DNA from: an uncultured Bacteroidales bacterium
GTDB taxonomy: Bacteria > Bacteroidota > Bacteroidia > Bacteroidales > WCHB1-69
Assembly: GCA_905235135.1 (NCBI GenBank)
Contig: CAJOKR010000027.1
Coordinates: 1-38,966 of the forward strand
Length of the DNA stretch: 38,966 nucleotides
Direction of reading: 5' to 3'
Shown here: piece after piece, positions 1 to 38,966 of the stretch
How the letters are laid out: each line of letters starts with the position of its first letter
Numbering within the stretch: the first letter of the stretch is position 1
Program-made: the position numbers and the translations under genes
Notes under the pieces: model-generated
The model's input: only the letters and a program-made list of their open reading frames with translations
Database searches by the model: none
What the model was told of the DNA's origin: nothing

Positions 1-1266
1 GTAAGACCAAGAGATGGTGGCATCGAGACTGTCCACGCTGGCCGAAATCTGAACGGGCGGCGTGCAGTCGGGAGTCTCAAACACGGCCACGTTGTCGATG
101 AAACAGCTCGGGAAAACATGGGTGGAGTTGGCTTTGCTGAACCAGAAGGCGATGTGACGGCCCGAGTCGGCGTAGGTGGCGAAGTTGATCTCCTTGGGCT
201 CCCAGCCGCTGACACTGCCTTCGCGCCACACGGTATCCACCGGCACAAAGGTCAACGTGTCGGACGGATCCGACATCACGCCCACCACCATGCGGGTGAT
301 GTTCTGCTGGGCGGACTTGAAGTTGAACGACATCGAGACATTCTGCATCGACCAGACGCTGTCCAAGGCGGGCAGAACGAGGAACGACGAGTAGGTGTCC
401 ATCAGCATAAACATCACCGATTGGTTGGGGTCGCTCATGCTGCCGCCGTTGATGACGGGATAGTAGCTACCGTAAGCTTGGTTGTACTCCTGCGAGATTT
501 TCGTCCAGCAGGTGGGGATAGAGGAGAAATCTCCCGGATAGCCCTCGAAATCTTCCAGCATCGGGAGGGTCAGCACGCAGTTGGTGTCTGGGGAGGAGGG
601 CTCGCCAGACGAGAAGGAGAACACCACGTTCGGACGGTCGTAATGGTTGCCGTGGGTCCCTTCGGGGATGGAATCCATCGCCGTGGTGAAGGAAATCTGC
701 GTTCCGTCCTGCACCCGGTTCCAGCAATTGTTGACCGTTCCGTTGTTGACGTAAATCTCTGTCTCACAGTCGCCCATGCCAGGATAGGGGTCGCAGGCTT
801 CACCTTCCACCAAGACAATCAGATTGCCGCCGCCGTAAGAGAAAGGCTGTGTGAAGGAGAACTCTTTCCAGTAGTCGTCCCATTGGATGTCGCAGCCGAG
901 GGAGTCATACACCAGCGTGGCGGCGCTCACCATGGAGCCCCATGTCTGCGACAAATCGATGGACGGATCGGAGGTCTCCAACAAGTAGATCTTGATCCGT
1001 TTGTCACCGTCATTGACAGGATAATTGCCGTAGGTGATGTGGTAGGACAAGGATTCTATATCTCCTGCCGAATGGTTGATTTCGTTGCCGAGATACAGCG
1101 CGGCCGACAAGTGGTAGCCGTAAGCGCCCGGCAACGCCGAATGAATGGATGTCGTTGTGCCATTGCCGATGGTGTCGGAAGTGGTCGTTTGTGCGCTTAG
1201 CGCGAAGAATGACAGCACAAACGCCGTCAAAACCAGGATTCTTTGAATGGATAATCTTTTTGCCAT
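1..1266 (-). CDS. Secreted surface protein, 5' part (cut by window edge)
   Basis: An open frame runs from the ATG at 1266 to the left edge without a stop, giving 422 residues; the gene continues outside the window. The first 26 residues are a clear signal peptide (positive start MAKR, hydrophobic core, cleavage near ALSAQ). The mature part is rich in Ser, Thr, Asp, Trp and Tyr, as in Bacteroidetes secreted beta-sandwich proteins. Around residues 225-235 a segment (LPMLEDFEGYPGDF) resembles the start of a choice-of-anchor J type domain, and the last visible residues (DATISWSY) look like the start of a fibronectin type III domain. Such proteins usually end in a sorting domain, which would lie outside the window. 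A TAnnTTTG promoter element sits 38 bp upstream. Function unknown; adhesion or glycan or peptide binding is plausible. The secreted nature is well supported, the domain names less so. Confidence 0.8.
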   Translation of the reverse strand, partial: MAKRLSIQRILVLTAFVLSFFALSAQTTTSDTIGNGTTTSIHSALPGAYGYHLSAALYLGNEINHSAGDIESLSYHITYGNYPVNDGDKRIKIYLLETSDPSIDLSQTWGSMVSAATLVYDSLGCDIQWDDYWKEFSFTQPFSYGGGNLIVLVEGEACDPYPGMGDCETEIYVNNGTVNNCWNRVQDGTQISFTTAMDSIPEGTHGNHYDRPNVVFSFSSGEPSSPDTNCVLTLPMLEDFEGYPGDFSSIPTCWTKISQEYNQAYGSYYPVINGGSMSDPNQSVMFMLMDTYSSFLVLPALDSVWSMQNVSMSFNFKSAQQNITRMVVGVMSDPSDTLTFVPVDTVWREGSVSGWEPKEINFATYADSGRHIAFWFSKANSTHVFPSCFIDNVAVFETPDCTPPVQISASVDSLDATISWSY

Positions 1267-1303
1267 ACTTTTTTATAATAGTGTAATTTTATTTTTCGTG
1301 CGG

Positions 1304-1311
1304 CAAAAATA
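1304..1311 (-). promoter_or_regulatory. Bacteroidetes -7 promoter element for the surface protein
   Basis: TATTTTTG on the minus strand matches TAnnTTTG; a TTTG lies 17 bp further upstream as a possible -33 element. The rest of 1267-1568 shows no gene. Confidence 0.55.
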
Positions 1312-1568
1312 CTATTTGTCCACCCGTTCAAACTCCCCTGTTTATGGGAGTTTTGGCGAAGAAGTACTTATTTTTGGCTATGGCTGGAATCCCCTGTTCC
1401 GAACGATGTTGCTGTGTTTCGTCATCCACCTTTGACAATGACTTAAGATAAATCAAGAAAAGATAGTGTACTTTGATGAATCCCTCGCCCGAAAATAGCC
1501 ACTTGTTGGGATATTCCCACGCTCAGGAAATCGGATTTTTGCCGTCGGAAATATCAAATGGACAGATT

Positions 1569-2363
1569 ATGAAACCGAATTACAAAAACTGGATTCCGAA
1601 AGGTATGATTTTAGGGATTTTGGGCGGGGCGGTGGCCAGCCTCGTTTTGTTCCTCGTCTTTGGCGTGAGCGGCCTGCTCGCAGCCGGCACTTTGAAGACC
1701 ATCCTGAAAATCGTCTTCCTCGTGCTCGCCATCGCATTGACATTGATTGCATTGTGGATGTGGCTGTTGCATAGGGCTTTCTCATACGACGGAAAACGGC
1801 AGATGTCGAAACAGATCATCGAAGGTCTTTCGCAGCATGTCACCCTTCCCGAGGGCGGCAAAGGTCTCGATGTGGGTTGCGGCAGCGGTGCGTTGACTAT
1901 CGCTGTCGCCAAGCGCAACCCGCAAGCCAGAATGGTCGGCATCGACCGATGGGGCGCGGAATACGCCTCCTACAACCAGACGCTTTGCGAGGAAAACGCA
2001 AAGGCCGAAGGGGTGGACGACCGCACTTCTTTCGCCAAAGGCAATGCGCTGAAACTGGATTTCCCGGACGAGACTTTCGACGCGGTGACCAGCAACTATG
2101 TCTATCACAACATCCCCAGCCGTGACCGGCAGGCCATTTTGCTGGAAACACTGCGCGTGCTGAAGAAAGGCGGCACCTTCGCCATCCACGACGTCTTCTC
2201 GCGCATGATGTACGGCGATATGCGTGCCTTTGTGCAACGATTGAAAGAGATGGGCTATGAGGAGGTGGAGCTTATTGACACCACCCACGGCATGTTCATG
2301 TCCCCGTGGGAGGCCAAATGGATGACCTTGATCGGGTCGGCCATCTTAAAAGGAAAGAAATAA
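1569..2363 (+). CDS. Membrane-anchored class I SAM-dependent methyltransferase
   Basis: The protein is 264 residues from the ATG at 1569. The frame could open at 1473, but the extra 32 residues have no family character, whereas the later start leads directly into a hydrophobic N-terminus. Two membrane segments (about residues 12-34 and 46-68) precede a soluble methyltransferase domain. SAM-binding motif I (LDVGCGSGALT) is at residues 100-110, an acidic loop follows (VGIDRWG), and the later motif DAVTSNYVYHN and the LRVLKKGG turn fit the Methyltransf_11/25 fold. The substrate cannot be read. A second methyltransferase starts 11 bp downstream on the same strand, so the two are probably co-transcribed. 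An N-terminal two-helix anchor on this fold is uncommon and would place the reaction at the inner face of the cytoplasmic membrane. That localisation is inference. Confidence 0.85.
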   Translation: MKPNYKNWIPKGMILGILGGAVASLVLFLVFGVSGLLAAGTLKTILKIVFLVLAIALTLIALWMWLLHRAFSYDGKRQMSKQIIEGLSQHVTLPEGGKGLDVGCGSGALTIAVAKRNPQARMVGIDRWGAEYASYNQTLCEENAKAEGVDDRTSFAKGNALKLDFPDETFDAVTSNYVYHNIPSRDRQAILLETLRVLKKGGTFAIHDVFSRMMYGDMRAFVQRLKEMGYEEVELIDTTHGMFMSPWEAKWMTLIGSAILKGKK

Positions 2364-2374
2364 ACACACAAATT

Positions 2375-3001
2375 ATGGGACTTTTGAGCAAATTTTTCAG
2401 CAATGCCAGAAAGCCGGAGGGCTTTTTAGGCAAACTAATGGTCAACGGAATGAACGGCGGCGGTCACGCTGCAATGGCGAATTGGGCTTTGGCAATGGTG
2501 ACGATTGGCCGCGAAGACTGCATTCTCGACATCGGATGCGGCGGTGGCGCGAATATCGCCCGACTGCTGCAACGCACCCTGCGGGGAAGTGTCACGGGTA
2601 TCGATTTTTCGCCAGTGTCCGTACGGAAATCAACGAAAGTGAACGCCAAAGCCATTCGGGAAGGCCGCTGCAAGGTCTTGGAAGGCAATGTCGCCAACCT
2701 CCCATTCACCGAAGGCTCGTTCGACGTGGTGACCGCCTTCGAGACCATCTACTTCTGGCCCGACATCGAGCACTGCTTCAACGAGGTGAAAAGGGTGCTG
2801 AAACCCGGCGGTCAATTCGTCATCGTCAACGAATCAGACGGCCATGGCGCGATGGATGCCAAATGGGAGAGCATGATCGAGGGCATGCACACCTACACGC
2901 CGGAAGAAATCAGGCGCCATCTGACGAATGTCGGCTTCCGCGACCTCAACATCACGGTAAACGAAGAAAAGCGGTGGCTGTGCGTGACGGCGAGGAAATG
3001 A
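2375..3001 (+). CDS. Class I SAM-dependent methyltransferase
   Basis: The protein is 208 residues from the ATG at 2375. An upstream in-frame ATG at 2306 lies inside the preceding gene and gives an unlikely leader, so it was not chosen. SAM motif I (ILDIGCGGGANIARLL) is at residues 50-65, followed by TGIDFSPVSV (acidic loop), DVVTAFETIYFWPD (motif IV region) and VKRVLKPGGQFVIVNE (post-motif helix and strand). This is the usual Methyltransf_11 layout for small-molecule or lipid methylation; the substrate is not deducible. It follows the membrane-anchored methyltransferase by 11 bp, suggesting one transcript and perhaps sequential reactions. It ends flush against a convergent 48-residue frame. 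Family assignment is firm, role unknown. Confidence 0.88.
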   Translation: MGLLSKFFSNARKPEGFLGKLMVNGMNGGGHAAMANWALAMVTIGREDCILDIGCGGGANIARLLQRTLRGSVTGIDFSPVSVRKSTKVNAKAIREGRCKVLEGNVANLPFTEGSFDVVTAFETIYFWPDIEHCFNEVKRVLKPGGQFVIVNESDGHGAMDAKWESMIEGMHTYTPEEIRRHLTNVGFRDLNITVNEEKRWLCVTARK

Positions 3002-3148
3002 TCAACCGTTTCGGCCTGCCGCCTTCACGGCCCCCAAACAGTGAATATTAACCACGCGGTTGCTGTCGATTTCAGCGATGTTTTCTTCCCATTGGTCCTT
3101 GCCTTTGGTCAATGTGCCGAGGTTTTTGTATAGCTCAGATTCGGTCAT
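3002..3148 (-). CDS. Short ORF, possibly a truncated gene fragment
   Basis: A 48-residue frame begins at the ATG at 3148 (MTESELYKNLGTLTKGK...) and stops at 3002-3004, directly abutting the stop of the convergent methyltransferase. The first 22 residues have a good amphipathic, lysine- and glutamate-rich composition (ending DQWEEN) and look like the start of a larger helical protein, while the last 20 residues look like random read-through. I read it as the surviving 5' end of a gene whose remainder has been deleted, but a genuine small protein is possible. No family is recognised with confidence. The 148 bp upstream to the ATPase gene show nothing else convincing. Confidence 0.3.
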   Translation of the reverse strand: MTESELYKNLGTLTKGKDQWEENIAEIDSNRVVNIHCLGAVKAAGRNG

Positions 3149-3296
3149 ACACTTAATGATTTCAGCATTGCTCAATTATCATGCAAACTTGCAGGTCATT
3201 ACAACGCATAGCCTTACTGTTTTCTTCATAGTTTCTGATGTTTATCTTTCACCTATATGATGCAAAAAATCCGAATGGTTGCAGTTTGACGACTGC

Positions 3297-4436
3297 TTAA
3301 ATAATCATCCCCTCCCACAATTCTTTGAAAAAGTCCGTCACATAATACAAATCGACATCCCCGCTCCGTCGGGTGACCCGGTCGCGGGAAACTAAAATCT
3401 GCCTGACATTGGGGTGCTCCTTGGCAAATTCGGCAAGACCTTTCTTGTGACTTGCTTGAACCGAATCGGTCGATTTGATTTCGATGGCCACCCGCGCATC
3501 CCCGATGACAGCGTCCACCTCCAGATTGTCGTACGTATGCCAATACGCCAACTTTTCCTCGCTATCGCTGTAACCGAGATACGCCACAATCTCCTGCATC
3601 ACAAGATGCTCGAAAGCATGACCGTATTCAGGAGTCTTTGGAGCGAGATGATGACGGCCGGTCAAATAATTGGCGATGCCCACGTCAAAGAAATAGAATC
3701 GCGAAGCTTTGGTCAACTTCCGTTTGATGACTTTCGAGTAAGCGGGCACCTCGAATCCTAACAAGGTGTCGCAAAGTATCTTGTAATAAGCTTTGACCGT
3801 ATTGGCAGAAACGCCACAATCCGCTGCAACATTCTCATAATTGAGCATCTCACCGTCCGAAATGGCAGCCACCTCCAGAAAACGGACAAAGTCATCCACG
3901 TTTTGAACAACGGCTTCTTCGATGATTTCCTCCTTCAGGTAGAGTTCAATATAGGATTTAAGGCGGTTGCGGGCATTCGCGACCATATAGTGCCGTGGAA
4001 TCATACCGTTTTGTACAGCTCTTTCGAGATCGTAATCCGGAATCTCCGCACTGACCAAAGGGAATAGCGTTTCAGGAATAGCCCGCCCGCCGAGATTGTT
4101 GGCACCGCTCTTTTTCAACTTTCGGGCACTGGAGCCGCTAAGAATAAAGAAAAGACCCTTGTTCACCATCAGCCAATGGACTTCATCCAACAAATCGGGT
4201 ACTTTTTGGATTTCATCCACGATGACTAACGTCTCCGGCGGATAACGCAGCAACGATTCACGAAAAACTTCAGGGTGCTGACGGAATCGATTTCTCAACT
4301 CAGAGTTCAGGAGGTCGAAGTAAACAGCCTTCGGGAAACGCTCTTTCAACAGCGTCGATTTTCCCACCTGACGGCCTCCGAACAAGAACATAGCCTCGTC
4401 CAAACGGTTCTCAATATCGAATATTCTATGGTACAT
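3297..4436 (-). CDS. AAA family ATPase with DUF4143 domain
   Basis: The protein is 379 residues from the ATG at 4436; a TTG three codons earlier is a less likely start. The N-terminal AAA_14 domain has Walker A GGRQVGKST at residues 20-28, Walker B LVIVDEIQKV near 70-80 and the sensor-like LSGSSARKLKK that typifies this family. The C-terminal DUF4143 region contains the helix-turn-helix-like stretch around GVSANTVKAYY, then SRFYFFDVGIANYL and a nuclease-like core (EVDAVIGDARVAIEIKSTDS) resembling a PD-(D/E)xK fold with D, E and K in the expected order. These genes are common accessory genes in Bacteroidetes, and their role is unresolved. A near-perfect palindrome lies between its promoter element and start codon, suggesting autoregulation or a structured leader. 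Confidence 0.88.
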   Translation of the reverse strand: MYHRIFDIENRLDEAMFLFGGRQVGKSTLLKERFPKAVYFDLLNSELRNRFRQHPEVFRESLLRYPPETLVIVDEIQKVPDLLDEVHWLMVNKGLFFILSGSSARKLKKSGANNLGGRAIPETLFPLVSAEIPDYDLERAVQNGMIPRHYMVANARNRLKSYIELYLKEEIIEEAVVQNVDDFVRFLEVAAISDGEMLNYENVAADCGVSANTVKAYYKILCDTLLGFEVPAYSKVIKRKLTKASRFYFFDVGIANYLTGRHHLAPKTPEYGHAFEHLVMQEIVAYLGYSDSEEKLAYWHTYDNLEVDAVIGDARVAIEIKSTDSVQASHKKGLAEFAKEHPNVRQILVSRDRVTRRSGDVDLYYVTDFFKELWEGMII

Positions 4437-4452
4437 AACGAACAAAATTTCC

Positions 4453-4497
4453 GCAGCGTCGTTGCGGATTTTTCAAAAATATCCGCAACGACGCTGC
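4453..4497. promoter_or_regulatory. 17-bp-arm palindrome in the ATPase gene leader
   Basis: Perfect inverted arms at 4453-4469 and 4481-4497 (GCAGCGTCGTTGCGGAT and its complement) enclose an 11-bp AT-rich spacer that can extend the pairing (TTTT and AAAA). It sits immediately downstream of the minus-strand -7 element at 4497-4504 and 17 bp before the ATPase start, so it covers the predicted transcription start. It could be an operator or a leader hairpin. Confidence 0.7.
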
Positions 4498-4504
4498 AAA
4501 AATA
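4497..4504 (-). promoter_or_regulatory. -7 promoter element for the AAA/DUF4143 gene
   Basis: TATTTTTG on the minus strand matches TAnnTTTG; its last base touches the outer end of the palindrome. Confidence 0.5.
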
Positions 4505-4614
4505 CAATAAATTTTGATTATACAATAGTTGCCCGAAAAAATATTTTCACGTCAGGTTTGAGCACTTCGTTTCGGTGCCACACATAATCCGGCATTGTCG
4601 CTTTTCAGCCATCA

Positions 4615-5328
4615 TCATTCCATTGGCGACAACCTCCACCCATTCTCCCCGTGGTAGATCATCTGTCGGGTCATGCCACCGTCGATGCAGATGTTCTCGC
4701 CGGTGATGAAGCCGGCCTTGTCGGAGCAGAGATACAGCACCATATTGGCAATGTCCAAGGGATTGCCCACGCGTCCCGCCGGTTGCTGCACGGCATCGGG
4801 ACCTTCATAGACGGTGTATTGGGTGTCGATCCATCCCGGGGAGATGGAGTTGACACGCACCTTCCCCGCCAGACTGACCGCCAGCGCGTGGGTCAGCGCG
4901 GCGATGCCACCCTTGGCTGCCGTGTAGCTCTCGGTCTGCGGCTGACTCATACGGTCGCGGGAGGAGGAGATGTTGACGATGGCGGCCCCCTCCGCAAAGT
5001 GCGGGGCGAAAAGCTTGGCAAGGTAGAACGGGGCTGTCACGCCCACGTTCAGGGCATACTGGAACTCCTCGTAGCTGCACTCCGCAAGCCCCTTCATCAG
5101 CGGCAGGGCATTGTTGACGAGGTAGGCCACGCGACCGTACTTCGCGATCACCTCCTTGGCGAACCGTTCCAGCACATCCTTGTTAGCAAGGTCGCCGACG
5201 AAGTGGTCGCCCGGCTGCTTGTCGATGACACAAACGTTGGCCCCGGCTTTCCGGAACTCCTCGGCGATGCATCGTCCGATGCCCTGCGCGCCGCCCGTGA
5301 CGACGGCAATTTTGTTGTTGAAATCCAT
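4615..5328 (-). CDS. Short-chain dehydrogenase/reductase (SDR)
   Basis: A classical SDR of 237 residues, close to the usual 250. The NAD(P)-binding motif TGGAQGIG is at residues 11-18, with an acidic residue after the second strand (VCVIDKQ, D36) favouring NAD. VNNA at 71-74 is the structural NNAG-like motif. The catalytic set is the serine cluster ISSS at 120-123, Tyr135 and Lys139 (ESYTAAK), with Asn94 as the fourth member. SPGWIDT and the C-terminal GGM complete the fold. The substrate is unknown. The last 75 bp recur in diverged form at 6562-6645 as a remnant of a second SDR gene, indicating a former tandem or nearby paralogue. The 122 bp between this gene and the lipoprotein upstream show no clear promoter element. 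Confidence 0.92.
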   Translation of the reverse strand: MDFNNKIAVVTGGAQGIGRCIAEEFRKAGANVCVIDKQPGDHFVGDLANKDVLERFAKEVIAKYGRVAYLVNNALPLMKGLAECSYEEFQYALNVGVTAPFYLAKLFAPHFAEGAAIVNISSSRDRMSQPQTESYTAAKGGIAALTHALAVSLAGKVRVNSISPGWIDTQYTVYEGPDAVQQPAGRVGNPLDIANMVLYLCSDKAGFITGENICIDGGMTRQMIYHGENGWRLSPME

Positions 5329-5450
5329 AATGGTCAGATTTTTATTGCTTTACCAAAATCTAGTTCATCAGCGAACGTACAACTTCTTTCGTGCGAGAGG
5401 GTTGCAGAAAGCCGGCACATCTCCCGCAACGATGTAGTCCGGGATGGTTC

Positions 5451-5897
5451 TCAAGGCCGGCCGTGTTCTATCGTCATCCTGACGTTTTGCTTTTCGACTT
5501 CTCCTTCGGCAGACAATATCTCCGCACCTTGAACCGCGTTGCCTGTGACAGTCAATTTATATTCAATATGTGAGCCGGCTTGACTCACTCCTTCCACTGT
5601 GATGTTATCACCCTGCCAAGTACCTTCCACATTGATAGGCACGCAATAGTCACATCGCATGACGACACCCGTCACATCGTTGCCGTTCTTATCCAACACC
5701 ATACTGGCATTGTCTTCACCAATGGTGCCCGTCAGACGGTAGCTTTGGGGATGACTTGCCGTCGGGTCCGTTTCTTTCGGTGCCATCACTTCCGTTGAAT
5801 CCGCAACGGCTTCGCCAGCACTTCCTGCCTGCGTTTGCCTGCCACGACATGCTGTAAGCATTATCAAGGTAAAGATTATCAAAATACTTTTTCTCAT
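5451..5897 (-). CDS. Small lipoprotein, function unknown
   Basis: The protein is 148 residues from the ATG at 5897 (MRKSILIIFTLIMLTAC). An in-frame upstream codon at 5942 is rejected because the -7 promoter element at 5921-5928 lies between it and this start. The lipobox LTAC places the lipidated cysteine at residue 17. After a low-complexity linker rich in Ala, Ser, Thr and Glu comes a small beta-rich domain (about residues 50-145) with a CDYC pair and alternating polar and hydrophobic strands (TWQGDNITVEG, IEYKLTVTG). This resembles small periplasmic beta-barrel lipoproteins, but no family is recognised. Likely attached to the outer or inner membrane facing the periplasm. Confidence 0.75.
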   Translation of the reverse strand: MRKSILIIFTLIMLTACRGRQTQAGSAGEAVADSTEVMAPKETDPTASHPQSYRLTGTIGEDNASMVLDKNGNDVTGVVMRCDYCVPINVEGTWQGDNITVEGVSQAGSHIEYKLTVTGNAVQGAEILSAEGEVEKQNVRMTIEHGRP

Positions 5898-5920
5898 ATT
5901 CCTATCTTCTTTTGAGACGG

Positions 5921-5928
5921 CAAAGGTA
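5921..5928 (-). promoter_or_regulatory. -7 promoter element for the small lipoprotein
   Basis: TACCTTTG on the minus strand matches TAnnTTTG and lies 23 bp upstream of the ATG at 5897, which decides the start. Confidence 0.6.
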
Positions 5929-6125
5929 AAAAAAATCAGCAAGCCCGAAACCTCTCTTTCGGAGTTGCAAAATGCGCTTGCAGAACCCTGTGAATACCAG
6001 CCACTTACAATCCGATCGTAAAAAATTCATTTTCAATGTAACGAAATCGACTTTTTTTGCGACACAATAAGGTGTAAAGGGAAATGTGTGTCAAATCCTG
6101 TGAACAATCATCAAAAGTATTAAAT

Positions 6126-6557
6126 ATGAAACATTTAAGCATTAAAAACATCACCGTCCTTACCCTCGCCACCATCCTGATGGTGGCCTGCGGCAAAGAA
6201 AACGTGAACAAAGACGCTCTTATCGGCCAATGGGTCAACACGGCGCAGACGTTCGAAATAACCATCGCTGGACAGGAGTACATCCCAGAAGGATGTATCT
6301 GTATGGAGTTCACAAACGACAAGGTGTGGATACTCGACTCACGGACGGACTGCCTCCCAGCGTGGCATAGTTATACTCTCACGAAAGAATCTGGCAAATG
6401 GTTGCTGGAAATCCAAGGAGGTTGCTATGATGGAAGGGTGTTTATAGTGGAAAAGCTCACCAACGACGAGCTGGTGTTGTCACCAAGTAGCCATGGAGTT
6501 GACCGAAACTTCCGCTACATCATGAAACGAGCCGAGTCATCGCTCTGGCCCAATTAG
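6126..6557 (+). CDS. Small lipoprotein with lipocalin-like layout
   Basis: The protein is 143 residues from the ATG at 6126; an ATG 14 codons earlier adds only a polar leader. The signal ends in a lipobox (LMVACG, Cys at about residue 22). The mature part starts DALIGQWVNT and then alternates short strands (FEITIAG, CMEFTNDKVWILD, HSYTLTKESGKWLLEI, VFIVEKLTNDELVL) ending in FRYIMKR. This is the layout of Bacteroidetes lipocalin-like lipoproteins, where GxW near the start and a late D-E-L-V-L strand are usual. Three to four cysteines in the mature part could form disulfides. The ligand is unknown. It is followed after 4 bp by the decayed 3' end of an SDR gene on the opposite strand. Confidence 0.72.
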   Translation: MKHLSIKNITVLTLATILMVACGKENVNKDALIGQWVNTAQTFEITIAGQEYIPEGCICMEFTNDKVWILDSRTDCLPAWHSYTLTKESGKWLLEIQGGCYDGRVFIVEKLTNDELVLSPSSHGVDRNFRYIMKRAESSLWPN

Positions 6558-6561
6558 CCGT

Positions 6562-6645
6562 TTATTGCAACCTCCAACCGTTTTCCCCGTGGTAGATTAT
6601 CTGGCGGGTCATTCCTCCGTCGATGCAGATGTTCTCGCCGATAAT
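6562..6645 (-). pseudogene. 3' remnant of a second SDR gene
   Basis: On the minus strand this segment encodes the last 26 residues of an SDR (GENICIDGGMTRQIIYHGE followed by NGWRLQ and a stop). It matches the C-terminus of the intact SDR at 4615-5328 almost residue for residue. By eye about 7 of 75 aligned bases differ and nearly all are silent, with one Met to Ile. The upstream side ends abruptly in unrelated sequence, so the remainder of the gene has been lost. The largely silent divergence means the copy was under selection for some time before truncation. Confidence 0.75.
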
Positions 6646-7228
6646 CCCTGTTTTTCGCAATGATTTGAGCCGATTCTCAGCGGAGGTTCTTCATTCGCGC
6701 CAACATCATCTCCACCAGTTGGGTTGCTGTGCAAAAAAAACGGAATTATCCCTTTAGGTCTTGCAAAAAAACGGTGTGATAATCTGCGTCAATCTGCGCG
6801 GTCTGCGGGACAATTATAAGCCCCGCCGAACTCGCAGAAATACGCAGACAGGATATTTACAAGATTCAAGGGGATAATTCAGAAAAAAAATGCTGAAGAA
6901 ATACCGAAAATGGCTAAATCAATTGATTTTTTACGAAGGGAATCAGGTGTGTCGGATTAGATACCAATGGGATACAGTATAAAGGTTTTTATGCCGCAAA
7001 ATACACATTATCTAATACTTACGGTTTCTCTGCGTTGAAATATTATTGTATTGGCCGCAGGCCTACGTTTGCGTGAAGCAGTGAAAGCAAGAATATAAGG
7101 CAAAAGTCATCTATTGCAAATCCGCGCAGATCCGCGTGATTCGTGGAGATTTTCCCGCAAAATAGCCATTTATAGGGACTCCTATCTGACAGAAAATGTG
7201 CATTTTTGCGGCGTGAAAGATTAATGTA
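6646..7228. other. Non-coding stretch with gene debris and dispersed repeats
   Basis: No intact gene is visible in these 583 bp. On the minus strand at 6677-6730 a short frame ending ATQLVEMMLARMKNLR looks like the C-terminus of a lost protein. On the plus strand 6927-7076 is an open 49-codon frame without a start (containing NTYGFSALKYY), possibly the tail of a lost secreted protein. Segments at 6781-6810 and 7118-7150 (AATCTGCG..., ATCCGCGTGATTCGTGG) are relatives of the tandem repeat at the right end of the window. A -7-like element (CATTTTTG) at 7201-7208 may serve the downstream ZIP gene. Confidence 0.45.
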
Positions 7229-7987
7229 ATGAATGCCATAATCATCGGAATACTGCTGCCGCTGCTCGGCACGATGCTGGGCTCGGCTTTCGTCTTCTTC
7301 ATGAAGAAGGAGATCCCCGACAGGATGCAGAAGACGCTGCTGGGATTTGCCAGCGGGGTGATGGTGGCCGCCAGCGTGTGGTCGCTGCTGATACCGTCGA
7401 TCGAGATGGCGGGCGAGCGTGTGCTGCCGGCCGCCATAGGCTTCCTGGCCGGTATCGCGTTCCTCCTGCTGATTGACGAGCTGACACCGCACCTGCACAA
7501 CGGTGCCCTGAAAGCCGAGGGACCGAAATCAAAGCTCTCGCGCACGGCGATGCTGGCGCTGGCCGTCACCATCCACAACCTGCCCGAGGGCATGGCTGTG
7601 GGTGTGGTCTTCGCCGGCGAAGCGCAAGGACTGACCCTCAGCGCCGCCCTCGCGGTAAGCATCGGCATCGCCATACAGAATATCCCCGAAGGCGCCATCA
7701 TCTCGATGCCCATGCACGCGGAAGGCAACTCCCGTATGAAGTCGTTCCTCATCGGCACCCTGAGCGGCGTGGTGGAACCCATCGGAGCCGTGGCCATTCT
7801 GCTGCTGGCCGGCATTCTCGGCGTGGCCCTCCCCTACCTGCTGGCCTTCGCCGCCGGCGCTATGATGTATGTGGTTGTGGAAGAACTCATCCCCGAGACC
7901 GCCCAAGGCGCCCACACCAACCTCTCCACGATCGGCTTTGCCATCGGCTTCGTCCTGATGATGGTGATGGATGTGGTGCTGGGGTAG
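7229..7987 (+). CDS. ZIP family divalent metal transporter
   Basis: A 252-residue ZIP permease, normal length for the bacterial ZupT/GufA group. Eight hydrophobic segments are visible, with a short His-containing loop (DELTPHLHNG, about residues 83-92) between TM3 and TM4. The metal-binding signatures are both intact: HNLPEG at 116-121 in TM4 and QNIPEG at 150-155 in TM5, the paired motifs that form the binuclear metal site. Expected role: uptake of Zn, with possible Fe or Mn, across the inner membrane. Its upstream region carries a weak -7 element (CATTTTTG) 20 bp before the start and no obvious Fur or Zur dyad. It stands alone, followed by 160 bp without a gene. Confidence 0.93.
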   Translation: MNAIIIGILLPLLGTMLGSAFVFFMKKEIPDRMQKTLLGFASGVMVAASVWSLLIPSIEMAGERVLPAAIGFLAGIAFLLLIDELTPHLHNGALKAEGPKSKLSRTAMLALAVTIHNLPEGMAVGVVFAGEAQGLTLSAALAVSIGIAIQNIPEGAIISMPMHAEGNSRMKSFLIGTLSGVVEPIGAVAILLLAGILGVALPYLLAFAAGAMMYVVVEELIPETAQGAHTNLSTIGFAIGFVLMMVMDVVLG

Positions 7988-8147
7988 TTCGGGTATCGAA
8001 CCTCAAAAAAGGCAGGTGACATATCAGTTTCTGATTAAACTACAAAAGTGATAATGATTGTTTCATAGCAATTTGTAGTTGGAGTATTAATTGTCTTTTA
8101 GACAAGGAGAACTTGATTTTTCTCATGACTTGTTGAAAACGCGATTT

Positions 8148-8909
8148 TTATAGTATTTCCACCCAATTATCATTGTAGTGGATTTGGCGAAGGATTTCTT
8201 CAACATCAAGTATCGGTGGTTGTTTGATTATGAACTTTACAGCGTTCTTCGGCACCCGAGTGTGAATGGTGAATTGTGAACCATGAGGTTGCCAAGTGAA
8301 ACGAATGTCTCCCGTTTCAAGGTCAATACCTATTAGATTACCGTTATTGTTTTCCTCCCAGCGGTACTGATTAGCCACATACCTGTGATTCTCTTCTTCG
8401 AAAAGCGTATATGACAGCAGGTCGGTGCTTCTCACCAGCACCGAAGTTCGGAGCGGATTGTAATAATCTTGCGCAATGTTGACGCGTTCGTTCCAAATGT
8501 TCAATACTGCGCGTCCTGTTTTCTCGATATCTTCATGCGGATCGGTGATGCCGTATGAATAATCAGGCGAGCAGCGTCCGCTGATAAGACTGACTGTCGC
8601 CTCGACGCGGTGAGGATTTGAGTTTTTGACAGTTTTCATAGACCAAGCCATCTTGTCATATACAACATCAGCAATACCGATAGGCGATTGCAAGTGTTCG
8701 CCGCCGATTGCTTCGGCAAAAACGTTGCCCCAGTCATCACCCGTCAAATCTTTGCGACCGATGCAAAGCATATAAACAAACTTTTTGCCAATGAGACGGA
8801 CTATGCTATCAGGTATTTCATTAATGGGGTACGGCTCACGCGTTAACAACCGCTTTGAATCCCTTAATTTCGGATGTTCCATATTCTGATTTGCTAATGA
8901 TGATTTCAT
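8148..8909 (-). CDS. Probable type II restriction endonuclease
   Basis: This 253-residue protein starts inside the 3' end of the DNA cytosine methyltransferase gene (74-bp overlap from the ATG at 8909, or 47 bp from the ATG at 8882). Tight overlap behind a 5-methylcytosine methyltransferase is the main reason for calling it the cognate endonuclease. A possible PD-(D/E)xK-type core is seen around residues 75-97 (SPIGIADVVYDKMAWSMKT), with Asp80 followed by S-M-K in place of the usual E-x-K; this reading is tentative. No helix-turn-helix or membrane segment is seen. It is unlike any family I can name with certainty, and the recognition site cannot be deduced. The sequence is less GC-rich than the surrounding genes, consistent with horizontal acquisition of the pair. 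Confidence 0.7.
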   Translation of the reverse strand: MKSSLANQNMEHPKLRDSKRLLTREPYPINEIPDSIVRLIGKKFVYMLCIGRKDLTGDDWGNVFAEAIGGEHLQSPIGIADVVYDKMAWSMKTVKNSNPHRVEATVSLISGRCSPDYSYGITDPHEDIEKTGRAVLNIWNERVNIAQDYYNPLRTSVLVRSTDLLSYTLFEEENHRYVANQYRWEENNNGNLIGIDLETGDIRFTWQPHGSQFTIHTRVPKNAVKFIIKQPPILDVEEILRQIHYNDNWVEIL

Positions 8910-10137
8910 TTATTTTCTGTGCAACCATTCTTATCATCGGCACTGCCACAGAGTTACCTGTTTGTCTGCGAATGTCCTGATGGGAGACAGCAATTCTGAA
9001 CTTTTCTGGGAAGCCCTGTAATCGTAATAATTCACGAGAGGTAGGACGACGCACGCCGTTTACGAGCAGGTAGTTATAGGAAGCCCCTGTCCGTAAAGCG
9101 CAAGAGTAGTCAAGCACACTGATATTTCCCGCTTTGTTCTCATGCCAAATTGAAGGATAAAAAACCTTCTTGTCAGCCGTCTTTTCTTGTCGTTTGGCAA
9201 TGATATGGTCGGAAGCAAAAAGTGAAGGGTCAACATTCTCATCGGGTTCGAGAATGTCGGTGAGGCTGTAGGGCGTATGTGGAATATCAAACGAAAAAGC
9301 ATCACAATCGTTTTTGTCTAAAAAACCAACGATTATGACACGTTCGCGCTTTTGAGGCAACCCGAAATCAAGGGCGTTAAGCACCTGCCATTTCACATGA
9401 TACCCCAACTGATTCAGTCGTTCAAGAATAACTTTGAATGTACGGCCACCATCATGTCCCACTAACTGTTTCACATTTTCCAACAAAATATAAGGAGTAT
9501 GGTGATGTTTTAAGATACGTTCGATTTCAAAGAACATAGTGCCACGCGTGTCTGCGAAGCCCTGCATCTTTCCCATTATAGAAAAAGCCTGACAAGGGAA
9601 ACCCGCGAGCAGTACATCGTGATGGGGGATGCGTTCAGCCGGAATTTTGGTGATGTCGCCAAACGGAAGAGTCCCGAAGTTGGCGAAATAGGTCTTGCAG
9701 GCTTTTGCATCCCACTCACTGCTAAAAACACATTGATAGCCCATTTCATCAAAAGGAATTCGAATACCTCCGATTCCTGCAAACAAGTCGATAAACGTGA
9801 ATTTAGGATTTTCAGGCGCAGGGAACGGCACATTGAAGAAATCGGAGAATAGGTTGTACTGTCCGGGATCCTCGGCGACCATCCATACCTGTTCGTCCGT
9901 CATTTTGCCAACATCCATCGTTTGCTGCGGCTCCTTTCTCGACAGGAAATCACGGATAGCGCTGATTATTTCGGACTGTTCTTCCTTGTCAAGTGCATCT
10001 TTGTGGTTGTGGAGAAAATGGCTCAATATCGCCAGTTGGTTTTCGTATGAAGTTTCATCAGAAATCTTTACGCCAATTTTCTGATCCGCCTCTTCAGGAA
10101 AATTCGCCAATGATACGCTCTTTGCTTTAGTCGCCAT
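8836..10137 (-). CDS. DNA (cytosine-5) methyltransferase of a type II R-M system
   Basis: The protein is 433 residues from the ATG at 10137. An earlier in-frame start at 10182 is excluded because the -7 promoter element (10172-10179) would lie at or downstream of it. The m5C methyltransferase motifs run in order: motif I FIDLFAGIGG (about 115-124), motif IV GFPCQAFS with catalytic Cys182, motif VI ENV (220-222), motif VIII QKRERV, a variable target-recognition region, motif IX RELLRLQGFP and motif X RQTGNSVAVP. About 110 residues precede motif I, longer than the minimal enzyme; that helical N-terminus may have a regulatory role. It methylates cytosine in the host DNA at the site cut by the overlapping endonuclease. 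No separate controller gene is visible. Confidence 0.95.
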   Translation of the reverse strand: MATKAKSVSLANFPEEADQKIGVKISDETSYENQLAILSHFLHNHKDALDKEEQSEIISAIRDFLSRKEPQQTMDVGKMTDEQVWMVAEDPGQYNLFSDFFNVPFPAPENPKFTFIDLFAGIGGIRIPFDEMGYQCVFSSEWDAKACKTYFANFGTLPFGDITKIPAERIPHHDVLLAGFPCQAFSIMGKMQGFADTRGTMFFEIERILKHHHTPYILLENVKQLVGHDGGRTFKVILERLNQLGYHVKWQVLNALDFGLPQKRERVIIVGFLDKNDCDAFSFDIPHTPYSLTDILEPDENVDPSLFASDHIIAKRQEKTADKKVFYPSIWHENKAGNISVLDYSCALRTGASYNYLLVNGVRRPTSRELLRLQGFPEKFRIAVSHQDIRRQTGNSVAVPMIRMVAQKINEIIISKSEYGTSEIKGFKAVVNA

Positions 10138-10171
10138 TTTGAATACTTGTCTTATCAGAAGTTTTAATCTG

Positions 10172-10179
10172 CAAAAATA
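10172..10179 (-). promoter_or_regulatory. -7 promoter element for the R-M operon
   Basis: TATTTTTG on the minus strand, 34 bp before the methyltransferase ATG at 10137; it rules out the longer start. Confidence 0.6.
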
Positions 10180-10314
10180 CACATTTTTCTAATTCAAACA
10201 AAACGGAAAAATCGCCGAAACGAGGATGGAAAAGATGTTGAAATCCGATTCCATCTTACGAATGTCGGTTTATGCGACCTCTATAGTCAAAAAAAAGGGA
10301 AGATTTCCACCTGC

Positions 10315-11556
10315 TTATTTCACCCCTTTGAACTCGAAGCCCGCCTGCTCCACGGCTTTGCGGATGTCGTTCTCGCTCGCAGTGCCCGTGACCACAAGCG
10401 TGTTGGCGGCCGGGGTGGCCTCGCAGGTTTCAACGCCTTTCAGCTTGCCCACCGACTGCTCGACGGCGGCCTTGCAGTGGTTACAGTGCATACCCTCGAC
10501 GGCGTAAACCACCGTCCCGGCTTCGGTTTTCTGTTTCTTGAATTTGTCAAAGAATTTCATACCCAGTGCAATTATGATGAATAAAACTAATAATGACGAA
10601 CATACGATTTGGAACACGCTGGGCGCGGCGGCCTCTGCGTGGCAACAAGCACCGTGCATTCCGCAACTTTCGGACATGCCGACGACATTGATGCCGAAAG
10701 CGTTAATCAGCAGTCCGAAGAGGATGGAAAAGCCCACGATGGTGAGCAGGTAGATCCACGTGAAACGGCTGCCCATCGACTTTTTCACCACGAGGATGGA
10801 GGCGATGTTGACCGCCGGACCGGCCATCAGCATCACCAAGGCGGCGCCGGGCGAGAGGCCTTTCATCATCAGGGCCGCCGCCACAGGGATGCTGCCGGTG
10901 GAACAGATGTACATCGGCACCGCAACCGCCAGGATGACCAACATCTGCAACAGCGGCTGGCTCCCAAAAGAGAGGAAGAACTCGTCGGGCACGGCCACAT
11001 TGATGAGGGCGGCCACCAACAGCCCGATGACCAATCGCAGGCCGATGTCCTGAATCATGTCGAAGTAGGCGTACTTGAGCACGCGCCACAGTCGGTTGCC
11101 GCCTTCCACCTTGCAGGATGACTCGGAAACCTGTCCGCCCTCGTCGGCTTTCACGAAACGGTTCACCAGGAAGCCGCCGCAGATGCCGGTGACCAGTGCG
11201 GCCACGGGGCGCACGATGGCGAAGCCCAGCCCCATCAGCGAAAAGGTGGCCAAGATGGAGTCGATGCCCGTCTGCGGCGTGGCAATGAGGAACGAGGCCA
11301 CCGCCCCTTTCGAGGCACCCTCGTTCTTCAGTCCCACGGCGGTGGGGATGACGCCGCAAGAGCAGAGCGGCAGCGGCACACCTAAAAGGGCGGCCCACAG
11401 CACCGACAGTTTGTTGTCGCGCGAGAGATATTTGGCGTAAAACGTTTTCGGCACAAACACATGCAATATTCCCGCGATGAGGAAACCCAACAACAGGTAG
11501 GTACTCATCGCATTGATAACCGCTAAAAGCGCGTTCAGAAATTGTCCTATAGTCAT
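10315..11556 (-). CDS. Permease (UPF0718/SO_0444-like) fused to a heavy-metal-binding domain
   Basis: The protein is 413 residues from the ATG at 11556; the frame opens 31 codons earlier but the promoter element at 11605-11612 lies within that extension. Residues 1-335 are a polytopic permease with the duplicated signature CSCGVIPTA (Cys65 and Cys67) and CSTGSIPVA, as in the ArsP/UPF0718 and SO_0444 Cu/Zn efflux group. A Cys/His-rich loop (CGMHGACCH) follows. The last 70 residues are an HMA domain with the metal-binding loop GMHCNHC and a typical alternating fold ending QAGFEF. The fused HMA domain suggests delivery of Cu(I), Zn(II) or a related soft metal to the pore for export; this is inference. 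It lies downstream of hcp, separated by a hairpin terminator and with its own promoter. Confidence 0.88.
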   Translation of the reverse strand: MTIGQFLNALLAVINAMSTYLLLGFLIAGILHVFVPKTFYAKYLSRDNKLSVLWAALLGVPLPLCSCGVIPTAVGLKNEGASKGAVASFLIATPQTGIDSILATFSLMGLGFAIVRPVAALVTGICGGFLVNRFVKADEGGQVSESSCKVEGGNRLWRVLKYAYFDMIQDIGLRLVIGLLVAALINVAVPDEFFLSFGSQPLLQMLVILAVAVPMYICSTGSIPVAAALMMKGLSPGAALVMLMAGPAVNIASILVVKKSMGSRFTWIYLLTIVGFSILFGLLINAFGINVVGMSESCGMHGACCHAEAAAPSVFQIVCSSLLVLFIIIALGMKFFDKFKKQKTEAGTVVYAVEGMHCNHCKAAVEQSVGKLKGVETCEATPAANTLVVTGTASENDIRKAVEQAGFEFKGVK

Positions 11557-11604
11557 AACATTATCAGTACTTACCGTAAAAATGTACTTCTCAATACCAC
11601 GTGG

Positions 11605-11612
11605 CAAAAATA
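11605..11612 (-). promoter_or_regulatory. -7 promoter element for the permease-HMA gene
   Basis: TATTTTTG on the minus strand, 48 bp upstream of the ATG at 11556. Confidence 0.55.
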
Positions 11613-11647
11613 CAACAATTTGGCGACATGTTACGGAAAATAATGAC

Positions 11648-11680
11648 ACCGCCGCAAAAGCACAAGACCCCTGCGGCGGT
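11648..11680 (-). terminator. Hairpin terminator after hcp
   Basis: Perfect 9-bp arms ACCGCCGCA and TGCGGCGGT enclose a 15-bp loop, 27 bp past the hcp stop. It belongs to the family of similar hairpins at 14108, 15746, 18021 and 18656. Confidence 0.7.
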
Positions 11681-11706
11681 TTTAATGGGAAAGGTTACAT
11701 AAAACC

Positions 11707-13368
11707 TTAGATACCGAACAACTTCATGTCCTCTTCTACCGTGCTGATTCCGCCTATACCGAAGTTCTCGACGAGCACATTGGCCACATTGGGCGAGAGG
11801 AATGCGGGCAAAGTCGGGCCGAGGTGGATGTTCTTCACACCGAGGCTCAGCAGGGCTAACAGCACGATGACGGCCTTCTGCTCGTACCACGCGATGTTGT
11901 AAGCGATGGGCAGCTGGTTCACATCGTCCAAACCGAACACCTCTTTCAGCTTCAATGCAATGAGCGCCAATGAGTAGCTGTCGTTGCACTGGCCTGCATC
12001 TAACACGCGAGGGATGCCACCGATGTCGCCTAAGGCGAGCTTGTTGTATTTGTATTTGGCACAACCCGCCGTCAGGATGACGCAATCCTTGGGCAGCGCT
12101 TTAGCAAACTCGGTGTAGTATTCGCGGCTCTTCATGCGACCGTCGCAGCCCGCCATCACCACGAACTTGCGAATAGCACCGCTCTTCACGGCCTCCACCA
12201 CTTTGTCGGCAAGAGCGAACACCTGCTCGTGCGCGAAACCGCCTACAATCTTGCCCGTTTCAATCTCCTTCGGAGCCTGACAGGTCTTGGCCAATGCGAT
12301 GATTTCGCTAAAGTCCTTCTTGCCGTTGGCATCGGCAGGGATGTGCTTCCAACCCGGGAATCCTGTGCTGTTGGTGGTGAAAACGCGGTCTTTGTAGGTG
12401 GCGCTACCGGTCGGAGGAACGATGCAGTTGGTGGTGAACAAAACAGGACCATTGAAGGCTTCAAACTCTTCGCGCTGTTTCCACCATGCATTGCCATAGT
12501 TGCCCTTCAGGTGGCTGTATCTCTTGAGTTTAGGATAGTAATGAGCAGGCAGCATCTCGCTGTGGGTGTAGATGTCGATGCCCGAGTCCTTGCTCTGCTC
12601 CAGCAGTTGCTCGATGTCGTTGAGATCGTGGCCGCTGACCAAGATGCCTGGACGGCTGCCCACGCCGATGTTCACCTCTGTGATTTCGGGATTGCCGTAG
12701 GCGGTGGTGTTGGCTTTGTCCAACAAGGCCATTGCCTTCACGCCCCATTCACCGGTCTTCAGCGCAAGGGCGGTGAGCTCGTTGGCATCGTTGCAGGTGA
12801 CAAGCTGTCCGAGGGTTTGCAGGATAAACTCGTTGATGTCGCTGTCGATTTGACCGAGACGGCCAGCGTGCTCCAGATAGGCAGCCATACCTTTGAGACC
12901 GTACATGGTGAGTTCCTTCAGAGAGCGGATATCCTCGTTGCTTTCGGCAAGGACGCCCACGGTTTGGGCTTTTTCGTCGTATTGTTCGCGAGTGCCGTTC
13001 CATTCCAAAACATCGAGTTTCGGCAGCTCGATGCCTTGCTTGTTTGTCACGTGGTCTTTGAACATATCGCGGATTTCCAAGCCTTTGTCGATGCGGGCGT
13101 AGATGCTTTCCACATCGAAGTTGGCGTTGGTGATGGTGCAGAACAGCGCGTCGTTCACAAAAGCGTGGATGCTCTTGCGGAAATCGCAGTAGTCGTGTCC
13201 GCAGCCATGTTGGTGATGGTTGGCGATGACGCCCAATCCTTTAAGGACATAAATCAGCAGATCCTGTGCATGAGCCACTTGCGGGGTCTTTCCGCACACA
13301 CCTGAAATCTTGCAACCGGCACATCCGGCAGTTTCCTGACACTGGAAACAAAACATTTTCTCGTTCAT
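11707..13368 (-). CDS. hcp: Hybrid cluster protein (hydroxylamine reductase)
   Basis: A 553-residue protein of normal class length for Hcp. The N-terminal cysteine set (Cys7, Cys10, Cys16, Cys19, Cys25 in [15 protein letters not shown] and following) supplies the Fe-S cluster, and downstream cysteines in [19 protein letters not shown] and [10 protein letters not shown], with the GHDLND and [11 protein letters not shown] stretches, match the hybrid Fe-S-O cluster site. Hcp reduces nitric oxide or hydroxylamine and protects anaerobes from nitrosative stress in the cytoplasm. It is transcribed divergently from a Crp/Fnr regulator, with a palindrome overlapping the -33 region of both promoters. 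A hairpin terminator follows the stop. The assignment is firm; whether NO or hydroxylamine is the physiological substrate is debated for the family. Confidence 0.97.
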
Positions 13369-13405
13369 ATTGTATAAGGTTTAAGTTATTAATGATTTCT
13401 GGCGG

Positions 13406-13413
13406 CAAAAACA
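13406..13413 (-). promoter_or_regulatory. -7 promoter element for hcp
   Basis: TGTTTTTG on the minus strand, one mismatch from TAnnTTTG, 37 bp before the hcp ATG. A weak core is consistent with a need for an activator. Confidence 0.5.
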
Positions 13414-13435
13414 CAACCGCCCCACAACGTGAAGT

Positions 13436-13449
13436 GTAACATTTGTTAC
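13436..13449. promoter_or_regulatory. Candidate operator in the hcp / Crp-Fnr intergenic region
   Basis: GTAACA-TT-TGTTAC is a dyad with perfect 6-bp arms. Its centre (13442.5) is about 41-43 bp upstream of the start predicted from the hcp -7 element, the class II activator position for Crp/Fnr proteins. It is about 37 bp from the predicted start of the regulator gene. Binding by the neighbouring regulator is inferred. Confidence 0.6.
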
Positions 13450-13466
13450 CAGACGCATTTTTTTGT

Positions 13467-13474
13467 TATTTTTG
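13467..13474 (+). promoter_or_regulatory. -7 promoter element for the Crp/Fnr regulator
   Basis: TATTTTTG, a full match to TAnnTTTG, 17 bp before the ATG at 13492; it excludes the longer reading frame start at 13429. Confidence 0.6.
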
Positions 13475-13491
13475 CAAAAAAAATATTTGGT

Positions 13492-14097
13492 ATGGAGGAA
13501 CTGAAACGAATCAAACTCTTTGCAAAATGCAGCGACGAGGCTTTGGAGAGGCTGTTGAACCAGCCTTGTCGCCGACAGGAATACCCGGCCGGAAGGCGGA
13601 TGTTCAACCCTGGAGACCCTTGTCGGGCATTGATGGTGCTTGTGGAAGGACAAGCCGAATCGCGGATGATGGGCGAGGAAGGCCGCGAACTGCTCGTTGA
13701 CCGGCTGAAAGCCCCGATGCTGCTGGCACCGGCGTTTCTCTTCGCCACACCCAACATTATTCCCGTCGAAGTCACCGCAGTTACAGACTGCGTCGTGTGG
13801 CACATCAACCGAGAGGCCTTCTTCGAGTTCATGCAACAGGAGCCGACCGTTCTCCGAGCTTTCTTGGAAGAACTCTCCGCGAAAGGTCGTTTCTTGAGCG
13901 GCAAGATGCGCTCTTTTGCGGTGAAAGGACTGAAAAACCGTGTTGTCGAATACCTCGAATCTCACGGCAGTATCACTTCTGTGGCCGACGTCGCCCAACA
14001 ATTGGGTGCCACACGGCCCTCGCTCAGCCGCGTGCTTTCGGAGATGCTGGACGAAGGACTGGTGGTTAAGGATGGCAAGGGGTATAGGAAGGCTTAG
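13492..14097 (+). CDS. Crp/Fnr family transcriptional regulator (HcpR-like)
   Basis: A 201-residue regulator. Residues 1-120 form a cyclic-nucleotide-binding-type beta-barrel (EYPAGRRMFNPGDPCRALMVL, then VEGQAES and ITREAFFEFM-like end), followed by the long dimerisation helix and a C-terminal HTH_Crp domain (SITSVADVAQQLGATRPSLSRVLSEM, about residues 160-186) with recognition helix RPSLSRVL. There is no N-terminal Fnr cysteine cluster, and the cAMP phosphate-binding residues are not conserved, so it probably senses NO or redox through heme or another ligand, as HcpR proteins do. Divergent placement from hcp with a shared dyad supports control of hcp and of itself. The sensor mechanism is inference. 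Confidence 0.9.
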   Translation: MEELKRIKLFAKCSDEALERLLNQPCRRQEYPAGRRMFNPGDPCRALMVLVEGQAESRMMGEEGRELLVDRLKAPMLLAPAFLFATPNIIPVEVTAVTDCVVWHINREAFFEFMQQEPTVLRAFLEELSAKGRFLSGKMRSFAVKGLKNRVVEYLESHGSITSVADVAQQLGATRPSLSRVLSEMLDEGLVVKDGKGYRKA

Positions 14098-14107
14098 GAA
14101 AATATCA

Positions 14108-14141
14108 CCGCCAGCAAAGGTCACTTCAACTCTTGCGGCGG
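14108..14141. terminator. GC-rich hairpin after the Crp/Fnr gene
   Basis: CCGCC-a-GCAAAG pairs with CTTGCGGCGG with one bulged base, 11 bp past the regulator stop. It is the most diverged member of the local hairpin family. Confidence 0.5.
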
Positions 14142-14273
14142 GATTAAGTATTTGGTTGCGATAACGGCCTGCGTTAATCATGCGCAAGGGTTGTCCTTCT
14201 TTATAACATCCGTTGTTTTTCCAATCTAACCGTGCGGGCTTTCTCCTCGTTGTCCTCGCGTTCATCGTAGCCG

Positions 14274-14444
14274 TCATATGGGGCTTCCGAGTCGTGAACT
14301 TTGGGCGTCAATCATGATAGTGGTGCCGTTCCTTGTGTAGAAGAAGATGTTGGCAATCCATTCGCGGATGCAGGAAACATGTTCATCAATACGGCCGGTA
14401 TTCAACGGCTTGAAGATTTCCTTGCCGCGATAAAGCAGCGACAT
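14274..14444 (-). pseudogene. Truncated MBL-fold hydrolase (N-terminal fragment)
   Basis: The frame starting at 14444 encodes MSLLYRGKEIFKPLNTGRID followed by EHVSCIREWIANIFFYTRNG and TTIMIDA, the first two strands of a metallo-beta-lactamase-fold protein in which IMIDAG would be followed by the HxHxDH metal site. Here it runs into unrelated residues (QSSRLGSPI) and a stop. The metal-binding half is missing. Immediately downstream, in another frame at about 14226-14310, a charged stretch (YDGYDEREDNEEKARTVRL) looks like the C-terminus of a second lost gene joined by a deletion. The 14142-14273 stretch shows nothing else. Confidence 0.6.
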
Positions 14445-14490
14445 AGCCACCTTTTGGAAATTTGATGTTTTTTTGACATGGTTCGGACTC

Positions 14491-14982
14491 TTAAATAAAT
14501 GTGCATAGCCACGCAATCAGCGCGGAGATGAAAGGAAAAAGGATAATCTTGGTAATCTGGCTCTTCTTGTTGAAGCCGTAAGAATGGTAGCCTTCACAGC
14601 CTTCGGTTTCCGGGTAATAGCGCTGGAAGAAACGGGTTTTCTGCAGCAGCACCCAATCCAGAAATACCAGGTCGAAGGCCTTGTAGATGTACAGGACAGC
14701 CAGGCAGCGCCAGAAAAACTGCCAGAAGCCGTAGCCTTGTCTCACTCCGTCCCAGATGCCGATGACAACCACGGCTACGAGGATGAACATGCTCAGGATG
14801 ACCAGTATCCAGCCTAAAAATCTTGCACCTTTGAAGCGTTCTTCCTTGGGGTGGATCGCGTCCACAATGTCCTTAGGAGCAGAGCCGAACAGTCGCTTGT
14901 CCTGAACCAGTGCCACTGCTGAATATAGCATCAAGAGTATCGCCAGGATAAAGCACAGAGCCAATATGAGAGTCAGAACCAT
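14491..14982 (-). CDS. Four-helix integral membrane protein, unknown function
   Basis: A 163-residue protein with four hydrophobic segments at about residues 3-26, 54-78, 88-112 and 143-162, joined by polar loops containing SAPKDIVDAIHPKEERFKGAR and RYYPETEGCEGY. The regular topology and the conserved-looking loop motifs argue for a real inner-membrane protein, but I recognise no family. It sits between remnants of decayed genes (an MBL-fold fragment below, an ATC-hydrolase-like fragment 3 bp above), so it may be the last intact member of an old cassette. The neighbour starting 3 bp upstream suggests that the set was once one operon. Confidence 0.7.
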   Translation of the reverse strand: MVLTLILALCFILAILLMLYSAVALVQDKRLFGSAPKDIVDAIHPKEERFKGARFLGWILVILSMFILVAVVVIGIWDGVRQGYGFWQFFWRCLAVLYIYKAFDLVFLDWVLLQKTRFFQRYYPETEGCEGYHSYGFNKKSQITKIILFPFISALIAWLCTFI

Positions 14983-14985
14983 AAC

Positions 14986-15174
14986 TTATATACTTTTGGT
15001 TCGCTCCCAGACCTCGCCTTTGCGGTGACGGACAAAGCAGAAGTCGCATTTGTCGCCTCCCTGGCAGAGGGTCTGAGTGCGGATGAAAACGGCCTTCACC
15101 TCCGGCTCCAATCCGTCGAAACAGACCTTGTAGCGGCCTGCACGTATCATCTTGATGGGAATGTATTTTTTCAT
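14986..15174 (-). pseudogene. C-terminal fragment resembling L-2-amino-thiazoline-4-carboxylic acid hydrolase family
   Basis: A 62-residue frame with an ATG at 15174. Its second half (FIRTQTLCQGGDKCDFCFVR) matches the way ATC_hydrolase-family proteins end, where the pattern T-L-x-x-G-x-x-x-C-D-F closes the domain. The family is usually around 150-200 residues, so most of the protein is absent; the first 20 residues may be a fortuitous start. It ends 3 bp before the membrane-protein gene. The family suggestion rests on the motif alone. A genuine small protein cannot be excluded, since the frame has a start and stop. Confidence 0.4.
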
Positions 15175-15188
15175 GGCAATTCCTTATT

Positions 15189-15628
15189 TTACCATTTATA
15201 TACCGCCAGCCGGTTGTTCAAGAACGGCAGGAAGAACGCGAAAAGTTTTGCGCGGAAGGAGTGTTTGCGCATTTCTACGTTGTAGCTCTGCTCCGAAAGC
15301 AATGTCAGTCGCGGCTCTAAGTCAAGATACTCCTTGCCCGATTTGGTCCCCCATTGGAACTCTGCATTCGTGTACTTCACCGCATCGTGGTGCTTGGTGT
15401 TTTTGGCCATAATTGGGTGATGGAGTTCCGCAAGCAGATAGCCGTGCTCAAACGAGTCACACAACATATTGAGACAGGTGGTCACTTGCCCACATTCACC
15501 CCCAATGCGTCAATAATTTCCTTCGCCTTGAAGTCTTTGATTCTGGCGTTTGGCCGGTCGGTCTCGCTGGCACGAATAGCCAACGTTATCAATGCAGTTT
15601 CTTGAATATCACCAATTTTTAAGTCCAT
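15189..15628 (-). pseudogene. LCMT-type SAM methyltransferase with deleted core
   Basis: Two parts of one gene are adjacent in different frames. From the ATG at 15628 the first 48 residues (MDLKIGDIQETALITLAIRA, then SETDRPNARIKDFKAKEIID) are the typical N-terminus of the leucine carboxyl methyltransferase / polyketide O-methyltransferase family, ending at a TGA at 15482-15484. From about 15485 another frame encodes the family's C-terminal end (GYLLAELHHPIMAKNTKHHD, later LEPRLTLLSEQSYN) down to a stop at 15189. The SAM-binding middle, roughly 130 residues, is missing. An internal out-of-frame deletion explains this. It cannot be catalytic. Confidence 0.72.
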
Positions 15629-15745
15629 GTCTTTAAGTTTTAATCGGCTGCAAAGAAACGGCTATTTCAGAAAGTGGGAAATCACCTTTGATGGGTATTT
15701 TGCTTTCGGTGGAATTACCAGTTTTGGCGATTTGAGAAAAACAAA

Positions 15746-15782
15746 AACCACCGCAAAGGTCACGAAAACTCTTGCGGCGGTT
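15746..15782 (-). terminator. Hairpin terminator after the MBL-rubredoxin operon
   Basis: AACCACCGCAAAG pairs with CTTGCGGCGGTT with one mismatch. It lies 27 bp past the stop of the MBL-rubredoxin gene and is followed on the minus strand by a T-rich run. Member of the local hairpin family. Confidence 0.72.
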
Positions 15783-15808
15783 GGTTGATGAACAATAGTT
15801 CGTAAAGC

Positions 15809-16750
15809 TTACGCCTTGTTGAACTTCTCCTTCGGCTGCTTGCAACGGGGGCAACGCCAGTCGTCAGGCAGGTCTTCGAAGGCAACGCCGTCGTGCTCTG
15901 CGGGATCATAGACGTAGCCGCAGATGGAGCAGACGTACTTGCCGGAAGCTTGCTGCTTGGAGAAATCCACCTCGGCCAGAACGGTCGGCACAGGATTATC
16001 CAGATCCATCACGCGCTTGGCCTCCAGGTTCTCATAACCTTGCGGTGTGTGGGTGCCGCAATAGACGGTGGGGTGGTTGCGGACGAACTCGCGCACTCGG
16101 TTCAGCGTCTCGCGGGCGGCTGGAAGGTCGTCAAAGACCACCGAAAGTTTGTCCTCGTGAAGAGCCTCATCCATGTAAGTGATATCGCCGTGAAGCATGT
16201 AGAACAGTCCGTCCATCTCTACCACAATGATGCTGTTGCCCTTGGTGTGGCCCTTGGCCTTGATGAAGTAGACGCCGTCGGCTATCTTTTGGCTTTCAGG
16301 GAAGTTGTAGTAGGCTCCGTCGGTGAAGCTGACGGGCACGAGGTTCGTCAGACCCTGCAACTCGGCGGCGGCCATCTCTTCCTGGTTCACATAGACCTTC
16401 GCGTTAGGGAAACTTTTCAGTTCGCCACTATGGTCGGCATGACGGTGGGTGAGCAAAATCTTGGTCACCTGCTCCGGCTTGTAGCCAAGGGCATTGAAAG
16501 CATCCATATAGCTGCAGATGTCCTTGCCAGTGAAGATGGGAGAGTTCTCGTCAGGCACCTCCTCAGGAGTCCCGGCAGGGATACCAGTATCCACCAGAAT
16601 CACCTCGCTGCCTGTGTCAATCAGATAGTTCTGCAGACTGCCACGATAGCGGATGTTCTTGTCGAACTTGTCCATCCCTTCTTCGCCTCCGAACACAAAG
16701 GGCTGGGTATAGAATCCGTCTTTACGGAATTTTACGGCTTTGATTTCCAT
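15809..16750 (-). CDS. Metallo-beta-lactamase-fold protein fused to C-terminal rubredoxin
   Basis: A 313-residue two-domain protein. Residues 1-250 are an MBL-fold hydrolase with metal ligands His102, His104, Asp106, His107 (THRHADHSG), His168 (KGHTKGN), Asp189 (LHGDITY) and His234 (GTHTPQG). Residues 270-313 are a complete rubredoxin with the Fe(Cys)4 site at Cys274, Cys277 ([10 protein letters not shown]) and Cys300, Cys303 (CPRC). The HxHxDH set is of the hydrolase/lactonase type, not the HxExDH of flavodiiron proteins, and no flavodoxin domain is present, so it is probably not an NO or O2 reductase of that class. It is the last gene of an operon with an OhrR-type regulator, a bacterioferritin-like protein and a small winged-helix protein, and starts 6 bp after the latter. 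A redox-linked metallohydrolase in oxidative stress is the inference. Confidence 0.93.
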
Positions 16751-16756
16751 ACGCCC

Positions 16757-16930
16757 TTATTTTGCCGGTTCCCACTTGCAGCGGACGGGCGATACAATCG
16801 CGCCTTCCTTTTTCAGTTCTGCAAAGGCTTTATCGACTTCCTTGCGGTCGATGCCGGTGATTTCAGCGATTTTGCCTGCGTTCACGGGCTGTCCGAACTC
16901 ACGCATGGCTTGTAAAACTTTTTCTTTCAT
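16757..16930 (-). CDS. 57-residue winged-helix-like small protein
   Basis: This short gene runs from the ATG at 16930 to a TAA at 16757-16759. The sequence (MKEKVLQAMREFGQPVNAGK, then IAEITGIDRKEVDKAFAELK and KEGAIVSPVRCKWEPAK) is the pattern of a minimal winged helix: helix 1, a helix-turn-helix around residues 16-42 (AGKIAEITGIDRKEVDKAF), then a short wing (GAIVSPVRCKWEP). It could bind DNA or RNA, or be a protein-interaction module. It lies between the bacterioferritin-like gene (36 bp upstream) and the MBL-rubredoxin gene (6 bp downstream) on the same strand, so it is co-transcribed and perhaps translationally linked to the latter. One cysteine (Cys51) in the wing could be redox-active; this is speculation. 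Confidence 0.8.
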   Translation of the reverse strand: MKEKVLQAMREFGQPVNAGKIAEITGIDRKEVDKAFAELKKEGAIVSPVRCKWEPAK

Positions 16931-16966
16931 AATTTTCGATATTTAATGGATTAGAATTTTGGTTGA

Positions 16967-17428
16967 TTACATCATTGCCATGAGGAAATTATCATAGCCG
17001 AGTTTCTCGATGAGATAGAGGTACTGAGCCTCCCAGGCCATGTGGTCCTTCTCACCGTCGATCCATTTCTGGATGAGCTTCTGGGTGGGATAGTCATCGG
17101 CGAAAGCTTGTGCCATCTCGCTCATGATCTTCACCGCGTCAGGATTGAAGTCGCTCTCAATCTGTTGTTTCGGGTCGTCATAGAACGGGAACTCCACGGT
17201 CTTCATCAGCTTCTGCAACTCAGCAGGCTTGTAGCCAAGTTCCACCAGACGGTTCAGCACTTCCTCAGCTTCCTCCCATTCTTCTTCGGCTTCCTCTTTC
17301 CACTTGTCAGCCAGTTTGTTCCAGCCTTGCAGACGGTCGTATGCCGAGAATGCGAAATGTTGTTTACTGTTTCCAAACCAAACAGCTCCAGCCATGGCGA
17401 ACTGTTTCAAAGCTTCTTTTTTTGTCAT
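16967..17428 (-). CDS. Bacterioferritin-like (ferritin fold) protein
   Basis: A 153-residue helical protein close to bacterioferritin length (about 158). The C-terminal helix (DGEKDHMAWEAQYLYLIEKL then GYDNFLMAMM) matches the bacterioferritin end closely, including the ExxH metal ligands Glu126 and His129. The other half-site, normally ExxH in helix B, reads Glu50-W-E-Glu53, so the histidine ligand is replaced by glutamate, and the usual heme-ligand methionine cannot be placed with confidence. The protein probably has a ferritin-like four-helix fold with an altered di-iron site. Function could be iron storage, peroxide consumption or a DPS-like role. It is the second gene of the OhrR operon, 38 bp after the regulator. 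Confidence 0.78.
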   Translation of the reverse strand: MTKKEALKQFAMAGAVWFGNSKQHFAFSAYDRLQGWNKLADKWKEEAEEEWEEAEEVLNRLVELGYKPAELQKLMKTVEFPFYDDPKQQIESDFNPDAVKIMSEMAQAFADDYPTQKLIQKWIDGEKDHMAWEAQYLYLIEKLGYDNFLMAMM

Positions 17429-17466
17429 AATTGCAATAATTTTAAGGTGAATAAATTTGTTAAGTT

Positions 17467-17916
17467 TTATTTTTTTGTTCGTTTTAATCCTTCAATAAGT
17501 TTGTCAAGCGTGGGAATCATTTTCAACATCTCTTCTTCTTCTCCCGTTTTCAATGCGACGTCGTTGAGGAGACAATCAGGAATTGGTTTTGCCTTCTCTT
17601 GCAAGGCCTTGCCTTTTTTGGTCAACGAGACGATGCGCTGGCGGGTGTCCTCTTTGCCTTTTGCGCGACTGACGAATCCCGCCTTCTCCATCCGTTGCAG
17701 CAGCGGGGTCACGGTGTTGGTGTCCAGCAGCAGCTTCTTGGCGATGTCGCAGACCGGCTGTTTGTCCTGTTCCCAAAGCACGAGCATCACGAGATATTGC
17801 GGGTAGGTGATGCCTAACGGATCCAGGTATGGGTGGTATGCGCCCATCGTGAGCCGCGCCGCCGTGTAGAGTCGGAAGCAGAGTTGGTTTTCCAGTTTCA
17901 GCTGATTATCAGTCAT
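17467..17916 (-). CDS. MarR-family regulator, OhrR-like peroxide sensor
   Basis: A 149-residue MarR protein. The N-terminus (LENQLCFRLYTAARLTMGAY, then PYLDPLGITYPQYLVMLVLW) is the OhrR signature, with the peroxide-reactive cysteine equivalent at Cys13. The winged helix-turn-helix spans about residues 55-98 (PVCDIAKKLLLDTNTVTPLL, then RMEKAGFV) with the wing KEDTRQRIVSLT. OhrR represses until the cysteine is oxidised by organic hydroperoxides. It heads a four-gene operon rather than pairing with ohr, and two short dyads flank its -7 promoter element, consistent with autoregulation. The absence of ohr in the window means the target response here is iron, rubredoxin and MBL functions. That interpretation is inference; the regulator call is firm. 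Confidence 0.92.
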   Translation of the reverse strand: MTDNQLKLENQLCFRLYTAARLTMGAYHPYLDPLGITYPQYLVMLVLWEQDKQPVCDIAKKLLLDTNTVTPLLQRMEKAGFVSRAKGKEDTRQRIVSLTKKGKALQEKAKPIPDCLLNDVALKTGEEEEMLKMIPTLDKLIEGLKRTKK

Positions 17917-17948
17917 TTCCTTGTTCTTTGATGAAGTATTTTATTTAT

Positions 17949-17995
17949 ATCGTTCACGATGCAAAAATACAAAAATTTTTATATCGTATGCGATA
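17949..17995. promoter_or_regulatory. Paired operators around the OhrR-operon promoter
   Basis: Two related dyads, ATCGTTCACGAT at 17949-17960 and TATCGTATGCGATA at 17982-17995, lie 34 bp centre to centre. The minus-strand -7 element TATTTTTG (17962-17969) is between them. Occupation of either would block transcription of the ohrR-like operon. Binding by the OhrR-like protein is inferred from position and MarR-type symmetry. Confidence 0.65.
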
Positions 17996-18020
17996 CAAAA
18001 ATTTTTTTTTGAAAAAAAAT

Positions 18021-18048
18021 GCCGCAAAGGTAGCGGGAACCTTGCGGC
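18021..18048 (-). terminator. Hairpin terminator after the NimA-like gene
   Basis: GCCGCAAAGG pairs with CCTTGCGGC around a 9-bp loop and is followed on the minus strand by eight T residues. It sits 5 bp past the stop that the NimA-like gene would use without its frameshift (18054-18056), supporting that stop as the original end. Confidence 0.78.
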
Positions 18049-18081
18049 GGTGTTCATTCCTTCCGTCCCCACTTCATCTCC

Positions 18082-18564
18082 TCACCCTGTTTGTCGTACT
18101 GCTTGCGCTTGCCAACAGGAGGCTCGGCCAGAGTGATGCGCACCAGTCCGTTCAAGGCTGCGGGCAATGGCATCGTCGAAAGCATCCATGTGCTTGGGGA
18201 GGAACCGCTGGCAGATGACCCGCAAACCCTCGATCTTTTCTTCGCGGTTGGTCACCAACTCTGCCTTTCCAACGGCAGTGGCTGATTTGTACTGCAGCGT
18301 GAAGTTGCCGTCTTTCGGCCCGACAGTAGGCGCACATTTGGTAACGGCCGACAGGAAAACCGTTGGACAATGTGCTATGCAGTCGAGCTTTTCTCCCTCC
18401 AAAGCACAATGGAAATAGAACGTCCTTTCGTCGATGCGCGCTAACGACAGGGGCAATCCGTAGGGTGTCCCATCGGGTCGCGTGAAACTGACTGTAACGT
18501 AAGGTGCCTTGTCCAGCACCTCCAACGCGAAGGCGGCATCCATTTGGCGGCTTGCTTTTCTCAT
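18082..18564 (-). CDS. NimA-like pyridoxamine 5'-phosphate oxidase-family protein, frameshifted near the 3' end
   Basis: The reading frame from the ATG at 18564 gives 160 residues. The split-barrel flavin-binding fold is recognisable: APYVTVSFTRPDGTPYGLPL, then FYFHCALEGEKLDCIAHCPT (the FHxAxxGxK motif of NimA-type proteins) and VGKAELVTNREEK. After SLERTG the residues become nonsensical (AHHSGRASCWQ). In another frame the following bases encode LVRITLAEPPVGKRKQYDKQ and GEEMKWGRKE, the normal family end, stopping at 18054-18056. One extra base within about 18141-18150 explains this. It may be a real mutation or a sequence error. The family includes nitroimidazole reductases and heme-binding proteins. 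It has its own promoter element and terminator. The longer start at 18705 is rejected because it precedes the promoter. Confidence 0.8.
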   Translation of the reverse strand: MRKASRQMDAAFALEVLDKAPYVTVSFTRPDGTPYGLPLSLARIDERTFYFHCALEGEKLDCIAHCPTVFLSAVTKCAPTVGPKDGNFTLQYKSATAVGKAELVTNREEKIEGLRVICQRFLPKHMDAFDDAIARSLERTGAHHSGRASCWQAQAVRQTG

Positions 18565-18588
18565 AATTTGATTATTGTTAATACGGTG

Positions 18589-18596
18589 CAAAGGTA
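18589..18596 (-). promoter_or_regulatory. -7 promoter element for the NimA-like gene
   Basis: TACCTTTG on the minus strand matches TAnnTTTG, 24 bp before the ATG at 18564. Confidence 0.6.
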
Positions 18597-18655
18597 CAAA
18601 TTTCCCGCATCCCCGCGTACAGTGCCTAAAAAAGATAAGTCCTTGAAAACAAACA

Positions 18656-18687
18656 CCGCCGCAAAGGCATCGAAACCCTTGCGGCGG
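18656..18687 (-). terminator. Hairpin terminator after the glutathione peroxidase gene
   Basis: CCGCCGCAAAGG pairs with CCTTGCGGCGG around a 9-bp loop, 29 bp past the stop of the peroxidase gene. Same family as the hairpins at 11648, 15746 and 18021. Confidence 0.72.
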
Positions 18688-18716
18688 TTGTCCTATCATC
18701 CTCAAAGGAGAAACGG

Positions 18717-19340
18717 TTATTTCAGCATTGCCTCAATTTCCGGTTCCAAATCTTCGGGGGTAGCCACCGGCGGGAAGCGCTTGATGACGGTGCCATCCTT
18801 GGAAATGAGGAACTTGGTGAAGTTCCAGCGGATGTCGCCCTCGCCGCGGCCTTCGGCCTTGCTCAGACTATCGACCAGCGCCATCGTGGCCTTGTTCTTC
18901 AGCCCTTTCACCTCTTCGGTGGGAACCTGCTGGGTGAGGTACGTGAAGAGAGGCTCTGCATTTTTTCCGAACACGTCGATTTTCTTCATCAGCGGGAAGG
19001 TGACGCCGTGGTTGAGGCGGCAGAACTCGGCGATTTCCTCATCGGTGCCGGGTTCCTGATGCTTGAACTGGTCGCATGGGAAACCGAGGATCACCAGACC
19101 CTGGTCTTTGTACTTTTTGTAGAGAGCTTCCAAGCCATCATATTGCGGGGTGAAACCGCACTTCGAGGCGGTGTTGACAATCATGAGGACGTTGCCGCGA
19201 TATTGCGCCAGATCCACCTCTTCGCCCTTGTTGTTCAGGACTTTGTAATCGTAAATTGTTGCCATTTTTTCTTGTTTTTGCGCACAGCCGGCCAGGAGCA
19301 CAAGCAGCCCGACGACCATGCAGGTGAGACATTTTTTCAT
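18717..19340 (-). CDS. Glutathione peroxidase-family lipoprotein
   Basis: A 207-residue peroxidase with an N-terminal lipoprotein signal (MKKCLTCMVVGLLVLLAGC, lipidated Cys19). The thioredoxin-fold domain has the peroxidatic cysteine in NTASKCGFTPQ (Cys61, not selenocysteine), a resolving-type cysteine in GFPCDQF (Cys89), and the conserved Trp-Asn of IRWNFTKFL. Bacterial members use thioredoxin-like reductants rather than glutathione to reduce peroxides. Most family members are cytoplasmic; the signal here places it on the periplasmic side. An internal Met at residue 26 (MATIYDYKVL) could produce a cytoplasmic form. It has its own promoter element 90 bp upstream and a family hairpin downstream, and fits the stress-gene neighbourhood. 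Confidence 0.93.
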   Translation of the reverse strand: MKKCLTCMVVGLLVLLAGCAQKQEKMATIYDYKVLNNKGEEVDLAQYRGNVLMIVNTASKCGFTPQYDGLEALYKKYKDQGLVILGFPCDQFKHQEPGTDEEIAEFCRLNHGVTFPLMKKIDVFGKNAEPLFTYLTQQVPTEEVKGLKNKATMALVDSLSKAEGRGEGDIRWNFTKFLISKDGTVIKRFPPVATPEDLEPEIEAMLK

Positions 19341-19429
19341 ATAAGTATAGTTTGCGATTCTTTCTCTTTCTTATTACTACTTGTTTATGTAAATATCAAT
19401 AGGTGAAAATGCTTGTTGCAAATCCTCGG

Positions 19430-19437
19430 CAAAGATA
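19430..19437 (-). promoter_or_regulatory. -7 promoter element for the peroxidase gene
   Basis: TATCTTTG on the minus strand, a full match to TAnnTTTG, between the desaturase-like gene stop (19452) and the peroxidase start (19340). Confidence 0.6.
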
Positions 19438-19451
19438 CAATTTTTCAGCAT

Positions 19452-20924
19452 TTATCCGACGAACTCCACGCCAAAGTCCTTGCAGACCGTTTGGGCTGTT
19501 GTGTGAGCACTTTGGGCTGCCGGTGGGAGACCGCCAGAATAGGCTGTCCGCTGTCCCGTGAAGTACAACCCCTCCCGATAACGGATGGGCGCATGGTATA
19601 ACCGGCTGAACGGCGGCCAGTCCGACATATAGCTGCCTTCGAAGGTGCTGCAATAACGCTCATAGGTGAAGGGCGTGGCCACGTCGGTCACCACCACAGT
19701 GCCCTTAATTTCGGGTATCACCTCCCCTATTGCCTCCAAAAAGCTGTCCATCACCGCCTTCTTTTTGGCCACATAGCTGCCGTCTTCCTTGGCCGCTTTC
19801 CAGTAGGCGTAGGTGGGACCATGCAGCAGACAGGTGAGGACGCTGCATCCCACAGGGGCATAACCGTCTTCTGTGGCATAATTATTCACAATGAGCGTTT
19901 TGTAGGTAACCCCGGCAGCTTTCAGCGGGCGTGGCAGCACTATCTGCATAGAACGGGGCCATGACGACAAGTCTGCCTCGACCCCGACACCCAAGAAACT
20001 GCACTGGGTCGTCCTTAGTCCAGCCCGCATCCTTTGGGCCCAGCCGTCTTGAAGCGGCTCGCCAAAAAGCGTGTCAATGGCAGTGCGGGCATCCGCCGAA
20101 ACGATCATGGCATCCGCCGTAAATACTTCATCTCCAGCATGAACCGACCATTTTTTTCCTTCGGAGACAATCTTCTCTGCCGGGGTTCTGTATCGAATTT
20201 CGCCGCCCAAACTTTGGAATGTTTCAGCCATATTCAGCGCCATCTGCAGCGAGCCACCTTTCGGATAGCCGCTGTCGCCCATCTGGAACGTGCCAAGAGT
20301 ATAGATGAAGGAAAGCGCATTGATTTCTGGGTCAACGACGGCAGCCAAAAGCGTCCTGATGCGGGGATTCTTAAACCATTTGGCATGACGCTTCGCCGAC
20401 TGCACCAGCAGGAAAGGCGTGATGAGGACAGCAGGCAACATTTTGACATATTCTCCGATAGAGAAAGGCTTAGGATGCCGTACCTTAAGGCCGCGCAAAT
20501 CGACAATGGGCTGATGAAAGTTCTTGAAACAAGCCAAGTGAAAGCGAAGGCGCCACAAGGCTATCCGGTCTCTGAGCCCCGTGATTTCCAAACCATGCAG
20601 GTCGCGAAACAGGGGCATGTTGTCTTTGTCGTCAACCAGCGTATAAATGGGATCTTTGAAATAGACGGGGTTGTTGTCCTGCAAGGCGCCGGTCTCCAAC
20701 CAAATTTGATGCAAGGGGATCTCCTTCTTGGCCCCGATGAGCCAGTGAACACCGCCCTCAAAGGTGTAGCCTTTCCTCTTCCAGCTGGTGGAAACCCCAC
20801 CCGGACCGGCGGCCTTCTCCAAAATGAGAGTCTGAATACCAGAACGTTGCAGATAGATAGCGGTAGTGAGCCCAGAAATGCCGGCACCAATTACAATAGC
20901 TTTTTTGTTCAGAAAATCTTCCAT
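19452..20924 (-). CDS. Phytoene desaturase-like FAD-dependent oxidoreductase
   Basis: A 490-residue flavoprotein. The dinucleotide-binding motif VIGAGISGLTTAIYLQRSG is at residues 10-29, followed by LILEKAAGPGG (FAD ribose contact and the GG doublet) and the substrate-side motif FEGGVHWL. The C-terminus (LYFTGQRTAYSGGLPPAAQS) is the second FAD-binding region typical of carotenoid desaturase/CrtI-like and all-trans-retinol saturase-like enzymes. It lacks an obvious carotenoid gene cluster nearby, so the substrate is uncertain. It starts 3 bp after the guanine deaminase-like gene stop on the same strand, so the two are co-transcribed. Family firm, substrate unknown. Confidence 0.9.
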   Translation of the reverse strand: MEDFLNKKAIVIGAGISGLTTAIYLQRSGIQTLILEKAAGPGGVSTSWKRKGYTFEGGVHWLIGAKKEIPLHQIWLETGALQDNNPVYFKDPIYTLVDDKDNMPLFRDLHGLEITGLRDRIALWRLRFHLACFKNFHQPIVDLRGLKVRHPKPFSIGEYVKMLPAVLITPFLLVQSAKRHAKWFKNPRIRTLLAAVVDPEINALSFIYTLGTFQMGDSGYPKGGSLQMALNMAETFQSLGGEIRYRTPAEKIVSEGKKWSVHAGDEVFTADAMIVSADARTAIDTLFGEPLQDGWAQRMRAGLRTTQCSFLGVGVEADLSSWPRSMQIVLPRPLKAAGVTYKTLIVNNYATEDGYAPVGCSVLTCLLHGPTYAYWKAAKEDGSYVAKKKAVMDSFLEAIGEVIPEIKGTVVVTDVATPFTYERYCSTFEGSYMSDWPPFSRLYHAPIRYREGLYFTGQRTAYSGGLPPAAQSAHTTAQTVCKDFGVEFVG

Positions 20925-20927
20925 AAC

Positions 20928-22256
20928 CTATTTCAAAATCTTCGTCTCCATAATTTCCTTTCCGCGGCAAAAACGGTGCAAAATCTGGCGGTCGTCGCCC
21001 AGGTAAATGTACCGCTCCAGACGCTCCAACAACGAATAGTGGTCATGATTCAGACAGCTGTCGTCGATAACGAGCGCATCGAATTCATAGCCCGGCTCAA
21101 AGCTTCCCACCTTGCCAAAGAAGCTTCCGGCCGACTTCGTGGCCATCCAGAACGCCTCTGACAAAGTGAGATACGGCCGTTCACGATGCAACTGATAATA
21201 GGCCTTGCTCAACTGTATCGCATAGACCATCATCTGGAAAATGCTCAGGTTGTGACCACCGCTGATGTCGCTGCCGAGCCCTACACGCACTCCCTCGTCG
21301 AGGAACTGCCGGACGGGCGCGATGCCCGTCGTGACGTTGAGATTCGACGTGGGACAGTGAGCCGCCACCACGTCATTCCGCTTCATCAGTTCTATTTCTT
21401 CACCCTCAGTAAATACGCAGTGAGCCATCACGGTGGGTGTTTGGCCGAAAAGGCCGTAACGGTTGTAGGCGTCACCATACCACGTGCCTTCGAGCTCCTG
21501 TACCAGGGCTATCTCGTCCTTGTTTTCTGAAAGGTGCGACTGCACGGGCAGCTGGTATTTTGCAGCCAGTTCGCCACAGGCACGTAGCATCTCCGGAGTG
21601 CACGATGGAATGAAGCGCGGCGTGATAATCGTGCGCACAAGGGGAGGATAAGGGGGTGTTGGAGATAGGGACGTTCCGTGAAATGTCTCTTCGATCAAAG
21701 ATTCATACCCCTTTACCGTCTTTTCCACCGGTTCCGAAAGCCCTTCGGGACAGTTGCGGTTCATGGCCACCTTGCCCACCAGCGCCCCAATGCCAGCCTC
21801 CTGGAAGAGGTGCATCAGCAGACGGGTGCTTTCAGTATGGATGGAGGCAAACGTGCAGACCCGCATAGTGCCGACGCGCCACAGGTCGCGCACAAAACGA
21901 CGGTACATCCGCTCGGCATAAGCCGTGTCGGCATACTTCATCTCCTCGGGAAAGGTGTAACTCTGGAGCCACTCCATCAGTTCCAAGTCCATGGCGATGC
22001 CTTGGTTGCGATACTGCGAAGCGTGCACGTGCAGGTCGTTCATGGCGGGAATAAGCAGCTTGTCGCCGAAATCGACAACCTCAACGTCAGGGGTTTTATT
22101 GCAAAACTGGGAAGCATCTGCGCCTAACGAGGCCAAATTCTCCGCCACCCCTATCACGAGCCCATCGGCACCCACGGCCACATAACCGTTCTCGAGCACC
22201 TCGAAATGGGCTTTGTCCTTCGTATAGAGAATATGGGCTTTATAAATCTTATTCAT
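20928..22256 (-). CDS. guaD: Guanine deaminase-like amidohydrolase
   Basis: A 442-residue amidohydrolase close to guanine deaminase length. The metal-binding HxH is in NDLHVHASQY, and later ligands are in TPRFIPSCTPEML, QSHLSEN, MAHCVF and GLGSDISGG (catalytic Asp). PRFxPSCTPE and the QSHxSE motif are characteristic of guanine deaminase (guanine to xanthine plus ammonia) within the chlorohydrolase/cytosine deaminase superfamily. A proline-rich stretch (SLSPTPPYPP) near residue 200 looks like a local insertion. The downstream co-transcribed flavin enzyme (3-bp gap) and the upstream low-complexity frame (9-bp gap) suggest an operon that is not a standard purine cluster. Related aminohydrolases acting on other heterocycles cannot be excluded. 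Confidence 0.8.
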   Translation of the reverse strand: MNKIYKAHILYTKDKAHFEVLENGYVAVGADGLVIGVAENLASLGADASQFCNKTPDVEVVDFGDKLLIPAMNDLHVHASQYRNQGIAMDLELMEWLQSYTFPEEMKYADTAYAERMYRRFVRDLWRVGTMRVCTFASIHTESTRLLMHLFQEAGIGALVGKVAMNRNCPEGLSEPVEKTVKGYESLIEETFHGTSLSPTPPYPPLVRTIITPRFIPSCTPEMLRACGELAAKYQLPVQSHLSENKDEIALVQELEGTWYGDAYNRYGLFGQTPTVMAHCVFTEGEEIELMKRNDVVAAHCPTSNLNVTTGIAPVRQFLDEGVRVGLGSDISGGHNLSIFQMMVYAIQLSKAYYQLHRERPYLTLSEAFWMATKSAGSFFGKVGSFEPGYEFDALVIDDSCLNHDHYSLLERLERYIYLGDDRQILHRFCRGKEIMETKILK

Positions 22257-22265
22257 AGCGATTCG

Positions 22266-22568
22266 TCAATAGCTATCTGCGGCCGCCAGGGCCACCACCA
22301 GCGGGTCTGCCACCGCCAGGAGCGCCACCGCCAGGATTACCAGCAGGTCTGCTAGGAGTAGTACTCGGTCTGGGGTTATTGTTAGGAGTAGTGGCAGGTT
22401 TGGGGTTATTGTTAGGGGTCGCTGGCTTGGCGTTATTGTTGGGAGTCGCTGGCTTGGCGGCATTGTTGGGAGCTGCAGGATTGTTATTGGGAGCAGCTGG
22501 CTTGGCAGCATTGTTGGGGGCAGGAGCGGGGGCAGTACGGCCAAAATCACCAATTGTTTCATTTTCAT
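22266..22568 (-). pseudogene. Low-complexity Pro/Asn/Ala/Gly-rich small gene, apparently frameshifted
   Basis: A strong ribosome-binding-like AAAGGAGAT precedes ATGs at 22568 and 22562, and a full-match -7 promoter element lies at 22599-22606, so a gene is expected here. In the frame of the ATG the product begins MKMKQLVILAVL, a plausible start of a signal peptide, but then becomes an odd Leu/Pro/Thr string to a TGA at 22266. In the +2 frame the same DNA encodes natural-looking repeats (KPATPNNN, KPAAPNNN, then GGGAPGGGRPAGGG and GGRR) ending at a TAG at 22273-22275. A frameshift after about 10 codons would join a signal sequence to this low-complexity tail. Function unknown. It is the first gene of the operon with the guanine deaminase-like gene. 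Confidence 0.5.
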
Positions 22569-22598
22569 ATCTCCTTTTTCTTTAATATATTTCGGGCA

Positions 22599-22606
22599 CA
22601 AAAGTA
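22599..22606 (-). promoter_or_regulatory. -7 promoter element for the guaD-like operon
   Basis: TACTTTTG on the minus strand matches TAnnTTTG, 30 bp before the ATG at 22568 and just past the stop of the upstream gene (22619). Confidence 0.6.
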
Positions 22607-22618
22607 CAAAAAAACTGG

Positions 22619-23038
22619 TTAGCTCCTCCGAAACTTATGGAAGTCGCTCGCGTCCCACGACTGGTAGAGCAGGATGTGATGAATTTCGTTGATAATCAGA
22701 ATAAAAAGACGCAAATCGTGGTCCGCGAACCACTGGATGGCCTCCGTCTCCTTGCGGCAGGCGGCGGCGAAACGCGACAGAAACGTGCAGTTGTACTTCT
22801 CCAACCAAGCAATGGCCGCATCCTCGTTGTCGATGGCGTTACTCAGTATCGCAAACTCAGGATAACCGTTTTCCAACAGCCACTGCAGCGCGGCCTCGTT
22901 CGAGTGTATCGCCGACGACAACGCCTCTAACTCGCGATAACCATTGTTCATCAGGAAATCGCTGAACTTCCGATCGCCCTCCAGACTTTTGAGGAAGGCG
23001 ACCAAGACTTTGGGGTCATAATCGAGAAGGCTGTGCAT
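22619..23038 (-). CDS. Alpha-helical repeat protein, unknown function
   Basis: A 139-residue protein without signal or membrane segment. It contains repeated units of about 30 residues ending in patterns like FLMNNGYRELEALSSAI, LLENGYPEFAILSNAI and LEKYNCTFLSRFAAA, each preceded by an acidic/Ala-rich helix (NEAALQW, DEDAAIAW, KETEAIQW). This N-G-Y-x-E-L repetition implies a small solenoid of helical pairs. I recognise no family. It lies between glnS (upstream, same strand, with a palindrome between) and the promoter of the guaD-like operon; its own promoter was not found, so read-through from glnS is possible. Confidence 0.75.
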   Translation of the reverse strand: MHSLLDYDPKVLVAFLKSLEGDRKFSDFLMNNGYRELEALSSAIHSNEAALQWLLENGYPEFAILSNAIDNEDAAIAWLEKYNCTFLSRFAAACRKETEAIQWFADHDLRLFILIINEIHHILLYQSWDASDFHKFRRS

Positions 23039-23060
23039 AATGGTTATTGTCTATAAAATC

Positions 23061-23092
23061 ATGTAGAGACGCACGGCCGTGCGTCTCTACAT
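23061..23092. repeat. 32-bp perfect palindrome (TGTAGAGACG family)
   Basis: The 16-bp half ATGTAGAGACGCACGG is followed directly by its reverse complement. It lies 15 bp past the glnS stop and is related to the palindromes at 25605 and 35171. It may act as a terminator or mRNA-stabilising hairpin. Confidence 0.8.
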
Positions 23093-23106
23093 CAATAACC
23101 TATAAC

Positions 23107-24738
23107 CTACTGTTTCAGGCTCACCGTCTTGTTGAACACCAACTTCTCCTCCGTGGAATCCGGATCGCAGTAGAAGTAGCCGATGCGCTCGAACTGGAAG
23201 TGCTTGATAGCAGTGGCCTTCTCGTAGGTGAGACCCTCTTCCACCCAAGCCTGCTTGATTTCCAGGGAGTTGGGATTCAGGTTGTCGAGGAAGGTCTGAC
23301 CCTCTTCGCAGTTGTCGGGATCGGGTACGCTGAAGAGGCGGTCGAAGAGGCGCACCTCAGCGGCTTTGGCGTGGTTGACGGGCACCCAGTGGATGGTCGC
23401 CTTCACCTTGCGGTTGCTGTCGGGCATGCCGCTCTTGGTCATCGGGTCGTAAGTACAATGAATTTCGGTGATCTCGCCGTTCTCGTCCTTCACGATGTGC
23501 GTGCATTTGATGATGTAGGCGTATTTCAGCCGCACCTCGCGGTCGATGGAGAGGCGGTAGAACTTCTTGTCGGCGTTCTCGCGGAAGTCGGCGCGCTCAA
23601 TCCACACCTCCTTGGCGAAGGGGATCTTGCGCGTTCCGGCGCTCTCGTCCTCGGGGTTGTTCACGGCGTCCATCATCTCCACCTGGTCGTCCGGGTAATT
23701 GTCGATGATGAGCTTCACCGGGTCGAGGACGGCCATCGTGCGGATGGCGGTCTTGTTCAGATCCTCGCGGGCGCAGAACTCCAGCAAGGAGACGTCGATA
23801 ATGTTGTCGCGTTTGGCCACACCGACGGTTTCGGCGAAGTTGCGGATAGCAGCGGGCGTGTAGCCTCTGCGACGCAGACCGCAAATGGTCGGCATACGCG
23901 GGTCGTCCCAGCCGTTAACGTAATGTTCCTTCACGAGTTGCAGCAGCTTGCGCTTGCTCATGATCGTATAGTTGAGGTTCAAACGCGCAAACTCGATCTG
24001 CTGCGGGTGATGAATCTTCAATGCCTCGCAGAACCAGTCGTAGAGCGGACGGTGTACCTCAAACTCCAGCGTGCAGATGGAGTGCGTGATGCCCTCGATG
24101 GAGTCGCTCTGTCCGTGGGCGAAGTCATACATCGGGTAGATGCACCATTTGTCGCCCGTGCGGTGATGTGTGGCGTGCAGGATGCGGTACATGATGGGAT
24201 CGCGGAAGTGCATGTTCGGCGACGCCATGTCGATTTTGGCGCGGAGCACGCGGCTGCCGTCCGGAAACTCGCCCGCCTTCATGCGGCGGAACAGGTCGAG
24301 GTTCTCCTCCACGCTGCGGTTGCGGTACGGACTTTCGATGCCGGGTGCGGTGGGCACTCCCCTACCCTTGCTGATCTCCTCCTGCGTCTGGTCATCGACG
24401 TACGCCAGACCATCCTGGATGAGCTGCTCAGCCCAGAGGTAGAGCTGGTCGAAATAGTCGGAGGCGTAAAACTCCGCCGCCCACTGGAAACCTAACCACT
24501 TGATGTCCTCGCGGATGGAATCCACATATTCGGTGTCCTCCTTCACGGGGTTCGTGTCGTCGAAACGCAGGTTGGTCTTGCCGCCATATTTCTGAGCCAC
24601 ACCGAAGTTCAGACAGATGGATTTGGCGTGGCCGATGTGCAGGTAACCGTTCGGCTCTGGTGGGAATCGGGTGTGTACTCTCGCACCGTTCTTTCCGTTC
24701 TGAATGTCTTCTTCGATGATTTGCTCAATGAAATTCAT
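23107..24738 (-). CDS. glnS: Glutaminyl-tRNA synthetase
   Basis: A 543-residue class I synthetase, matching bacterial GlnRS length (about 550). The ATP-binding HIGH motif is in [14 protein letters not shown] (about residues 26-39), and the KMSKS equivalent is IMSKRKL (about residue 258). The glutamine-specific features [20 protein letters not shown] and RFDDTNP are intact, and the two anticodon-binding beta-barrels follow (from about residue 330). It charges tRNA-Gln with glutamine in the cytoplasm. It is divergent from yebC, each with its own -7 element in the 130-bp intergenic region. Confidence 0.98.
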
Positions 24739-24772
24739 AATTCTTCGATTTAGGGGTTAAAAAAACAAGCGG

Positions 24773-24780
24773 CAAAAATA
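24773..24780 (-). promoter_or_regulatory. -7 promoter element for glnS
   Basis: TATTTTTG on the minus strand, 34 bp before the glnS ATG. Confidence 0.6.
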
Positions 24781-24802
24781 CATTTTTTTGGAAAAAAAAT
24801 TG

Positions 24803-24810
24803 TATCTTTG
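24803..24810 (+). promoter_or_regulatory. -7 promoter element for yebC
   Basis: TATCTTTG followed by CGG, the strongest form of the Bacteroidetes -7 element, 58 bp before the yebC ATG. Confidence 0.65.
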
Positions 24811-24868
24811 CGGCGATTTTTGAAACCGACAATTCTAACTAAAGTATTCATATTTAAATTAAGACAAA

Positions 24869-25594
24869 ATGGGAAGAGCTTTTGAGTATCGCAAGGCAAG
24901 AATCTTCAAGAGAAACGCATATTTGGCCAAGACGTTCACCCGTCTCGGCAAGGAAATCACCATGGCGGCCAAGGCCGGCGGCCCCGACCCCGAACAGAAC
25001 TCCAAACTCCGTCTGCTCATCCAGACGGCCCGCAACGAAAACATGCCGAAAGACAACATCGATCGCGCCATCAAACGCGCCTTCGAGAAGGATATGTCCG
25101 ATTATAAGGAAGTGGTCTATGAAGGTCGCGGACCTCACGGCATCGCCATCCTCATCGAGGCGGCCACCGACAACAACCAGCGCACCGTCGCCAACGTCCG
25201 CAGCTACTTCAACAAGTTCGGCGGCTCGCTCGGCACCTCCGGTATGCTCGACTTCCTGTTCGACCACAAGTGCATCTTCACCGTCGCCCGCACCCCCGAA
25301 ATCGACATCGAGGAGTTCGAGCTCGCTATGATGGACTTCGACGCCGAAATTGACGCCGATGACGAGGAAATCATCGTGATGGCAGAGTACAAAGCCTTCG
25401 GTCCCATCCAGAAATATCTGGAAGACAATAAGTTCGAAATCAAGAGCTTCAAGTTCGACCGCATCCCGAAGGAACTCAAGACCCTCACCGACGAACAGCG
25501 CGCCGAGGTCAACCTCCTCCTCGACAAAATCAACGAGGACGAAGACGTCACCAACGTCTATCACAACATGGAGGAACCTGAAGAGGAAGAATAA
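24869..25594 (+). CDS. yebC: YebC/PmpR family protein (TACO1-like)
   Basis: A 241-residue protein of standard family length. The N-terminal helical domain (GRAFEYRKARIFKRNAYLAK, where most relatives have AGHSKW near the start) is followed by KAGGPDPEQNSKLRLLIQTA, AKxxNMPKDNIDRAIKRA-like (ARNENMPKDNIDRAIKRA) and YEGRGPHGIAILIEAATDN, the core signature of the family. Members were named as transcription regulators, but recent work supports a ribosome-associated role in relieving stalling at proline stretches. It is transcribed alone, followed by a palindrome 10 bp past the stop. The C-terminus is acidic (EEPEEEE). Confidence 0.95.
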   Translation: MGRAFEYRKARIFKRNAYLAKTFTRLGKEITMAAKAGGPDPEQNSKLRLLIQTARNENMPKDNIDRAIKRAFEKDMSDYKEVVYEGRGPHGIAILIEAATDNNQRTVANVRSYFNKFGGSLGTSGMLDFLFDHKCIFTVARTPEIDIEEFELAMMDFDAEIDADDEEIIVMAEYKAFGPIQKYLEDNKFEIKSFKFDRIPKELKTLTDEQRAEVNLLLDKINEDEDVTNVYHNMEEPEEEE

Positions 25595-25604
25595 TATTGG
25601 GTAT

Positions 25605-25634
25605 TGTAGAGACGCAAAATTTTGCGTCTCTACA
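25605..25634. repeat. 30-bp perfect palindrome (TGTAGAGACG family)
   Basis: TGTAGAGACGCAAAA is followed by its reverse complement, 11 bp past the yebC stop. Outer 12 bp are identical to the palindrome at 23061-23092; only the centre differs. Confidence 0.8.
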
Positions 25635-25664
25635 TAAACCATTAACCATAAACCATTAACCATT

Positions 25665-26270
25665 ATGTATTACTACAAATTCAAAGTGTTCTATGACGAG
25701 GTGGAAGATTTCGTGCGCGACGTGGATGTGCTCGCGAACACGAACTTCGAGGACTTCCACCTGTTCCTGTACCAGTGTTTGGGTTTGCAGGGCAACGAGT
25801 TCGCTGCGTTCTCCATTTGCGACCAAAAATGGAACAAGCAGAAGGAGATAACCCTCATGGACACGTCGGAGGAGGATGAGATGACAGAGACGCCGGAGTA
25901 CGACGAGGAGGACACGTTCAGTACCAAGACGCGGCTGCCGCGGTTCGTGATGCGCGAGGCCATCCTCAAGGACTTCATCACCGACCCGCACCAGCACATC
26001 CTCTACGAGTACGACTTCATCGACCCGAAGACCTTCTACATCGAGTTCCAGAAGGCGGCGCAGACCGAGAAGCCTGAGGATTTCCCGCGCTGCACGTTCC
26101 AGAAGGGCGTGCTCCCCGTGCGGCTCACCAACAAGAACATCCCGCAGCCCGATGTCGATGAGTCCCAGTTGCTGCTCGACGACCTGGAGGACGACGAGTA
26201 CGACGACGGCTTCGACGACGGCTACAACGAGGAGGACTACAACGACCTCAATGAGTTCTCCGACTTTTGA
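25665..26270 (+). CDS. pRiA4b ORF-3-like family protein
   Basis: A 201-residue protein that opens MYYYKFKVFYDEVEDFVRDV and contains FEDFHLFLYQCLG and AAFSICDQKWNKQKEI, the pattern of the plasmid pRiA4b ORF-3 family found in many Bacteroidetes chromosomes. The tail from about residue 165 is extremely acidic (DDLEDDEYDDGFDDGYNEED), which is common for chromosomal members. Function is unknown; no catalytic residues are apparent. It precedes miaA and overlaps its start by 20 bp, so the two are translationally linked. Conservation of such an arrangement would support a role near RNA metabolism, which is only inference. Confidence 0.82.
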   Translation: MYYYKFKVFYDEVEDFVRDVDVLANTNFEDFHLFLYQCLGLQGNEFAAFSICDQKWNKQKEITLMDTSEEDEMTETPEYDEEDTFSTKTRLPRFVMREAILKDFITDPHQHILYEYDFIDPKTFYIEFQKAAQTEKPEDFPRCTFQKGVLPVRLTNKNIPQPDVDESQLLLDDLEDDEYDDGFDDGYNEEDYNDLNEFSDF

Positions 26271-27120
26271 TGAGCCCACGCTCTACATTCTGACCGGCCC
26301 GACGGGGGTGGGCAAAACGGCCTACACCATTGAGCTGGCACAGCGCTGGCAGGTGCCGATCATTTCGGCCGACTCCCGCCAGTTCTATCGAGAAATGCGC
26401 ATCGGCACAGCATTCCCCACCGAGGAGGAGCTGGCCGCTGCGCAACATTTTTTTGTGGGGATGCTCTCCATCCACGACTACTACAATATATGTATGTATG
26501 AGCAGGATGTGCTGAAACTGCTCGATGAGCTGTTCCAAAAATATCCCGTGGTGATTATGACCGGCGGAAGCCCGCAGTATCTCGATGCGGTGTGTCACGG
26601 GGTGGATGCCTTCCCCGATCCCGACCCGGCCACCCGGCAGTATGTCCACAATCTCCTCCAATACAACGGTCTGGAAGCACTGCACGCCCAGCTGCAGCTC
26701 CTCGATCCCGACTACGCCGCCACCGTCAACCCGCACGACGGCAAACGGATGATGCGAGCCTTGGAGGTGTCGATACAGACAGGCAAGCCCTACTCGTCGC
26801 AGCTGCATAACCAACAGAAAGTGAGGAATTTCCAAATCGTGAAGAAGTACCTGAACCGTCCGCGCGAGGAGCTCTTCGACCGCATCAACCGACGGGTCGA
26901 TAAGATGATGGCCGACGGGCTGTTGGAGGAAGCGCGGGGCCTCTACCCCTACCGCGACCTCAACGCCCTCAACACCGTGGGCTACCGAGAACTCTTCGAC
27001 CACTTCGACGGCAAATGCACGTTAGAGCAGGCGGTCACGGACATCAAAACGCACACGCGGCGGTATGCGAAGCGGCAAATCACGTGGTTCAAGCGAGAGC
27101 ATGAGGAGGTGATGGTTTAG
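26251..27120 (+). CDS. miaA: tRNA dimethylallyltransferase
   Basis: The protein is 289 residues from the ATG at 26251. The frame extends to 26152, but those codons are a threonine/serine string mirrored from the acidic tail of the upstream gene and are not coding here. The P-loop GPTGVGKT is at about residues 13-20, then the dimethylallyl-diphosphate/tRNA contact ISADSRQFYREM, GTAFPT-type switch and MTGGSPQYL. MiaA adds an isopentenyl group to A37 of tRNAs reading codons starting with U. It is slightly shorter than usual (about 300-310), lacking some of the C-terminal extension, but all core motifs are present. The stop codon lies in the first unit of a 7-bp tandem repeat. Confidence 0.95.
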   Translation: MSSPTFDEPTLYILTGPTGVGKTAYTIELAQRWQVPIISADSRQFYREMRIGTAFPTEEELAAAQHFFVGMLSIHDYYNICMYEQDVLKLLDELFQKYPVVIMTGGSPQYLDAVCHGVDAFPDPDPATRQYVHNLLQYNGLEALHAQLQLLDPDYAATVNPHDGKRMMRALEVSIQTGKPYSSQLHNQQKVRNFQIVKKYLNRPREELFDRINRRVDKMMADGLLEEARGLYPYRDLNALNTVGYRELFDHFDGKCTLEQAVTDIKTHTRRYAKRQITWFKREHEEVMV

Positions 27121-27172
27121 AGTTTAGAGTTTAGAGTTTAGAGTTTAGAGTTTAGAGTTGAGAGTTGAGGGT
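27115..27172. repeat. 7-bp tandem repeat overlapping the miaA stop
   Basis: About eight units of (A)GTTTAG, the last two degenerate (AGTTGAG). The first contains the miaA stop codon TAG, so expansion does not alter the protein. Confidence 0.85.
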
Positions 27173-27251
27173 TTAATTAAAGGGAAAACATCTGAGTTCC
27201 TTGTGAAACAGAAAAAATTTTTGCCATTCAATAATAACTAAAAAAACAACT

Positions 27252-27503
27252 ATGAGTCCAACTTTTAAAAGAGAACGAGGTTATACCTTTAAAATCTACT
27301 CCAACGAAGAAGAACGCATACATGTTCATGTTATAAAAGATAACGAAGAAGCTAAGTTTTGGTTAGAACCTCAAATAGAGGTGGCCAATAACTATGGTTT
27401 TTAAGAAAAAGATATTAATGTCATACTCAAAATAATAAAAAACAATGCAGACACTTTTAGAAAACAGTATAAACAGCACATCGGCAAACGTATTGATGAT
27501 TAA
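27252..27503 (+). pseudogene. DUF4160 protein interrupted by an in-frame stop
   Basis: From the ATG at 27252 the frame encodes MSPTFKRERGYTFKIYSNEE, then ERIHVHVIKDNEEAKFWLEP and QIEVANNYGF, the DUF4160 signature (YSNE..HVHV..EAKFWLEP). A TAA at codon 51 (27402-27404) is followed in the same frame by EKDINVILKIIKNNADTFRK and QYKQHIGKRIDD, the normal C-terminal helix of the family, to a TAA at 27501-27503. Full length would be 83 residues, as usual. A single substitution (for example AAA to TAA) explains the break. The downstream gene encodes a DUF2442 protein and overlaps the C-terminal part by 59 bp. Such pairs are suspected toxin-antitoxin-like modules. Read-through or a sequence error is possible. 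No promoter was found. Confidence 0.72.
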
Positions 27504-27729
27504 CAGTCAGGGGATTATGTTATCTGTTTGCGGCAACGACTACTTTCTGTCGTACAACCGCATCCCATGGATGCTGACCGCCCCTATAGGAGATGTACTC
27601 AACGTCCGGATGTCGGGGCGGAATGCTATTGAGTGGCCAACATTAAACGTGGATCTGGAAATCGAAAGCCTCAAACATCCGGAGCGTTATCCGCTTATCA
27701 TGAAACGTTCTGAATCCGAAGTGCTATAA
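27445..27729 (+). CDS. DUF2442 domain protein (partner of DUF4160)
   Basis: A 94-residue protein. The domain runs from about residue 13 (SANVLMINSQGIMLSVCGND, then YFLSYNRIPWM) to MSGRNAIEWPTLNVDLEIES, in which the G-x-x-I-x-W-P-x-L-x-x-D-x pattern is diagnostic for DUF2442. The start at 27445 is preferred over the Met at 27496 because the domain begins before the latter, although the later ATG overlaps the DUF4160 stop and could be used. DUF2442 proteins are small and often sit next to DUF4160 genes in putative two-gene modules. Since DUF4160 is interrupted upstream, the pair may be inactive. The C-terminal HPERYPLIMKRSESEVL extends past the domain. Confidence 0.75.
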   Translation: MQTLLENSINSTSANVLMINSQGIMLSVCGNDYFLSYNRIPWMLTAPIGDVLNVRMSGRNAIEWPTLNVDLEIESLKHPERYPLIMKRSESEVL

Positions 27730-27738
27730 TTAAATAGC

Positions 27739-27814
27739 TTCCTTAAGCAGCCTCGGAGAGGCAACACGCGCGCAGCGCAATTAACCCCACACAAGGCGAA
27801 GCTGCAGTGTGGGG
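27739..27814. repeat. 75-bp intergenic repeat, copy A
   Basis: TTCCTTAAGCAGCCTCGGAG leads into AGGCAACACG and ends with the hairpin-forming pair ACCCCACAC and GTGTGGGG. A near-identical element is at 32059-32132. Its last third is partly repeated at 27842-27866 (AAAGCGGAGCCGCAGTGTGG). Confidence 0.8.
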
Positions 27815-27885
27815 CTGGAACGAACAAGAAGAAAGCATCCTACAAAGCGGAGCCGCAGTGTGGGGCTCATCAAAAACAAAAAACA

Positions 27886-29673
27886 ATGAAAAAACTACTC
27901 CTGATAACAATAACCACCGTCCTCGTGGCCGCCGCTTTCGGGCAAAGCCCCGCAAAGTACTGGGTGGCCTTCACCGACAAGAAAGGCACGCCCTACAGCA
28001 TCGACAAACCCGAGGCGTTCCTCTCGCCGCGAGCAATCGAGTTACGGAAGGCGCACGGTATCGCCATCGACGAGCGCGACCTGCCCGTAAACCCCGACTA
28101 CGTGCGGCAGGTGCTCGCCCTCGACACGGCAGCCCGCTGCTTCACCACCACCAAGTGGCACAACGGCATGACCGTCTATGCCCTCCGCGACGACATGAAG
28201 GAGGCCATCGAAAAGCTGCCCTTCGTGGATTCCGTGCAGCGCACCGATGTGCCGAAAGACACCCTGCTGCCGCCTATAAAACCCGCTTACGTATTCCCAG
28301 GTAGCGGCGGCTCCTTGGTACACACGTATCAGGCTGACATCAAGAAAAACAACGACTTCGACTACGGCAATGCCACCAAGCAGGTGCGCGTGAACAACGT
28401 GCAATGGCTGCACCGAATGGGATTCCGCGGTGAGGGCATGCAGATGATGGTCCTCGACGGCGGGTTCCAAAACATCGATTCCATCCCGTGTTTCGAGGTC
28501 CTGCGCAACGACCACCGACTCTTGGGCGCACGCAACTTCGTGGAGCCCGAGAAGGACCCCATGCGCAAGCACTCGCACGGCACGATGGTGCTCTCCTGCA
28601 TCGCCTCCTACCTGCCCGGTCTGCTCGTGGGCACCGCCCCGATGGTGCAAGTCTATGTGGCACAAACCGAGGAATCCGGCAGCGAGGACCGCGTGGAAGA
28701 GGACAACTGGGTGGCCGGGTTGGAGTACGCCGACAGTCTCGGCTGCCAGGTGCTGAACTCCTCGTTAGGCTACACCGTTTTCGATGATTCCGTGAACCAG
28801 CGCACCTACGCCGACATGACGGGCGAGGTGAGCCGTGCCTCACGGGCCGCCACCATCGCCGCCTCCAAAGGGCTGCTGATCTGCAACAGCGCGGGCAATG
28901 AGGGCACCAGCAATTGGAAGTACCTCGGCGCGCCGGCGGATGCCAAGGACATCCTCACCGTGGGCGCGGTCAACATCAAGAGGAAACGCGCCTACTTCAG
29001 CTCGTTCGGTCCTACTGCCGACGGCCGCATCAAGCCCGACGCGTGCGCCGTGGGCCGCAACACCTACATCAGCACGCCCACGGGTCTGGTCACCATCGCC
29101 GACGGCACCTCCTTCTCATCCCCGATGCTCTCCGGCATGGTCACGTGCCTTTGGCAGGCCTTCCCCGAAAAGAGCAATTACGAAATCATGGAGGCCGTCC
29201 GCAAAGCCGGCGACCGCAATGTCAGTCTGAACGGTGAAATTCTCGAAGAGCCCGATCCCAAAGACGGCTATGGCTACGGCATCACCGACTTCCTGCGAGC
29301 CTATAATATCCTGAAATTCGGCAACGAGGATGACGTGCTATTCGTCGTCTATTCGCGCGAGATGAGCAAAAAGACGAGCAACCTGTTTGTTGTAATGATC
29401 AAAAGTACATTGAAACAGGATTATTCCTCATTGACCGTCACAGCCACGCCTTTAACCTATCGTAACGGCAATGCGACAGAGGGCAAAACGATGAAAGTGA
29501 AAGTCAAACAATATAATGCCGACATAGTGAGTGAAGGGATTACTGGTCTCGCCCACGTCATCACCCTCCCCAAGCTGCCAAAAAACAAGCCCTACCAGCT
29601 CTATCGCGTCGATTTCAACATTGACGGCAAGACGGTGAGCCGCGTGGTAGGACTGGAGCAGCCGGTGGAGTAG
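27886..29673 (+). CDS. Secreted S8 family (subtilisin-like) serine peptidase
   Basis: A 595-residue subtilase with a signal peptide (MKKLLLITITTVLVAAAFGQ). An N-terminal inhibitor-like prodomain (about residues 25-125) precedes the catalytic domain: Asp191 (MMVLDGGF), His231 (KHSHGTMVLS), oxyanion Asn338 (ICNSAGNEG) and Ser409 (IADGTSFSSP). The last 110 residues form a beta-rich domain (EGITGLAHVITLPKLPKNKP) that lacks the usual type IX sorting-domain signature, so the export route after the Sec system is unclear. Peptide supply for amino-acid fermentation fits the neighbouring lysine-degradation genes, but this is inference. The 5' leader contains a 75-bp repeat; no promoter element is evident. 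The stop codon lies in a hairpin. Confidence 0.94.
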   Translation: MKKLLLITITTVLVAAAFGQSPAKYWVAFTDKKGTPYSIDKPEAFLSPRAIELRKAHGIAIDERDLPVNPDYVRQVLALDTAARCFTTTKWHNGMTVYALRDDMKEAIEKLPFVDSVQRTDVPKDTLLPPIKPAYVFPGSGGSLVHTYQADIKKNNDFDYGNATKQVRVNNVQWLHRMGFRGEGMQMMVLDGGFQNIDSIPCFEVLRNDHRLLGARNFVEPEKDPMRKHSHGTMVLSCIASYLPGLLVGTAPMVQVYVAQTEESGSEDRVEEDNWVAGLEYADSLGCQVLNSSLGYTVFDDSVNQRTYADMTGEVSRASRAATIAASKGLLICNSAGNEGTSNWKYLGAPADAKDILTVGAVNIKRKRAYFSSFGPTADGRIKPDACAVGRNTYISTPTGLVTIADGTSFSSPMLSGMVTCLWQAFPEKSNYEIMEAVRKAGDRNVSLNGEILEEPDPKDGYGYGITDFLRAYNILKFGNEDDVLFVVYSREMSKKTSNLFVVMIKSTLKQDYSSLTVTATPLTYRNGNATEGKTMKVKVKQYNADIVSEGITGLAHVITLPKLPKNKPYQLYRVDFNIDGKTVSRVVGLEQPVE

Positions 29674-29750
29674 AGCCGTCATATAATGGCGGCTCTACAA
29701 CTCGCAAATGGCGGCTCTACAACTCGCAAATGGCGGCTCTACAACTCGCA
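29671..29750. repeat. Hairpin plus 22-bp tandem repeat after the subtilase
   Basis: TAGAGCCGTCAT pairs with ATGGCGGCTCTA (one G-T pair) and begins at the subtilase stop codon. The right half then recurs with a 22-bp period three times from 29686 (ATGGCGGCTCTACAACTCGC). The stem is of the same GTAGAG/CTCTAC type as the other palindromes. Confidence 0.8.
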
Positions 29751-29820
29751 GAAAATGAGTTATCAACAATCTTTTGAAGAAAAAATTACGAAAAGTGGAT
29801 GGCGGTATTGCAAAAAATGC

Positions 29821-29828
29821 TATCTTTG
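29821..29828 (+). promoter_or_regulatory. -7 promoter element for kdd
   Basis: TATCTTTG followed by CG, 56 bp before the kdd ATG. Confidence 0.65.
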
Positions 29829-29884
29829 CGACCTCAATTTTTGAGGAATAAAAGTTTTGTATCACTCTAAAAATCATAGATATT

Positions 29885-30958
29885 ATGCAGAAAAAAGGTA
29901 ACAAATACGGTACGCACCGCGTGATCGAACCCAAGGGCGTTCTCCCGCAGCCCGCGAACAAGCTCGACAACAACATGGACGAGATTTGGGACAATGAGAT
30001 CCTCATTGACGTCCAGACTTTGAACATCGACTCCGCTTCATTCACCGACATCCACAACTACGCCAAGGAGCAAGCCGGTCCCGGCGCCTCCGAAGAGAAG
30101 GTGATGGAAGAGGTGAAGAAAGAGATGCTGTTGAATGTCGAACTGCAGGGCAAGCACCGTAACCGCCGCACTGGTTCCGGCGGCATGTTGCTCGGTAAGG
30201 TCGAGAAAATCGGCGACGCGCTGAAAGGCAAAATCGACCTCAAGGAAGGCGACCGCATCGCCACCCTCGTCAGCCTCAGCCTCACCCCGCTGCGCATCGA
30301 CGAAATCCTCGAGATCCGTCCCGATGTTGACCAAGTCGATATCAAGGGCAAGGCCATCCTCTTCGAGAGCGGTATCTACGCCAAAATCCCGACCGACATG
30401 CCCGAAAAACTCGCGCTTTCTGCATTAGACGTGGCTGGTGCTCCCGCACAGACCGCCAAACTGTGCCAATACGGCCAAACTGTCGTCATCCTCGGCGCTG
30501 GTGGCAAGAGCGGTATGCTCTGCTGCTACGAGGCTAAAAAGCGCGTCGGTGTCACTGGTAAGGTCATTGGTATCGCCAACAGCCCGAAGAGTACCCAACG
30601 TATCAAAGACCTCGGTTTCTGCGACATCGTGGAGTCTGCCGCCGGCATGACCCCCGTGCAGGTCTATGAGCTCATCGAAAAGCTCACCGATGGCAAAATG
30701 GCCGACGTCACCATCAACTGCGTCAACGTTCCCGACCAGGAGATGACCGCCGTCCTCATCACCAAAGACGATGGTATCGTCTATTTCTTCTCCATGGCCA
30801 CCAGCTTCACCAAAGCTTCCCTCGGTGCTGAGGGCATCGGCAGCGATGTGAACATGATCATGGGTAACGGATATACTAAGGGACATGCTGAATTCACCCT
30901 TCAAGAGCTTCGTGAGAGCCCCGAGCTCCGCAAGATCTTCGAAGAGCTTTACGCATAA
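29885..30958 (+). CDS. kdd: L-erythro-3,5-diaminohexanoate dehydrogenase
   Basis: A 357-residue enzyme of the lysine-fermentation pathway, which oxidatively deaminates 3,5-diaminohexanoate to 5-amino-3-oxohexanoate with NAD(P). The N-terminus (KYGTHRVIEPKGVLPQPANK then LDNNMDEIWDNEILIDVQTL) and DSASFTDI are typical of Kdd; LTPLRIDEI and GYTKGHAEFTLQ appear further on. The nucleotide-binding glycine motif is VVILGAGGKSGMLCCYEAKK (about residues 198-217), in a medium-chain-dehydrogenase-like fold without zinc ligands. It carries its own promoter and a strong terminator. KamA, the first enzyme of the pathway, is 3 kb downstream, separated by unrelated housekeeping genes. The other pathway genes are not in the window. 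Confidence 0.95.
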   Translation: MQKKGNKYGTHRVIEPKGVLPQPANKLDNNMDEIWDNEILIDVQTLNIDSASFTDIHNYAKEQAGPGASEEKVMEEVKKEMLLNVELQGKHRNRRTGSGGMLLGKVEKIGDALKGKIDLKEGDRIATLVSLSLTPLRIDEILEIRPDVDQVDIKGKAILFESGIYAKIPTDMPEKLALSALDVAGAPAQTAKLCQYGQTVVILGAGGKSGMLCCYEAKKRVGVTGKVIGIANSPKSTQRIKDLGFCDIVESAAGMTPVQVYELIEKLTDGKMADVTINCVNVPDQEMTAVLITKDDGIVYFFSMATSFTKASLGAEGIGSDVNMIMGNGYTKGHAEFTLQELRESPELRKIFEELYA

Positions 30959-30998
30959 CCCTTTCTATATATCACATTAGTAATAATTATCTGATGGA

Positions 30999-31030
30999 AT
31001 AAGCGGCGTAACGAGCGCCGCTTATTTTTT
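30999..31030 (+). terminator. Rho-independent terminator after kdd
   Basis: Perfect 10-bp arms ATAAGCGGCG and CGCCGCTTAT, 7-bp loop, then a run of T. The ruvX -7 element begins 2 bp later. Confidence 0.88.
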
Positions 31031-31031
31031 G

Positions 31032-31039
31032 TATCTTTG
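31032..31039 (+). promoter_or_regulatory. -7 promoter element for ruvX-def
   Basis: TATCTTTG followed by CGCC, 21 bp before the ruvX ATG at 31061. It overlaps an in-frame upstream start (31037), which is thus excluded. Confidence 0.65.
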
Positions 31040-31060
31040 CGCCCGCAAAAAAAACCAGAT

Positions 31061-31513
31061 ATGGGCAGAGTAATGGCCATCGATTACGGACAAAAACGTG
31101 TGGGGTTCGCCGTCACCGACGAACTGCAGATTTGCGCCCATGCCTTGGAGACCATCCCCGTGGCTCAAGCCTTTGATTTTCTGAAAGATTACCTCAAAAA
31201 AGAGAACGTTTCGGTCATCGTCATTGGCGAGGCACGGCAGTTAGACAACACCCCTTCGGAGTCATCGCGGTTCATCGAGCCATTCGTCAACCGCCTGCGC
31301 AAGGAGCTGCCGAAAATCTCCCCCGGCACCGAAATCGCCCGCATCGACGAACGGTTCACATCCCGCATCGCCTTCCAGACCATGATCGACATCGGGCTAA
31401 AGAAGAAAGACCGCCAAAACAAGGCCAACGTCGATAAAATGAGCGCAGCCATCATCCTGCAATCGTATCTGGAGCAACAAGATTTAGTCAATTTAAGAAA
31501 TAACGAGCAATGA
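31061..31513 (+). CDS. ruvX: RuvX/YqgF Holliday junction resolvase-like protein
   Basis: The protein is 150 residues from the ATG at 31061; the longer frame would start inside the promoter. The RNase H-like fold is clear: MAIDYGQKRVGFAVTDE (first catalytic Asp), VSVIVIGEARQLDNTPSE, ARIDERFTSRIA (Glu/Arg motif) and NKANVDKMSAAIILQSYLE with the final catalytic Asp. YqgF proteins act in pre-16S rRNA 5'-end processing in many bacteria, and RuvX can act on recombination junctions. It overlaps def by 4 bp (ATGA), indicating translational coupling. Confidence 0.94.
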   Translation: MGRVMAIDYGQKRVGFAVTDELQICAHALETIPVAQAFDFLKDYLKKENVSVIVIGEARQLDNTPSESSRFIEPFVNRLRKELPKISPGTEIARIDERFTSRIAFQTMIDIGLKKKDRQNKANVDKMSAAIILQSYLEQQDLVNLRNNEQ

Positions 31514-32058
31514 TATTACCGATTGTATTATACGGAAACCCCGTGCTGCGGAAGACCGCCACGGAAATCGATCTCAAGAATGAATCGCTGAAGACGTTCA
31601 TCAACGACCTTTTCGAGACCATGTACCACGCCGAGGGCGTAGGGCTCGCCGCCCCGCAGGTGGGCAAGTCCGTGCGCGTCTTCGTGGTCGATTCCGCCCC
31701 CTACAAAGAGATCTATCCCGACCACGAGCCGTTCAAGGGGGCCTTCATCAACCCCACCATCACCGACCGTTTCGGCGACGATGTTCCCTTCGCCGAAGGT
31801 TGCCTCAGTCTCCCGAAAATCAACGAGGACGTCATCCGCAAGTCCGACATTCACATCACCTACTACGACGAGAACGGCGAATACCACGACTGCGACCTCA
31901 ACGGCGTCCTGGCCCGCATTATCCAGCACGAATACGACCACCTCGAAGGCCGCGTCTTCACCGACAACCTCTCGCAAATCAAGAAGATGGTGCTCAAACG
32001 CCAGCTCAACGACATCGCCGGCGGCAAGGTGCACCCGGCATATAAAACCAAAAGATAA
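31510..32058 (+). CDS. def: Peptide deformylase
   Basis: A 182-residue enzyme, normal length. The three signature motifs are present: GVGLAAPQVG (about residues 45-54), EGCLSLP with the metal-binding cysteine (about 97-103) and QHEYDHLEG with the two histidine ligands and catalytic glutamate (about 137-145). It removes the formyl group from the initiator methionine of nascent proteins. Overlap of 4 bp with ruvX suggests a shared transcript. A 75-bp repeat begins immediately after the stop. Confidence 0.97.
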   Translation: MILPIVLYGNPVLRKTATEIDLKNESLKTFINDLFETMYHAEGVGLAAPQVGKSVRVFVVDSAPYKEIYPDHEPFKGAFINPTITDRFGDDVPFAEGCLSLPKINEDVIRKSDIHITYYDENGEYHDCDLNGVLARIIQHEYDHLEGRVFTDNLSQIKKMVLKRQLNDIAGGKVHPAYKTKR

Positions 32059-32132
32059 TTCCTTGAGCAGCCTCGGAGAGGCAAAACGCACGGAGTGCAA
32101 TTAACCCCACACAAGCAGAGCGCAGTGTGGGG
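32059..32132. repeat. 75-bp intergenic repeat, copy B
   Basis: Starts TTCCTTGAGCAGCCTCGGAG directly after the def stop and ends in the CCCCACAC/GTGTGGGG hairpin. It matches copy A at 27739-27814 with few differences, mostly in the middle. Confidence 0.8.
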
Positions 32133-32144
32133 TTTTAACGACTA

Positions 32145-32720
32145 ATGACAATGAAACAAGTAATCACAATAACCATCGCCGCCCTGCTGCTGGCGGCCTG
32201 CGGCGGTCCAAAAGAGCGCGCAGCAAAGAAGAGCGCGCAGTTGGAGGCCGACTCCATGCTGGCGGCATATCATTATTCCGACTCAATTTACGCTGTGTGC
32301 GGGCGTATTGACACGGCCGCCTTCGGGGAGTTCATCACACGAGCCGTAGCCTTCGCGGAGGCGCATCCGCAGGACACGCTCGCCCCTGACATGCTCTACC
32401 GCGCCGGCATCGGCAGTATGATCCTTGCCAAATCCGCGCACAATACCGTCTCGCGGGCGGAAAACTCCAAACAGGCACTCGCCATCTTCAACCAGTTCCA
32501 GGAACAGTTTCCCGACCACCCGCAGGCCCGCCTCTGCTACTGGCAGCGCGCCATCGTCTATGATGACATCCTCGGCGACTGGCGCAGCGCGGAATCCGAA
32601 TACCGCGACTTCATCAACCGCTACCCCAACGACTCCCTCACACCCGTCTTTCAACAATATTTGACTTTGCTGGGTAAATCGGAATCGGAATTGGAACAAA
32701 TGTTGGACGCAAGACGTTAG
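32145..32720 (+). CDS. TPR-like lipoprotein
   Basis: A 191-residue lipoprotein; an ATG two codons later (32151) could also start. The signal ends in a lipobox LLAACG (Cys at about 19). The mature protein is helical, with tetratricopeptide-like units: FITRAVAFAEAHPQDTLAPD, then KQALAIFNQFQEQFPDHPQA and WRSAESEYRDFINRYPNDSL, each with the aromatic and Pro spacing of TPRs (YPND at the turn). This resembles BamD-like or YbgF-like periplasmic scaffolds but is shorter. Possibly co-transcribed with ruvX-def, since the repeat between does not look like a strong terminator. Precise role unknown. Confidence 0.82.
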   Translation: MTMKQVITITIAALLLAACGGPKERAAKKSAQLEADSMLAAYHYSDSIYAVCGRIDTAAFGEFITRAVAFAEAHPQDTLAPDMLYRAGIGSMILAKSAHNTVSRAENSKQALAIFNQFQEQFPDHPQARLCYWQRAIVYDDILGDWRSAESEYRDFINRYPNDSLTPVFQQYLTLLGKSESELEQMLDARR

Positions 32721-32751
32721 ACGTAAGACTTAAGACTTTTGGGGTTAATCG

Positions 32752-32786
32752 AAGTCCCAAGTCCCAAGTCCCAAGTCCCAAGTCTC
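32752..32786. repeat. 7-bp tandem repeat (AAGTCCC)
   Basis: Five consecutive units of AAGTCCC, the last degenerate (AAGTCTC), preceded by irregular AAGAC/GTAAGAC echoes at 32710-32737. Confidence 0.85.
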
Positions 32787-32839
32787 TCATTGTTCATAAA
32801 TAATAATATCTTTTTCTTCCGTAATACGTAGAAAGTGAC

Positions 32840-32847
32840 TACTTTTG
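32840..32847 (+). promoter_or_regulatory. -7 promoter element for prs
   Basis: TACTTTTG followed by C, a full match, 44 bp before the prs ATG. Confidence 0.6.
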
Positions 32848-32891
32848 CTTGTTGAAAAAACGAAATTTAAAACGTTAAATATCAAACAAAT

Positions 32892-33824
32892 ATGAATCAC
32901 GATTACGTATTGGTTGCCGGAAGGTCGAACCCCGAGTTGGCAAAAAAGATTGCAGACTGTCTGCATAAACCGTTGTTGTCCGTGGATATCCTGCAGTTCA
33001 AGGACGGGGAAATCCAGGTCTATTACAACGAGAGCATCCGCGGGCGCGATGTGTTCATCATCCAGCCGACTTTCTCACCGGCCGACAACATCATCGAGCT
33101 GCTGATCGCCATTGATGCCGCCAAGCGCGCTTCGGCACGCAGCATCATCGCCGTGGTCCCCTACTTCGGCTATGCCCGTCAGGACCGCAAGGACAAGCCC
33201 AGAACCTCCATCGGCGCCAAACTGATGTGCAACCTGCTCACCACTGCCGGTGTGAGCCGCATCATCACCATGGACCTGCACGCCGACCAAATCCAGGGAT
33301 TCTTCGAAGTGCCTGTGGATCACCTGTTTGCCTCCAACGTCTTCATCCCGTTGGTGAAGAATTCCGGTTGGGAGAACATCAGCATCGCATCGCCTGACAC
33401 TGGCGGTACGAAGCGCGCTTCCACGTATGCGAAAGCCCTCAACTGCGAGTTGGCCATCGGCTACAAGCAGCGCGAGAAACAGAACGAGGTGGCCTCCCTG
33501 CAGATCATCGGCGACGTGAAGGGTAAGAACGTGATTCTGGTCGATGACATCATCGACACCGCCGGCACGCTCTGCAAAGCTGCCGCCCGCATCAAAGAGA
33601 TGGGTGCCCTCAGCGTCCGCGCCATGTGCGCCCACGGGCTCTTCTCCGGCGATGCCTTGGAGCGCATCGAGAACTCCGTGCTTGACGAGGTGCTCGTCAC
33701 CGACACCATCCCGTTGAAGCGTCCCTGCGCCAAAGTGAAGGTCGTCTCCGTGGCCAAACTGCTGTCCGAAATCATCCTAAGCGTCGAGGACAACACGTCC
33801 ATTTCGTCGCACTATTATGTATAA
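32892..33824 (+). CDS. prs: Ribose-phosphate pyrophosphokinase
   Basis: A 310-residue class I PRPP synthetase of normal length. The family features are ALPHA: FKDGEIQVYYNESIRGRDVF, then VPYFGYARQDRKDKPRTSIG (ATP-binding flexible-loop region), TMDLHADQIQGFF and the PRPP-binding loop VILVDDIIDTAGTLCKAA. It makes PRPP from ribose 5-phosphate and ATP for purine, pyrimidine, histidine and NAD synthesis. It has its own promoter and ends 6 bp before a strong terminator. Confidence 0.97.
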   Translation: MNHDYVLVAGRSNPELAKKIADCLHKPLLSVDILQFKDGEIQVYYNESIRGRDVFIIQPTFSPADNIIELLIAIDAAKRASARSIIAVVPYFGYARQDRKDKPRTSIGAKLMCNLLTTAGVSRIITMDLHADQIQGFFEVPVDHLFASNVFIPLVKNSGWENISIASPDTGGTKRASTYAKALNCELAIGYKQREKQNEVASLQIIGDVKGKNVILVDDIIDTAGTLCKAAARIKEMGALSVRAMCAHGLFSGDALERIENSVLDEVLVTDTIPLKRPCAKVKVVSVAKLLSEIILSVEDNTSISSHYYV

Positions 33825-33830
33825 CCAAAA

Positions 33831-33866
33831 TTAAATCCCCTCCACCCGAGGGGATTTAATTTTTTT
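33831..33866 (+). terminator. Rho-independent terminator after prs
   Basis: Perfect 12-bp arms TTAAATCCCCTC and GAGGGGATTTAA, 5-bp loop, then seven T residues. The kamA -7 element starts 2 bp after the T run. Confidence 0.9.
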
Positions 33867-33867
33867 G

Positions 33868-33875
33868 TACTTTTG
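33868..33875 (+). promoter_or_regulatory. -7 promoter element for kamA
   Basis: TACTTTTG followed by C, 39 bp before the kamA ATG. It overlaps the 33873 in-frame start, which is therefore excluded. Confidence 0.65.
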
Positions 33876-33914
33876 CACCTCCAAATTTTTCAGATACAAT
33901 TAAATAAAATCAAT

Positions 33915-35153
33915 ATGGCAAGCAGAAGAAAAGAACTTTTCCCCAACGTTACCGACGCTGAATGGAACGATTGGAGATGGCAGGTCCGCAACAGAGTGGA
34001 GACCCTCGAAGAACTGAAAAAATACATTGAACTTACCCCTGAAGAGGAGGAAGGCGTGAAGAAATCGCTGCAAACCCTCCGTATGGCCATCACCCCGTAC
34101 TACCTGAGCTTGATCGACCCCAACAACCCGAACTGCCCGATCCGCAAGCAGGCAATTCCGACCGGCGCCGAGGTTCACCAGTCGCCTGCCGACCTACTCG
34201 ACCCGCTGCACGAGGATGAAGACTCCCCGGTTCCCGGCCTCACCCACCGCTATCCCGACAGAGTGCTGTTCCTCATCACCGACATGTGCTCCATGTACTG
34301 CCGTCACTGCACGCGCCGCAGATTCGCCGGCCAGCACGACTGCGAGTCCACGCAGGACCGCATCCAGGCTGCCATCGACTACATCGCCCGCACCCCGCAA
34401 GTGCGCGACGTGCTGCTCTCCGGCGGTGACGCTTTGATGGTGGGCGACAAGATGCTCGAATCCATCATCCAACGCCTGCGCGCCATCCCGCACGTGGAGA
34501 TCATCCGTCTCGGCTCTCGTACCCCTGTGGTCTGCCCGCAGCGTATCACCGACGACCTCGTCAACATGCTCAAGAAATACCATCCCATCTGGCTCAACAC
34601 GCACTTCAACCACCCGAACGAGGTGACCGAAGAGGCTATGACTGCTTGCGCCAAGTTAGCCGATGCTGGTGTACCGCTCGGCAACCAGACCGTGCTGTTG
34701 CGCGGCGTGAACGACGACACCGAGATCATGAAGCAGCTCGTACACGACCTCGTGCGTATGCGCGTGCGTCCGTACTACATCTACCAATGCGACCTCTCTA
34801 TGGGTCTGGAGCATTTCCGCACGCCCGTCTCCAAGGGCATCGAGATTATCGAGAACCTGCGCGGACACACCTCCGGCTACTGCGTGCCGACCTTCGTGGT
34901 GGACGCTCCCGGCGGCGGCGGCAAGATTCCCGTGATGCCCCAGTACGTCATCTCCCAAAGCCCGCACAAGGTGATCCTCCGCAACTACGAAGGCGTGATC
35001 ACCACCTACACCGAGCCCGAGGACTATCAGGAGAACACCTGCAGCCCGCTGCCCGACAAGAAGCACGTCGAGGGCGTGGCCTCCCTCCTCCACGGCGAGC
35101 AGATGGCCCTGGAACCCAACGAATTGGCGAGAAAGAAACGCCACAGAAAATAG
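33915..35153 (+). CDS. kamA: Lysine 2,3-aminomutase
   Basis: The protein is 412 residues from the ATG at 33915. The radical-SAM cluster motif is CSMYCRHC with Cys125, Cys129 and Cys132; Arg134 follows. The PLP-binding lysine is Lys337 in APGGGGKIPV, and Asp293 and Asp330 sit at the substrate-amine positions. These numbers coincide with those reported for the clostridial enzyme, so the protein is colinear with it and clearly a true KamA rather than an EpmB-type beta-lysylation mutase. It converts L-lysine to L-beta-lysine, the first step of lysine fermentation. It is transcribed alone between a terminator and a palindrome. Kdd, the third-step enzyme, lies 3 kb upstream. Confidence 0.97.
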   Translation: MASRRKELFPNVTDAEWNDWRWQVRNRVETLEELKKYIELTPEEEEGVKKSLQTLRMAITPYYLSLIDPNNPNCPIRKQAIPTGAEVHQSPADLLDPLHEDEDSPVPGLTHRYPDRVLFLITDMCSMYCRHCTRRRFAGQHDCESTQDRIQAAIDYIARTPQVRDVLLSGGDALMVGDKMLESIIQRLRAIPHVEIIRLGSRTPVVCPQRITDDLVNMLKKYHPIWLNTHFNHPNEVTEEAMTACAKLADAGVPLGNQTVLLRGVNDDTEIMKQLVHDLVRMRVRPYYIYQCDLSMGLEHFRTPVSKGIEIIENLRGHTSGYCVPTFVVDAPGGGGKIPVMPQYVISQSPHKVILRNYEGVITTYTEPEDYQENTCSPLPDKKHVEGVASLLHGEQMALEPNELARKKRHRK

Positions 35154-35170
35154 ACATCGATTATTACAAT

Positions 35171-35198
35171 GTAGGGGCGAATAATTATTCGCCCCTAC
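35171..35198. repeat. 28-bp perfect palindrome after kamA
   Basis: GTAGGGGCGAATAA is followed by its reverse complement, 17 bp past the kamA stop. The GTAGGGGCG arm is a variant of the GTAGAGACG arm in the palindromes at 23061 and 25605. Confidence 0.8.
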
Positions 35199-35209
35199 GT
35201 ATTTCTACA

Positions 35210-35240
35210 GGTACGGCGGGATGACTGCCGTACCCGTTTT
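35210..35240 (+). terminator. Hairpin terminator candidate after kamA
   Basis: GGTACGGC pairs with GCCGTACC around a 9-bp loop, followed by CGTTTTATTT. It also faces the convergent lipoprotein gene. Confidence 0.6.
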
Positions 35241-35283
35241 ATTTCAAAATGCAGGCGAGGAAACAGAGGGAATTGCAGGTAGG

Positions 35284-35790
35284 TCATATTGTGGTACCCG
35301 CGGTCAATCCGTGACGGTGATAATCTGATTCAAGGAAGAGGCTGTCGGCATACTTGTCCACCGCCTGCTCAATCATCCGCTTTTTCCGATTTATCTCGAT
35401 TTGTTCCAAAGACGAGATCGGGCGTGACACATCCATGGATTCCTCCTGATTCAAAACAAAATTGTAGCGGTATTCGAAAATACAGTTTTTAGCGCCACTA
35501 TCATAAAAGACTGCCGCCCAGACACTGTCGTTCGGTTTCCAAGTCACCGAGCCGCCAATCGCGTCCATGTCGAATTTTTCCAGAACGAGGTCTGAGGCAA
35601 TCCAATTCACGCGTTCCGAATAGTAGAGTTGCCATCCCTCGTTCACAATGCTGTCGAGGGTGGCAAAGAGTTCCGAAGGCGGCGGAAGCCTGTCCAATCC
35701 GCTCATTTTTGCGCTATTTCGGGTTGTGGAGCACGAGAAGAGCATCGCCACCGCAACACCGCAAGCCATCCACAGCATTGTCTTTTTCAT
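35284..35790 (-). CDS. Small lipoprotein, unknown function
   Basis: A 168-residue protein with a lipoprotein signal (MKKTMLWMACGVAVAMLFSC, lipobox LFSC). The mature part contains LPPPSELFATLDSIVNEGWQ, followed by a beta-rich segment (SVTWKPNDSVWAAVFYDSGA, IFEYRYNFVL) and a C-terminal charged helix (SLEQIEINRKKRMIEQAVDK). No family is recognised. It faces the inner or outer membrane periplasmic side. It is convergent with kamA and divergent from the TonB-C protein, with its own -7 element 37 bp upstream. Confidence 0.78.
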   Translation of the reverse strand: MKKTMLWMACGVAVAMLFSCSTTRNSAKMSGLDRLPPPSELFATLDSIVNEGWQLYYSERVNWIASDLVLEKFDMDAIGGSVTWKPNDSVWAAVFYDSGAKNCIFEYRYNFVLNQEESMDVSRPISSLEQIEINRKKRMIEQAVDKYADSLFLESDYHRHGLTAGTTI

Positions 35791-35826
35791 GTATTTTTAC
35801 GATTTAGTGATTTAAAAACTATCCAG

Positions 35827-35834
35827 CAAAAATA
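35827..35834 (-). promoter_or_regulatory. -7 promoter element for the lipoprotein at 35790
   Basis: TATTTTTG on the minus strand, 36 bp before the ATG. Confidence 0.6.
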
Positions 35835-35876
35835 GAAAAATAATGCATACGAATAATACGCGGAGATAAAAAAATG

Positions 35877-35884
35877 TATCTTCG
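35877..35884 (+). promoter_or_regulatory. Variant -7 element for the TonB-C protein
   Basis: TATCTTCG followed by CGG, 20 bp before the ATG; one base off the usual TATCTTTG. The same variant precedes the secreted gene at 37444. Confidence 0.55.
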
Positions 35885-35904
35885 CGGCGTAAAACAAACG
35901 GACT

Positions 35905-37260
35905 ATGATGACCATACGCAAAATCACCCTGATTCTCGCGTTCCTGGCCGTTGCGCTGAGCGGAAGGGCGCAATCAGGTTTGTCATTTTATTGCGACACC
36001 ACCGGCATCTCCACATTCAATGCGCTGGTAAATGGAAAGCTTGTGCCAGCCGCGTTGGTCTATTGTTCTGGAGATAAAAACTTTCTGGCATACAGACTCC
36101 GCCAACCTTTCATAGAAAACGACACCCAATATATCTGTCGGGAGTACCATCTTTGGAAATGTGACGCCTGTAGCACCTATGACACTTGCACCATCAGCTA
36201 TTACATCATCCCGCGACAGAACAAAGATCACATTGCTTCTGTTTTGAAAACCTTTTACGCGCGAGACCCTGATTTCAATAGAGACACATTTTTGTTCGAT
36301 GAATACCGCTATTGGCGGGATTCTTACCCGACGTTCTCTCCAAGTCAGCGTGATTTGGGCAATATGCCCCGTCTTTGGTTTAACGTGAAAAAATATCAAG
36401 GGCAGTATGTGCTCACGACCGATTACAATTATGGTGTGGCATTCACTGATTCTATGATTGTATCTTACAGAATGGAACATTCGTTCCACCATTACGGAGA
36501 AGTGAAAAATCTGGATTCAGGTGTTTACTATTTTGAAGATTATGGCTATTATCACAATGGCAGATTAGTCAAGCATCAGACCTGGCTGCATCCGTCAATC
36601 TTGGTAAAAGGTCTCTATGTATGGTCGACGTTGTTTCCTACTGGTGCTCTTTATCAAACTTTGGTCACCCCCCAGGAGAATCTACACTATTTCAACCTGA
36701 TCGGAGCCAAACTATGTGAAGTGGGTGATTATTTGGATTACGACACGGTGGATTATGAAGCACACACCGATCCTGCCTTGATGAAGGAAATCCGCTCTTT
36801 GCAGTATTCTTCAGCGAAACAGTCTGGTTATCAAAAGAAAGAGACTGAAAACCAAGATGGCTTTTTAGCGCCGATTGTCGTGGAAGGAGTTGAAATGTTC
36901 CCAGCCGACGGGAGCCTGCCAACGAAAAGCTTCTCCGACACTGTGTCAGGGGAACCGCCGGTGATGTTCGCGGAAGAGATGCCGGAGTTTCCGGGCGGCC
37001 CAGATTCACTGAACGCCTTCTTAAGACAAAACCTGAAATGGCCCATTGGGTATGGGTGCTGGAGCGGCACCGTGTTGGTGGAATTCATTGTTGAGACTGA
37101 CGGCTCCATCACTAACCCTCGGGTGGAAGTGTCGCTCTACAAGGATTTTGACGAGGAAGCCATACGGGTTGTCAAGTTGATGCCCAAATGGAAACCCGCC
37201 CGCGTCCAAGGAGTGCCCGTCCGCTGCTACTACAAAATCCCTGTGACATTCAGAATGTGA
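35905..37260 (+). CDS. Secreted protein with C-terminal TonB domain
   Basis: A 451-residue protein with a signal peptide (MMTIRKITLILAFLAVALSG, then RAQ). Residues 25-340 are a tyrosine- and aspartate-rich region with several cysteines (CDACSTYDTC) and no recognised family. The last 95 residues are a complete TonB C-terminal domain: MPEFPGGPDSLNAFLRQNLK, then WPIGYGCWSGTVLVEFIVET, DGSITNPRVEVSLYKDFDEE and MPKWKPARVQGVPVRCYYKI. In Bacteroidetes this domain is often attached to periplasmic or antigen-like proteins that are not energy-transducing TonB, and there is no inner-membrane anchor other than the signal. The next gene shares its signal type and promoter variant, suggesting a related origin. 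Function unknown. Confidence 0.85.
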   Translation: MMTIRKITLILAFLAVALSGRAQSGLSFYCDTTGISTFNALVNGKLVPAALVYCSGDKNFLAYRLRQPFIENDTQYICREYHLWKCDACSTYDTCTISYYIIPRQNKDHIASVLKTFYARDPDFNRDTFLFDEYRYWRDSYPTFSPSQRDLGNMPRLWFNVKKYQGQYVLTTDYNYGVAFTDSMIVSYRMEHSFHHYGEVKNLDSGVYYFEDYGYYHNGRLVKHQTWLHPSILVKGLYVWSTLFPTGALYQTLVTPQENLHYFNLIGAKLCEVGDYLDYDTVDYEAHTDPALMKEIRSLQYSSAKQSGYQKKETENQDGFLAPIVVEGVEMFPADGSLPTKSFSDTVSGEPPVMFAEEMPEFPGGPDSLNAFLRQNLKWPIGYGCWSGTVLVEFIVETDGSITNPRVEVSLYKDFDEEAIRVVKLMPKWKPARVQGVPVRCYYKIPVTFRM

Positions 37261-37414
37261 AGTCCCTGCTTATGACCACGACCAACCAGACCCTACGCTT
37301 TGTCTTTCACGGTATGTACGTGGAGGACGCGATGGAATTCCTTCACGCACGCGCCCCACGCCGGAACGTCAAAAATCCGTGAGATCCGCGTGATACGTGG
37401 AAATAAAAAAAATG

Positions 37415-37422
37415 TATCTTCG
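37415..37422 (+). promoter_or_regulatory. Variant -7 element for the secreted protein at 37444
   Basis: TATCTTCG followed by CG, 21 bp before the ATG; same one-base variant as at 35877. It excludes the frame start at 37300. Confidence 0.55.
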
Positions 37423-37443
37423 CGACATAAAACGAAAACCGCT

Positions 37444-38490
37444 ATGATTATGCGCAAAACCACCTTGATTCTCGCGTTGTTGGCCGTTGTGGCGTGCGGT
37501 AGGGCTCAGGATTTCCTCACACCGGAGTCGTATGGGATATACAGCAGCATCAGACACGGCGATGAAACTTTGTTTCAACTGTTGTTTCCAAAACATGATA
37601 GCAGAGACATCGTGTCAGATGTCGGATACGCCACTTTCTTTCTCCGTGCCCCTTCATTCACAGCAGAGTACGCTTTGGAAATCGCCAAAGACAAGTTGCT
37701 ATTTAACAAAGCTGACATAAACATCTACATGGCCTTGAGCGGCCACTTAAATTCGCGACAGCCAGACCCGTTAAAGTTGGTCTCTGTGGACACTTGGACA
37801 ATGGCGGTTCCGGAAGAGACCTGCGAAAGACTGACCACTCTTTTCAAGTTCGCCACCATGACGGCTACACACCTCGAAAACATTCCTTGCGGCTTAGATG
37901 GCACAACTTACTATTTCAACCACAGACGAAAGCTGGCTTCGGTCTGGGTACCAGAAAACAGCCGCACTGCACGATTGGTGAAAATGGCCGACAGCCTCTG
38001 CTATGCGGTAAGCCATCATGACACAAACGTGCTGAATCGGCAACTGGAGGAGTGCGGGGAGCTGACGCAAGAGTTCAAGAGGACAATCCCTGACCTATAT
38101 TTCAAACCTACATACTCGATTTTCCGACGCGGAAACAACACCTATTGGACGTGCGGCACCTCCTGCGAAGACTGCATCCGGCTTGAGTTCGCGAACATCA
38201 ACGTAACAGACGAGGACACTTGTGCGATGATAGCCGCCAATTACGTGGACAGCCTTTCGGTTTGGTCGCGGGAACTTTTCCTGACGAGCGACAGGCCTGA
38301 ATATCCGACCGTGGTGCTTGACCAAAACCGCGACACCACCCTTTGCGAAGCAAGGACATACGAAAATCACACGGTTCGGACAATCACCCTGTCCGATCGG
38401 TTCTGGCACCGCGACGTCATCCTCTCCGCCGCGACGCTGCCGCCGGGGCATTACTATTATGTGAATGGACAATGGAAAAGGAAAGAATAA
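37444..38490 (+). CDS. Secreted protein of unknown function
   Basis: The protein is 348 residues from the ATG at 37444 (MIMRKTTLILALLAVVACGR, then AQ); an ATG two codons later is equally possible. The signal closely resembles that of the preceding gene (RKITLILAFLAVALSGRAQ), though the VVAC here could also act as a lipobox. The body is rich in Thr, Tyr and Cys (CGTSCEDC) with no recognised domain or repeat. Its last 19 bases overlap the start of the CPCC gene, so the two are translationally linked. Conserved signal and promoter variants with the upstream gene point to duplication of the 5' region. I can assign no function. Confidence 0.72.
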   Translation: MIMRKTTLILALLAVVACGRAQDFLTPESYGIYSSIRHGDETLFQLLFPKHDSRDIVSDVGYATFFLRAPSFTAEYALEIAKDKLLFNKADINIYMALSGHLNSRQPDPLKLVSVDTWTMAVPEETCERLTTLFKFATMTATHLENIPCGLDGTTYYFNHRRKLASVWVPENSRTARLVKMADSLCYAVSHHDTNVLNRQLEECGELTQEFKRTIPDLYFKPTYSIFRRGNNTYWTCGTSCEDCIRLEFANINVTDEDTCAMIAANYVDSLSVWSRELFLTSDRPEYPTVVLDQNRDTTLCEARTYENHTVRTITLSDRFWHRDVILSAATLPPGHYYYVNGQWKRKE

Positions 38491-38753
38491 TCTGTCCCGT
38501 ATGCGGATATGACCGTTTGCCGGAGCCTCCGCACGACGAACACGGTTGCCCGACATACGTTATTTGTCCGTGCTGCGGCTTCGAGTTCGGCTTCGACGAC
38601 GACTCCGAAGGGCACACCTATTCCACCTACCGAAAGCAGTGGATTGACCGAGCCTTCCCGTTCTTCAATGCCAAGAAACGACCCGCCAGCTGGAACGTCC
38701 GCGCGATGAAGCGGCAGCTGGACAACATCGAGGCTATAGATCCCCATTATTGA
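38472..38753 (+). CDS. CPCC-type cysteine-rich small protein
   Basis: A 93-residue protein from the ATG at 38472. An earlier frame start at 38343 would lie entirely inside the upstream gene in a different frame and gives a basic nonsense leader. The cysteines form two pairs, IICPVCGYDRL and VICPCCGFEFGFDD, which likely bind one zinc as in the Cys_rich_CPCC family (about 70-90 residues), followed by YRKQWIDRAFPFFNAKKRPA. Members are small cytoplasmic proteins of unknown function, often found in polymorphic-toxin immunity contexts, though no toxin is visible here. It overlaps the preceding secreted-protein gene by 19 bp. Confidence 0.82.
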   Translation: MEKERIICPVCGYDRLPEPPHDEHGCPTYVICPCCGFEFGFDDDSEGHTYSTYRKQWIDRAFPFFNAKKRPASWNVRAMKRQLDNIEAIDPHY

Positions 38754-38770
38754 CAAACAGCATCCATGTA

Positions 38771-38966
38771 ATCCGTGGCAACTTTATCTCCGCGGATCAC
38801 GCGGATCACGAGGAAAAAATCCGTGAGATACGTGTGATCCGAGGAAACATTATCTCCGCGTATCACTCGGATCACGAGGAAAAAAATCCGTGAGATACGT
38901 GTGATCCGAGGAAACATTATCTCCGCGTATCGCGCGGATCACGAGGAAAAAAATCCGTGAGATACG
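38771..38966. repeat. 67-bp tandem repeat with internal dyad, cut by window edge
   Basis: Units start ATCCGTGAGATACG at 38819, 38886 and 38953 with a period of exactly 67 bp; a shorter related unit (48 bp) precedes them at 38771. Each unit contains inverted sequences GTGATCCGAG and CTCGGATCAC, so each can fold into a hairpin. The array continues past the window. Single relatives occur at 6781, 7118 and 37374. Confidence 0.88.

What the first reader, a model, noticed from the sequence alone, without database searches (positions are those of the whole stretch)
15809..17995. Operon of OhrR-like sensor, altered bacterioferritin, 57-residue winged-helix protein and MBL-rubredoxin fusion
Seen: four genes on one strand with gaps of 38, 36 and 6 bp, one promoter element flanked by two matching dyads, and one terminator. 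Known: OhrR usually controls the ohr peroxidase gene, rubredoxin feeds electrons to superoxide or peroxide reductases, and ferritins consume peroxide and iron. Inference: an organic-hydroperoxide-responsive iron/redox module without ohr. I know of no described system with this gene set.
Basis: partly seen in the sequence, partly recalled or inferred. Interest (0 to 1): 0.72.

Follow-up and report, generated by a model that had tools for sequence, protein, structure and literature searches.

The report
OhrR-controlled redox cassette with PscE-like protein
A gut-type, apparently anaerobic bacterium carries a probable peroxide-switch gene cluster whose smallest member belongs to the same small winged-helix family as PscE, a reported subunit of the green-sulfur-bacteria photosystem; the cluster is one arrangement of a stress cassette that is reshuffled among related bacteria.

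Summary
In detail: four minus-strand genes with gaps of 38, 36 and 6 bp, two dyads beside a Bacteroidales-type -7 box, and a closing hairpin. The four-gene order is not a fixed system. It recurs in two same-genus genomes (one with a shortened MBL) and is one of 45 arrangements in 55 related loci. OhrR control is well supported by sequence: sensing Cys and Tyr are kept, and a pair of ATCG-N4-CGAT operators lies upstream in 20 of 27 loci with OhrR and 0 of 53 without. Operator and recognition helix both differ from the AATT type in print. No OsmC/Ohr gene was found in 24 same-genus genomes, own included; the only other exact operator pair in the own genome precedes an ohrR paralogue and GPx. The ferritin has lost two ferroxidase ligands, a third varies among relatives, and the haem Met is Trp. 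The main new point is that the 57-residue protein is a PscE homologue (49-52% identity) with a Z-alpha-like fold and an invariant wing cysteine, also present in genomes without FMO. Its function is inferred. Peroxide response and DNA binding are untested.

The parts
17467..17916 (-). OhrR-like MarR-family repressor (149 aa)
   Evidence: phmmer to OhrR chains 2pfb E 1.2e-31 and 1z91 E 1e-30; C13/Y17/Y27/Y38 conserved; recognition helix TNTVTP instead of SATLTP/SGTLTP
16967..17428 (-). bacterioferritin-like protein with altered ferroxidase site (153 aa)
   Evidence: Pfam Ferritin 5.6e-9; AF2 pLDDT 94.6, Foldseek best hits BfrB/Bfr, TM mostly 0.82-0.86; W17, E50, W51, E53, E126, H129 invariant in 20 of 20 distinct close homologues
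16757..16930 (-). 57-aa winged-helix protein of the PscE family, Z-alpha-like fold, invariant wing Cys51
   Evidence: phmmer to PscE 7ueb_E E 2.4e-14; profile E 2.6e-30; AF2 pLDDT 87.6; Foldseek top hit ZBP1 Z-alpha TM 0.81, E 1.6e-3
15809..16750 (-). metallo-beta-lactamase-fold protein fused to a short rubredoxin (313 aa)
   Evidence: Pfam Lactamase_B 8.7e-14 and Rubredoxin 3.8e-12; H102, H104, D106, H107, H168 and D189 in 32 of 32 homologues, H234 in 31 of 31 that cover it
17983..17994 (.). predicted operator dyad 1 (ATCG-N4-CGAT), over the expected -33 region
17949..17960 (.). predicted operator dyad 2 (ATCG-N4-CGAT), over the expected transcription start
17962..17969 (-). -7 promoter box TATTTTTG (TAnnTTTG type, consensus recalled)
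   Evidence: such a box lies beside dyad 2 in 21 of 22 operator-bearing upstream regions
15743..15780 (-). terminator-like hairpin after the operon
   Evidence: regex; not listed
18012..18050 (-). terminator-like hairpin between the operon and the upstream genes
   Evidence: regex; not listed
18717..19340 (-). neighbour: glutathione peroxidase-family protein (context, separate unit)
   Evidence: Pfam GSHPx 9.3e-43
18082..18591 (-). neighbour: PNPOx/Nim-like protein (context, separate unit)
   Evidence: Pfam Pyridox_ox_2 2.9e-13; below the NimIJ cut-off

Best explanation
This is a probably peroxide-inducible operon of a ruminant-gut type Bacteroidales. Its OhrR-like repressor sits on two ATCG-N4-CGAT operators that cover the -33 region and the start site, so it blocks its own promoter (shown: site architecture, conservation and co-occurrence with ohrR; inferred: binding). 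Oxidation of Cys13 by an organic hydroperoxide or similar oxidant releases it (inferred from the OhrR family). The released operon makes a bacterioferritin-fold protein with a remodelled metal site, probably for metal sequestration or a non-classical diiron reaction (inferred). It also makes an MBL-fold metalloenzyme fused to its own rubredoxin, probably a reductive or hydrolytic detoxification enzyme (inferred). Third, it makes a 57-residue PscE-family protein. I think this is most likely a nucleic-acid-binding mini winged helix whose invariant wing cysteine makes it redox-sensitive (about 45%); the main alternative is a docking protein for redox complexes, as PscE is reported to be (about 30%). 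Ohr was not found in this lineage, and GPx (in the paralogous OhrR operon of the same genome, and next door in the window) is the likely peroxide-removing partner.
For: Operator pair in 22 of 31 distinct ohrR upstream regions, 21 of the 22 with a TAnnTTTG box; 2 of 6200 resampled regions. In the 80-locus set, a pair lies upstream of or near the winged-helix gene in 20 of 27 loci with an OhrR hit and 0 of 53 without; counted anywhere in the locus, 22 of 27 against 1 of 53 (L050). In GPx-first or ferritin-first operons the pair lies before the first gene (L053, L051, L016, L003, L031). The only other exact pair in the own genome precedes an ohrR paralogue followed by GPx. Sensing Cys/Tyr kept. 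Recognition helix [DE]TNT.TP in 32 of 33 distinct rows; the exception, L074, has no pair. No OsmC family in 24 of 24 same-genus genomes, own included, but in 12 of 16 others of the order. 48 of 55 loci with full flanks hold a redox gene on the same strand within 2.5 kb of the winged-helix gene. PscE relationship.
Against: No expression, binding or peroxide data. Nine of 31 ohrR upstream regions lack the pair; five have it before a gene further upstream, one (L015) has wider spacing, and L071, L074 and L122 show none in the sequence held. Ten of the 53 loci without OhrR have no more than 1.5 kb upstream of the winged-helix gene. The 80 loci were picked by similarity to the 57-aa protein, so the redox association is biased. 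Distant family members often stand alone or beside DUF1015 and housekeeping genes. Sixteen of the 24 same-genus genomes without OsmC also have no match to the 57-aa protein, so the lack of Ohr is not tied to this cassette. D33 and A37 stand where Z-alpha has Asn and Tyr, so binding in the Z-alpha manner is unlikely.
Confidence: 0.62

Rival explanations
1. The 57-residue protein is not a nucleic-acid binder but a docking or assembly factor that holds small redox proteins (rubredoxin domain, ferritin, flavoproteins) together or to the membrane, as PscE is reported to stabilise PscC and FMO2 in the photosystem.
For: PscE is reported in contact with PscC and the second FMO trimer (passages of PMC9529944). 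The canonical Z-alpha contact residues are replaced. The gene travels with many different redox enzymes. Compared with the window, it is more conserved than its partner in 31 of 31 (OhrR), 23 of 23 (ferritin), 31 of 31 (MBL, pieces included) and 25 of 25 (GPx) loci; these are only loci with at least 90% identity in the small protein and some loci are held under several ids, so the figure is biased.
Against: Winged-helix fold with conserved basic residues on helix 3 (R/K29, K30, K34) fits nucleic-acid binding; distant members often stand alone.
Confidence: 0.3
2. The four genes are an ordinary, loosely assembled oxidative-stress gene neighbourhood; shared regulation by OhrR is all that joins them, and there is no common mechanism.
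For: 45 distinct arrangements in 55 loci, some differing only by what falls inside the 2.5 kb limit; MBL pieces in L013, L014, L175 and L179 and a shortened MBL in L005/L171; MBL-rubredoxin without the small gene within 12 kb in L235.
Against: The small winged-helix gene sits beside a redox gene in 48 of 55 loci, although the loci were chosen by it.
Confidence: 0.4
3. The regulator answers to something other than organic hydroperoxide, such as hypochlorite, quinones, reactive sulfur or metal.
For: The NCBIfam OhrR model NF052638 scores below its cut-off (141 of 200 bits); operator and recognition helix differ from those described; no Ohr target found.
Against: The Cys/Tyr sensing set is intact, and an OhrR homologue that controls gpx and answers organic hydroperoxide is in print (PMC4999210, abstract and passages).
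Confidence: 0.25

Closest known systems
OspR-gpx and OhrR-ohr of Pseudomonas aeruginosa (PMC4999210)
   Same: OhrR-family thiol repressor; GPx as a target of OspR; sensing Cys
   Different: Predicted operator is ATCG-N4-CGAT, not AATT-N-AATT; recognition helix TNTVTP; the operon holds a bfr-like protein, a PscE-like protein and MBL-rubredoxin; no OsmC/Ohr match in the genome
PscE of the Chlorobaculum tepidum reaction centre (PDB 7ueb chain E, PMC9529944)
   Same: 49-52% identity, similar length (57 and 59 residues), same SPxRCxW wing motif
   Different: Found in a genome without FMO and in a stress-type operon
Z-alpha domain of ZBP1/DLM-1 (1j75, 9j8g) and bacterial Z-alpha-like domains (PMC11298590)
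   Same: Fold (TM about 0.8, Foldseek E 1.6e-3) and profile similarity E 4e-8; wing SP...W
   Different: Asn and Tyr of the Z contact are D33 and A37; an invariant Cys is added
Bacterioferritin
   Same: Fold and length including the short fifth helix
   Different: Against E18, H54, E94 and haem Met52 (numbering recalled): W17, E53, a variable position 97 (Asp in the window) and W51
Flavodiiron proteins with rubredoxin (PMC6033852, abstract start seen in the listing)
   Same: MBL fold plus rubredoxin in one chain
   Different: No flavodoxin domain found; HxHxDH metal motif rather than the flavodiiron HxExD (recalled)

Membership tests
OhrR | N-terminal peroxidatic Cys with partner Tyr residues | tested here: met
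   C13, Y17, Y27, Y38 in 32 of 32 covering homologues; C13 aligned with the Cys of NQLCF in 2pfb
OhrR | controls an ohr/OsmC gene | tested here: not met
   no PF02566 match in 24 of 24 same-genus genomes, own included (own is 88% complete)
OhrR | AATT-N-AATT type operator | tested here: not met
   paired ATCG-N4-CGAT found instead; AATT core as described in PMC4999210; binding itself not tested
OhrR | release from DNA by organic hydroperoxide | not testable with these tools
   needs gel shift or reporter
Bacterioferritin | four-helix bundle with short fifth helix | tested here: met
Bacterioferritin | six ferroxidase ligands and haem Met | tested here: not met
   E50, E126, H129 kept; W17 and E53 for E18 and H54; position 97 is D 8, T 8, E 3, K 1 of 20; W51 for the haem Met (numbering of the known protein recalled)
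PscE | sequence homology over full length | tested here: met
   E 2.4e-14 single, 2.6e-30 profile; PscE itself found as L101, 59 of 59 residues
PscE | part of a photosynthetic reaction centre | tested here: not met
   tested only through FMO (PF02327): in 8 of 8 f19 genomes, 0 of 14 others including own
Z-alpha | winged-helix fold with wing Trp | tested here: met
   W53
Z-alpha | Asn and Tyr on helix 3 that contact Z-DNA | tested here: not met
   D33 and A37 (alignments); bacterial Z-alpha-like domains lacking N173 and Y177 did not bind Z nucleic acid in PMC11298590 (abstract and passages)
Flavodiiron protein | flavodoxin domain and HxExD motif | tested here: not met
   no flavodoxin match; HRHADH; motif of the family recalled
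Rubredoxin | two CxxC knuckles | tested here: met
   C274, C277, C300, C303 in 23 of 23 covering homologues

The most novel reading that the evidence does not exclude
PscE, described as a photosystem subunit, is one branch of an undescribed family of roughly 57-60 residue Z-alpha-like winged-helix proteins with an invariant wing cysteine (SPxxCx[WY]). In anaerobic Bacteroidota these act as thiol-switched nucleic-acid-binding or adaptor proteins for redox-stress cassettes, and the green sulfur bacteria recruited one into their reaction centre (or its placement there needs another look).
Probability: 0.3. Interest if true: 0.8.

Novelty: new variant of a known kind. Interest (0 to 1): 0.6.

Why it matters
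It ties a reported photosystem subunit of unknown origin to a widespread small protein of Bacteroidota, which makes the question of what PscE does testable outside phototrophs. It also predicts an OhrR subgroup with its own operator and recognition helix, associated with GPx, ferritin and MBL-rubredoxin genes in a lineage where no Ohr was found, with a specific gel-shift target.

Tried and rejected
Z-DNA binding as the main function was set aside because the two contact residues are replaced. A flavodiiron protein was rejected (no flavodoxin domain, different metal motif). A classical bacterioferritin was rejected (ligands). A unique operon was rejected (order recurs), as was a fixed four-gene system (arrangements vary).

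A redox link for the whole winged-helix family is only weakly supported. Of 86 same-strand immediate neighbours (80 loci), 77 were scanned; nine were left out (short ORFs, one long ORF, and the L123 pair). Matches: DUF1015 7, PNPOx 6, GPx 4, cNMP-binding 4, ferritin 2, desulfoferrodoxin 2, SOD 1 (a desulfoferrodoxin, a SOD and a ferritin were located). Some, the GPx hits among them (L112 is one), come from loci close to the window. A control of 70 second or third neighbours (77 drawn at random from 170, seven short or end-cut ones left out) showed none of the PNPOx, GPx, ferritin, desulfoferrodoxin or SOD families among its 25 listed families of 76; singletons beyond that are not visible, and at least one ferritin (L113) and two MarR proteins are in it. 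L123 was misread by the scripts and is not counted as a family sequence.

Literature searches listed no paper on PscE relatives outside green sulfur bacteria or on this operon. This covers one open-access library only, and one search matched 1,767 papers of which 10 were listed, so it decides nothing.
Full report
Anatomy. The promoter region holds two dyads of the form ATCG-N4-CGAT around a TATTTTTG box. Hairpins lie before the promoter and after the last gene (neither is in the list). The unit is therefore likely one transcript, separate from the GPx and Nim/PNPOx-like genes just upstream. The nearest named relatives of the small gene come from ruminant-gut Bacteroidales MAGs (titles), from which I infer the setting.

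Regulator. The first gene product matches OhrR chains of the PDB and keeps C13, Y17, Y27 and Y38 in 32 of 32 covering homologues; a second Cys (C115) is kept in 16 of 32. The operator pair (at most 1 mismatch per dyad, starts 30-42 bp apart) is present in 22 of 31 distinct ohrR upstream regions, 21 of 22 with a TAnnTTTG box, against 2 of 6200 resampled regions; 107 of 20000 random 200-mers drawn from the loci, which themselves hold such sites, also have one. Where ohrR is not the first gene, the pair sits before the first gene: GPx in L053, L051 and L016 (44 bp spacing in L016; both 44 and 36 in L051), ferritin in L003 and L031. L015 has wider spacing; L071, L074 and L122 have no pair in the sequence held. 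In the 80 loci, 27 have an OhrR hit; a pair lies from 3.5 kb upstream of the winged-helix gene to just past it in 20 of these and in 0 of the other 53 (43 of which have more than 1.5 kb upstream). Counted anywhere in the locus it is 22 of 27 against 1 of 53, L050. The recognition helix reads [DE]TNT.TP in 32 of 33 distinct rows with that region, own included. The exception, L074, reads DNGTLTP, closer to the known OhrR chains (LDSATLTP, LDSGTLTP), and has no ATCG pair. The described OhrR core is AATT-N-AATT (PMC4999210, passages). I read this as a changed specificity, with helix and operator changed together; one exception is thin evidence for that.

Regulon. With the exact pattern, the own genome has one other pair, on contig C29. 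It precedes an ohrR paralogue (75% identity) followed by GPx (75%) and, by eye from the translations, flavodoxin/ferredoxin-like and nitroreductase-like ORFs. No OsmC/Ohr match was found in 24 of 24 same-genus genomes, own included, while 12 of 16 other genomes of the order have one (own genome is 88% complete). Sixteen of those 24 have no match to the 57-aa protein. GPx as partner of an OhrR-family protein has a precedent in OspR of P. aeruginosa (PMC4999210, abstract and passages).

Cassette. Of 80 loci brought in by the 57-aa protein (of 476 confirmed relatives, from a list that itself reached its limit), 55 have 2.5 kb on both sides. 48 of 55 hold a redox gene on the same strand: ferritin in 36, GPx 23, OhrR 21, MBL with or without rubredoxin 19, flavodoxin 11; a ZIP transporter (17), radical SAM (11) and a divergent AraC gene (19) also recur. 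There are 45 distinct strings of labels, one of them the winged-helix gene alone (6 loci). Labels are by tblastn similarity to my own clusters, most of which were named by eye. The exact four-gene order is seen in L172/L144 (G697, ohrR cut by the contig end) and L005/L143/L171 (G710, MBL match begins at residue 87); L008 has an MBL without rubredoxin. The 57-aa gene is patchy in the genus: 11 listed same-genus genomes besides own have it and at least 20 do not. The MBL-rubredoxin protein is rarer: 4 of 198 genomes of the order at E 1e-60, one of them own and one in two contig-end pieces; in G449 the small gene was not found within the 12 kb fetched.

Ferritin. The fold is bacterioferritin: AF2 pLDDT 94.6, Foldseek TM mostly 0.82-0.86 among the best Bfr chains. 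In 20 of 20 distinct close homologues W17, E49, E50, W51, E53, D93, E126 and H129 are invariant, and position 97 is D 8, T 8, E 3, K 1. Mapped by the phmmer alignments (with gaps before helix C, and helix A by extension), this keeps E51, E127 and H130 of E. coli Bfr, replaces E18 and H54, leaves E94 as Asp in the window but variable in relatives, and replaces the haem Met52 (numbering recalled). A second ferritin type, 21-28% identical, lies in other loci, many with the AraC gene.

MBL-rubredoxin. The seven metal ligands H102, H104, D106, H107, H168, D189 and H234 are kept (32 of 32; H234 31 of 31 covering), with HxHxDH. The nearest curated models are AiiA-type lactonases, all far below cut-off, and the nearest non-rubredoxin PDB chain is a methyl parathion hydrolase. 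The rubredoxin domain aligns best with short 45-46 residue rubredoxins. Substrate unknown.

Small protein. The best PDB match is PscE. A locus from a genome with FMO encodes PscE itself, 59 of 59 residues (L101). A profile of 42 relatives, L101 among them, matches PscE at 2.6e-30 and ZBP1 Z-alpha at 4e-8. The AF2 model (pLDDT 87.6) has ZBP1/DLM-1 Z-alpha as nearest folds, at Foldseek E 1.6e-3, followed closely by many other winged-helix proteins. D33, S47, P48 and C51 are invariant in the 42. 86 of 395 genomes of the phylum, 142 of 295 of the order and 42 of 118 relatives (overlapping sets) have a member. FMO is in 8 of 8 tested genomes of family f19 and 0 of 14 tested others, so members occur in genomes without this phototrophy marker. 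The passages of PMC9529944 that I saw describe PscE as a helix-turn-helix subunit that likely stabilises PscC and FMO2 and name no relatives. The bacterial Z-alpha-like domains tested in PMC11298590 lack Asn173 and Tyr177 and did not bind Z nucleic acid (abstract and passages); the window protein lacks both as well.

Judgement. Regulation by OhrR: likely. Joint redox-stress role: likely. The role of each enzyme and of the small protein: inferred. Interest rests on the PscE link and on the altered OhrR-operator pair rather than on the four-gene order. On checking the draft I corrected several counts (ferritin ligands, Ohr-less genomes, the OhrR/operator table); none of them called for a change of odds.

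Noticed in passing
L006, L016, L019, L034, L036, L041, L047 near the winged-helix gene: Separate rubredoxin-like stretches beside the winged-helix gene; in the cluster representative and in L006 the first metal knuckle reads CPC (CxC) instead of CxxC.
   Followed up: no
window 18082-19340: GPx and Nim/PNPOx-like genes directly upstream on the same strand, making a wider redox island.
   Followed up: partly
L013, L014, L175, L179; L005, L171: Pieces or a shortened copy of the MBL gene after the winged-helix gene.
   Followed up: partly
L194, L207, L208: Distant winged-helix relatives beside superoxide dismutase, a ferritin and desulfoferrodoxin.
   Followed up: no
L200, L209, L217, L226, L227: Distant relatives beside 414-416 residue ORFs; DUF1015 was the commonest neighbour family overall (7 of 77), but I did not check that these are the same proteins.
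   Followed up: no
L168 4112-6844 (own genome C29): Second OhrR-GPx operon, followed by flavodoxin/ferredoxin-like and nitroreductase-like ORFs.
   Followed up: partly
window 15017, 15751, 18022, 18659: Word CCTTTGCGG occurs 4 times against 0.5 expected, two of them in terminator-like hairpins.
   Followed up: no
L236 2432-6599 (G503): A long relative of the cassette in another family: divergent AraC, ferritin, winged helix, rubredoxin, PNPOx, MBL-rubredoxin, ZIP.
   Followed up: no
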